The notes under the pieces were generated by a model. The model saw only the letters and a list, made by a program, of their open reading frames with translations. It ran no database searches and was not told where the DNA came from. This document shows, in pieces, positions 1 to 51,588 of a stretch of DNA of 51,588 nucleotides. Every line of letters begins with the position of its first letter. Position 1 is the first letter of the stretch. A program made the translations under genes and the position numbers. The stretch comes from Acidobacteriota bacterium (GTDB lineage Bacteria; Acidobacteriota; UBA6911): positions 1 through 51,588 of the forward strand of contig JAFGTD010000044.1 in the NCBI GenBank assembly GCA_016934295.1. Direction: 5' to 3'.

Positions 1-1
1 C

Positions 2-802
2 ACCGGGTCCCGGAACAGGCTGCTTGGCTTAAAAAATGTCCGGAAAACCGTGAAAAAATCGGCCGCACACGCTTGCAGAAAAGACACCGACTACCGAATC
101 GATTCCGTCGTCTTCGAAGACGGCCGGTCCCTCGACGAGGGCATCATGTATAGTCCCGAAGCCGCCAATCCGATGCGCCTTGCCATCCGGATCGTCTGGA
201 ACGAGGTTTCCGGGCCCTACGGGATCCAATGCAGCAACCACAAGTTGGCGATTGTAGACAGCCGTGGTTCTATGATCCTTAATCCGGCGACAATTCCGGC
301 TCCCGACCGCAACGGGGTGATTACGATGCCCGTACGGACCATGATTCCCCCGGGATTAAGAGTTGGGGATCCATACAGTTTTCGCGTTACTTATCGTCCT
401 GCCGATCCTGCCTGTGACTCTGATTCTTCGAACAACGAGCGCTCGTTCAGCACCCGGCTGGTTCGGATGGGAGGGAATGATCTGGTCGTACGAATTCACG
501 AACTTAATTACCGCTATCCGGACCTATCGGTCACATATGAAGTCAACAATCTCTCGGGAACCGAAATCCTTGGGAGGGTCAGGGTAACCATCACTATCGA
601 AAGGACCAAGCAAACCAAGAGAATCATCGTGAGCAGACTCTCTCCTGGAACCTGGGCACGGTACACACACTCCATGCGGTTTGAAAAACCCGCCGGGGCG
701 GCGAGGGGAGAGACTATGGTAACGGTTACTATCGATCCTGAGAATGAGTTCTCGGAGCTTCGCGAGGACAACAACAGCGCCGGCAAGCGAATACGCTGGT
801 AG
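2..802 (+). CDS. CARDB-like secreted protein, truncated by window start
   Basis: Frame stays open to the left window edge. Protein is paralogous to the C-terminal two thirds of the 2257-3426 product (DYRIDSV.F.DGRSL.EGIMY; DPENE..ELREDNN). Confidence 0.7.
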   Translation, partial: TGSRNRLLGLKNVRKTVKKSAAHACRKDTDYRIDSVVFEDGRSLDEGIMYSPEAANPMRLAIRIVWNEVSGPYGIQCSNHKLAIVDSRGSMILNPATIPAPDRNGVITMPVRTMIPPGLRVGDPYSFRVTYRPADPACDSDSSNNERSFSTRLVRMGGNDLVVRIHELNYRYPDLSVTYEVNNLSGTEILGRVRVTITIERTKQTKRIIVSRLSPGTWARYTHSMRFEKPAGAARGETMVTVTIDPENEFSELREDNNSAGKRIRW

Positions 803-965
803 TGAGGCTTCTCGAAAATAAAGAGAGGATCCTCTTGAAAAATCGCGTAAAACGAAGAAAGAAGGTCGGATTGATAGTCTTGGTCGGCCCAATCACAAAG
901 CCGCCAATCCTATCGGGGAGGGATCTCCTATGATTCCTTCATCAAGGATATGATGAAGACCGGCT

Positions 966-2225
966 TTAATACAGCTTCCAGACATGAATGATCGGCTGCT
1001 CGCGGTCAACGAGAATTTCCATGACAAACAACAGGCCGTTTTTTCGATCGCAGGCCGAGGCGCCGAGATAGCTCATTTGTCTAGTGCGTTCAACGGCGGG
1101 CAGAAATAGTATATTGTCGATGTTCATGGTGGCGTACGGCTGAGGTTCGTGCGGAAGCATCATACCTGCGGCCACTTTCGCCAGCTCATCGGGATCAAAA
1201 AACAGAATCTGCGGTTCAAAACGTTCCGACCACCATCCGCGCTGATCGTTTGGATATTCAGGTTCTTCGGGATACGGTGGCTGCTCCGGCCAAACAAGAC
1301 CATTGGCAAATCCATACCACGTTTTACCGATACCTTTGGTTCCAATAAACAGAACAGCGGACTTATCGTTGTTCTCCATCCACACGGCCCCACTCCAGTG
1401 ATCGCTGTGGCGATAGCCCTTAAGAGTGTCCTTATGGTTTTCATCGGCAACGGCGGCATATTTCAGCAGTGTGACAGCATCGAGTTCAGCGCCCGATTGA
1501 GGTGGATCTTCGGCATCCACGGGTGAAACGGCAAATAATGTAGGACCTTGTGATGCCTGTCCTCCGTCGCGGAAACGCCCGCAGGCCAGCCGTTTATCGC
1601 GCGTGTGTCTTGACGCCCATCCGGCGGGGATTGTCAGAAGGTAATCGTCGGTATAATAGTTGGCCAGTCCACCAATGTTCCACAACCCCTTCGGTTGAGG
1701 ATCGGCAAAGTCGACGGCGCACATTCCGAACGAGGGGTGTTTCCCTTCCTGATCGAGGTGGGCTGCACGACAGAAATACACAAAACCCGACTCCGAATCG
1801 TCAGAAGCCGGCAAATATGCCAAACCCATTCGAGCCTGCTCAAGGTACCTGTTCTTGTAAAGCTCCCCGGTAATGTTGCTGAATTTCTGCAGTGTCTTGG
1901 CGGTGTTCAGGTCGTTTAGGTTCTTGTTTGAAGAAACGACCGGCATAGGAATGGTAATTTCCGATACCCATTGATGCCAATTGTGCCCTGAACCCAGAAG
2001 CGACCCGGGCAGATCTGATTCGGAATTCCGGGCATTGCCGTCAGAACGATACTCCAGAGCCTCGCCGCTCCATTTCCATGCAAATTCTTCCGCCCCTGTT
2101 TCAGGAAGCCGAAAGGCTCCCTGATATATGAGGTCATCAGGTCGGAAGCATTTCGTTTCGTTAACATAAAATATTGGTGAAACTAATAGAATGGTCGATA
2201 GAAATTGTAATGCGAGCCTTAACAC
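966..2225 (-). CDS. secreted protein of unknown function
   Basis: 419 aa ORF with N-terminal signal-like hydrophobic segment; lies between two paralogous CARDB-like genes. Confidence 0.65.
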   Translation of the reverse strand: MLRLALQFLSTILLVSPIFYVNETKCFRPDDLIYQGAFRLPETGAEEFAWKWSGEALEYRSDGNARNSESDLPGSLLGSGHNWHQWVSEITIPMPVVSSNKNLNDLNTAKTLQKFSNITGELYKNRYLEQARMGLAYLPASDDSESGFVYFCRAAHLDQEGKHPSFGMCAVDFADPQPKGLWNIGGLANYYTDDYLLTIPAGWASRHTRDKRLACGRFRDGGQASQGPTLFAVSPVDAEDPPQSGAELDAVTLLKYAAVADENHKDTLKGYRHSDHWSGAVWMENNDKSAVLFIGTKGIGKTWYGFANGLVWPEQPPYPEEPEYPNDQRGWWSERFEPQILFFDPDELAKVAAGMMLPHEPQPYATMNIDNILFLPAVERTRQMSYLGASACDRKNGLLFVMEILVDREQPIIHVWKLY

Positions 2226-2256
2226 AAAAGGGCCTCCTGGGAAATAACCTTCCGGT

Positions 2257-3426
2257 TCAATTCCAGCGGAAACGTTTTCCGTCGCGATTGTTGTCCTCGC
2301 GCAATTCCTCGATCTCGTTCTCCGGATCGACGATCACGACCGCTATCTCTTCACCGCTCAACTCAGAAAGCACTCTGCCGTGGATTACGGCGGAATGCCG
2401 CTTCCAAACGCCCGGAGGTAAATTTTCTACACGCTCATCTGCGAAGACTATATCGATTCCTTCAACCATGATTCGCGCTTTGACTAGTCGGAGCGACTCG
2501 GCCCCCGAGACGTTCATGAGCTCGTAGACGACCCTCAATTGATTATCCGTGATAAATCCATCCGGGCGGTACCTCCCGGCCTCCACAATGCGTACTACAA
2601 GATCGTTCCCGCCCATTCGGATCAGCCGGGTGCTGAAAGTTCGTTCGTTGTTCGAGGCGTTGGAATCGCAATCCGCGTCGGAGGGTCTGAAGATAACCCG
2701 GAAAGAATACATCGATCCTTCCCGCAACCCACCGGGAACTCTGAATTGAACCGGCATTTCGATCGATCCGTCCCCGTCGGGATCCGGTACTGTAGCCGGA
2801 TTCAGGATCATGACACTGCTTTGATCCAGAATAACCAGTTTATGGTTTCTACACTGAATGCCGTACCGGCCGGGTACTTTGTTCCAAATAATCCTGACGA
2901 GAAGCCTCATATCGTTCGACGCTCCGGGGTGATACATAATTCCCTCATTCAGGGAGCGGCCGTCCTGGAAGGAAACGGAGTCGATACGATAATCCGGAGC
3001 GCGTCCGGCGGCTTTCACGCTTTTTTGAAGCCTTTTATTCGGATCCCTGATAATAAATATCGGACTGTTGACGGTGATCGGCACCGGAAGGCTCCAGATC
3101 GCCCGGATCGTCGCTTTTCCCGAAACCGACGCGGGGATTTCCCAATCATACTTTTGACGGAAAGCCTCGATTCGTCCGATTTGTATCCATGTTCCACCAG
3201 GCGAGATTCGATATAACAGCCGCACTGGAACGCTCCCCACCGACGGATTGGGAGCCCTGATGGTCCATGTAATGGTGTTTGTTGTTCCAGCCTGCCAGGT
3301 TGTAGTATCTTCGGGAGATGTAAACGTTAGAGATTGAGCGGGAAGAAATGTGGATGCGATTAAAATGCCTCCCGCAATTCTGAAGACGGCCAAAATCCCG
3401 GCTAAAGACGCGATTTGCTTTCTCAT
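2257..3426 (-). CDS. secreted protein with Kre9/Knh1-like N-terminal domain and CARDB-like repeats
   Basis: LTFTSPEDTTTWQAGTTNTITWTI motif followed by two CARDB-like modules; signal peptide. Confidence 0.7.
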   Translation of the reverse strand: MRKQIASLAGILAVFRIAGGILIASTFLPAQSLTFTSPEDTTTWQAGTTNTITWTIRAPNPSVGSVPVRLLYRISPGGTWIQIGRIEAFRQKYDWEIPASVSGKATIRAIWSLPVPITVNSPIFIIRDPNKRLQKSVKAAGRAPDYRIDSVSFQDGRSLNEGIMYHPGASNDMRLLVRIIWNKVPGRYGIQCRNHKLVILDQSSVMILNPATVPDPDGDGSIEMPVQFRVPGGLREGSMYSFRVIFRPSDADCDSNASNNERTFSTRLIRMGGNDLVVRIVEAGRYRPDGFITDNQLRVVYELMNVSGAESLRLVKARIMVEGIDIVFADERVENLPPGVWKRHSAVIHGRVLSELSGEEIAVVIVDPENEIEELREDNNRDGKRFRWN

Positions 3427-3563
3427 GGCAGTTCCTTAAGTAGACGAAATGCGGGTTAACCTCGATTCGGCTGAATTTTTGGCTGAAAGGAGCAGCAATT
3501 ATTTTATAGGTGTCATTTACATCAGGGCTCGCACTCATCACCTAAATTGGGATTGCTGCACCG

Positions 3564-5510
3564 TTACCAATCACAATCAACCGGGGAGTGGGGTTCATTT
3601 CTGTTGTCAATGCAGGCGCCCGTTGGATCGTAGGTAGCGTCTGGTGGGATCCCCGCCGGCCCTTCGATGGTGTAAAAATCACGAAACTGACACTTTGAAA
3701 AAGCGTTCGTCCATGTAACCCGCATCGTTTCAACACTACTGCTGTTTCTGACCGGTCCGCTTTCATAATAAGCACCGCAATCGGGCCTGTCTTGCCATCC
3801 CGATCCGTCGAACAATTCAGTACGCCCGCTGACCACCTTCCATCCGTTCAGCAGCCCAAAATTTACGCGCTGTTGCTTCTTCTGTCCAAAAAGACACAAG
3901 AGCCAGGCAGGATTATCGCCGTCTTCTGTTGGACCCAACCAAGGGGAACAGCTAACTTTAATAATAATGTCGCGATATCCATCACCGGGGCCAAAAATGT
4001 CATTTCTCCAGATTGCTGGATTAAATGTGACCGGAGCCGTCGCTTCGTATCCTGCGTGGTTCCGAACCACCAACCACCCCGGGGCTTCCATCAATCGAAT
4101 AATCGATGGCACCTGGATCTCTATCGCTTCATCGTGCCATGAACGAACAACGGCCGGAAATTCCTTGCCGGCGAACTGAAGGACAACAGTACCTCGCCGT
4201 GCTGAGAGAAAGTTTTTCCCCTGTATGAGAAACGGCTGGTCGGGAGTCACCAGCGTGTGTGACATTATGGTAATTTCAGGCGGAAGAAGCGATAGATCCG
4301 GCAAGAGAGTAATTTCGTGCCATGGCCCGACCTCGCCGCCGGCAACCTTCACCCATACCACGACTCGCTTATCTGTATCACGTACACGATCGGCTGCCGC
4401 CCTCGGGATGGTTGCCATGATTCGGTTGTCCGACCACGATACAATCCGCTCACAATCCATTACCTCGCCGCGGCGGCTTGGTGAACTGGCGAATCGGATC
4501 ACGACACGGCCCGGAGTTGTTCCGAATCCTTCTCCGGAAATTGTTACATTTCCGCCAATCCGTACACTGGAAGGAGAGACCGAAGCGATGCTCCAGGCTG
4601 GCGAACTGGGTGCAGGCAGTTGTGTTGCTGTTCTTCCCGAATCGGGGTAAGATGTTCTGCCAGGAGCTTTTTTTGTTTCCAGCGCGGCTTTCATGTTTTC
4701 AACTTCTCTCCCTATCTTCTCAAGGCGCTGTGTATGTGCTTTTGTTGGAGTACCCCGAATCCCGGATGCCGACGCTCTCGTATTCTTATTTTTCGTTTGC
4801 GTGGCTGCCGATCGGTTCGATGTCTCACGGCGTGCGATTCCATTGAGTTTGTTGAGATAGCGGGAGTCCTTTATGGCATCAGCCAATTGTTTCATATCTT
4901 TATCGGATAAATTAGATTCTTTGAATGCCCGCTGGAGATCCTCCAAGGAATTGGCCTTTTCAATCTTTTGCAAATAGGTAGAAGCATTTTGACTTAATCC
5001 GGGCACGGCATTTGCCCTCCGGTCAACAGTCGTTCTGCTGGTTGAGGCACTTCCGGTGGGTGGCTGCTGCTTTATGGATTGCACCCGGCTGGATGTCCGA
5101 GCTGAGGTCGGACCGGAGTCCTTTTTTACGGAGTCCTGGTAGCGGGAAATGTCCAGCGTTTTGGAGATCGTGTGCCCCTGGCGATCCCGCGCGATAACCC
5201 GGAGCTGGCCATTCGGGATCTCATTAATAAATTGGGTGATGTCGAACCGGGTGCGGTTTTTACCTTCGATAAGAGTCACCTTACGGTTCCCGGCGTAGAG
5301 TTCCAGTCGCTCAGGCGAGGGACGTACTTCCAGATAGAGTTGCTGCCTCTGTTTTCGAAGGGTGATACTGGTTGTTGCCTTTTGTACGGCACTGGCGTCC
5401 GCCCCCTTTTTTATGGTTGTGGATTGTACTGCCAAGGCAGAAGTAACCGATAAAAGTGTCAGAAACACAGCAAGGGAGAGAAGGTATGTTTTGATAATTC
5501 TATCTCGCAT
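3564..5510 (-). CDS. IPT/TIG-domain secreted protein
   Basis: Two IPT/TIG motifs (IASVSPSSVRIGGNVTISGEGFG; ITIMSHTLVTPDQPFLIQGKNF). Signal peptide from MRDRIIKTYLLSLAVFLTLLSVTSALA; annotated ORF start is 5543. Confidence 0.75.
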   Translation of the reverse strand: MRDRIIKTYLLSLAVFLTLLSVTSALAVQSTTIKKGADASAVQKATTSITLRKQRQQLYLEVRPSPERLELYAGNRKVTLIEGKNRTRFDITQFINEIPNGQLRVIARDRQGHTISKTLDISRYQDSVKKDSGPTSARTSSRVQSIKQQPPTGSASTSRTTVDRRANAVPGLSQNASTYLQKIEKANSLEDLQRAFKESNLSDKDMKQLADAIKDSRYLNKLNGIARRETSNRSAATQTKNKNTRASASGIRGTPTKAHTQRLEKIGREVENMKAALETKKAPGRTSYPDSGRTATQLPAPSSPAWSIASVSPSSVRIGGNVTISGEGFGTTPGRVVIRFASSPSRRGEVMDCERIVSWSDNRIMATIPRAAADRVRDTDKRVVVWVKVAGGEVGPWHEITLLPDLSLLPPEITIMSHTLVTPDQPFLIQGKNFLSARRGTVVLQFAGKEFPAVVRSWHDEAIEIQVPSIIRLMEAPGWLVVRNHAGYEATAPVTFNPAIWRNDIFGPGDGYRDIIIKVSCSPWLGPTEDGDNPAWLLCLFGQKKQQRVNFGLLNGWKVVSGRTELFDGSGWQDRPDCGAYYESGPVRNSSSVETMRVTWTNAFSKCQFRDFYTIEGPAGIPPDATYDPTGACIDNRNEPHSPVDCDW

Positions 5511-6174
5511 CGTGAACCTCCCAACATTGAATTTACAAGGCATTCTCGAGCTGAATAGATGAATATCTCCATAGCGTGCTTTGGGAACATGACATGGATA
5601 CCATTCTTATCATTAAGCGGTCTATCGAGGTCAGGGCAACGATCCGATGATGATAAATAGGATAGGCCGCAATTTAACCTGCTTTTGGAAAAAGAATATT
5701 TTGTCTAATACTAGAACATATCCCGGTCAGCGACCATAAAAAACTGATGACAAAATGAAGGTGTGCAGGATTCCAATTAATTAGCCTGTGTGGTTGCGTG
5801 CAACAGTAAAATCAAAACCTGAAATTCAACAATAGCTTACATAAAATTACTGGTCAGCAACCCGGAAATGGCTCGATAGGAAAGCCGATTTGTAACTCGC
5901 TTGTTTATCTCTCTTTTACGTTTAGTAAAGTGTTTGTATAGCGCAGGCTATAATTCGAGCAGCTCGCTTCGAAGTCTGTTGATCGTTTCATCGGAAGTCT
6001 GAAGAATTCGCGAATGGAGAGGCATTTCTAAAAAAGGCTTTTATTACGCCTATCGGCGCTTATACTCCGTGAAACCGCAGACTCCCATACACGTCACAAC
6101 AGCCTGTAACGGATGCCAAATCGAAAGATTTAATTCTAAAAATCCAATGCCTCTGAACTTAAAGAAAAAGGCAA

Positions 6175-6338
6175 AAGGGCGAACCCCTCGAGTGCCCTCG
6201 GGGTAAACACCAACTGGTCCGCCGACTTGTCCGGCGTAGCCCGGCTGAATCTTCGATTCAGCTATGGGCGAAGGTGGAAGGTTCGCACTCATTTGGTGAC
6301 GAGGTCGGAAGAAGGGCGAACACAAGGTTCGCCCCTAC
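6175..6338. repeat. composite GTAGGGGCGAAC-type palindromic repeat
   Basis: Ends aagggcgaacacaaggttcgcccctac; also contains a gctgaatcttcgattcagc hairpin module. Confidence 0.8.
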
Positions 6339-8800
6339 TATATCTTCCCGAGGGCCTTGAGAACCCTATTGGGCGTCAGCGGATAGTCCAGGGCCCATTT
6401 GCCGGTCGCGTTGAAGATCGCTCCAGCCGTTATTCCGGAAAGAGACGCACCGGTATCCTCCCCGACACCACAGGCCCCGTAGGACGAATACCCCAGGTGG
6501 CTTTCGTTGAGGATGCATTCGACCGGTGGGTAATCGTTCATCGTCCCGATATGGTAGCCGATGTTGTCGAAATTCAATCCGACGCCCGTCGCCGGGCAAT
6601 AGACTTTCTCTTCCGTAGCGCTTCTTCCCAGGCCCATGACGGCGCCGCCATACTGTTGGGCTTCCGCGCCCCGGCGATTGAAAAGATGCCCGACGTCGTT
6701 CACGCAAACGAGATTTGTTACCAGAACCTCTCCGGTTTCGATATCCACTTCGACTTCCATAAAATGCGCCTGCCGGCTCATGATGTACATTTCCGGGTGC
6801 GGCTTGCCGTCAAGGGTCAATCCGCTGACACTCGGGACTGTAGGATGGACGATCGCCGGATCGTCGTTCCAGAAAGGTGTCGCCACGTCTCCAACGGTTT
6901 TTCTGTTGGCGGGATTGGCCTTCTCGAAAACGAAGCCGTCTTTGACATCGAGATCCTCCGGTTTTTTCCCTGGGAATTGAGCCGGGCCCGGCCCCATCAT
7001 GCCCATACCCGGACGCACGGCATAATCGAGAATCTTCCGTTTCAGCATCCTGGCAGCCATTATCAGCTGGGGCGTATTCTGGCTGATTCCCATGGAACCG
7101 CCCGGCACCCAGAAATGAAAGGTGTTGGCATCGGAGCGCTGCTGCTGCAGCACAATGTCCTCGTACGGTATTCCGGCTTCCGTAGCCACGCAATGACGGA
7201 TAGCCGATTCGGTATCCATTCCGAAATCCGCCCGCAGGCCCTGGATTGTGACTTTTCCTTCACGCAATATCAGACAGGCAAACTGCCTTCCCGAAATCCA
7301 GCTCCACTCGTTGATGGAAACAAACCCGAGCCCGTGCATTCTTCCGTTGTGCAGTTTCACCGTGCCGGGAGCGTGCCATTTCCTGTCCCAATCAATCGCC
7401 TGTTTCCCCTTTTCTATACACTCCTTGAGGCTCTGCCGTTGTGGAAATCCGTTCTCCTTCTGATACTTTGTTACCCAGTCCCAATAGCGCCCCTTGCAAC
7501 CGTCATTCTTAAGCGCCACTTCCGTCGGGTCCAGGCCGAATTCAGCCGCCACCATATCGAACATTACATTATGCGGTGCGCAGCAATGGGCCCCGTGCCG
7601 GAAACAGACATGATGACCGTGGTTGATCAGGGCCCACTCCTGGGTGTTGCGCAGATTCGGTATGCCGGTGGATTCATGCGTTTTGTCGATATGCAGTTCA
7701 CCGAAAGGTCCTGTGACATCCCAGTCGCAGGCTGTAATGGTTCCATCTTTCTTCGCGCCCACCTTGCATCGGTATGTGCCTTCGTCATCCCCATTGACAT
7801 AAAAATTACTCTCGTCATATAGAAGTTTTACAGGCCGGTTCCCGGCTCTCCTCGCAAGAATTGCCGCCATGCGTATAAATGCCGTGGAATATCCAAGCCA
7901 TGCGAGACCGCCGTACCAGGCGCCCTGAAAAGGGACTGTCACAGTAATTTTATTGTGTTCGCAGATCGGAGCGAGCGGCTTGCTTCTTCCCGTCTCTTTA
8001 GAGTCGGGATCGACTTTCGGTATCGGCTGTGAAAGCAGCGAGATCCATGACAAACCACCTCTCAGAGTACTCGGGCTGCTCAATACCGGCTGCATATGGG
8101 CGGTATGGTGGGGCCATATATCCAGAAAGTCCCCTCTCCACTGAACCACACAGGCCATCGCTTCAACACCCGCAGTGGTATTTGGGGCTCGTGTAATCGT
8201 ATATTCTAAAATTTTGTCCGCTTCAGCAAATCCCTTATCGACGTTTCCCATTTCCGTCGTGCTGGTCGTAACGGTATTCGGTTCTTTGGCTTTCTGATTC
8301 AGGCGCCAGACTTCCGGCATGATTTTGGGTGCGTCCGGCTTCAGGGATTCTTCCATATCCAGTATAAAAGGCAATTCTTCCCATTCTATTTCAATAAGCC
8401 TTAGTGCTCGGTCGCATATCTCTTCGCTGTCGGCGACAACGGCCACACCCATGGGATGCTGATAAAAATCGCCCGTGCGGGGAAGCGCGAGAATGTTGTA
8501 TTGGCTGGAGCAGTATCCACCCGTGGAATTCTCAAACTCTATATCCGGATCATCAAACCTCAAGACGTCCCGGACGCCCACAAACCGCTCTGCCTTGCTC
8601 GTGTCCATCCTCTTGATTCCGGCGTGTGAATAGGGCGAGGTAAGGATTTTTGCATACAGCATTCCGGGAAGATCCACATCCCGCGTAAAAACCGCCTGAC
8701 CCGAAAGTTTGTCGTGGGCATCCTGCCGCAATTTGCTGTTGTCAACGGGAACAACTCCCTCGGGGGCTTTCCATGTCCAGGGTTTAAATTCATCCGGCAT
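6338..8800 (-). CDS. xanthine dehydrogenase/aldehyde oxidase family, molybdopterin-binding subunit
   Basis: 820 aa; N-terminal KLSGQAVFTRDVDLPGMLYAKILTSPYSHAGI and C-terminal GACGVGEDTGASLSGITAGAIFNATG typical of molybdenum hydroxylase large subunits. Confidence 0.9.
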   Translation of the reverse strand: MPDEFKPWTWKAPEGVVPVDNSKLRQDAHDKLSGQAVFTRDVDLPGMLYAKILTSPYSHAGIKRMDTSKAERFVGVRDVLRFDDPDIEFENSTGGYCSSQYNILALPRTGDFYQHPMGVAVVADSEEICDRALRLIEIEWEELPFILDMEESLKPDAPKIMPEVWRLNQKAKEPNTVTTSTTEMGNVDKGFAEADKILEYTITRAPNTTAGVEAMACVVQWRGDFLDIWPHHTAHMQPVLSSPSTLRGGLSWISLLSQPIPKVDPDSKETGRSKPLAPICEHNKITVTVPFQGAWYGGLAWLGYSTAFIRMAAILARRAGNRPVKLLYDESNFYVNGDDEGTYRCKVGAKKDGTITACDWDVTGPFGELHIDKTHESTGIPNLRNTQEWALINHGHHVCFRHGAHCCAPHNVMFDMVAAEFGLDPTEVALKNDGCKGRYWDWVTKYQKENGFPQRQSLKECIEKGKQAIDWDRKWHAPGTVKLHNGRMHGLGFVSINEWSWISGRQFACLILREGKVTIQGLRADFGMDTESAIRHCVATEAGIPYEDIVLQQQRSDANTFHFWVPGGSMGISQNTPQLIMAARMLKRKILDYAVRPGMGMMGPGPAQFPGKKPEDLDVKDGFVFEKANPANRKTVGDVATPFWNDDPAIVHPTVPSVSGLTLDGKPHPEMYIMSRQAHFMEVEVDIETGEVLVTNLVCVNDVGHLFNRRGAEAQQYGGAVMGLGRSATEEKVYCPATGVGLNFDNIGYHIGTMNDYPPVECILNESHLGYSSYGACGVGEDTGASLSGITAGAIFNATGKWALDYPLTPNRVLKALGKI

Positions 8801-9102
8801 CTTTGTCCTCCAACCCCGAGCATTGCATCGGGCTATTACAAATGTAACGAAACCTTAGAGCATAACCGGCCAACCGTTCGTCTAGCGTGGCATCGGAATA
8901 CTCAGGCATGTAAATTCCATAATTCTTTATATAGCTGGTCGGCAAGTTTAACACTGATTCCCTGCGAACAGACACAGGAAAAACCGTGCCCGGGATTCAT
9001 TTACCAATTTCTAAACAGGACAGGATTGTGCGAAACTGTGGAACGAGTCCCGAGAAGCGAAATTCACTAACGGATGTACAAAGCTCATCGAGGTAATGCC
9101 TT

Positions 9103-10434
9103 ATGAACACCCTCAATCTTCCCGCTCTGGTCGACAACCGCATACTGAGACTCCTGGCATTTGCCGGTCTCTATGTCGCGCAGGGACTGCCTTATGGATT
9201 ATTTATCGTTGCACTGCCCACCTGGTTTGCAGCGAAGGATTATTCCAGTACCGAGGTGGGTTTGTTTATTGCGGTCGTGAGTCTCCCCTGGACCCTGAAG
9301 CTTCTGGCCGGTCCGATTATGGACCGGTTTTCTTTCCTGAGCATGGGACGACGGCGGCCATGGGTGTTGACAGCCCAGACCGGCATTCTGTTCGGATGCC
9401 TCATGCTGTCGACCGGCATAAACGATTTCTACTGGCTGCTTGGATTGGGATTTTTCATTAACTTTTGTGCCGCCTGGCAGGATGTAGCGGTCGACGGCAT
9501 GGCCATCGACATCCTGCCTGAAAATGAGCGTGCCCGCGCGAATGCGTTTATGTTCGGCGGTCAGATGGCAGGCATTTCCGGCGCCAGTGCAGGAGGGGCC
9601 TGGTTGCTCTCCGGATACGGCCTTGGCAGCGCTTTTTTTGTAATGTCCCTCTGTGTCGTACTGATCATGCTCATTCCACTGCTTCTTCGTGAACGCCGGG
9701 GGGAAAAACTGCTGCCGTGGACCAAAGGCGAGGCGCTGCAGAGATCCGTTGCATTACAGGAAACAAAATGGAAAAAGATATTCGGCGACCTGTTCCGAAC
9801 ATTGTTCCTTCCTATGAGCGTCCTGCTTATTGTCGTTGATTTCGGGGAACGGATGACATCCGGCATCCTTCAGACTGTTTTCCCGGTATTAACGACCCAG
9901 GAGCTGGGATTCTCGGATACCTTTTACCCGGAATGGACCGCGGTCGCCGGCATAATTGCAGCCGTATTCTGTATCGTAATGTCTCCGATCATCGACCGCA
10001 TGACGCCTCTGCGCGCGATCTACGGGGGATTGATTTTTAAAGTGTTTACCGTCGGTATCGCGGCATTGCTTGTAAGCTGCTGGAGCAAACCGTTTATCAT
10101 GACCGGGATAATTTTTTCATTCGAGTTTTATACACTGTGGCTTACCATCGCCACCGTTTCGCTCTTCATGACCCTGTGCGCATCCAGAGTGGCGGCATCG
10201 CAATTCGCCATCTATATGGCCCTGTCCAACCTGGCCCTTTCCGCCGGTGCCGGGCTGACCGGTCCCCTGGACAAATTGCTGGATTTTCACCAGATTTTTT
10301 ATGTCGTTACGCTGTTTAATCTTGCCATGATAGGCTGTCTCTTATTCTTTAACCTGGACAAGCACAAAGCCAGGCTGAAAATCATATTCGCATCCGGCGG
10401 CAATGATACCCGGGCCGGAGCTCCCTACCGGTAA
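9103..10434 (+). CDS. MFS transporter (AmpG-like)
   Basis: 12-TM-like protein; YVAQGLPYGLF, PIMDRFSFLSMGRRRPW. Confidence 0.85.
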   Translation: MNTLNLPALVDNRILRLLAFAGLYVAQGLPYGLFIVALPTWFAAKDYSSTEVGLFIAVVSLPWTLKLLAGPIMDRFSFLSMGRRRPWVLTAQTGILFGCLMLSTGINDFYWLLGLGFFINFCAAWQDVAVDGMAIDILPENERARANAFMFGGQMAGISGASAGGAWLLSGYGLGSAFFVMSLCVVLIMLIPLLLRERRGEKLLPWTKGEALQRSVALQETKWKKIFGDLFRTLFLPMSVLLIVVDFGERMTSGILQTVFPVLTTQELGFSDTFYPEWTAVAGIIAAVFCIVMSPIIDRMTPLRAIYGGLIFKVFTVGIAALLVSCWSKPFIMTGIIFSFEFYTLWLTIATVSLFMTLCASRVAASQFAIYMALSNLALSAGAGLTGPLDKLLDFHQIFYVVTLFNLAMIGCLLFFNLDKHKARLKIIFASGGNDTRAGAPYR

Positions 10435-10545
10435 ATTCGAGAAATTCCGGAAGATCTTTACCGATAAAAAAACTAGTCCGTTGATTGATTGTCATGACTT
10501 GTGATATCAGAGGCATTTAAGCGACATCCACGGAGGGCACACGCT

Positions 10546-11622
10546 ATGGAAAACAGCAAGTATGGGCATTGCATCAAGCCACTGAGTATCGGTGCCGTTA
10601 GTTGGGACGATGTGGAAAAGGCACCGGGTGCCCTGATGATCGGACCGGGGAATGCAAGCCGGGAAATCCGGCTTAACGGGCGAGATCACCTGGAAGGGCT
10701 GAATCTGAATTTTTCCTGGGGAGTCCATACAGAATTGGGCGACTGGCACGCCGGCCTGGACCCGCATGTTCATCCTTACCCGGAGTGCCTGATGTTCGTG
10801 GGGCTGGATACGGCCAACGTCAAATACCTGGGTGCGGAAATCAGCTGCTGCCTGGGACCGGAACTGGAAACCTATACCTTTAACGATCCCACCGTCATTG
10901 TGATCCCGGCCGGCATGCCCCACGGACCGATTACGACCGGCCGGATTTACAGTCCCAAAGGCTTTGGATTCTGGGCCGTCGAACTGAATGCCGTGACGGA
11001 AATGACCTGGATGGGAGAGGGAGCCGCAAACCTGTCCGCCGAACAGTTGAAAAATGCTCCGGAGGGCATGCAGTTCGCCCCGGCGGATAAAATCCTGAAG
11101 AACAAACCTGTCGAAGCGACCGGAAAATACTCCCATCTTGTGAAACCGCTGAAATCTTTCATCCTTGTAGAGCGCAAGCAGCTCAATCCGGAAAGACTTG
11201 CGCAGATTCAGGCAGGAAAGAAGGAAGATGAAAACCGCTCCAGCGGAGTGCCGGGGCCGGGCAGTCCCGATCACCTGGCCTGGATGTGCGGTTCCGACCT
11301 CGAGGGCATGGACGCCAATATCCTGTGGGGATTCTGCAGCCAGCCCGGCATTGCGCGCCGGGGAGCCGGGGCCCACGTGCATCCGACGGATGAAGTCCTG
11401 GTCTACCTGGGCATGGACCCGGAGAATCCCGACAATCTCGGCGCGGAAATCGAAGTGGATATGGGGAAGGACCATGAAAGGCATTTTATCGACAAGCCCA
11501 CGGCCATCGTCTGCCCCGCCGGAACACCCCATACGCCGCTGGTAACCCGGTGGGTCGACAAGCCCTTTGCGTTTTTCGCCGTCACCCTTTCCGGTGAACA
11601 CGAAGCGGAGGTCATCGATTAA
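10546..11622 (+). CDS. double-cupin protein
   Basis: Two internal cupin lobes with HVHPYPE and HVHPTDE motifs; start MENSKYGHC. Confidence 0.75.
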   Translation: MENSKYGHCIKPLSIGAVSWDDVEKAPGALMIGPGNASREIRLNGRDHLEGLNLNFSWGVHTELGDWHAGLDPHVHPYPECLMFVGLDTANVKYLGAEISCCLGPELETYTFNDPTVIVIPAGMPHGPITTGRIYSPKGFGFWAVELNAVTEMTWMGEGAANLSAEQLKNAPEGMQFAPADKILKNKPVEATGKYSHLVKPLKSFILVERKQLNPERLAQIQAGKKEDENRSSGVPGPGSPDHLAWMCGSDLEGMDANILWGFCSQPGIARRGAGAHVHPTDEVLVYLGMDPENPDNLGAEIEVDMGKDHERHFIDKPTAIVCPAGTPHTPLVTRWVDKPFAFFAVTLSGEHEAEVID

Positions 11623-11627
11623 ACGAT

Positions 11628-11651
11628 GTAGGGGCGAACCTCGTGTTCGCC
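11628..11651. repeat. GTAGGGGCGAAC-type hairpin repeat
   Basis: gtaggggcgaacctcgtgttcgcc. Confidence 0.75.
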
Positions 11652-11781
11652 TTATAAAAAACCGTTGCATGTTGAACGTTTACACGTTGCACGTTAAAAA
11701 CAAAAAGATCGTTGAAGGTTCAAACATGGGGGTTTGAATCTTCAATCTTTAATTTGAAATCTTTTTTGAGGGATATTCGAA

Positions 11782-12849
11782 ATGGCGACCGGAAAATATC
11801 AGCATCTGTTCAAGCCTCTGAAAACGGCCGAGATCCCCGGACAGGAACAGTTTTTCAAAAATACGGGCAATGCGGACGTCAACCGCTGGCTCAACGGCCG
11901 GGACCACCTGGACGGGGTGGCGCTCAATTTTTCCTGGGGATTCTACACCGGCCTCGGCGACTGGCATCCCGGAATGGATCCCCATATTCATCCCTATCCG
12001 GAGGCCCTGGGATTTGTCGGGCTCGATCCCGACAGGCCCGAATACCTGGGCGCCGAAGTTGATTTCTGCCTGGGGAAGGAACTGGAGGTCCACACCTTCG
12101 ACAAACCTACGGTCGTTGTGGCGCCGGGCGGATTTCTTCACTGCCCTTTAGTGACAAAGAACGTAACCAGCCCGATCGGCTACAGCTTTTTCATCATATC
12201 CCTGGGGGCGGATCCGACAACCCGGTGGATGGGAGACGGCATGTCCGAGGAGCAAATGGCACGCATGCGGCCCGATCCCGACAGCGGAATCAAGTCTCCC
12301 ATGAATTCCTCATTCAGCAAGAAAAGGTACCGTTTTGCTGAAGATACAGTGACGCACGGCAATCTTTACACACATTACGTCAAACCTCTTATTCCCAATA
12401 CGATGACCGCGCGGCCCCTGGACGAAGAGGAAAAATCCCTGTTTGGAGAAATGGCTCTGAACGGTCGGAAACCGGGGCCGGGACTGTCGGAAAACGCCGT
12501 CTGGATGTTCGGTCCCGACCTGGCGGGCATGAAACTGAATTTTTGCTGGGCCATCCACAGTCAGCCCGGACTCTGGATGCGCGGCCCGGGGCGCGGCGCC
12601 CATGTGCACCCCTACGATGAAGTCCTTGTATTGGCCGGAACCGAACCCGCCGATATCAATTACCTCGGAGCCGAGATCCAGATCGACATGGGCCCGGAAC
12701 ACGAAAGGTATGTTATCGATGAACCCACCGCCGTCGTTCTGCCCGCCGGTGTGCCGCACAACCCGATCGTCACGCGCTGGGTCGACAAGCCGTTCGGAGT
12801 ACTGATGATATCCCTGGGCCCCGATCACCAAACCACCTACGTGGATTAA
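11782..12849 (+). CDS. double-cupin protein, paralogue of preceding gene
   Basis: Full-length similarity to the 10546-11622 product; HIHPYPE and HVHPYDE motifs. Confidence 0.8.
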   Translation: MATGKYQHLFKPLKTAEIPGQEQFFKNTGNADVNRWLNGRDHLDGVALNFSWGFYTGLGDWHPGMDPHIHPYPEALGFVGLDPDRPEYLGAEVDFCLGKELEVHTFDKPTVVVAPGGFLHCPLVTKNVTSPIGYSFFIISLGADPTTRWMGDGMSEEQMARMRPDPDSGIKSPMNSSFSKKRYRFAEDTVTHGNLYTHYVKPLIPNTMTARPLDEEEKSLFGEMALNGRKPGPGLSENAVWMFGPDLAGMKLNFCWAIHSQPGLWMRGPGRGAHVHPYDEVLVLAGTEPADINYLGAEIQIDMGPEHERYVIDEPTAVVLPAGVPHNPIVTRWVDKPFGVLMISLGPDHQTTYVD

Positions 12850-12868
12850 TCTGTTTATTCCGGCGCGG

Positions 12869-12942
12869 CAGGGGCGAATACAAGGTTCGCGCACATATGA
12901 TGACGAGGTCGGAACAAGGGTAAACACAAGGTTCGCCCCTAC
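12869..12942. repeat. paired GTAGGGGCGAAC-type hairpin repeat
   Basis: caggggcgaatacaaggttcgcgc...gatgacgaggtcggaacaagggtaaacacaaggttcgcccctac. Confidence 0.8.
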
Positions 12943-12945
12943 ATA

Positions 12946-13323
12946 TTATTGCTTATCCGACTCTTTGTTGAAATATCGGTCGTAGTTGATCCTGTCGTTG
13001 ATGATCAACGCGATTCCGATGAGCATCGGGATGGATCCTAAACCAATCAATGGGAAAAGGGCATCCTTCTCCGTTTGCCCGATTAATAAACCGAAAACGC
13101 AGACTCCGATTCCAACCGCCAGGGCTACCATTCCACTCCGGTACGGCACCCGGGGCGCCTTCTTTTCCTCCAGCGACAGGCCTTCAAGAGCCACGCCCTT
13201 TTCGATGGCCTTTTCAATAACTTTCATCTTATTTTTCTTACTAAAATGATCCACTATTATCGCAACAATCGGGATGGACAGGGAAAAAACGATCGCGACG
13301 ATTGGTACCCATTCTATTGTCAT
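12946..13323 (-). CDS. small membrane protein, DUF6249-like
   Basis: N-terminal TM, KKNKMKVIEKAIEKGV, then two TM segments; divergent from an ECF sigma gene. Confidence 0.65.
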   Translation of the reverse strand: MTIEWVPIVAIVFSLSIPIVAIIVDHFSKKNKMKVIEKAIEKGVALEGLSLEEKKAPRVPYRSGMVALAVGIGVCVFGLLIGQTEKDALFPLIGLGSIPMLIGIALIINDRINYDRYFNKESDKQ

Positions 13324-13426
13324 AAGAATCCCCTTTAAAGGTTTACATGCGTTTTCATAGTTTTTTGATCCGGCACTTTATCATCCGAAGCTCCGTTATT
13401 TACTTGGACCTGGAAAATTTTTAAAC

Positions 13427-13472
13427 GGTTGCATTTTTAGGTTTGCAACCATTTTTACTGCAGTTCGTTCTA
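13427..13472. promoter_or_regulatory. divergent ECF-type promoter region
   Basis: Inverted GGTTGCA (13427-13433) and TGCAACC (13444-13450); TGCAACC-N15-CGTTCTA on the plus strand. Confidence 0.5.
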
Positions 13473-13491
13473 AATTAATAGCCTTGGCAGG

Positions 13492-14067
13492 ATGAGGGCA
13501 AAAGAGGAATCCGATACGTTGACGATCGAACAGCGAGAGCAAATAGAACGATTTTTGCCCTTAAATCCCGAACGGGCCGAAAGATTTGTTCAGGAATGGG
13601 AGGAATACGTGCTTTCGTGCATCCGTCGAATGCGCATCGCGGATGAAGAGGACGTTCTTTATCGCATTTTTTACAGGGCGCTGAATGCCCTGCCCGATTT
13701 TCGCGGCGACAGCAAAATCTCCACCTGGCTGTACAGAATCACCTGGCGCGAAGGCATACGTCATATCCAAAAAAATAAATCTTCTGCACGGATTGAAACT
13801 CCCATCGACGAGGTGGACGATCCGCCGGATCCCGGCGAGAGCGTCCTTGAAGTATTGGAAAGACGGGAAACGGCCGGGCATGTGCAGCGGGCCCTGTCCA
13901 GGCTGCCTGTAAAGGACCGTGAGATCCTTGCCCTGAAATATCTGGAAGAACTGAAAACAGAGGAAATGGCCGAACGCCTCGACATCCCGACCGGAACGGT
14001 CAAGGCGAGAATCCATCGCGCCCTGGCCAAACTCAAAAATTTACTGGAGAAGAATCATGACGGATAA
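13492..14067 (+). CDS. ECF-type RNA polymerase sigma factor
   Basis: Sigma-70 region 2 (DEEDVLYRIFYRALNALPDFRGDSKISTWLYRITWREGIRHI) and region 4 (LPVKDREILALKYLEELKTEEMAERLDIPTGTVKARIHRALAKLK). Confidence 0.9.
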   Translation: MRAKEESDTLTIEQREQIERFLPLNPERAERFVQEWEEYVLSCIRRMRIADEEDVLYRIFYRALNALPDFRGDSKISTWLYRITWREGIRHIQKNKSSARIETPIDEVDDPPDPGESVLEVLERRETAGHVQRALSRLPVKDREILALKYLEELKTEEMAERLDIPTGTVKARIHRALAKLKNLLEKNHDG

Positions 14068-14431
14068 GCTGCCCGTAAAAGAACACCTTCGCAACGCCGC
14101 CCTGTACCGGCCTGTGACCGCATCTTCACCCGGCAGGGAATGGAAGAATCAACTGCTTCTCCAGTACAGCATGTCCAGGCAAATCAACCGTGCCCTGCGG
14201 ACTAGAACCGGAATGTTAAAATGGTATGTCTGTATCGGAGTGCCATTCATCTGCATCCTGCTTGTATTCGCCGCTTACTTCGGCTTTATAAACCCGGTAG
14301 ACTGGATTGAAAGCATTGGTTCAATAAAAGACTGGAACATTCCGCCGATCGGCCTGAAAGAAACCTTCATTTTTATCGCCGCGGTCAACGGTTTGACATT
14401 CCTGATCCAAAAACGGGATTTGATATTTTGA
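14057..14431 (+). CDS. membrane protein overlapping sigma gene, candidate anti-sigma factor
   Basis: Start overlaps the sigma gene stop by 11 nt; central and C-terminal TM segments. Confidence 0.6.
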   Translation: MTDKLPVKEHLRNAALYRPVTASSPGREWKNQLLLQYSMSRQINRALRTRTGMLKWYVCIGVPFICILLVFAAYFGFINPVDWIESIGSIKDWNIPPIGLKETFIFIAAVNGLTFLIQKRDLIF

Positions 14432-14533
14432 TTCAGTCCCAGGGAACCGCGCAGAGGCGGCATTGCCCTAAAACCTGCCTTTGTTGATGCATATTATCCT
14501 GTCTGAAATGCAGGTTTGCGGACCAAAATCGGG

Positions 14534-14612
14534 ATCGGGGTCGGGATCGGAACCGGTATCGAAAGGGCGCGACACCAGCGGGAGCGATACCGATTCCGAC
14601 CCCGACACCGAT
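14534..14612. repeat. near-perfect long inverted repeat
   Basis: ATCGGGGTCGGGATCGGAACCGGTATCG (14534-14561) and CGATACCGATTCCGACCCCGACACCGAT (14585-14612): 28-nt arms with 3 mismatches. Confidence 0.8.
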
Positions 14613-14771
14613 GGGAACCTGCCGCAAACGAATCGCCAATCATTGGCCACAGGGGGCGGCTGATCGGCGTGCCTGAGCCATACGTTCGCTTGACAATGCC
14701 ATCTCCCGAAGTAGAATACCTGCTGGCAAATCAGGGGAATATTGAGGAAATAGAACCGATAGGAGAACATA

Positions 14772-15902
14772 ATGGCAGATAAGACTGCGGATCTGGCAGG
14801 ACCGGGAATAGGCAACTACGACGACCTGGCAAAAGAATTACCCGATAACTATGAAGCCCTTCTTCCTCCGAAAGAGCGAATGCGGGCCGTCCACATGATA
14901 AAAAATTACATTGAGGAGAACCTGTGCAGGGAACTCAACCTGCAGATGGTGCGGGTTCCCCTGATCGTCGACAAAGACAGCGGGGTGAACGACTACCTGG
15001 ACCGCGACGGATCCCGGACGCCGGTGGAATTTCCGTGCGGGCTCGGCCTCGAAAAGCGGATCACGGCCCAGGTGGTGCAGGCGGCGACCAAGTGGAAGCG
15101 GATGGCGCTGACGTATTTCGACTGCGGCGTAGGCGAAGGCGTCTGCACCGATATGCGGGCGGTGCGCAAGGACTACTTCCTGGACCACGACCACAGTTCC
15201 TACGTGGACCAGTGGGACTGGGAGCGAACGATCACCGCGGAGGACCGCAACATCGATTTCCTCAAGGACGTCGTCCGGAAGCTGTGGAAGGTAATCGTGG
15301 GCGCAGGGAAAATGGTGCGGGAAGAATACCCCGCCCTCAAAACGGACAAGTATCCGGATTTCCCGGAGGAGCTGGAGTTCCTCCATGCCGAGGATATGCT
15401 CCATCTTTATCCCGACCTGCCGCGCAAGCAGCGGGAAACCCGGACGCTGCAGGAAAAAGCCCGGGCGCTGTTCATCATCGGCATCGGATACCCGCTGAAG
15501 GACGGGTATCCGCACGAGATGCGCGCCGCGGACTACGACGACTGGATCACCGAAACGATCGTTAAAAACGGCGAGCAGTATCACGGACTCAACGGCGATA
15601 TCCTGGTGTGGAATCCGGTCACGAAGCGGCGTCACGAACTGAGTTCCATGGGCATTCGTGTCACGAAGGACAGCATGAAGGTGCAGCTGAAGATGGCGGG
15701 ACAGGAAGATTTCCTGAAGCTGCCGTACCACCAGGCGATTCTGAACGACGAGATTCCGCTCAGCATCGGAGGCGGCATCGGCCAGTCACGGACTTACATG
15801 TACCTGCTTCGCACCGCGCATATTGGAGAGGTGGAAGTCTCCGTGTGGCCCAAGGTTCTCAAAGAGATCTGCGCCGCAAAGAATATTCACGTTCTGGAAT
15901 AA
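14772..15902 (+). CDS. asnA: aspartate--ammonia ligase (asparagine synthetase A)
   Basis: SSYVDQWDWER, LNGDILVWNPV, ELSSMGIRV, IGGGIGQSR: AsnA signatures. Confidence 0.95.
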   Translation: MADKTADLAGPGIGNYDDLAKELPDNYEALLPPKERMRAVHMIKNYIEENLCRELNLQMVRVPLIVDKDSGVNDYLDRDGSRTPVEFPCGLGLEKRITAQVVQAATKWKRMALTYFDCGVGEGVCTDMRAVRKDYFLDHDHSSYVDQWDWERTITAEDRNIDFLKDVVRKLWKVIVGAGKMVREEYPALKTDKYPDFPEELEFLHAEDMLHLYPDLPRKQRETRTLQEKARALFIIGIGYPLKDGYPHEMRAADYDDWITETIVKNGEQYHGLNGDILVWNPVTKRRHELSSMGIRVTKDSMKVQLKMAGQEDFLKLPYHQAILNDEIPLSIGGGIGQSRTYMYLLRTAHIGEVEVSVWPKVLKEICAAKNIHVLE

Positions 15903-15926
15903 TCCAAATACCTTGGAATGAGCGAA

Positions 15927-16000
15927 TAGGGGCGAACACAAGGTTCGTGCTTATTTGGTGACAAGGCCGGAATAAGGGCGAACACAAGGTTCGCCCCTAC
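15927..16000. repeat. paired GTAGGGGCGAAC-type hairpin repeat between asnA and asnS
   Basis: taggggcgaacacaaggttcgtgc...ggtgacaaggccggaataagggcgaacacaaggttcgcccctac. Confidence 0.85.
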
Positions 16001-17440
16001 CTAAAACGCCGCGTTTCCCGGTACGCGGGGGCAGAGGCAGACATCGCGGATGTTCGCCATGCCGGTGACGAACATCAGGGCCCGTTCGAAGCCCAGGCCG
16101 AAGCCGCCGTGCGGAACGGACCCGAACCGGCGCAGGTCCATATACCAGCCGTATTTCGCCGGATCCATGTCGCACTCCTGCATCCTCCGCATGAGTTTGT
16201 CCTGCCTGTGTTCGCGCTGCGATCCCCCGATCAGCTCCCCGACGCGCGGGACCAGGAAATCGAAACAGGCAACGGTCCTGTCGTCATCGTTGCAGTACAT
16301 ATAAAAAGGCTTGATGGACCGTGGATAGTTGATGACAAACGAGGGACGCTTCGTGTACTCCTCCGTGATCCAGCGTTCGTGCTCCGTCTGCAGGCCCTCG
16401 CCCCATTCGACCGGATACTCGAACGTCCTGCCCGACGCCTTCAGCGCCTTGACCGCTTCGGTGTAATCCAGGACCGCAAAATCCGCTTCAAGAACCGCCT
16501 TCAGCTTGTCCTTCAGCCCTTTCTCTATCCGCTCGTCAAAGAAGCGAAGGTCTCTCCCGCAATGGTCGAACACGTATTGGATAAGGTACTTCACGAAGTC
16601 GCCGGCGAGAACGATGTCGTCTTCAAGATCGGAGAAGGCGAATTCCGGCTCTATCATCCAGAACTCCGACGCATGGCGCGCCGTATTCGAATTCTCGGCC
16701 CGGAATGTGGGGCCGAACGTATAGACCTTCGAAAGCGACATCGCCAGGATCTCGGCTTCCAGCTGTCCGGAAACGGTGAGGCTGCATCTCTCGCCGAAGA
16801 AGTCTTTCGTGTAATCAATGCCGCCGTTCTGCCCCCTGGGAAGCTTATTCAAATCAAGCGAAGTCACCTGGAACATCTCCCCGGCGCCCTCGCAGTCGCT
16901 GGTCGTGAGGATGGGGGAATGCACATATACGAAGCCGCGTTGGTTGAAGAAGGAATGCACGGCGAAGGAGAGTGCCGACCGCATCCTGAAAACCGCCCCG
17001 AAGGTGTTCGTCCGCGGACGCATGTGAGCGACCGTCCGCAAAAATTCGAACGACGTCCCCGCCTTCTGGACCGGGGAGGCGGCGGCGCATTCCCCGACAA
17101 TCTCGACACGGGAAGGCACAATCTCGATTCTCTGGCCTTTGGCAGGGGATTCCCGGACCTGTCCTTCGACAAATACACTGGCTCCCGTCAGGAGCGATAG
17201 AACGCGGTCGTAGTTATCGAGGGATTCTTCGAGCACTACCTGGACGGAATCGAATACGGAGCCGTCGTTAAGGTGCATGAACGCCACGTTCTTGCTGCTT
17301 CTAAGGGATTTGATCCACCCGCCCACGGAGACTGTGTCGCCGGGCTTCGAGGATTTCAGTACGGCAGAGATTTCGTTTCGCTTCGGATAGGCCACGTCAA
17401 TACTCCCTGTGTTTAATCGTTCCTGTGTCTGTATGAGCAA
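16001..17440 (-). CDS. asnS: asparaginyl-tRNA synthetase
   Basis: GWIKSLRSSKNVAFMHLNDGS, FGPTFRAENSNTARHASEFWMIEPE, GFGLGFERALMFVTGMANIRDV. Confidence 0.95.
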   Translation of the reverse strand: MLIQTQERLNTGSIDVAYPKRNEISAVLKSSKPGDTVSVGGWIKSLRSSKNVAFMHLNDGSVFDSVQVVLEESLDNYDRVLSLLTGASVFVEGQVRESPAKGQRIEIVPSRVEIVGECAAASPVQKAGTSFEFLRTVAHMRPRTNTFGAVFRMRSALSFAVHSFFNQRGFVYVHSPILTTSDCEGAGEMFQVTSLDLNKLPRGQNGGIDYTKDFFGERCSLTVSGQLEAEILAMSLSKVYTFGPTFRAENSNTARHASEFWMIEPEFAFSDLEDDIVLAGDFVKYLIQYVFDHCGRDLRFFDERIEKGLKDKLKAVLEADFAVLDYTEAVKALKASGRTFEYPVEWGEGLQTEHERWITEEYTKRPSFVINYPRSIKPFYMYCNDDDRTVACFDFLVPRVGELIGGSQREHRQDKLMRRMQECDMDPAKYGWYMDLRRFGSVPHGGFGLGFERALMFVTGMANIRDVCLCPRVPGNAAF

Positions 17441-17579
17441 GACAACATAGTTTTAATCCGCATTTCCTACAAAGCTATAACGCTTCGTTGACTGTAGCAA
17501 CAGAATTAAGGCAGTAAAAACAACAAAACAGAATATAATCTTCCGAATTCCAATCTTCGGTAAAAAGGAGGCGAGTCCA

Positions 17580-18539
17580 ATGAAAAAAGTAGCAATGTTA
17601 TTATTTTTTGTCGCCATGGCAGCCGGATGCAGCGTCGAGCAGTCCGATCAAGCTCAGGAAACCAGCCACTGCGATCGTGCCTGCCTGGAGGCGATCGCGG
17701 ATCAATACATTGAAGCAATGGTGGCGCACGATGCATCCGGAGCCCCGTTTGCCGAAAATATTATTTTTACCGAAAACACCGTGAAGCTTCCTCTCACCGA
17801 AGGACTCTGGTACACGACTTCGGGAATCGGCGATTTCAAATTTTATATCTGCGATCCCGAGGAGGGGCAGGTGGCCTGGACCGGCATCGCTAAAGAACAT
17901 GAAAAACCGGTGCTGCTGTCCGTTCGCCTTAAAGTCGCCGATCGGAAAATAACCGAAGCGGAATCGATCGTAGTCCGCGACGTGCAGGAAAACAATTTTG
18001 CCAATCTTAAAACCCCGCCTCCCGGTTTCACGGAATTCCTTGAGCCGTCCGAACGCATCCCGCGCGAGGCGATGCTCCGGATGCCCGATATTTACTTTGA
18101 AGCCTTGGACAAACTCGACGATACCGGCATCCCCTGGGATGAAGACGCCTACAGGATGGAAAACGCGATGGTGACCTGCGGGACCATTCCCGACGGGGCT
18201 CCTCCTGCGCCCGGGCTCCCGTCAAGCACCTCGTGTAAAACGCCCGACGGGAAAATTCCTCCCGTGCTGAAGACGATCCACAACGTCTATCCGAGACGCA
18301 CCCCGGTGGTGGATGTGGAAAAGGGTCTTACCTGGGGCCTGTACTGCTTCAACCATCGCGGCATAAAAACGATTACTATGCCGGACGGAAGCACCCACGA
18401 AAGTTGGGCTTCAACGCCCAGCTCCATGCCTTTCGCCGACATGTTCAAGATAAAGAACGGGAAGCTTCGCGGCATTTTCGCCATCGGCGTCATGCTGCCC
18501 TACGGCATAGGCGACGGCTGGGCCGGCCCCACGTTTTAA
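17580..18539 (+). CDS. lipoprotein of unknown function
   Basis: Lipobox-like MKKVAMLLFFVAMAAGCS; SD aaggagg. Confidence 0.75.
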   Translation: MKKVAMLLFFVAMAAGCSVEQSDQAQETSHCDRACLEAIADQYIEAMVAHDASGAPFAENIIFTENTVKLPLTEGLWYTTSGIGDFKFYICDPEEGQVAWTGIAKEHEKPVLLSVRLKVADRKITEAESIVVRDVQENNFANLKTPPPGFTEFLEPSERIPREAMLRMPDIYFEALDKLDDTGIPWDEDAYRMENAMVTCGTIPDGAPPAPGLPSSTSCKTPDGKIPPVLKTIHNVYPRRTPVVDVEKGLTWGLYCFNHRGIKTITMPDGSTHESWASTPSSMPFADMFKIKNGKLRGIFAIGVMLPYGIGDGWAGPTF

Positions 18540-18542
18540 TCA

Positions 18543-18776
18543 GGGTCGGACCACGGTAAATTATTATAATTATTAGTTTTAAGGTGTTTTTTATACTATA
18601 ATACCGGCTTTAGATTCATTTTCAGGGGTCTTTTTCTGCATTTAAGGTTTTCAAAATATAACTTCCAATTCCTTAAAATGAAAAAAAGGCGCTCAAAATT
18701 GGCTCTAAGGCCTGTTTCATGAGGCAAAACAGTATTTATCTTATGTCTTTTCAATCATTTGCCGTGGTCCGACCCC
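18543..18776. mobile_element. non-autonomous MITE-like element with about 19-bp terminal inverted repeats
   Basis: GGGTCGGACCACGGTAAAT (18543-18561) inverted against ATTTGCCGTGGTCCGACCC(C) (18757-18776), one mismatch. Internal sequence matches the 3' flank of the Y1 transposase at 50790-51518. Confidence 0.75.
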
Positions 18777-18777
18777 A

Positions 18778-19941
18778 ATGAATGAACCGGTTTTTAGAGA
18801 CCGCAATCTGCAGCTGATATTTATCGTTACGCTGTTTGCCGTCATGGGAGTGGCCAGCATCGCTCCAGCTTTTCCACAGATAATCCGGCATTTCAACATC
18901 GGCGAACATGAAGTGGGATGGCTGATTGCGGCCTTCACCCTGCCCGGAGTTTTTCTCACGCCCGTCACGGGCGTTCTGGCCGACCGAATGGGCAGAAAAA
19001 ATATCCTGATCCCTTCCCTGATTCTTTTCGGCATCGCCGGATTCTGCTGCATATTCGCCCGCACTTACCATTTTCTGCTTATCCTCAGGTTTTTCCAGGG
19101 CGTCGGAGCCGCTTCGCTGGGTTCCATGAACGTCACCCTCATCGGCGACCTGTATTCCGGTCCCCGACGCATCGAGGCGATGGGGTATAACGTCAGTGTG
19201 CTCAGCATCGGCACAGCCGGCTATCCTGCAATAGGCGGCGCACTGGCGCTTCTGGGCTGGTACTTTCCTTTTATGCTGCCTATCCTGGCCGTCCCTCTGG
19301 GAACTGTCATTGCTTTTAAATTGAAAACACCCGGACCGGAGGCAACACAGGAACTTGGCGTCTATCTTCGGAATACCTGGAAGAATATCAACCAGCGAAG
19401 CGTCTGGGGATTGTTCGTGCTGAACATACTCGCGTTTTTCCTGATATACGGCGCATACCTTACCTATCTGCCGATATTGATGGAAACCCGTCTTCACAGC
19501 ACCTCGTTCACTATCGGATTGATCATGTCGCTAGCCTCGGGAACCATGGCGATCGTGTCCGCCTCTATCGGGAAGATCAACAGGTTATTCGATACACAAA
19601 GCATAATCATAATCGGCATCGGCTTCTATCTGGCGTCCATGACGCTTTTCGCCTTCGCCTCTTCCTATTGGTTTATCGTGCTTCCGGCGCTTCTTTACGG
19701 CTTTGCACAGGGACTGGTTCTGCCTACCATCCAGACCCTCCTGTTGGGATTTGCCCCATACCGGCAGCGTGCGGCTTTCATGTCGCTCAACAGCATGGTC
19801 CTGCGCATCGGGCAGACGGCAGGTCCTGTCGTCATAGGATTCGCCTACGCGACAGGAGGAGGCATTCAATACGCCTTCCTGGGGGGCAGCGTGGTTGCCG
19901 TCATTATGCTGGGGATCGTTGTCGGGATGGTGCGGAAATAG
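18778..19941 (+). CDS. MFS transporter
   Basis: 387 aa; PVTGVLADRMGRKNILIPSL motif; 12-TM pattern. Confidence 0.9.
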   Translation: MNEPVFRDRNLQLIFIVTLFAVMGVASIAPAFPQIIRHFNIGEHEVGWLIAAFTLPGVFLTPVTGVLADRMGRKNILIPSLILFGIAGFCCIFARTYHFLLILRFFQGVGAASLGSMNVTLIGDLYSGPRRIEAMGYNVSVLSIGTAGYPAIGGALALLGWYFPFMLPILAVPLGTVIAFKLKTPGPEATQELGVYLRNTWKNINQRSVWGLFVLNILAFFLIYGAYLTYLPILMETRLHSTSFTIGLIMSLASGTMAIVSASIGKINRLFDTQSIIIIGIGFYLASMTLFAFASSYWFIVLPALLYGFAQGLVLPTIQTLLLGFAPYRQRAAFMSLNSMVLRIGQTAGPVVIGFAYATGGGIQYAFLGGSVVAVIMLGIVVGMVRK

Positions 19942-20031
19942 ACGGAACAAGCGGCAAAATCAGGTTCCCATCCTATCCAAACCGTTTGCCGGTAGTGTAC
20001 AATCCATCCAAACCGCTATAAGGAGACCGGG

Positions 20032-20379
20032 ATGCAGATTATCGATTCCCAAAATCAAATTCACCTGGACGAGCTGCGGGAAATGGCTGCCGCCATGTTC
20101 GGTGATATGGTAAAGGCCGTTGTGGACGTTGGGCGCGAAATTATGGCCGTCGATGCGGAATTGCACGCCGACGAAGAGACGCTGTTGCTTGAAAAGGGTT
20201 CGAATCAGTACGATCTCTGGGGAATCAACCTGTATCCGGAACTTGAGGGTGAGGATTTCGTGGAATTCAGTTCGATGATCAATCTCCGCCCTTCGCAGGG
20301 AAACCGAAGCCGCGGGGTGGAGAACCCCGCGATCCGGGATCGCATCCTGAAGATCGTAAACAGCCTGGTGATTCGATGA
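20032..20379 (+). CDS. DUF5674-like protein
   Basis: VKAVVDVGREIMAVDAELHADEE.LLLE.GS.Q.DLWGINLYPE; ATGA overlap with next gene. Confidence 0.7.
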   Translation: MQIIDSQNQIHLDELREMAAAMFGDMVKAVVDVGREIMAVDAELHADEETLLLEKGSNQYDLWGINLYPELEGEDFVEFSSMINLRPSQGNRSRGVENPAIRDRILKIVNSLVIR

Positions 20380-20708
20380 CGCATCAACATCAAGAACTGG
20401 CCGCGGGCAGATGGACCCGGCTTTCGTTTGCAGAGCAAATGGCCAATGTCGGAAGCGAAGTCGAACGAACGATTTCATGGAAAAACAAAGGACGTTTGGA
20501 ATTCAGCCAACGGGCTTTTGAGCGTGCCCTGGAACTTCTAGATCTTACGATCTCCGATATTAAGAACCGTCGAAGGTTAAAGGAGTTGCTCCGGGTAAGA
20601 GAAAGCCTGGCGGATCACTTCTTTTTCGATAATTCCTATAAATCCAGCCCGGAGAGCTGGCAGCGGTACTTCCATAGCTTCATGATCGCCGCGCGGGGGA
20701 AACGATAG
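20376..20708 (+). CDS. conserved small protein of unknown function
   Basis: Translationally coupled to the DUF5674-like gene; RWTRLSFAEQMANVGSEVERTISWKNKG. Confidence 0.7.
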   Translation: MTHQHQELAAGRWTRLSFAEQMANVGSEVERTISWKNKGRLEFSQRAFERALELLDLTISDIKNRRRLKELLRVRESLADHFFFDNSYKSSPESWQRYFHSFMIAARGKR

Positions 20709-20789
20709 AAAATAAACGTCCCGTTCATCTATCAAACAAGATCGAATTTCGTTACAATAGCCCAACTTTCTGATTCCTGTTTTATCGCT

Positions 20790-20990
20790 TTGCACCAGGG
20801 AAATTTTATCCCTTTCTCCACTGAAGATACCCGCTCCTGGGACATACACCCGGAAGACGGGAGGTTTTTGATGCTGCAGGCCGCGCGGCCTGCGGCTGAA
20901 ACAACTTCAGCCCCGGAGGAGTCTCCCCGCAAAATCGAAATCGTCCTCAACTGGTTCGAGGAACCGAAACAGAAGGTCCCGGGGAAATAA
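20790..20990 (+). pseudogene. C-terminal remnant of a PD40/TolB-like or kinase-PD40 protein
   Basis: WDIHPEDGRFLML...KIEIVLNWFEEPKQKVPGK resembles the typical C-terminal tail of such proteins; no upstream domain. Confidence 0.5.
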
Positions 20991-21058
20991 TCAGAAATAT
21001 GCCTACGGTTCCGCTCCATCCTGATGCCATAATAGGTTATAGAGAAGTGAGGTTTCTC

Positions 21059-21283
21059 ATGCATCGTGTGGAATATACGAATCCGGAAACGGACACGAAA
21101 AAGAAGGCCTGCCGGGCCGCAATCGATTACGGCATTGATGTAAATCAACTTGATTATATTCTGAGTTTAACTCCGGCGGAGCGTTTGAGGCGGCATGATG
21201 CCGCCCTCATTTTTGTTCGTACTGCGCGGGAGGCGGGTATTCGTTATTATGGCATCGACAATAGATCTCCTGAAACGTCTTAA
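21059..21283 (+). CDS. small hypothetical protein overlapping nucleotidyltransferase
   Basis: ATG at 21059 with upstream agaagtgagg; overlaps the next gene by 35 nt. Confidence 0.55.
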   Translation: MHRVEYTNPETDTKKKACRAAIDYGIDVNQLDYILSLTPAERLRRHDAALIFVRTAREAGIRYYGIDNRSPETS

Positions 21284-21734
21284 CGCGCATCAGGTAAAAT
21301 ATGTCCTTGTAGGAGGAATAGCCTGCGTCATTCACGGCTCCCAGGTGGTCACGCAGGATACGGATATCTGTGCCCCGCTTAATCCGGAAAACATATCTGC
21401 ACTGCTAAATGCTCTCGCCGATGCAAATCCTCGCTTCCGTATGACTCACGACCTGAAAATGTTACCCAAACAGGCCGAAGAACTGACCGGGTATAAAAAT
21501 CTGTATCTGATTACGGATTTTGGTCAGCTGGACATTTTATCCGAAATCACAGGGATCGGCGAATACGCGGAAGTTGAAAAACATATCATCCGGGTCGATC
21601 TGGAAGACATTGAATGCCTTGTTCTGGACCTGGATATGTGCATCACCGCCAAAAAAGCAATGAACACCCCCAAAGACCGCCAGGTTGCCATAGAGCTGGA
21701 AGCCATCCGGGAACGGCTGCGCGAGCCGGGATAA
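21249..21734 (+). CDS. nucleotidyltransferase-fold protein
   Basis: YVLVGGIACVIHGSQVVTQDTDICAPL: GG/G...T.D.D nucleotidyltransferase pattern; start MASTIDLLKRL. Confidence 0.75.
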   Translation: MASTIDLLKRLNAHQVKYVLVGGIACVIHGSQVVTQDTDICAPLNPENISALLNALADANPRFRMTHDLKMLPKQAEELTGYKNLYLITDFGQLDILSEITGIGEYAEVEKHIIRVDLEDIECLVLDLDMCITAKKAMNTPKDRQVAIELEAIRERLREPG

Positions 21735-21892
21735 AGAGATCATCCGTTAGTTTACCAAAACATACACCGGGAAATCGTGCGGCCTGATCCACTTCTTACA
21801 AAGGATGAACAGATAAAAGGGGTCGGGTGTATAATGCCCGATGTCCGAAAAAGCCCATTTTGGAATCGCAAACCGTTTAAGGAGACATCGAT

Positions 21893-23458
21893 ATGAAGCA
21901 TCCTAAAGGTTTCATCCTGTGTGCAGTTTTCCTGGCAATTCTTATTTTTACGCTGCCGGCCGCGGCGCAGCAGTCCTGTGAAAGCCTGAAGTCGATCAAA
22001 ATCCCGAACATCACCATCACTTCCGTGGAAAAAGGCGAACCGGGATACGAGCTGGCCGCTCAGGGCGGCGGATTTATGAATGCGCCCGCCCAGAAAATCC
22101 AGGCTCCGTTCTGCCGGATTCAGGCCGTTTCGGCTCCGAGCAGCGACTCGCATATCGGCATCGAGGTCTGGCTTCCCGACGCCTCCAACTGGAACGGCAG
22201 GTTCCTGGCTGTGGGAAATCCCGGATTTATCGGCTCCATCGCCAGTTCCGGTATTGCACGGAACATGGAGCAGGGGTATGTCTCTGCGGGAACCGACACC
22301 GGACATTTGGATCCGGGATTCGAATGGGCCATCGGGCATCCGGAAAAATGGGCGGACTGGGGCCATCGCGCCGTGCATGAAATGGTTGTCGCAACCAAGA
22401 CTCTGGCCAATGCCTACTACGGCAAGCCCATTCAGTACTCCTACTGGAACAGCTGCCATAATGGCGGCAACCAGGGGCTTAATGAAGCGCAGCGCTATCC
22501 CGAGGACTTCGACGGGATTATTGCCGAGGATCCCGCCTTCTTCATCACCCATCTGCAGCCGGGCTCCCTGTATATCAGCTGGGTAGCTCTCAAGGACGGA
22601 GTTGGAGGTCCCGGCTATATCCCCCCGGCAAAACTTGAAGTAATCAACAAGGCAGCGCTTGCGGCCTGTGATGGAAACGACGGGCTCGTCGACGGCATAA
22701 TCGAACGTCCTACAAGCTGCGATTTCGATCCTGCGAGCATCCAGTGCAAAAACGGGGACGGGCCGGACTGCCTTACCGCCGGCCAGGTCGATACAGTCCG
22801 GAAAATCTATGAAGGCGCGAAATTCAACGATGGTACGCCAATATATACCGGCTTTGAACGGGGAAGCGAGTTGAATTGGGCCTTTATGATTGAGAAGGAA
22901 CCTTTCTCGGTCAATATGAACTATTTCAAAGGAATCGTGTTTGAGGATCCCGACTGGGATTTCCATACGTTCGATGTGGACCGGGACACGCGCCTGGGCA
23001 TAAAGAAAGCCGCTGCCGCAGTGGACGCGAACAATCCGAACCTGAAGCCTTTCAAGGATGCGGGCGGCAAAATCATTATGCTTTCATCCTGGAACAGCCT
23101 CGCCCTTCCGCCGGGGCAGTATGTCAAATACTACGAAGCGGTGGAGAAAACCATGGGCGGCCCCGAACAGACACAGGATTTTGCGCGTATGTTCACGGCC
23201 CCCGGCTCCGGCGGATGCCCCGCATTTGCGAATCCCGAAGGCTTCAAGCTTTTTGACGCCATTGTGGATTGGGTCGAAAAAGGCGAAGCTCCCGATAGAA
23301 TAATCTATCCCCATACAAAGGGGGGAGGCATGATGGGAGGCGGCGGCGGTGAAGCGTACCGAACCCGCCCGTTATGCGTCTATCCCAAGCAGGCCAGATA
23401 TAATGGAAGCGGCGATCCGAACGACGCAGCCAATTTCACCTGCGTCGATCCGAACTAA
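21893..23458 (+). CDS. tannase/feruloyl esterase family protein, predicted catalytically inactive
   Basis: YWNSCHNGGNQGLNEAQRYPEDFDGI aligns with the family Y.NGCSTGGRQGL.EAQRYP.DFDGI; signal peptide. Nucleophile Ser, Asp and His are all replaced. Confidence 0.85.
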   Translation: MKHPKGFILCAVFLAILIFTLPAAAQQSCESLKSIKIPNITITSVEKGEPGYELAAQGGGFMNAPAQKIQAPFCRIQAVSAPSSDSHIGIEVWLPDASNWNGRFLAVGNPGFIGSIASSGIARNMEQGYVSAGTDTGHLDPGFEWAIGHPEKWADWGHRAVHEMVVATKTLANAYYGKPIQYSYWNSCHNGGNQGLNEAQRYPEDFDGIIAEDPAFFITHLQPGSLYISWVALKDGVGGPGYIPPAKLEVINKAALAACDGNDGLVDGIIERPTSCDFDPASIQCKNGDGPDCLTAGQVDTVRKIYEGAKFNDGTPIYTGFERGSELNWAFMIEKEPFSVNMNYFKGIVFEDPDWDFHTFDVDRDTRLGIKKAAAAVDANNPNLKPFKDAGGKIIMLSSWNSLALPPGQYVKYYEAVEKTMGGPEQTQDFARMFTAPGSGGCPAFANPEGFKLFDAIVDWVEKGEAPDRIIYPHTKGGGMMGGGGGEAYRTRPLCVYPKQARYNGSGDPNDAANFTCVDPN

Positions 23459-23476
23459 TAGAAGGAGGTAGCTGTT

Positions 23477-25189
23477 ATGACCGGATTCCGGTATTTCCTG
23501 GTCCTGGGCATGTTTGCCGCCATTGTAGCGGCATTCCCGGGCCCGTCCGGAGCGCTGTCTGCTCAGGATACATCTGAAATTCAATATGAAGTCTTCAGCC
23601 CGTGGGCGGAAGTGGATCCCATACCGCTCCGGGGAATCTCACCGAGGATTGATTCCCTGGCGGGCAAGAAAATCGGCGTGTTCGCCAACTACAAGCGGGC
23701 TGCCCTGCCCATTGCGGGATCGCTTCAGAAAAGACTGAATGCCCTGTATCCCGATTCCGAGATCAGCCTTTTCCATTCGAGCGAATGGAACGTCACCGAA
23801 ATCGAAACGGAGGATCGGGACAAGTTTGAAGCCTGGGTCAAAGGAGTGGACGCCGTCATCCTCGTAGTGGGTGATTGAGGGTCCTGCACAAAGTTCCTCG
23901 TCTATAACGGGATATCGATCGAGGACTTTGGCACGCCGGTCGTGATACTGGCGAATCCAGGTTTTGTCAGGGACGCTCATTCCGCAGCGTCCAGTAAAGG
24001 TGTTCCCGGAATCCGGATCCTGCCCTTGAATGTGGCATGCGAATCCACGGTAGCCGAAGATATTGAAGCCGGCACCGCCGAAGCGATGCCGCATATCGCG
24101 GAAGCTTTAACCAAACCCCTGACCGCTGAAGAGAAATCCCCCCGACAATCGACGTCAGCGCCCCCCAGGATTGCTTTCAAAGGAAACTACGAAGATGTCA
24201 ACCGGTTCTTTTATCGAAAAGGCTGGACCGACGGTCTTCCGATAGTGCCGCCCACTGAAAAAGCCGTGGCCGAAATGATGACCGGCACCGACCTGCCGCC
24301 GGATCATGTGGTCACAAAGGTGATCCCCAGAATGGGAAAGGCCTCTGTCGAAAAAATCGCAGTCAACGCGGTCATGGCGGGCGCGCTTCCCACGCACATG
24401 CCGGTACTGATCGCCGCGGTAAAAGCCCTGATGGTGCAGAAAACCCGCTTCGATACTTTTGAAGTCAGCACGGGTTCCTGGGCGCCATTCTTCGCGATCA
24501 ACGGCCCCGTACGCAACGACATCCATATCAATTGCAGTTCGGGCGCCCTCAGCCCCGGGGATATCGCCAACGCGGCCATCGGGAGGGCGGTAGGGCTGAT
24601 CGTCAAGAATATCGGCGGCGCGAGGAAAGGCATCGAGGACATGGGCGTAATCGGCAATCCATCCAAATACACCCTTGTTATCGGTGAAAACGAGGAGGAG
24701 AGCCCCTGGGAGCCCCTTCACGTGGAGCGGGGATATAACAGGGAAGACAATACCCTGACCGTGTTTTTTCCTAACAGTTTTACACAGTCGGTTCCCCGCG
24801 GAACCAGCGCGGAGGGCATTGCGCAATCGCTCGCGGCCATGGGGCCGTGGAGCATGTCGTGCCTTATCGTTATTCCCTCGCATGCCAGGGTTCTGGCGGA
24901 CGCAGGCTGGACCAAGAAAAAGCTCAAGGAGTTTATCCTGCAGAATGCGGCGGATCCTTTCCGATCCGACCGGGAGGATTCGGACGTCCTTTCCGTACCG
25001 CCGCGGGCCGTCGATACCAGCGGGCTGATGATTCTGGTCGCCGGCGGGCCGGGGGCCTGGATGGGAATGCTCCGGAGCGTCGGCGGCATACAAAACGATT
25101 TCGTTACAACGAAAATCGAGCTGCCGCGCAACTGGGACGCCCTGGTGAAAAAGTACAAAAACATCGTTCCCGTCTATGCGGGCTATTAA
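23477..25189 (+). CDS. putative secreted UGSC-family selenoprotein (UGA at 23876-23878 read as Sec)
   Basis: ORFs 23477-23878 and 23942-25189 share a frame separated only by TGA 23876-23878; readthrough gives DAVILVVGD-U-GSC-TKFLVYNGISIEDFGTPVVILANPGFV. SD aaggaggt upstream; signal peptide; SECIS-like hairpin immediately downstream. Confidence 0.88.
23890..23929 (+). promoter_or_regulatory. candidate bacterial SECIS hairpin
   Basis: aaagt(t)cctcg (23890-23900) pairs with cgaggacttt (23920-23929). Inner UAU/AUA pairing around an AACGGG apical loop about 27 nt after the UGA. Confidence 0.75.
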
Positions 25190-25203
25190 TTTTTTACAGC
25201 GAT

Positions 25204-26469
25204 ATGAGCGAAATTCTCGAACGGAACCAGAGTCCTGAAGAGCTGCGCCGGGAAAGAGAGCAGCGGATCACGGACGCCATACATCTCAAGCCCACAGACA
25301 GGGTTCCCGTCACCTGCGAGCTGGGTTACTTTGTAGCCAGGTATGCCGGAATACCCTGTTCTGCATTCTACTATGACTACGACGCATGGCTGGGCGCGTA
25401 CCGGAAAACCTTAAAAGATTTCCAGCCGGATATGGCGTTTCTCCGGGAATTTACACCGGGAAAGGCGCTGGAATACCTGGATCCGAGATATATGAAATGG
25501 CCCGGGTACGGGCTGGATCCCGACGTAGGATTCCAGGCCATTGAAATCGAATGCCTGCAGGATGATGAATACGACATCTTACTGAACAATCCAGCGGATT
25601 ACCTGATACGGCATTATCTGCCGCGGCGGCACGGAAGCCTGAATTTCCTGTCGAAGCTTCCGGAGTTGACCGATATTGGCTGGGTCCAACCCTGGGCAGC
25701 TCAAAACCTGGCCATGTTTTTGACCGAACCCGAAATCGAAGCCGCAGTTGAGAACCTGCAGAAGGCAGGCAGGGAAATGAGAAAATGGCTGCCGCGGATG
25801 GAGGAATTCAACCGACTCTTGATGGATTTCGGAATCCCCCGGTTGTTCGAGGGAGGGGCACTGCCTCCATTTGACATCATATCCCACAGCGTTCGGGGGA
25901 TGAAAGGCACCATGCTGGACATGTACCGCCGTCCCGAAAAAATCCTGCAGGCATGTGAATTCATACTCAAAAAAACGCTGGAAAGACCGCTTCCGAAGCC
26001 CAACGAATACGGCAACCTGAGAATGTTCATGACCAATACGCGGGGATCCGACAACTTCATGTCGATGGAACAGTTCAAGACCTTTTACTGGCCGGGCTTT
26101 AAAAAGCTTGTCCTGACCCTTATCGAGAGAGGAGCCACCCCTTTTATTTTCCTGGAAGGCAATTTCACCTCTCGTCTGGAATACCTGCTGGAATTCCCGA
26201 AAGGGAAGTTCTACATACGCCTGGATACAACGGATATTTTCAGGGCAAAGGAGATATTGGGGGGGCATTGCTGCATTGAAGGGAATGTGCCGTGTTCTCT
26301 TCTGCAGATGGGATCCGTCGAAGATGTGAAAGACTACTGCAAAAAGCTTATCGATGTCGTGGGCAAAGGCGGCGGCTTCATCCTGGGGCCGAGAAGCTCC
26401 ACGGATGAAGTGAAACCGGAGAACCTGAAGGCCATGATTGAATTCACCAAGGAATATGGCAGATACTAA
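25204..26469 (+). CDS. uroporphyrinogen decarboxylase (URO-D) family protein
   Basis: RITDAIHLKPTDRVPVTCELGYF N-terminus typical of the family; 15 nt after the selenoprotein stop. Confidence 0.8.
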   Translation: MSEILERNQSPEELRREREQRITDAIHLKPTDRVPVTCELGYFVARYAGIPCSAFYYDYDAWLGAYRKTLKDFQPDMAFLREFTPGKALEYLDPRYMKWPGYGLDPDVGFQAIEIECLQDDEYDILLNNPADYLIRHYLPRRHGSLNFLSKLPELTDIGWVQPWAAQNLAMFLTEPEIEAAVENLQKAGREMRKWLPRMEEFNRLLMDFGIPRLFEGGALPPFDIISHSVRGMKGTMLDMYRRPEKILQACEFILKKTLERPLPKPNEYGNLRMFMTNTRGSDNFMSMEQFKTFYWPGFKKLVLTLIERGATPFIFLEGNFTSRLEYLLEFPKGKFYIRLDTTDIFRAKEILGGHCCIEGNVPCSLLQMGSVEDVKDYCKKLIDVVGKGGGFILGPRSSTDEVKPENLKAMIEFTKEYGRY

Positions 26470-26538
26470 CCGTTTCCCGTTTCCCGTTGAAGGGTTATCG
26501 ACATTCCTAACTACTCGAAACCTTGTATCTGCAGTGAA

Positions 26539-26892
26539 TCAGAATGTAATGACCACATATCCCTGATCCGTATATTGCGCCATGCTGGGATGCCCGGACA
26601 TTTCATTGTTAAGGCGGAGGCCTTCCGCCTTAATCGCATCCAGGCAATCCATTTTCGACGCACAGGCCATACAGACGCAATCGATCAGCCCGGAAGCCTT
26701 GGTCTTCTCGTAAAGCTCGTGAAAAGGATTCTCTTTTTCGCGGACCTCTTTTATCGCCAGGGGGGCCTGCCCTTCGATCACGATTTTCACATCATAGCCT
26801 TTCCCCCTGTATTCCATACCGTTCAACAGAACATGGACAAAACACATCTGTTCCCCTCTGAATGCAAATAACGCCACCTTTTTCGTTCCCAT
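26539..26892 (-). CDS. DsrE-family protein
   Basis: 117 aa; KVALFAFRGEQMCFVHVLLNGMEYRGKGYDVKIVIEG, CVCMACASKM. Confidence 0.75.
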   Translation of the reverse strand: MGTKKVALFAFRGEQMCFVHVLLNGMEYRGKGYDVKIVIEGQAPLAIKEVREKENPFHELYEKTKASGLIDCVCMACASKMDCLDAIKAEGLRLNNEMSGHPSMAQYTDQGYVVITF

Positions 26893-27127
26893 TGCTCCCT
26901 CCAGGTTTCCACTTGCGGCCCCAACCGGATCCGAAACCGGTCCTCTGTATCCTTCCTATGATTACCATAAAAAAGGAATCTGTCCCATCTGTTGCTTTAT
27001 CCGTATGCATGCGGATATATTGGATCCTGCCTGTGAAACCTTCCGGGTCCATGAATTGAAACACCGGACTCAACCACACTGTCCATCGGCCAGTTTTACA
27101 GGCATTGAAGAGAAGAGGTATTGATAG

Positions 27128-28291
27128 ATGCTCGTATCCGACCGCATGCAGGCTGTTCAGTCGCCGGTTATTCCCATCGTAGGCAAGCTGATCCGCGATC
27201 ATCCGGGCACCATTTCGCTGGGCCAGGGAGTCGTCCACTACGGCCCGCCGAAACAGGCATTCGACCGCGCAGCAAAATTTCTTGAAAATCCGCAGAACAA
27301 GTACGACGCCGTCGACGGGACGCCGGAGCTGCGCCGGGGGCTCGAAAAAAAGCTCCGGGACGAGAACGGGATCGAGCCCGGCCGCGGGAGCCGGATCTTC
27401 GTCACCGCCGGCGCCAATATGGGTTTTATGAACGCGGTCTATGCCGTTGCCGATCCCGGGGACGAAATCATTATTCTCAAGCCCTATTATTTCAACCACG
27501 AGATGGCTGTCTGCATGGCCAATGCCAGGCCCGTGGCTGTCGAAACCGACGATAACTACCAGCCGGACCTGGAAACAATCGAGAAAGCCATGACCGTCAG
27601 GACCCGGGCCGTCGTCACCATTTCCCCCAACAACCCGACCGGAGCCGTGTATGACGAGTCGATCCTTCGGGCACTGAACGCCCTCTGCCGGGAACGGGGC
27701 GTCTATCATATTCACGATGAGGCCTACGAATACTTCACCTATGACGGGGCCGAACACTTCTCGCCGGGCTCCATCGAGGGCAGTTCGGAACACACCATTT
27801 CACTTTTTTCATTCTCGAAAGCCTACGGCTTCGCCGGTTGGCGAATCGGCTATATGGTGCTGCCGGAGCTACTGTTTCTCCCGGTCCAGAAAGCCCAGGA
27901 CACAATCCTGATCTGTCCGTCGCTGATCTCCCAGGCTGCCGCTGCCGGCGCGCTCGAAGCCGGTGCCGCCTATTGCGCCCCCTATGTCCGGGAGATGGCC
28001 GAAGTCCGCCGGCTCGTTCTGGGCGAACTCGACCGTATCGGGAATGTCTGTACGATACCGCCGTCCAGGGGAGCGTTCTACTTCCTGCTGCACCTGGATA
28101 CATCCATGGATCCGATGGACCTGGTCTCGCAGCTTGTAAAAGAGTACGGAGTGGCCGCCATTCCGGGTACTACTTTCGGTATGGAACGGGGATGCTACCT
28201 GCGCATCTCCTACGGCGCGCTGGAGAAGGAAACGGTGGCGCGGGGCATCGGAAGGCTGATTAAAGGAATTTCAAATATCCTAAGGCTGTAA
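27128..28291 (+). CDS. class I/II PLP-dependent aminotransferase
   Basis: TISPNNPTGAVY, HDEAYEYF, SFSKAYGFAGWRIGY. Confidence 0.92.
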   Translation: MLVSDRMQAVQSPVIPIVGKLIRDHPGTISLGQGVVHYGPPKQAFDRAAKFLENPQNKYDAVDGTPELRRGLEKKLRDENGIEPGRGSRIFVTAGANMGFMNAVYAVADPGDEIIILKPYYFNHEMAVCMANARPVAVETDDNYQPDLETIEKAMTVRTRAVVTISPNNPTGAVYDESILRALNALCRERGVYHIHDEAYEYFTYDGAEHFSPGSIEGSSEHTISLFSFSKAYGFAGWRIGYMVLPELLFLPVQKAQDTILICPSLISQAAAAGALEAGAAYCAPYVREMAEVRRLVLGELDRIGNVCTIPPSRGAFYFLLHLDTSMDPMDLVSQLVKEYGVAAIPGTTFGMERGCYLRISYGALEKETVARGIGRLIKGISNILRL

Positions 28292-28341
28292 CAGGAATTT
28301 GATTTTAGAATCGAACCAACTTTATCGGAGCATGAACTCAG

Positions 28342-29112
28342 ATGAAGATCATCGGTTGCCAGCTTGATATCCAATGGGAAGACAAGGAAGCCAATCATGC
28401 AAATGTCCGGAAGCTCCTGGAGAAAGCGGCCCCCTCCCGGGATTCCCTGATCATTCTTCCCGAGATGTTCGCCACCGGCTTCAGCATGAATGTGGATACC
28501 ATTACGGACGATCGGGATCGAATCACGCAGAAATTTCTCTCCAGGCTCGCCGCCGAGTACAAGGCGTTCGTTCTCGGAGGGGTTGTAACCCGCCACGAGG
28601 ACGGTCGCGGGCTCAACCAGGCGGTCATCTGCAAACCAACGGGAAGAGAGATGGCGCGTTACAGCAAGCTGCATCCGTTTTCCTATGCGGGGGAAACCGA
28701 TCACTATGCACCGGGAACGGGGATAGAAACCTTCGTCTGCAATTCCTTCACGATTTCCCCGTTTATCTGTTACGACCTCCGCTTCCCGGAAGCATTTCGA
28801 GCGGCGACACGACAGGGCGTTCAGGTGCTGATCGTCATCGCAAATTGGCCCGCCACCCGGGAAAACCACTGGACAAGCCTGCTGAAGGCGCGAGCCATAG
28901 AAAACCAATCGTACGTGATCGGCGTCAACCGGTGCGGGAAGGATCCCAATCATACATACTCGGGCAGAAGCCAATTAATCAACCCGCGCGGAGAAATCCT
29001 TAAAGACGCCGGGGCGGCGGAAGGATGGATTGAGGCGGAACTCGACCTGCAGGAACTTATCGACTACCGAAGAGAGTTCCCCGCCCTGAATGATATGCGC
29101 GATGATCTTTGA
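28342..29112 (+). CDS. carbon-nitrogen hydrolase (omega-amidase-like)
   Basis: LPEMFATGFSMN, KLHPFSYAGE, ICYDLRFPE: nitrilase superfamily with YafV-like motifs. Confidence 0.88.
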   Translation: MKIIGCQLDIQWEDKEANHANVRKLLEKAAPSRDSLIILPEMFATGFSMNVDTITDDRDRITQKFLSRLAAEYKAFVLGGVVTRHEDGRGLNQAVICKPTGREMARYSKLHPFSYAGETDHYAPGTGIETFVCNSFTISPFICYDLRFPEAFRAATRQGVQVLIVIANWPATRENHWTSLLKARAIENQSYVIGVNRCGKDPNHTYSGRSQLINPRGEILKDAGAAEGWIEAELDLQELIDYRREFPALNDMRDDL

Positions 29113-29161
29113 AAGCGAAATAAACAGATCCGATTTTTAAAATCCAGAAAGGAGCCTACGG

Positions 29162-29557
29162 ATGCAACGCCGTACATTTCTGCAGTCTTCACTGCTGGGA
29201 GCCGGCGCAGTGGCCGGTCTGGCCCGGAAAGCGCATTCCTCTCCATCGGACATGAAAATCACAAAAGTGCGGGTCTATAACCCGACAGACAAGGCCGGCA
29301 GAAGCGGGTGGCTGAACCACAGCGCAATCGTCGTAGCCGTGGAAACCGACTCGGGCATTACGGGCGTCGGGCAGGGCGGCACCAAAGACATGATTCAGGA
29401 AGGCTACGATTTCCGGAACGGCAAAATTTACCCTAATAACAGGCCTGGCATTGGAGTAGTGTTCGATCCCGAGAAAACCCATTTAATTGATGAGATTACA
29501 CAACCGGGCAACGTCAGCGGCTACAGCCGTCCCGACGGCTCTTTTACCACCTTGTAA
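29162..29557 (+). pseudogene. enolase-superfamily (MR/MLE) protein remnant with internal in-frame deletion of the barrel
   Basis: N-terminal capping region KITKVRVYNP...IVVAVETDSGITGVGQGG joined directly to the C-terminal tail RPGIGVVFDPEK...RPDGSFTTL. Confidence 0.7.
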
Positions 29558-29585
29558 GATTTATTCCTTTAGGAGGAATACATCC

Positions 29586-30344
29586 ATGCAATCAGGACTG
29601 AGACAGAAGTTTACGGAACGATGGAATAAGTATTTTCCCGGCGCCGACCTGCCGATTGCGTTTTACTACACCGACGATGCCGGAGAGCTGCCGGTTCACA
29701 GAATAAAAGCAGCAGGGGAAGAGCATCACTGTTTCATCGACGATCTTGCCGCCGTCCGGCGCGGGAATCCTTTAGCCTTCGACACAAAATCGCTCGGCTG
29801 CTTCGGCGGGAAGCGCTACCTCGGCTTCACCCGGAACCTGATGCCCAACTTCGAATACTTTCTGTCCTGCGGCATACCGGGAAAACTCGAAGGGGAGCGG
29901 TACAAGAAAACGCCGGAACTGGTGAAGAAGCTTTTCAACGAAGCTCCTGCTTTCTCGGCTCCGGGGAAATATGTCGTATTCAAACGCTGGGATCGTCTGG
30001 ATGAAAATGACGCTCCCCAGGTAGTGATTTTTTTCTCCCCGCCGGATGTTCTTTCCGGGCTCTTTACTCTCGCCAACTACGACGAACCGACCAACGAAGC
30101 CGTGTACTGCCCGATGGGAGCCGGCTGCGCTACCATCGTGCAGATCCCGATGGCGGAATGCGGATCCGACCGCCCGCGCGCCGTTCTCGGCATGTTCGAC
30201 GTATCGGCCCGTCCGGGCGTCCCCCGGGAATGTTTGACGATCTCCATCCCGATCCGGAAATTCGAACGGATGGTGGATGACATGGACGAGAGTTTCCTGA
30301 TAACGGGATCGTGGGAAAAGGTCAGGGATCGCCTGGGTGGATAA
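29586..30344 (+). CDS. DUF169-family protein
   Basis: PIAFYYTDDAG..., CFGGKRYLGF, YVVFKRWD, YCPMGAGCATIVQIP; SD aggagg upstream. Confidence 0.75.
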   Translation: MQSGLRQKFTERWNKYFPGADLPIAFYYTDDAGELPVHRIKAAGEEHHCFIDDLAAVRRGNPLAFDTKSLGCFGGKRYLGFTRNLMPNFEYFLSCGIPGKLEGERYKKTPELVKKLFNEAPAFSAPGKYVVFKRWDRLDENDAPQVVIFFSPPDVLSGLFTLANYDEPTNEAVYCPMGAGCATIVQIPMAECGSDRPRAVLGMFDVSARPGVPRECLTISIPIRKFERMVDDMDESFLITGSWEKVRDRLGG

Positions 30345-30363
30345 TGATCCTCGATTACTGTAA

Positions 30364-30388
30364 GGGCGAACACAAGGTTCGCCCCTAC
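30364..30388. repeat. GTAGGGGCGAAC-type hairpin repeat
   Basis: gggcgaacacaaggttcgcccctac. Confidence 0.85.
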
Positions 30389-30393
30389 GCGTT

Positions 30394-31749
30394 CTATCCG
30401 TCGGACCTGTTCTCCTCTGCCGTGCGTTCGTAGGCACGCAGGCCAAGGCGGAGGATGATTAAGCCAAGAACCGTAGCGAAAACGGCGACAATAACGGCGG
30501 ACGATCGCACTTCCTTTACATCGACAAAGACATAGTCCGTCAGCAATCCGACAAGCGTGTTGCCGAGGGTGGTTGCCACCAGATTCAGGACGAGAAAGGC
30601 AATGGCCGTCACCTGGCCCCGCATTTCATTGGGAGTGATCTCCTGCAGGGCGGCCGGCCCGAGGCCGCTGGGCATACCGGTGAAGAAAATAGTGCCCCCG
30701 ATACAGAGAAGCACCCAATATGGATTGTCATAAACGCGCGCAAGGATGAGCGGAATGATGACCAGGCCCTCGGCCGCCATCATAATCTTGATATAAACCG
30801 TTTTCTTTCCTGCGCGAATATACCTGTTTGCCAGGGAGCCCGCCAGTGTAAGCCCGATCGTTCCAAACACAAAGATGGTAATCCCCAGGTACAATCCGAT
30901 TTCCGCTTTGTTCCATGCAAAGCGGCGCTCCAGCCAGACGGGCGCCCACCCCAGCATGGCCATGTTGGCCATGGCCCCGAATGTCGTGCCGCCGATGAGG
31001 GAACTGAAAGTGGCCCAATGCCGGTAAAGATACCGGAACATCAAAGCGCTGTCCGGTTTACCTTTCTGCTCGTGCCGGGCCGGTTCCCTGATTGTTGCAA
31101 TGGACGCTATAAAAAATATTCCGGGCAGGCCTACAAGGATAAAGGCCAGCTGCCACGGCTGAACCGTGCCGAAAAACAGGAATTCTCTCGGGCCGCCGCT
31201 CTGGGCGTACTGGGCAACCATGCCGCCGCAGACGTTTGCCACCCCGGCCCCGAGCATGATGCCGCCGGAGAAAACGGTGAGCGGCAGGCTGCGTCTTTCC
31301 CGGGGGAAATAGTCCGTGATGAGGGAGTATGCGCAGGGTACAAGGCACGCCTCGCCGACACCGACACCCATGCGGGTGAAAAACAGTTCCCAGAAGGTGG
31401 AAGCCTGGCCGCAGAGAATGGTCATGGTGCTCCACACCGTAACACCCGCCAGCAGCAGGTTGCGCCTCGATCGGGCATCGGCCAGCCGTCCCACCGGGAT
31501 GCCCATAAAAGCATAGAATGCGACAAACGAAAAGCCTGAAAGCAGGCTGAAATAGGTATCGTTAATCAGCAGATCCGCTTTAATCGGTTCGACAAGATAG
31601 GTAATTATGGCGCGGTCTACAAAAGAAAATGTGTAGCACAGATATAAAATGATTACGACGTACCAGCCATACCCCGACGATGGATAGCCGGCGGATGCCG
31701 TTGTCTTGCCCGCAGAAGATGAATCGGATACGTTGGCCATAGATCGCAC
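30394..31749 (-). CDS. MFS transporter
   Basis: 451 aa; FVDRAIITYLVEPIKADL, PVGRLADARSRRNLLLAGV. Confidence 0.9.
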   Translation of the reverse strand: MRSMANVSDSSSAGKTTASAGYPSSGYGWYVVIILYLCYTFSFVDRAIITYLVEPIKADLLINDTYFSLLSGFSFVAFYAFMGIPVGRLADARSRRNLLLAGVTVWSTMTILCGQASTFWELFFTRMGVGVGEACLVPCAYSLITDYFPRERRSLPLTVFSGGIMLGAGVANVCGGMVAQYAQSGGPREFLFFGTVQPWQLAFILVGLPGIFFIASIATIREPARHEQKGKPDSALMFRYLYRHWATFSSLIGGTTFGAMANMAMLGWAPVWLERRFAWNKAEIGLYLGITIFVFGTIGLTLAGSLANRYIRAGKKTVYIKIMMAAEGLVIIPLILARVYDNPYWVLLCIGGTIFFTGMPSGLGPAALQEITPNEMRGQVTAIAFLVLNLVATTLGNTLVGLLTDYVFVDVKEVRSSAVIVAVFATVLGLIILRLGLRAYERTAEENRSDG

Positions 31750-31832
31750 TACCTTACAGTCAGAAACGGCAAGACCGCAACCAAATAAACGCAGTCGGCA
31801 GTAAGCATTATTCTGATTGGGATTCGGTGATG

Positions 31833-31910
31833 GTAGGGGCGAACCTTCCGTCTTCGCCTGGCTGCATCATAGTTTCAGCTAGGCTTCGCCGGACAAGTTG
31901 TGTTCGCCCT
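31833..31910. repeat. composite GTAGGGGCGAAC-type repeat
   Basis: gtaggggcgaaccttccgtcttcgcc...ggcttcgccggacaagttgtgttcgccct. Confidence 0.75.
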
Positions 31911-31931
31911 TCAGCGTAGAGAATTTCAGGG

Positions 31932-32378
31932 CTATAAATATTCCCGGGCGAAATCAACAATAGTCCTTACATTTTCATCCCGTGCGTCTTCCAGGCCGGC
32001 CGCCGAACTCATAATAAAGCCGCCGTCGCTTCCCACCGAATTGAGGAGCATTCTGCAGTATTCCTTCACCTGGTCCACGGTTCCCGTGGCAAGCAGAGAC
32101 ACGGGAACATTGCCCATGATGCAGACCCTGTCGCCCAGGATCCTTTTCGCCTTGGCCATGTCCACATTCTCGTACCCGTAGATGATCTTGCCTTCCGGAA
32201 CGTCCCTGATGATATCCAGGCGGGAATTGTAGGCGCCCTCCACAAGGACAACCGGGTTGAGCCCTTCGTCGACAAGCGCCACCAGCAGCGCCCTGAAGGT
32301 CGGCCAGTAGAATCTCTGGAACTGTTCGAGGGACATGAGATTGTCCGAGCCGAAACATGTGGATGTCCTGACGCAGCT
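31932..32378 (-). pseudogene. C-terminal fragment of URO-D family gene
   Basis: FGSDNLMSLEQFQRFYWPTF...LVEGAYNSRLDIIRDVPEGK...REYL matches the C-terminal third of the 25204-26469 product; upstream homology ends at TAG 32379-32381. Confidence 0.75.
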
Positions 32379-32493
32379 CTATTTTAAAATGTCTTGGGAA
32401 AAAAAGCAGCCGGACTGTATGCTACGGGGCATGGCATTCAGAAAAATGTCCTTTTATTTTCATCCTGTTTTGAGATGAAGCAGAAAAATCGCC

Positions 32494-33840
32494 GTGGAAC
32501 ATTCATCCGCTGAATTTTTCACAACCATGCACAAAGACCGTCAGGACAATTTCATAGAGGAATTGATCGCCAAAACCCCGATGACACCCTTTCAGGTCAT
32601 CATGGTGATCCTGTGTTTCATATTGAATATGAATGACGGCATCGACGTTCTCGTTGTCTCCTTTACGAATACAAAAGTATTCAGCGAATGGCTCCTGACA
32701 AAAAGCCAGCAGGGATATATTTTCAGCAGCGGTCTCGCGGGCATGACGCTCGGATGCCTTTTCATCGCCCCCCTGGCGGACAGGATCGGCAGAAGAAATT
32801 TATTTATCTATGCCATGAGCATCGAAACGGGCGGAATGCTTCTGTCTTCGATCGTAACCTCATACAACCAGTTGCTGGCGCTTCGATTCCTGACGGGATT
32901 AGGAATCGGCGGCCTGCTTCCCACGATGGCCGCCATGGCCACCGAATACTCCAATGAAAAACGAAAAGATCTGGCCGTCGGCTTCGTACAGGCGGGCTAT
33001 CCCATCGGCGCCATCTTCATGGGCTTTTACACGGCCTGGGCCGTCCCCCTGTACGGATGGCGATTTGCCTACCTGTCGGCCGGCATTGTCTCCGGGACCA
33101 TGCTGTTCATGATCGTTTTTTTCATGCCCGAATCGATTGATTACCTGTCGAAATACCAGCCTAAAAACGCCCTGCAGCGGATCAATAGGATATTGAAGAA
33201 AATGGGGCATGCGACCATCGACAGGCTTCCGTCTCGAACAATCGTCCGGAAACCCGGCGTACGCACTCTATTCTCGAACCAGTACAGGGCATCCACCATC
33301 GGGTTGTTCGTCGGAATCTTTTTCGGATTTATGACGCTGTACACCCTGATCAGCTGGGTGCCGAGTGTGGCTGAAGAATCGGGCATGCCCTACAAAATGG
33401 CCACCTATGCCGGAACGTTTCTCAACGCGGGCGCTTTTATAGGATGCATCGGCATAGGCTGGATGGCTGCCAGGTTCAGCCTGAAAAAGCTTATCTTTAC
33501 GTTCCTGATAGTGTCTTCCATCATCACGGCAGCCTATGGAAGCTTCTCGCCCGGCTATGTTTTGATCTTCATTATGATACTTCTGATCGGCATCACCGTT
33601 CAGGGCGGATTTATCGGCTATTACCCGGCGGCCACCCGCGTGTATGAAACGGAAATCCGGGCGACCGGAGTCGGATGGGCCATCGGAATGGGGCGTTTCG
33701 GGGCCGTGGCCGGCCCCGCTCTTTTCGGGATCCTGTCGGATCTGAACCTGTCGAACAGCACCCTGTTTATCCTCTGCGCCATCCCGTTGATTATTTCGGG
33801 ATTCACGATATTCACCGTCCCTTCAAAGAACCTGAAATAG
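32494..33840 (+). CDS. MFS transporter (aromatic acid:H+ symporter-like)
   Basis: 448 aa; MTPFQVIMVILCFILNMNDGIDVLVVSF, PLADRIGRRNLFI. Confidence 0.88.
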   Translation: MEHSSAEFFTTMHKDRQDNFIEELIAKTPMTPFQVIMVILCFILNMNDGIDVLVVSFTNTKVFSEWLLTKSQQGYIFSSGLAGMTLGCLFIAPLADRIGRRNLFIYAMSIETGGMLLSSIVTSYNQLLALRFLTGLGIGGLLPTMAAMATEYSNEKRKDLAVGFVQAGYPIGAIFMGFYTAWAVPLYGWRFAYLSAGIVSGTMLFMIVFFMPESIDYLSKYQPKNALQRINRILKKMGHATIDRLPSRTIVRKPGVRTLFSNQYRASTIGLFVGIFFGFMTLYTLISWVPSVAEESGMPYKMATYAGTFLNAGAFIGCIGIGWMAARFSLKKLIFTFLIVSSIITAAYGSFSPGYVLIFIMILLIGITVQGGFIGYYPAATRVYETEIRATGVGWAIGMGRFGAVAGPALFGILSDLNLSNSTLFILCAIPLIISGFTIFTVPSKNLK

Positions 33841-33856
33841 GGAATGCACCGTATCT

Positions 33857-36187
33857 CTACTCAGCCGGCCTGCCGTATTTTGCGGTTCGCTCATCGCTGA
33901 TGACGCCGCTCCAGTTCATGCCGAAACCAAAATCGTATGCATTGCCCGCCGAGTCCACATGGCAGCGCAGATCGAAAGGCACATCCTCGCTTTGCTTCTC
34001 CACCGCTTTCATGTCGGCCGGCATCTGCATCGGCAGGAGACCGGACGGCTCCGATCTCCCGGAAATGATGTCCATCAAAGCCTGATCCTGAACGCCGAAG
34101 GCAGCCAGGATCGCATCCGCTTCCTTCTCGAATTCGCGAAACACCATCGGATTGGACATGCGGGCGACAACAATAACCGGCTTGTCCTTCATGGCCTTTT
34201 CAGCATCAAGAACCATTTCCAGGTCGCTAACATTCGATGCACCCGTCGATTTCCCCCGGTAGGTTCGGTTGGTGAACGTCTCCAGCGGATCCCCGCCGGC
34301 AATGCTCCTGTTGCGCGCATCGACAGCCGTGTACGGCCGGAACTGCAGGCTGATCGGAACATACCCGGTTCCGCCCTTTTTCACATCCTCCGCATCGTAG
34401 CCGCCTCCCGTGTTCGGACTGCGGATAAGGACAAGGGCAAAATCGGCTTCAGCAGGATCCTCCGTTACCCGGAAGTATTTTTTTGCTATCTCGATATTTA
34501 CCGGGTACTCGAAAGACGCCGGCGTTTCCGCACCGAAAAAATTCACGGAAGCCGGTGTGTGCCTTTTGGGAATATACACAGTTTTACTTTTGTCGACAGG
34601 AAGAGTTTTGTTCCCGTTTTTCAACAGCACTACCGACTTCAGCTGCGCCGCATAGCCTTCCTTCATAAACTCGGCGCTGCCGACCGTGGATTTAGTTTCT
34701 TCGATATCCAGATAAGGATTTTCAAACAGGCCTGTCCGGAAAATGTTTTTCAGCAGGCGGACGGCGGACCGTTCCATGCGGGCGCGCATGAACTCTTCCC
34801 CATGTTCCCGAACGCCCATTTTGTAGGCTTCAATCACCGGGCCGGCTTCATTGTTTCCGCCGAACTGGTCGCCTCCCGCCAGAATCACTTTGTAATGCCT
34901 CTCGGCAACCGTAAGTTTTTCTACCCCCCAGGAAGTCGTCCCGAAACTGTTCACGGCGGTTGCATCCTTTGTCACGCCCCAGTCGGTGCAGACCACACCG
35001 TCAAATGAATAGACGCCCCGCAGCAGCCCGGCTATCAGGTACCGGCTGTAGGCGTTGCCTACATTTTCATGATTCGTTTTCTCTATTCCGTAGGAGATGG
35101 TGTAGTACGGCATCACGGCCGAAGCCATGCGGGTCGCACCCTCCAACTTGAAAGCCCCTTCCACAAACGGAATAAGGTGGCCTTCAAAATTGTTCCCGGG
35201 ATACACCCCATATTTGCCATAGGCAAAATGCGCGTCCCGGCCTCCCTCCCCGGAACCTCCGCCGGGCCAGTGCTTGACCATGGCATTCACGCTTTCGTAG
35301 CCCCATCCTGCCGAAATTTCCTTTTTTCCTTCCGAGGTCTGGAATCCGTCCACGTAGGCTCTTGCCATGTCGGCCGACAGACGCGGGCTTTCTCCGAAGG
35401 TGCCGCTGACCCGGCTCCATCGCGGCTCCGTCGCCAGGTCTATCTGGGGCGAAAGCGCCGTGGCGATCCCCAGTGCCCGGTATTCGCGGGAGGCTATCAG
35501 CCCGAACCGTTTTACAAGGTCCGGATCGAATGTCGCCGCCATGCCCAGGGAATCGGGCCACATGGATATCTTCCCGCCCGATCCGGCGTTGTATTCCGCG
35601 TCCGCCACCGGGCGATGCCGGGGATCGGAGCTGTTGTTCGCCGGAATCCCCGGGCCCAGGCTCTCGCACAACGCCTGCACATTGTTGTTCCAGAGAGCCG
35701 CGACTTCGGGGCTTTCGACCGAGGTAACCAGGATATGCCGGAGGTTGTCCTCTGTAAGAAATTTTATCTGGTCGTCGCTGAGATCGGACGCTTTCGCGCC
35801 GCTTTCTTCAAACGATTTCCCCCTATAGGAGGACGCATTCCATCCCCCGCCTGCAGGGATCGCCTGGTGGGCGCTGTAGAGCATAAGCCCGGCAATCTGC
35901 TCTATGCTCATTCTTGAAGCGAGGTCCTTCGCCCTTTCTTCGGCTTCAAGGCGCCAGTCCTCATACGGGTCGAGCTCGCCGTTTTTGCTGAGATCCTTAA
36001 AAGCGAAACCGTCGTCAAAAACCAGTCGGATCCCGGACGTCGAAGAATAGCCGAGAGTCTGTCCGCCCCGGTTGGTGACAATCCTTATGGATCCCGATTC
36101 CGTTTCCTCCCACTTATTGCAGCCGGTCAAGATCAAACAACCTGCGATAACCAATAGCGTACTTACATAGAATATGGCGTTTTTCAC
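33857..36187 (-). CDS. glycoside hydrolase family 3 lipoprotein
   Basis: Lipobox ILTGC; DLASRMSIEQIAGLML, ALSPQIDLATEPRWSRVSGTFGESP, VKHWPGGGSGEGGRDAH, VVCTDWG. Confidence 0.9.
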   Translation of the reverse strand: MKNAIFYVSTLLVIAGCLILTGCNKWEETESGSIRIVTNRGGQTLGYSSTSGIRLVFDDGFAFKDLSKNGELDPYEDWRLEAEERAKDLASRMSIEQIAGLMLYSAHQAIPAGGGWNASSYRGKSFEESGAKASDLSDDQIKFLTEDNLRHILVTSVESPEVAALWNNNVQALCESLGPGIPANNSSDPRHRPVADAEYNAGSGGKISMWPDSLGMAATFDPDLVKRFGLIASREYRALGIATALSPQIDLATEPRWSRVSGTFGESPRLSADMARAYVDGFQTSEGKKEISAGWGYESVNAMVKHWPGGGSGEGGRDAHFAYGKYGVYPGNNFEGHLIPFVEGAFKLEGATRMASAVMPYYTISYGIEKTNHENVGNAYSRYLIAGLLRGVYSFDGVVCTDWGVTKDATAVNSFGTTSWGVEKLTVAERHYKVILAGGDQFGGNNEAGPVIEAYKMGVREHGEEFMRARMERSAVRLLKNIFRTGLFENPYLDIEETKSTVGSAEFMKEGYAAQLKSVVLLKNGNKTLPVDKSKTVYIPKRHTPASVNFFGAETPASFEYPVNIEIAKKYFRVTEDPAEADFALVLIRSPNTGGGYDAEDVKKGGTGYVPISLQFRPYTAVDARNRSIAGGDPLETFTNRTYRGKSTGASNVSDLEMVLDAEKAMKDKPVIVVARMSNPMVFREFEKEADAILAAFGVQDQALMDIISGRSEPSGLLPMQMPADMKAVEKQSEDVPFDLRCHVDSAGNAYDFGFGMNWSGVISDERTAKYGRPAE

Positions 36188-36500
36188 AATAACCTCCCCG
36201 GGGGATTGGACTCACCTGGCCAATCATAACCGGAATTGCACATTTCACAAGATCTTCACGGGAAAAAACAGCGGTGGAGGTTGTCGGAATATTATTACGG
36301 CAGGCAGGCCGGTATCCGGAGGTATCGTCCGTTACAGTTTATTACAAACGTCTTATCCCGAAACGGAATACTCCCGGCCGGGTTTATACTGTTATTCGGT
36401 CCCGCATAATATTGTGACTTTTATATATGAAACATCTGCATAAACTTACGGGGCTTGTTCCATATAAGATACATACCCGAATAATCCGGGTTAATATTTC

Positions 36501-37838
36501 CTATTTTCCTTTAGGAGATTTTGACAGTTGAACATGTCGTTTATATCTACGGGCCCATGGTTTCACTGCATCAATAAAATCCTCTCCTTCTATAGCCGCA
36601 CCGTCGTAAGTGTTTCCCTGGAGTACGGCAATGGATACCCCGGGTTCCGATGCCAGGAGACGGGTTTCCATATAACAGACCAGATCAAAGATTCCATCCC
36701 GGTTGACATCCGCCAGGTGAGCCAAAAGTCTATGTTTTCTGCCGACGACTTTGACCGCAACACCATTGAGTGTAACGGAAGCAGGATCGACGTTCGTTGC
36801 ATCAAAGGATCCGGAACCCAGAATCGCAACCGGAATCACACCCTGCGATCTCAGGTTTACTCTGTTCAACCTGGATCCCGGCTTAATATCGATGGAAACC
36901 GTCAATACCGACGATACCGATTCCTTAAGGGCCATGCTGAAGGTATCTCCACCGGTGATATCCACAAAGCCGTCCTCTTCCGGAACATCCGTCTGGCCAT
37001 ACCGGTTATCTCCCCAGGCGACAATCGTTCCATCCGCCCGAAGCGCCAGATTGTGATAGGACCCGCAGGCTATGGCGACAAAATCATTCCCTGCAGGAGA
37101 TTCTGCCTGGCCATACCAATTCTGTCCCCAGGCGACAACCGATCCGTCCGATCGCAGCGCCAGGCTGTGATGGTCCCCGGCCGCGATCGCAACGAAATCA
37201 TTCCCTTCCGGAGGATCCGCCTGGCCGTAGGCGCCGTATCCCCAGGCGACAACCGATCCGTCCGATCGCAGCGCCAGGCTGTGAAAAAATCCGGCGGCTA
37301 TCGCCACGAAGTCGTTCCCTTCCGGAGGATTTGCCCGGCCGAGATAATTATTGCCCCAGCCGGCAATCGATCCGTCCGATCGCAGCGCCAGGCTGTGTTC
37401 CACCCCGGCGGCTATCGCCACGAAGTCGTTCCCTTCCGGAGGATCCGCCTGCCTGTATGTATTATCCCCCCAGCCGACAATCGATCCGTCCGATCGCAGC
37501 GCCAGGCTGTGAAACCCGCCCGCAGCTACGGCTATATAGTCGGTTTCCAGGAAAGCAAGACTCTGAAGGGACACGGTATCATCCCAGGTTGCGATCGAAC
37601 CGTCCGATCGCAGTGCCAGGCTGTGGTATACGCCCGCGGACACAGCCACGAAATCGCTTCCCTCTTCAGGCGCAGCCTGACTGGCTCCGCTGTCGCCCCA
37701 AACGGCAATATCCCCTGCAAACGCCAGGTTGAAAGGACATATTAAAAGAATTAACACCCAAAGGATGCCCGTGGACTTCCGCATCCCCATGCCAGGTAAT
37801 GACGATGAAATATATCCGCTCATGTTCTTCCCTTTCAC
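36501..37838 (-). CDS. RCC1-repeat secreted protein
   Basis: At least six 38-aa repeats SLALRSDGS(I/V).(A/G)WG....(G/Q)A.PPEGNDFVAIAAG; signal-like N-terminus. Confidence 0.88.
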   Translation of the reverse strand: MKGKNMSGYISSSLPGMGMRKSTGILWVLILLICPFNLAFAGDIAVWGDSGASQAAPEEGSDFVAVSAGVYHSLALRSDGSIATWDDTVSLQSLAFLETDYIAVAAGGFHSLALRSDGSIVGWGDNTYRQADPPEGNDFVAIAAGVEHSLALRSDGSIAGWGNNYLGRANPPEGNDFVAIAAGFFHSLALRSDGSVVAWGYGAYGQADPPEGNDFVAIAAGDHHSLALRSDGSVVAWGQNWYGQAESPAGNDFVAIACGSYHNLALRADGTIVAWGDNRYGQTDVPEEDGFVDITGGDTFSMALKESVSSVLTVSIDIKPGSRLNRVNLRSQGVIPVAILGSGSFDATNVDPASVTLNGVAVKVVGRKHRLLAHLADVNRDGIFDLVCYMETRLLASEPGVSIAVLQGNTYDGAAIEGEDFIDAVKPWARRYKRHVQLSKSPKGK

Positions 37839-38030
37839 TAAACCTCAATTCTTAAGTTGAAGATTGAAGCAAGCCGCACTCTTCTCAGATAAAAGGGGGA
37901 TTGTCGGTTGTTTTATCGGGGGAATTTTTCGTCTTATTCTGCCGGAATGCATCGTTGCATGGAATCATGCAAACAACCTTTTCGCTTCACCGGATATCCG
38001 GTCGTAACCACTTTTCCGCATTAAAACGGA

Positions 38031-38046
38031 AGCAATCGGCAAGCCA
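38031..38046 (-). promoter_or_regulatory. candidate sigma-54 (-24/-12) promoter for RCC1-repeat gene
   Basis: Minus strand TGGCTTGCCGATTGCT versus consensus TGGCAYRNNNNTTGCW, one mismatch; GG-N10-GC spacing. Confidence 0.6.
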
Positions 38047-38177
38047 AATCCGCGCCCGGAATCCCGATTAATGAATTGGATTCCAGGAACACTTTACATA
38101 TCAATAAATTACAGGCGCAAGCCGGCCGGTTGCCCTGAATGTTTTTCTCCGGGATTTTAAAGATTCGCGCCGGAAAA

Positions 38178-38215
38178 GTGCTGAATTTCAGCACCCTGTA
38201 TGCTGAAATTCAGCA
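38178..38215. promoter_or_regulatory. tandem palindromic operators (candidate enhancer-binding-protein sites)
   Basis: GTGCTGAA-T-TTCAGCAC (38178-38194) and TGCTGAA-A-TTCAGCA (38201-38215), both perfect palindromes, centres 22 bp apart. Confidence 0.65.
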
Positions 38216-38474
38216 AGTCTGCAACTATACCGGACAGAAAACAGAAACAACCGAGCCGCCGGAAGTCCTGCGCAACGAATAAAACAGTCTCATTTTCAGC
38301 CCGTTCAGCCCGGCAGGTGATCGGCCCGTTTCGATGGAGAGCCCTTATTCCCGTCCTTTGCAAATGATTTATTTTGAGAATGATGCATAAATGAATACTA
38401 TGGAAGGCATAATGCCGAATAATTGCAGCAATTCTATGGATGTGCCGTGCCGATGCCGGCGTTGATATTTCTTT

Positions 38475-39401
38475 ATGGACTCTATACCGTTTGTTATATA
38501 CGCCAATCGATACGATGAGAAGTCCGGGGGAACCCTGCTTCTTCACTATCTGTGTCACTATCTAAATCAGAACGGATATAGAGCGTCCATCTGGCATTCT
38601 GCCCGGCCTGCCTGTTCGCTGAATCATTTACATGAAAGATTCTGGTATGAGCTGAAATATTTTTTTTATCGATTATTAAAAATCAGGCCGGTATGTAATC
38701 CTCTCCTCCGGACTCCTAAAGCCGGGGACAGGGATATGAAAAATGCCGTTGCGGTCTACCCCGAAATTGTAAACGGGAATCCCTTAAAGGCCAAACATGT
38801 GGTCCGATGGTTTCTGCATAAGCCCGGTTTTCACACGGGAATAATTAATTACGGAGAAAAGGAGCTGTATTTTTATTACCAGGATATCTTTAATACAGAA
38901 GAAGTAGCCGGGGATACAAACTCAAAATTGTACTTTAACGTATATCTGGATAACGTATTCCGGCAGACAAATTTCGGGGACAGGGACGGGATCTGCTTTA
39001 TCGTCAGAAAAGGCAAAAACAGAAAGATACGCCATGACCTTAGTAAGGGAGTTGTCATAGATTCCCTGGCCAATCATGAAATCGCCTCCATATTCAACAA
39101 GGTTCAATATTGCATATCCTACGATCCGTACACCTTCTATGTGAGATATGCTGCAATCTGCGGTTGTATTCCCGTTGTTATTCCGGAGGACGGCGTAGAC
39201 AAGAAAAGCTGGCAACCCGTCGAGGAACTTACCTACGGCATTGCATACGGTGAAGAAGATATTCAATCCGCGATTGATACCAGAAACCTGTTGATTGATT
39301 TTATGGAAAAGGAAAAAGAGAAGGGGCGGATTGAAACCGGGAAATTTGCAGAAAAATGCCTCCGCTTTTTTGGCTTCGCCAATTCCGGGAATCTGGAATG
39401 A
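38475..39401 (+). CDS. glycosyltransferase-like protein
   Basis: 308 aa; FVIYANRYDEKSGGTLLLHYLCHYLN and late region YDPYTFYVRYAAICGCIPVVIPE typical of polysaccharide-cluster glycosyltransferases. Confidence 0.55.
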   Translation: MDSIPFVIYANRYDEKSGGTLLLHYLCHYLNQNGYRASIWHSARPACSLNHLHERFWYELKYFFYRLLKIRPVCNPLLRTPKAGDRDMKNAVAVYPEIVNGNPLKAKHVVRWFLHKPGFHTGIINYGEKELYFYYQDIFNTEEVAGDTNSKLYFNVYLDNVFRQTNFGDRDGICFIVRKGKNRKIRHDLSKGVVIDSLANHEIASIFNKVQYCISYDPYTFYVRYAAICGCIPVVIPEDGVDKKSWQPVEELTYGIAYGEEDIQSAIDTRNLLIDFMEKEKEKGRIETGKFAEKCLRFFGFANSGNLE

Positions 39402-39503
39402 AGCTTTGCTACCGCCCGGATCAGGGACACAAAGACACTGCTGCACTCTTTGCCGCGGCCGCGCCCATGAACAGCAGGATGGAATGAAACGGAGCAATGC
39501 ACT

Positions 39504-40640
39504 ATGATCAAGCCGTTTGCAGAACCGATATATGTCACCCGCCCTTTCCTGCCTGCATTCGATAAGTTTTGTGACGGGTTGAAAGAAATATGGGAAACCC
39601 GCTGGCTTACAAACAAAGGGACAATCCTCCAGCGATATACCAAAAAACTGGCCGACTACCTGGGCTCGGAAAACATTTGCCTTTTTGCGAATGGAACCCT
39701 GGCCCTTCAGATCGGGCTTCAAGGCATGGAGATTTCCGGTGAAGTAATAACCACCCCCTTTACCTTTGTGGCAACGACGCATGCCCTGTATTGGAATAAA
39801 ATCAGGCCGATTTTTGTGGATATAGAACCGGAATATTACACGCTGGACCCGGAAAAGGTCGAAGCGGCCGTTACCCCGAAAACCGCGGCCATCCTGGCAG
39901 TTCATATTTACGGGCACCCATGCAGATTGAACGAACTGGCCGCGATAGCCCAAAAGCACAATATCAAGCTGATCTACGACGCTGCGCATGCATTCGGTGT
40001 AAAGGTTGGAGGGACGCCTGTTTCCCGGTTCGGGGATCTGAGCATGTTCAGTTTCCATGCAACCAAACTGTACCATTCCATAGAGGGCGGCATGCTGTCT
40101 TTCAGGGACGGCGGCTACAGGGAAACATTCGATTACTTAAAAAATTTCGGTTTTAAAAACGAAGTGGAAGTCGTCATGCCCGGCACGAATGCAAAGATGA
40201 ACGAGTTCCAGGCTTTGATGGGCGAAATGGTGCTGACGTCCATCGACGAAATTATCGCCAAGTATGAAATTCTTTATAAGCGGTATGTTGCAGCGCTGAA
40301 GGATGTGCCGGGAATCAAACTCGTTCCCGGGTTCCCGGAAAATACGCAGTATAATTTTGCATACATGCCGGTTGAAATAGATGCATACGAATTCGGGATG
40401 GATCGTGACAGCCTGTACGAAGAGTTGAAGAAATACAATGTCTTTACGCGCAGGTATTTTTACCCGCTTCTGACGGATCTTGCCTGTTACAGATCCATTG
40501 CCGTCGAAGATCCTTTGACGGTTGCAAGAAAAGTATCTTCAAGTATTCTTGCCCTGCCCATTTACGAGGAATTAACCATTGAAGAAGTCGATCGTATCGC
40601 CGAAATGATTCGCGCGCTTCCCAAAAACAGGCATTCCTGA
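39504..40640 (+). CDS. DegT/DnrJ/EryC1/StrS aminotransferase
   Basis: ETRWLTNKGTILQRYTKKLADYLG, TTPFTFVATTHAL, YDAAHAFGV, FSFHATKLYHSIEGG. Confidence 0.93.
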   Translation: MIKPFAEPIYVTRPFLPAFDKFCDGLKEIWETRWLTNKGTILQRYTKKLADYLGSENICLFANGTLALQIGLQGMEISGEVITTPFTFVATTHALYWNKIRPIFVDIEPEYYTLDPEKVEAAVTPKTAAILAVHIYGHPCRLNELAAIAQKHNIKLIYDAAHAFGVKVGGTPVSRFGDLSMFSFHATKLYHSIEGGMLSFRDGGYRETFDYLKNFGFKNEVEVVMPGTNAKMNEFQALMGEMVLTSIDEIIAKYEILYKRYVAALKDVPGIKLVPGFPENTQYNFAYMPVEIDAYEFGMDRDSLYEELKKYNVFTRRYFYPLLTDLACYRSIAVEDPLTVARKVSSSILALPIYEELTIEEVDRIAEMIRALPKNRHS

Positions 40641-40644
40641 TACT

Positions 40645-41358
40645 TTGTCGCTGTTCGAACAGGTCGCGCAGAAATTTTCGAGAAATGCGGATTCAGCGAG
40701 GATTCAAAACTTGGAAAAGCAAAATGGAAAACAGAAATTGATGATTCTCGGGGCCGGTTTGTTTGCGGAAGAAATCGCTGAGGTGGTTGCCGTATCGGAT
40801 ACATACGAACTTTCAGGTTTTGTAGAAGGCGTAGATCCGGAGAGATGCAGACAGACGCTAAACGGATTGCCCATAATCTGGATTGAGGATGTGGGCCGGT
40901 TTGTTAACGATCATCAGGCGATATGCGCGGTCGGAACCCCCAAAAGGGAAAATTTTATCCGGCAGGCAAAAAAGCAGGGGCTCCCGTTTACATCCATCGT
41001 GCATCCATCTGCGAATGTTTTACGGGCCGTTTCGATCGGTGAAGGCACGATCGTCCATGCGGGGGTTATCATAGGAACAAAAACGAGCATTGGCTGCCAT
41101 ACAATTGTGAACAGGGGCTGTCTGATCGGGCATCATGTTGCAATCGGTGATTATGTGACCATTTCGCCCGGTGCCAATATAGCAGGAAAAGTGAAAATTG
41201 CCGATTCCTGCTATATCGGGATGGGCGCCGTCCTGGTCGATGGGATCTCGGTAGGCTGCAATGCTGTTGTGGGTGCCGGTGCGGTCGTCACGCGGGATGT
41301 TCCCGACCGCGTACAAGTCGTCGGTGTGCCGGCACGAATCGTCAAGGAACTGGGTTAG
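40645..41358 (+). CDS. PglD/NeuD-like sugar O/N-acyltransferase
   Basis: N-terminal Rossmann-like LMILGAGLFAEEIAEV, then left-handed beta-helix hexapeptide repeats; TTG start. Confidence 0.85.
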   Translation: MSLFEQVAQKFSRNADSARIQNLEKQNGKQKLMILGAGLFAEEIAEVVAVSDTYELSGFVEGVDPERCRQTLNGLPIIWIEDVGRFVNDHQAICAVGTPKRENFIRQAKKQGLPFTSIVHPSANVLRAVSIGEGTIVHAGVIIGTKTSIGCHTIVNRGCLIGHHVAIGDYVTISPGANIAGKVKIADSCYIGMGAVLVDGISVGCNAVVGAGAVVTRDVPDRVQVVGVPARIVKELG

Positions 41359-41432
41359 AATAACCGGGTCTCTTCTGCATACGATGCGTATACTGCCGAA
41401 AAACGGAACCTTGAACAGTCAAAGGGGATTTT

Positions 41433-42296
41433 ATGGATTTGATAATTAACTTTACTCCCACGGGAATGATTCCAACCAAAGACATGACCCCTCTCGTTCC
41501 CGTCACGGTCGAAGAAATCGTAGAAGATGTGCACAAAGCGGTCGAGATCGGCATAACGATGGTTCACCTGCACGCCCGGGAAGAGGCCACGGGCAATCCC
41601 ACCTATAAAGCGGAAACTTATGCAAAAATCATTGCCGGCATTCGTGCTTTTGCTCCCGAGTTAATCCTGTGCGTTTCTTTAAGCGGGCGCAATTACAGCG
41701 AATATGAACAGCGCGCCGAACCTCTTCAGCTTGATGGGGATTTAAAACCCGATCTGGGAAGCTTAACCCTCAGTTCGCTGAATTTTAACCGCGTTGCCAG
41801 CATGAATTCCCCGGATATGATTCAGGCACTGGCCAGTGAAATGAAGTCGCGGGGCGTTATGCCGGAGCTGGAAGCGTTCGATGCCGGGATGATCAACTAT
41901 GCGAAATATCTGGAAACAAAAGAGATCATCCAGCCTCCTTATTATTTTACTTTGCTGCTCGGAAACATTGCGTGTGCCCAGGCCGATTTCCTGCATGCCG
42001 GAATTATGATCCGGGATCTGCCGCCGAATTCTTTCTGGAGCATGGCGGGGATCGGCAATGCCCAGCTGATGATGAATTCGCTCGCGATCGCAGCCGGCGG
42101 GGGCGTCCGGGTCGGCCTGGAAGATAACATATGGTTTGACACGGCCCGAACCCGGCTGGCTTCCAACAGCGATCTTCTTCATCGAGTGCATCAGATTGCG
42201 GAAGCCAATGAGCGGAAGGTAATGCCGGCGGGCAAACTCAGGAAATTACTCAAGCTTCGGGAGGGAAACGGTCAATACGGCCGCATTTACGATTGA
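41433..42296 (+). CDS. BKACE (3-keto-5-aminohexanoate cleavage enzyme) family protein
   Basis: PVTVEEIVEDVHKAVEIGITMVHLHAREEATGNP, FDAGMINYAKYL, GVRVGLEDNIWF. Confidence 0.85.
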   Translation: MDLIINFTPTGMIPTKDMTPLVPVTVEEIVEDVHKAVEIGITMVHLHAREEATGNPTYKAETYAKIIAGIRAFAPELILCVSLSGRNYSEYEQRAEPLQLDGDLKPDLGSLTLSSLNFNRVASMNSPDMIQALASEMKSRGVMPELEAFDAGMINYAKYLETKEIIQPPYYFTLLLGNIACAQADFLHAGIMIRDLPPNSFWSMAGIGNAQLMMNSLAIAAGGGVRVGLEDNIWFDTARTRLASNSDLLHRVHQIAEANERKVMPAGKLRKLLKLREGNGQYGRIYD

Positions 42297-42462
42297 TTTT
42301 CACGCCTCCCCGACTGGGCATACCGATGAGGGATACCTGCGGGGGGCGAACCGGAATACCGGGAAGTTCATTGTAATTATTGTGAACCCGGCGGTTTTAC
42401 TCTATGTTGGGCGAATCAATCCATTTTTCCGCCATGTTTTATATAAATCAAGGAGGGATTCC

Positions 42463-44184
42463 ATGAAGAGCGATGCCAATGATTTCAACCGTTCCATACT
42501 GCGGCAGCCTATCGGTCGCCGTACCCTGTTTCGCACAATGGCATTCACGGCCGGCGGACTGGCGGTCGGTTTTACCCCGGCATGCAAACCGGCATACAAT
42601 GAAACTCCGCCCGTCGATCCTTTGGTCCAAACTTCCTGCGGCAGAATCCGGGGTTACCTAAATCAGGGCATTTATACCTTCCGCGGCGTCCGATACGGCG
42701 CTTCCACCGCGGGACCGAACCGGTTTATGCCCCCGAAGCCGCCCGAACCCTGGACCGAGACCAGGGATGCATCCGGCTACGGTTACCGGGCGCCGCAGAC
42801 CAACCCGGCTACCGCGGGCGGCGCCGCGCCGGAATCCGAATTGACCAGGATTTTGTGGGCCTCCGACGGTTTCCGGGTAGCGCCCCCGGAGAGCGAAGAC
42901 TGTCTCTTTCTGAATATCTGGACACCCACTCTGGATCCGGCCGAAAAACGGCCGGTCATGGTCTGGCTGCACGGCGGCGGATTTTCCTCCGGTTCGTCAT
43001 CGGACCTGCTCTACGACGGCACCAACCTGGCGCGGCGCGGCGCCGTCATGGTGGGCGTCAATCACCGGCTGAATGTTTTCGGCTACACCCATTTCGGCGA
43101 TATCGGCGGTCCGGAATACGCGCATTCCGGCAACGCCGGTCAGCTGGACATCATCCTCGCCCTCAAGTGGGTGCGCGACAACATCGAACGGTTCGGAGGA
43201 GATCCCGACCGGGTCATGATCTTCGGCGAATCGGGCGGAGGCGCAAAAGTCTCCATGCTGCTGGCCAGTCCTCCGGCCGAAGGCCTGTTTCATGCGGCCG
43301 TCATCGAGAGCGGACCGGGAGTCCGGATGGGAGAACGGGACGAGGCGACAAAGGCGGCCGAAGTGCTGCTCGCCGAGCTGGGGATCGCGGCTAAAAACCT
43401 GCCCGAAATACACAAACTGCCCACTTCAACAATTCTGTCCGCCTACTTTGCAACAACCGCCAAGCTGGCCGGGCAGGGAGGCGGACGGGGCGCCTTCCGC
43501 CCGATACTCGATCCGGAGGTGCTCCCGGCGCACCCGTTTTATCCGACAGCCGCCACCTTTTCCGAAGACGTACCGGTCATGGTCGGATGGAACAAGACCG
43601 AACAGACGGCGTTTTCCCTGGGACAGGATGAACTCTGGTCCCTGGACGAAGCGGGAATGCGCGACAGGATAGAGAAGCTGGCCGGTCCCGATATGGACCG
43701 GCTGATTGAAGCTTATCGCCGGCAGTACCCGGACATATCCCCGTCCAGACTCTATTTTCTAGCCGCCAGCTATTCCGGAATGGGATCCGGCTCGGTCACG
43801 ATTGCCGAACGCAAGGCGGCTCTCGGAAAAGCGCCGGCGTACCTGTATCGACTCGATTGGGAAACGCCCGTCCTTGACGGAAAGCTGATCTCGCCGCACG
43901 GTCTGGAAATGCCGTTCGTGTTCGACAACGTCGAAGGCGGCGGTTTTGCATTGACGGGAGGCGGCGAGCAAGCGCAGAAGATGGCCGATACGCTGAGCGA
44001 AACCTGGATCGCCTTTGCCGCCTCCGGCAACCCGAACACGCCCAAAAGCGGGCTTCCCCAGTGGGATCCCTACGATGCGGAAAAGCGGCCCACGATGATT
44101 TTCGATACCGAAAGCCGGGTGGAGCTCGACCCGCTCAGGGAACAGCGCCTGATCTTTGAGGAATCTGCGGAAGACAATGAATAA
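42463..44184 (+). CDS. type-B carboxylesterase with Tat-like signal
   Basis: RRTLFRTMAFTAGG signal; FRGVRYGAS, ESEDCLFLNIWTP, FGESGGGAKVS. Confidence 0.9.
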   Translation: MKSDANDFNRSILRQPIGRRTLFRTMAFTAGGLAVGFTPACKPAYNETPPVDPLVQTSCGRIRGYLNQGIYTFRGVRYGASTAGPNRFMPPKPPEPWTETRDASGYGYRAPQTNPATAGGAAPESELTRILWASDGFRVAPPESEDCLFLNIWTPTLDPAEKRPVMVWLHGGGFSSGSSSDLLYDGTNLARRGAVMVGVNHRLNVFGYTHFGDIGGPEYAHSGNAGQLDIILALKWVRDNIERFGGDPDRVMIFGESGGGAKVSMLLASPPAEGLFHAAVIESGPGVRMGERDEATKAAEVLLAELGIAAKNLPEIHKLPTSTILSAYFATTAKLAGQGGGRGAFRPILDPEVLPAHPFYPTAATFSEDVPVMVGWNKTEQTAFSLGQDELWSLDEAGMRDRIEKLAGPDMDRLIEAYRRQYPDISPSRLYFLAASYSGMGSGSVTIAERKAALGKAPAYLYRLDWETPVLDGKLISPHGLEMPFVFDNVEGGGFALTGGGEQAQKMADTLSETWIAFAASGNPNTPKSGLPQWDPYDAEKRPTMIFDTESRVELDPLREQRLIFEESAEDNE

Positions 44185-44190
44185 CGGCGA

Positions 44191-45612
44191 CTACTCCGCG
44201 TTTCCCGCCGGCAGGGGCACGGCACGCCGTGTCCCTGATGCGGCGGCGGATGCATTCCCGGGTTTCCTCTGCGTCACTCCGTCTTTCCTCTTCGCGGGAT
44301 CGTACCCCTTGATATTCCACCGAACCACACGCCCGTAATACGCCACATTCAAGGCAATCGGATACAGCAGGGTCCGGAGCCCGCCCGGGCGCCGGATATG
44401 GCGCAGCAGCCTTCGGGCGATGCGCCACGGACGATAGAACTCGCGGGTCACCCAGTCGTGGCCTGCCTGCAAATCCTCCCGTTTCATTCTTTGCGGCCGG
44501 AAAACCACATTGTGAAAATCGTAGTGAGAATAATCGCGGTCCAGGATCCGACCGTCCATCGTTCGGTACCTGGATGTTCCAGGCAGGGGCGTGAAAATGG
44601 AGACCTGTATGATATCCACCTCCAGATTATCCAGCATATCGAGGGTGTAGCGGAATACTTCCGGTGTGTCGTTGTCGAAGCCGAAGACAATGCCCGCTTC
44701 AATGCCGATACCGTTGGAATGCAGCAATCGTATCGCTTCGCGATACTGATCCACCCGATGGCAGGTTTTGTGCACGGCATCCAGGTTGTCCCCTGAAAAA
44801 GTTTCCAGTCCAACGAACAGCCCGATACAGCCCGCTTCCGCCGCAAGCTTCACAAAATCGGGATCCTCCGCAACGGCCAGTGTGGACTGGGTAATCCACT
44901 TCTTTTTGAGAGGAATCAATGCATGGAAAAGATCCCGCGCGTAGTTTTTATCCGCAGTTAAATTATCATCCACAAAGATAAAGAAGTTCTCCGGCATGGC
45001 CGCTACTTCATCCCGGACCTCTTCTACAGGGCGATATCTCTGCGATTGATGGTGAAACGCGGCAACCGAACAGAAGTCGCAACTGTTGGCGCACCCCCGC
45101 GTCGCCTGAACCGCCTGGATGGTCCCGTAGTTTTTCCCCTTCAGAAGGCGGCGGGGCGGCTGCTTCAAACCCTTTAATGAAGGCGGAGATTCATTCTTAT
45201 AAATGCCCTGCAGCCGGCCTTTCGCGGCATCCTCCAGCACCCTCGGCCAGATCCCTTCGGCATCTTCCATCACTACGGCGTCCGCGTGGAGCATGGCCTC
45301 TTCCGAACAGAAGGTGGGGTGCATGCCGCCCAATACCACGGGGACACCCTTTTTTCTGAACTGCGCGGATATCTCGTACGCGCGCTGCGCCACCGCTGTC
45401 ATGCACGTGATGCCGACGAGGTCGAAATCCTCTTCCCACGGGATGTCGTCCACCTGCTCGTCTACAATCCTTATTTCGACATCCGGCGGAGTCTCGGCCG
45501 CCACACTTAATAAACTGAGCAGCGAAAAACGGAAGGCTTTCCCTCTGAATAGGCCGGAACCCCCTATTTTCTTCCATCTGCCGGATGCCGGCGCAATCAA
45601 CAGAATTTTCAT
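44191..45612 (-). CDS. B12-binding-domain radical SAM protein
   Basis: CANSCDFC radical SAM cluster motif; N-terminal cobalamin-binding-like region; YRPVEEVRDEV. Confidence 0.9.
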   Translation of the reverse strand: MKILLIAPASGRWKKIGGSGLFRGKAFRFSLLSLLSVAAETPPDVEIRIVDEQVDDIPWEEDFDLVGITCMTAVAQRAYEISAQFRKKGVPVVLGGMHPTFCSEEAMLHADAVVMEDAEGIWPRVLEDAAKGRLQGIYKNESPPSLKGLKQPPRRLLKGKNYGTIQAVQATRGCANSCDFCSVAAFHHQSQRYRPVEEVRDEVAAMPENFFIFVDDNLTADKNYARDLFHALIPLKKKWITQSTLAVAEDPDFVKLAAEAGCIGLFVGLETFSGDNLDAVHKTCHRVDQYREAIRLLHSNGIGIEAGIVFGFDNDTPEVFRYTLDMLDNLEVDIIQVSIFTPLPGTSRYRTMDGRILDRDYSHYDFHNVVFRPQRMKREDLQAGHDWVTREFYRPWRIARRLLRHIRRPGGLRTLLYPIALNVAYYGRVVRWNIKGYDPAKRKDGVTQRKPGNASAAASGTRRAVPLPAGNAE

Positions 45613-45640
45613 GGCTGTCTCCTTTCGCTTACCTTAAGAG

Positions 45641-45656
45641 CGCAAGGAGCATGCCA
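45641..45656 (-). promoter_or_regulatory. candidate sigma-54 (-24/-12) promoter for radical SAM gene
   Basis: Minus strand TGGCATGCTCCTTGCG; matches TGGCAYRNNNNTTGC exactly. Confidence 0.65.
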
Positions 45657-45716
45657 AGGGAGCCACATCAAGACTAAATCATTGTATAAAAAGGATTTAC
45701 GTTAATACTTCGGGCG

Positions 45717-45748
45717 ATATTTCAGAATTTTTCTGCATTCTGAAATAT
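45717..45748. promoter_or_regulatory. perfect 12-bp inverted repeat, candidate operator or hairpin
   Basis: ATATTTCAGAAT-(8 nt)-ATTCTGAAATAT. Confidence 0.65.
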
Positions 45749-45791
45749 CATGAAATGCAGGCCGGTATTCATGGAATGTACATTGGCGGAA

Positions 45792-46376
45792 TTATAACAG
45801 GATTTCCCTGAGTTCTTTTCTAGGCGTGCGGGAGGGCAGCCTAGCGGCATACCCCATTGTTATGACAAACGGAATTATCAGGTTCCCGGGAATTTCAAGC
45901 GCCTCGTGAAGCACCGCCTCTTCGATCAACCCGATATAGCTCGTTCCCAGTCCCAGTTCGGTGGCTCGCAGGACCATGAATGCGGAAGCGATGGACAGAT
46001 CCCGGAGGGCTCTTGCGGCCGCTTTTTCTTCAACAATGCGGAACATGGCCTTGCGTTCAACAGGATCTTCGGGGACCGTCCCGTCCTCAACCTGGTTTTC
46101 ACCCCCGTACCTTCCGGCGTAGGCGGCAGGGTCCGTGCAGCAGACGACGATGGCAGGCGCCTGGTAGACAAAGTCCTGCGGAAACGCCTTTTTCCGCTTC
46201 AATTTTTCGACGGTTTCCCGGTCCCGCACAATGCGGAACCGCCAGGGCTGGGCGTTGCAGCCGCTGGGAGCGCGCCGCGCGGCGTCTAATATTTCGTCGA
46301 TGACTTTATCGGGGACTTTCTTCCCGTCATACCAGCGGATGCTCCGCCGATTCTCAATCGCCTCTTTCACATCCAT
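45792..46376 (-). CDS. nitroreductase family protein
   Basis: AIENRRSIRWYDGKKVPD, ARRAPSGCNAQPWRF. Confidence 0.92.
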   Translation of the reverse strand: MDVKEAIENRRSIRWYDGKKVPDKVIDEILDAARRAPSGCNAQPWRFRIVRDRETVEKLKRKKAFPQDFVYQAPAIVVCCTDPAAYAGRYGGENQVEDGTVPEDPVERKAMFRIVEEKAAARALRDLSIASAFMVLRATELGLGTSYIGLIEEAVLHEALEIPGNLIIPFVITMGYAARLPSRTPRKELREILL

Positions 46377-46410
46377 AATACGCGGGACCTTTCCTCCTTA
46401 ACCTATTGGA

Positions 46411-47781
46411 TTATGCGGAGCGGACCCATCGCAGGAGGGTTCTGAAATTGGGCGGCTTGCCGAACATCAGCAGGCCGATCCGGAAAATTTTGGCCGTAAA
46501 CCACACCGCTCCGATTACGGAACCGAATCCGATCAGGATCGAAAGCCATACCTGCCACAACGGCGGCGGGGAACTGGAAGCCATGCGCAGCAGTATGGCG
46601 AAGGTGTTTACGGGGGGGATGAAACTCACGACGACGCTCAATACCGAGTCCGGGCTGCGGGAAATCGGGAACCAGAGAATCCACGGGACCATAAACGTAA
46701 GCGACAGCGGCATCATCAGCCCCTGTGCTTCCTTCATATCGTTGACCGCGGATCCTACCGCCATCATGAGGGAACCCATCACCAGGTAGGTGATTACGAA
46801 AAACAGCAGGAGATAGAAAATCAGGGAGAAATCGAAAAGGCCGACCATGGCGAAAGAGGAAAGGAGGAAGACTCCCATCAGGATATAGAGTCCCATGCCG
46901 ATCATGCTGGCCCCCATCTGCCCCATGAGTTTGCCCGCCATCAGTTCCATCGGGGACACGGCGGAAAGGAGAACTTCGACCACCCGGCTCGATTTCTCCT
47001 CAACCATCGTGGTCAGCAGCTGCCCCCCTCCTCCCATGACGCCCATCAGCAGCAGAAAACCGAATGCCAAAGGCAGCAGAGTATTGAATCCCTGGACCGT
47101 CTGCCGCTGATCCGTTTGCGTTACCGTCACCGACCGGACGGAAGGAACGCCGAGAATGGAATAGATCTCCGACCCGTCGAGCGCGCTCCTGTTGAGGCGG
47201 GCGTTGACAATGGCGTTTTTCAGGCCATCCTGGATTTCGCTCCTGGCCATGTCCGACAGGTTGGGGGAGACGTAAAAATCATAGGTGCCGTACTCCGGAC
47301 TTTCGCCGGTTGGCTGCACCGCATTGGGGTGAATCACGGCAATCGCGAGATGGGGCATGTCTTTCGGCTGAATGTTCAGCCAGGCTTTCTCTTTTTCGAT
47401 GTCCGTGCCTGCAGGCCGCGTCAGGATGCGAAGATCGGGAAGCGGGGTCAGGTTTAATCCTATATCCCCGGCAGGCATTTTATCGGCCAGATCTCGAACC
47501 TGCTGCGGCACTTTGGCCAGAGCTTCTTTCGCAGCCTGTTCGCGGCGCTGTCTGATTTTTTCCGGATCGTAGGCATCGCGCAATCCCGGAAGAACCTGCC
47601 CGGTCGGATCAATAACGATGATTTCGCCTTTCAATTGATAATCCTTGGGATTGAACAGGCGCGGCCCGAGCCAGGCAAACAGCGCAATCAACGCCGGCAG
47701 GAACAGGAGGCCGAAAACGAATGCGCGTGTTCCGACGGTGGCGACGAATTCCCGTTTCGCGACTAAAAGTATGTTTCTCAT
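46411..47781 (-). CDS. ABC-2 type transporter permease
   Basis: MRNILLVAKREFVATVGTRAFVFGLL; long periplasmic domain and C-terminal TM block; overlaps ATPase gene by 4 nt. Confidence 0.9.
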   Translation of the reverse strand: MRNILLVAKREFVATVGTRAFVFGLLFLPALIALFAWLGPRLFNPKDYQLKGEIIVIDPTGQVLPGLRDAYDPEKIRQRREQAAKEALAKVPQQVRDLADKMPAGDIGLNLTPLPDLRILTRPAGTDIEKEKAWLNIQPKDMPHLAIAVIHPNAVQPTGESPEYGTYDFYVSPNLSDMARSEIQDGLKNAIVNARLNRSALDGSEIYSILGVPSVRSVTVTQTDQRQTVQGFNTLLPLAFGFLLLMGVMGGGGQLLTTMVEEKSSRVVEVLLSAVSPMELMAGKLMGQMGASMIGMGLYILMGVFLLSSFAMVGLFDFSLIFYLLLFFVITYLVMGSLMMAVGSAVNDMKEAQGLMMPLSLTFMVPWILWFPISRSPDSVLSVVVSFIPPVNTFAILLRMASSSPPPLWQVWLSILIGFGSVIGAVWFTAKIFRIGLLMFGKPPNFRTLLRWVRSA

Positions 47782-48758
47782 GAAGCTGCGCCTCCATTCC
47801 CTGTTCTGGCCAGATCCCGTCTCAGTTTCTCCCGATCTTCAGCCGAGTCCGTTGCCGTCGAGACAAGGCGGATAAAAATATCTTCAAGGCGCGGACGGGA
47901 CAATTCGAGCCGGGCGGGCGGTTCCATGTCGATGATGCGGTGCATCACCTCCGCGGGATCCGTATTGTCGGCAAGCTGGATTTTATAGCCGGCCTCGCTC
48001 CGGTCCATCCGCTCAACGCCCGGCAGCTGCAGGGTACCCGACACATCGGCATTCGAGTCGAGAGGCTCGTATTCGATGGCACTGGTATCGTATTGGTTGC
48101 GAATATTTGTGAGATCCTGATCCATCACTTTGCAGCCCTGGTGGACCATGACCACATGCCGGCATATCTCCTCGGCCTGGGGCATGACATGGGTGGAAAA
48201 TAGAATGGTCGCCCCGCGCCCGTGTTCCTCCAGCACCAGGTCGCGCAGAAGCCGCATGCTGACCGGATCCAATCCGCTGAACGGCTCATCTAGAATTAAC
48301 AGGTCCGGTTTGTGAATGATAGCCGCGACAAACTGGACCTTCTGGAGCATCCCCTTGGAAAGCTCCTCGCAACGTTTCTTTTCGATTCCGCCGAGACCGA
48401 CCCGCTCCAGGTAAGTTTTGATTCGTTTACTCAGGTCCGGCTCCCGCACTCCTTTCAGGCTGCCTATATACTGCAGAAAGGCGCCGACCCGCATTTTCCG
48501 GTACACGCCCCGCTCTTCGGGGAGATAGCCGATCCTGTTCTTGGCTTCCAGCGCCGACGGGTAATTCAGGACTGAAATATCCCCGGAATCGGGGAAAAGA
48601 ATCGACATGATCAACCGGATTGCCGTTGTTTTCCCTGCGCCGTTTGGACCGATGAATCCGTATAGACCGCCATAGGGAATAACAAGATCCAGGTCCCGGA
48701 CCGCGGCGACCCGGCCGAACGTTTTCGTTACATTTTTTAGCTCAACAGCAGCATCCAT
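47778..48758 (-). CDS. ABC transporter ATP-binding protein
   Basis: Walker A GPNGAGKTT, signature LSKGMLQKV, Walker B LLILDEPFSGLDP. Confidence 0.95.
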   Translation of the reverse strand: MDAAVELKNVTKTFGRVAAVRDLDLVIPYGGLYGFIGPNGAGKTTAIRLIMSILFPDSGDISVLNYPSALEAKNRIGYLPEERGVYRKMRVGAFLQYIGSLKGVREPDLSKRIKTYLERVGLGGIEKKRCEELSKGMLQKVQFVAAIIHKPDLLILDEPFSGLDPVSMRLLRDLVLEEHGRGATILFSTHVMPQAEEICRHVVMVHQGCKVMDQDLTNIRNQYDTSAIEYEPLDSNADVSGTLQLPGVERMDRSEAGYKIQLADNTDPAEVMHRIIDMEPPARLELSRPRLEDIFIRLVSTATDSAEDREKLRRDLARTGNGGAAS

Positions 48759-48870
48759 AATCCGCCCGTTTCTTTATTGGTATAGGGAAATCGGAATATT
48801 GTTTATGCTTCCCCATCATATAGCGACATCACACACTCTACGATGGAAACCGGAAAATAGTTGCACTCCC

Positions 48871-49418
48871 GCCGATGAAAATATGGACGATTCTGGGAAT
48901 CCCGCTTCAAGTGCCAGGTTCTGCTCGATAATGCCGCCATTGCCGCCTGCATGGTATATGTCGACCTGAATCCCGTTCGCGCTCTCGTGGCGCCGACACC
49001 CGAAAAAAGCGACTTCACCGGCATTCAGCAGAGGATTCGCGCCTTTCAAAAACAAACGATGACTGAGGGATTGCAACAACAAGGCATTTCCGACGTGTCA
49101 ACATGCCGGCTATGTCCAATCCCGGCATCAACGGATCCAAACGGCATTCTGCCGATGACGGAAACCGAATATTTCGATCTCGTAGACAGGTCGGGCCGAT
49201 TGGTTCGCTCGGATAAGCGGGGAGCTATTGACGCCAAGCTTGAACCGATCCTCCAGCGTATGGGAATCAAACCGGAAGCCTGGGCAGATACTGTGTTTCG
49301 TTTTGGAGACAAATTTGGCCTTGCCGCAGGACTCTTTTCCAATCTGCGTGATTTTGCCAAACGGATAGGCAGGCAATGGTTCTCGGGTTATTCCTCGGCT
49401 CGAACCTCTTTCATTTAA
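48871..49418 (+). pseudogene. 5'-truncated Y1 (REP-associated-type) transposase
   Basis: GRFWESRFKCQVLLDNAAIAACMVYVDLNPVRA is a conserved internal segment; the N-terminal HUH region is absent. Confidence 0.75.
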
Positions 49419-49668
49419 TCGCCGCTCGCTCCGTACAACCTGACAGATTTCATACTTTCAGTATCTTTACTTTTGGACATTGTCGTTTCTAAAGATAGTT
49501 TTCGGTAATTTCGAATAAGTTACAAACCACTGCAATTTAGAATTTCGCGTACTTTGCGCACTGACAACCCTTTCTGGCATCGATTTCCTCCTTTCAGCGG
49601 ATTAAGGGCTTAAAACCCAAACCCGAATAACTCTAGAACTGCTCGCAATTCGGCGATACAATGTCGCA

Positions 49669-50106
49669 GTGAGTCTACCGACATTAAAATCCATTGAACG
49701 CAGCATCAAACGCTGTGTCGTCGGGCGTAAAGAGATTCAGGCAGCGTACGTCTTCGGTTCGGCCGCCAGAGAAAGAATGCGACACGACAGCGATATCGAC
49801 GTCGCGGTTCTTCTGAACGAGAAGGTTCCCGGTTCAAAATTTGTCGATATCCGGTTGAGGCTGATGACCGATCTTGGTTCTGCCTTACGCCGATCTGATA
49901 TCGATGTAGCCGTACTGAATCAAGCCACGCCGCTATTGGCCCATCGGGTGTTGTCTAAGGGCAAACTCGTATTTGAGAGATCCGCTTCGGCGCGAATCCG
50001 ATTTCAGGTCCAGACCGCAAACCGGTACCAAGACCTGATTCCGATGTACGAAATCCACATGCGTTACTTCAAGAAGAGCGTCCGGGAGGGTCGCATCATT
50101 GGTTGA
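49669..50106 (+). CDS. mntA: MntA-type minimal nucleotidyltransferase antitoxin
   Basis: VFGSAARERMRHDSDIDVAVLL; overlaps the HEPN gene. Confidence 0.85.
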   Translation: MSLPTLKSIERSIKRCVVGRKEIQAAYVFGSAARERMRHDSDIDVAVLLNEKVPGSKFVDIRLRLMTDLGSALRRSDIDVAVLNQATPLLAHRVLSKGKLVFERSASARIRFQVQTANRYQDLIPMYEIHMRYFKKSVREGRIIG

Positions 50107-50515
50107 CCGCTACGTTGTTCAAGCCCGCATCGCTAAAATCCGTGAGTACCTTGCACTGCTGCGGAGGATCCGCATATTGGCGGATGAAGAAAAGTTTTTA
50201 AATGACCCGCTGATTTACGGCAGCGCCGAGCGATACCTGCAGCTTGCAATCCAAAGCGTGCTTGATATCAGCAACCATATCGTCGCCGACATGAAACTCA
50301 GCCTGCCGGCAGATAATCGGGAACTCTTCGAGCTTCTAGCGAAGCATAAAATAGTGCCCGCGGCGCTCTCAAAAAAGATGATCGCCATGGCCGGTTTTCG
50401 AAACATCCTGGTCCACGAGTATCTCGAAATAGATCGCAAGCGAGTATACCGCACACTCAAGAAGGACCTCGGCGATTTCGAAAAATTCATCAGGGCCACG
50501 GCTAGGTTGCTTTGA
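50099..50515 (+). CDS. hepT: HepT-type HEPN toxin (DUF86)
   Basis: FRNILVHEYLEID (RX4-HXY HEPN motif); overlaps mntA by 8 nt. Confidence 0.85.
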   Translation: MVDRYVVQARIAKIREYLALLRRIRILADEEKFLNDPLIYGSAERYLQLAIQSVLDISNHIVADMKLSLPADNRELFELLAKHKIVPAALSKKMIAMAGFRNILVHEYLEIDRKRVYRTLKKDLGDFEKFIRATARLL

Positions 50516-50729
50516 TATATCTCCTCCCTCACGGTACAGGACATCACTTTTTATTTCCAATCCAAAGTCAGATCCTGCAATGGGCGAAAGCCGTTTGAAA
50601 AAATAAATGTGCGCACATTCTTCGCAATATTCTTAACGTGTTCAATATTGGTAATATTGGGGTCGGACCATAAGAAATAGTTGTCAACAAAGAGGATACC
50701 TCCATTAGAAGTGTAGAAAATGGCCATTA

Positions 50730-50759
50730 GACGCAGAAAAAGGGCCCTTTTTCTGCGTC
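50730..50759. repeat. perfect 30-bp palindrome upstream of Y1 transposase
   Basis: GACGCAGAAAAAGGG/CCCTTTTTCTGCGTC. Confidence 0.9.
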
Positions 50760-50789
50760 CAAGAACAGAAAGCCCAAGGAGGTGCCTCA

Positions 50790-51518
50790 ATGCCGCGTGC
50801 GAATCGCTATATCCTTCCCGGATATACCTACCACCTGACCCACCGATGCCATAATCGTAAATTCCTTCTTCGCTGCAGAACCGACAGAATCGAATATTGG
50901 CACCGTTTAAGAAAGAACGTGAGTAAACACCGGATATCATTGTTCGACTTCTGCATCACGAGCAATCATGTTCACCTGCTTGGAATCTGCAGACGAGAAG
51001 GAGACATCAGCCGCTTTATGCAGCAGTTGGAAGGCGAGTTCGCCGACTTTTACAACAATCGTAAAACCCGTACAGGTTCTTTCTGGGGAGAGCGTTTCCA
51101 CTGTACCATGATTGAAAACAACGAACACCTTTGGAATTGCCTGCGATACATCGACCTCAACATGGTTCGTGCCGGAGTCGTCACTCATCCAGGTTCATGG
51201 CCCTGGTGCGGTTACCATGAACTTGTCGGCGAGCGCAAGCGTTATCGCTTGCTCGATATCGGCAGTCTTGTCGTACTACTCGGATTGCAGGACAGGGAAT
51301 CTCTGGCTGAGTTTCACCGGCAACACATTGATGAAGCCATTAAAAACCAGCAGTTGAATCGCGAAGCTGTCTGGACTGAAAGCATTGCTGTTGGCAGCAA
51401 GGAATTTTTAGAAGGAATCGTCACGAAGAATAAGCGGAGAAAGAAGTTCTATATATCTAAAACTGAAGACGGAACCTCATATATCAAAGAAGATTTATCT
51501 AAATTCGTTTATAGATAG
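50790..51518 (+). CDS. REP-associated Y1 (HUH) transposase
   Basis: YHLTHRCHNRKFLL, FCITSNHVHLL (HUH-type), GSFWGERFHCTMIENNEHLWNCLRYIDLNMVRAGVV. Confidence 0.92.
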   Translation: MPRANRYILPGYTYHLTHRCHNRKFLLRCRTDRIEYWHRLRKNVSKHRISLFDFCITSNHVHLLGICRREGDISRFMQQLEGEFADFYNNRKTRTGSFWGERFHCTMIENNEHLWNCLRYIDLNMVRAGVVTHPGSWPWCGYHELVGERKRYRLLDIGSLVVLLGLQDRESLAEFHRQHIDEAIKNQQLNREAVWTESIAVGSKEFLEGIVTKNKRRKKFYISKTEDGTSYIKEDLSKFVYR

Positions 51519-51588
51519 CCGGATTCTCTTAAATTCAAAAAAAGCCCCCAAAATATCGCTGTAAGACCTGTTCTGAGAGGTAAAATCG

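Follow-up and report, generated by a model that had tools for sequence, protein, structure and literature searches.

The window, a stretch of 51,588 nucleotides from a metagenome-assembled acidobacterial genome (5.45 Mb in 343 contigs, 93.8% complete), carries on its forward strand a frame that opens with the ATG at 23477, closes with the TAA ending at 25189 and runs for 570 codons with a single interruption, a TGA at 23876–23878. The first-pass annotation had recognized here a split open reading frame, and this is what the sequence contains: the reading frames 23477–23878 and 23942–25189 are in phase and separated by that TGA alone, and the GTG at 23942, with which the second appears to begin, is merely the first start codon past the TGA and lies inside the conserved domain described below. 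Read through, the frame yields a product of 570 amino acids that includes ...VILVVGD-U-GSC-TKFLVYNG... and that we interpret, from the frame itself and from its paralogues and orthologues, as the product of one selenoprotein gene (23477–25189) of the kind that gene callers normally split. A Shine–Dalgarno sequence, AAGGAGG (23462–23468), stands 8 nt upstream of the ATG, and the preceding gene ends at the TAA at 23458.

The encoded protein begins with MTGFRYFLVLGMFAAIVAAFPGPSGALSAQ (23477–23566), which is charged at the start, hydrophobic in the middle and rich in small residues at its end; with this hydrophobic stretch and a helix at residues 4–18 of the structure model, the signal peptide proposed earlier is probable, and export of the protein is strongly indicated. 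Beyond it lie a UGSC domain (residues 42–212; 23600–24112), which holds the in-frame UGA as residue 134 and, as residue 137, a cysteine (23885–23887) presumed to be its resolving partner in a UxxC motif, and a C-terminal domain of about 350 amino acids (24143–25186). Neighbouring genes in the window encode a tannase-like esterase and a UroD-like protein. Elsewhere in the window, 16001–17440 encodes an aminoacyl-tRNA synthetase of the Asn/Asp/Lys type, the best match of which in a genome of the same genus is 39% identical over partial length and which shares 51–55% identity with Deltaproteobacteria/Desulfovibrio metagenome-assembled genomes (MAGs); horizontal transfer or a mis-binned stretch is a possible explanation.

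Selenocysteine at codon 134 and the downstream RNA element

That the UGA at 23876–23878 encodes selenocysteine, and that the gene is consequently a selenoprotein gene, we regard as very nearly certain, on the strength of several kinds of evidence. Close homologues from the same genus, 63–78% identical to the window protein, have one TGA each, and in a codon alignment of the window gene with 16 of them from several species the TGA occupies codon 134 in all 17 rows, with protein identity of 0.61 before it and 0.68 after it. With a TGA at this codon in all close homologues compared and conserved protein to either side of it, the gene must be intact and the TGA neither a chance event nor a sequencing error, and read-through produces the continuous UGSC protein that had been proposed. 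When the comparison is widened to 94 homologues from public genomes, the same column holds selenocysteine in 79 and cysteine in 7 (together 86), the remainder being Ala (3), Met (3), Val (1) and Thr (1). The genome also encodes the complete selenocysteine machinery, with selA at 550 bits, selB at 407 bits and selC at 72.5 bits, above its cut-off, as well as selD, and the reading came through all three of the challenges that the first-pass annotation had set for it, namely the presence of selABCD, the identity of the aligned residue and the possibility of sequencing error. There are in fact two selD genes, L044 (G000:C267) and L045 (G000:C23), both of which exceed the cut-off and contain a single in-frame TGA of their own. 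A reassigned genetic code was also considered and is ruled out, UGA being the ordinary stop of 4 of the 20 other genes in the window.

The nucleotides that follow the UGA are constrained beyond their coding role. Over the 18 codons after it (135–152), synonymous-position codon identity is 0.74, a value that no other segment out of 477 attains; in the rest of the gene it is 0.445. This suppression of synonymous change, which in the codon alignment covers codons 135–158 (23879–23950), is what would be expected if an RNA element shared the nucleotides with the reading frame. Such an element is offered by a bSECIS-like stem-loop (23889–23930), in which 23889–23900 pairs with 23920–23930 with one bulge. 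Across 18 homologous sequences, 94.9% of the cells of this helix are standard pairs, whereas sliding the helix by 1–3 columns reduces pairing to 54.5% at most, and two of its pairs have changed on both sides. The SECIS-like hairpin claimed earlier is to that extent real and conserved; the GGG in its loop, which had formed part of the claim, is a variable position, with GCA, GGC, GGA or AGC in orthologues. In the RNA folding that had been suggested as a check, the single-sequence energy is unexceptional (z −1.23), and support for the hairpin therefore comes from its conservation in the alignment. A search of Rfam around the UGA returned no relevant match, and the fold energies of individual genes compared with synonymous reshuffles gave a weak signal; taken as a set, 21 UGA sites fold better than control segments (Mann–Whitney p 0.006), a result obtained with 45 nt per site, which is not enough to include the window gene's own hairpin.

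Family, fold and the relationship to GrdB and PrdB

The assignment of the U-G-S-C motif to the UGSC-type selenoproteins is confirmed by Pfam, with residues 42–212 matching PF24696 (E 1.9e-23, 83.9 bits against a gathering cut-off of 25) and the UGSC form of that family's UGSC/CGSC motif found at residues 134–137. The NCBIfam model NF041046, in which the protein scores 65.8 bits, has an equivalog cut-off of 125, and the window protein therefore falls outside this narrow equivalog model. It resembles the members of PF24696 and NF041046 in its domain, its motif and the use of selenocysteine with rarer cysteine forms, and differs from them in being exported and fused to a domain of about 350 amino acids. 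Both the family and a UGSC fusion have been known since 2008 from the Global Ocean Sampling survey, which presents a UGSC/Unknown_1 fusion (its Fig. S1A), likewise a UGSC domain joined to an uncharacterized one, and in its accessible portion mentions neither export nor an expansion in copy number (PMC2398784). Selenoproteins of the UGSC type belong to the most frequent in aquatic metagenomes, and the family is functionally uncharacterized; the literature that we searched yielded no biochemical evidence on any UGSC protein.

The 2008 survey considered a thioredoxin-like fold likely for UGSC and assumed a redox protein (PMC2398784). Our model of the full-length protein (pLDDT 83, pTM 0.82) shows instead five beta-alpha units in the UGSC domain, with Sec134 just ahead of a helix (135–150) that follows the third strand (126–130), and Foldseek retrieves flavodoxin-like reductases as the nearest solved structures to this domain, at modest TM values and scores. 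The domain is accordingly predicted to be Rossmann-like, and the thioredoxin-like fold is not borne out by the model. The C-terminal domain is modelled with higher confidence still (pLDDT 91), and the earlier description of it as a long domain of unknown function holds: no family was found for it in Pfam or NCBIfam, Foldseek found no PDB fold (best probability 0.20), and sequence searches of the PDB, whether with the whole protein or with either profile, returned no convincing match. Of 103 cases of the C-terminal domain in 80 public loci, 62 are fused to a UGSC domain, 33 lie beside a UGSC gene on the same strand and 8 stand alone within the flank retrieved, and with 95 of 103 thus fused or adjacent, the two parts very probably work together.

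Profile comparison places the UGSC domain as a remote relative of GrdB and PrdB, the selenoproteins of glycine and proline reductase. Aligned by hhalign against GrdB/PrdB-like proteins from related genomes, the UGSC profile scores 37.9, compared with a mean of 12.7 and a maximum of 18.6 over 150 column shuffles and with 11.4 for the reversed profile, and the UxxC motifs of the two are superposed, in a comparison that employs a profile of seven sequences and extends over about 60 aligned columns. With GrdB, GrdF, GrdH and PrdB, the selenoproteins of glycine, sarcosine, betaine and D-proline reductases (PF07355), the UGSC domain shares the UxxC located where a helix begins behind a beta strand, the 'E-x-x-GIPTV' strand that follows and a significant profile–profile match; it differs in that the alignable part is confined to the active-site region of about 60 residues and in that the window protein is exported. 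Single paralogues reach the NCBIfam models of GrdF (E 0.0012) and PrdB (E 0.011) weakly, and PF07355 matched neither the window protein nor any of the 27 paralogues described below. Proteins of the GrdB/PrdB-like group itself (L170–L181), with the motif LLTAG-U-PLCH or, in Sec-less form, GDALSH/GGCELSH (e.g., L181 and L179), are widespread among relatives that lie outside the genus and occur in 1 of its 10 genomes.

Expansion of the family in the genome and the genus

Counting the window gene, the genome holds 27 fusions of a UGSC domain to this C-terminal domain, all of them matched by PF24696, along with a short separate UGSC gene with a UGA (C100:42226) near a separate gene for the C-terminal domain (C100:40252). 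The UGA is present at the aligned position in 20 of the 27 fusions, the other seven having Ser, Thr or Met, and 19 of these 20 have Cys at +3. The two residues between are diverse, the motifs being UGSC, UDGC, UDSC, USTC, USQC, USLC, USVC, USSC, UWGC, UPGC, UHGC and UUGC. One fusion, L026 (G000:C207, 1422–3425, plus strand), has the motif U-G-A-A, a selenocysteine devoid of the partner cysteine, and this U also appears in L183 (G009:C253). Three further genes, L009 (G000:C330), L185 (G008:C58) and L186 (G005:C67), are tandem or clustered fusions that have lost both selenocysteine and partner cysteine and, with Ser, Thr or Gly at the site, have kept both domains. In about half of the fusion paralogues the N-terminus is clearly hydrophobic over a stretch, and several of these have a lipobox; export was judged on the chosen starts, some of which are set too late to allow a judgement.

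One paralogue, L023 (G000:C289, 1440–3360, minus strand), has four in-frame TGAs, which read as UU-GC at the selenocysteine site and, towards the C-terminus, as H-U-V-U-A. An 88% identical orthologue from another species (L182, G009:C14) retains all four, and 21 of the 23 residues past the last TGA are conserved between the two. Behind each pair of TGAs stands a strong GGU-loop hairpin (GCGATGG-GTT-CCATCGC for one, GGCTCG-GTT-CGAGCC for the other), which makes this paralogue a candidate, on sequence grounds, for a four-selenocysteine protein with two SECIS elements.

The multiplication extends to the genus as a whole: all ten of its genomes contain between 11 and 32 matches, and sampled relatives outside it contain 0–2, for part of which sample no more than six candidates were scored per genome. 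Each genome of the genus has some 10 to 30 relatives of the window gene, for the most part selenoproteins as well, and while some copies in MAGs could come from co-binned strains, the pattern is nonetheless repeated in all ten genomes. A FastTree phylogeny contains old lineages common to other phyla as well as groups exclusive to the genus, comprising 13 (support 86) and 7 (support 100) of the sampled sequences. The subgroup of the window protein, marked by the continuation GSCTK(F/Y)L, also includes sequences from Dehalococcoidales and Planctomycetota MAGs, a Cys form in Halobellus, and Clostridia/Spirochaetota members with Ala, Met or Val instead of Sec. Within this subgroup or close to it lie five sequences (L051, L052, L054, L055 and L056), from Clostridia, Spirochaetota and one delta-proteobacterial MAG, in which selenocysteine is replaced by Ala, Met or Val, an unusual exchange.

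Other bacteria are known to encode many selenoproteins, with at least 57 selenoprotein genes in Olavius algarvensis Delta 1 and 63 in a Methylomirabilota MAG (PMC13188914), and the likeness consists in the large number of such genes in one bacterium; here, by contrast, one family supplies at least 21 UGA-containing genes in one genome and is multiplied across a genus. In the open-access literature we found no report of the genus-wide multiplication of UGSC, of the relation to GrdB/PrdB or of the four-Sec member, an absence that is not proof. The apparent novelty looks to lie around the selenoprotein, and not in the family or the UGSC fusion, both of which were reported in 2008.

Proposed function and competing explanations

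The reading that we favour is that of an exported two-domain UGSC selenoprotein acting as a substrate-specific selenol reductase in the manner of GrdB/PrdB, a statement that, taken whole, we judge to be evenly poised between right and wrong. Its first steps are shown by comparison or strongly supported: SelB and tRNA-Sec decode the UGA at 23876–23878, aided by the hairpin that follows it; Sec134 lies, as modelled, where a helix begins behind a beta strand of the Rossmann-like domain and has Cys137 for its partner; and the C-terminal domain is the near-constant companion of the UGSC domain. By analogy with GrdB and PrdB, the selenol may then act as the catalytic nucleophile of a reductase, attacking an activated substrate, with release through the UxxC pair, while the C-terminal domain would bind and recognize the substrate or contribute another catalytic site, and the UGA-bearing copies, roughly 20 in each genome, would be specialized for different extracytoplasmic organic substrates. 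Gene neighbourhoods point loosely to catabolism. In public genomes the neighbours include periplasmic substrate receptors (TctC in nine cases, SBP_bac_5 in three) and pyridine-nucleotide (flavin) disulphide oxidoreductases (five), and in the genome itself paralogues adjoin CoA-transferases, ferredoxin-type proteins and aldehyde:ferredoxin oxidoreductases. A conserved operon was considered and rejected, the genus orthologues having no neighbours in common, and because neighbourhoods are not conserved between orthologues this step is a weak one.

The most serious competitor, which we consider unlikely and nevertheless of real weight, is that the selenoprotein is a general periplasmic thiol/selenol redox protein, such as a peroxidase, a disulphide reductase or a repair enzyme, rather than a catabolic substrate-specific reductase. 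The UxxC motif and export would suit a redox or repair role, the disulphide oxidoreductases among the neighbours fit it, and the 2008 survey assumed a thioredoxin-like redox protein (PMC2398784); the fold now predicted is, however, Rossmann/flavodoxin-like, substrate-uptake genes often adjoin, and this reading accounts poorly for some 20 divergent UGA copies per genome and for the large conserved second domain. An improbable alternative assigns the catalysis to the C-terminal domain and to the UGSC domain mainly a binding or scaffold role, in which selenocysteine tunes or anchors, for example by binding metal. It draws on the Sec-less copies, which more than anything else speak against a purely redox role: seven paralogues with Ser, Thr or Met retain both domains, and with the Ala and Met variants among other homologues they imply that some members function with no redox chemistry at the site. 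The C-terminal domain, moreover, holds the more conserved of the polar residues (D252, T260, N365, R370 and E404) and stands alone at a few loci. Against this, 86 of the 94 homologues have Sec or Cys at the site, and nearly every Sec form has the Cys at +3, both of which argue for redox use. Selenocysteine insertion in bacteria is generally inefficient, and split two-gene forms exist in other genomes, both of which would suit a regulated termination that releases a short UGSC N-terminal fragment beside a C-terminal part started separately at GTG 23942, but the split forms break after a complete UGSC domain and not at the active site, and 23942 falls within that domain, so that we hold this to be highly improbable. 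A nonsense mutation, pseudogene or sequencing error, formally suggested by an in-frame stop in a MAG, is refuted by the TGA in 17 of 17 close homologues, the conservation of protein on both sides, the synonymous suppression and the full selenocysteine machinery.

Extended to the genus, the substrate-specific selenol reductase reading describes a toolkit of up to about 20 mostly exported GrdB/PrdB-like enzymes per genome, each with the same new domain, tuned to its substrate through the two residues inside UxxC and including one four-Sec member with two SECIS hairpins, a picture that we offer tentatively and think somewhat more likely to need revision than to stand as drawn. Standard annotation cuts through the active site of each Sec copy and thereby hides it. 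The genus constitutes a natural experiment, with many diverged copies with and without selenocysteine and a fixed partner domain, and this experiment, the partner domain and the link to a mechanistically understood reductase family together make the function of UGSC testable.
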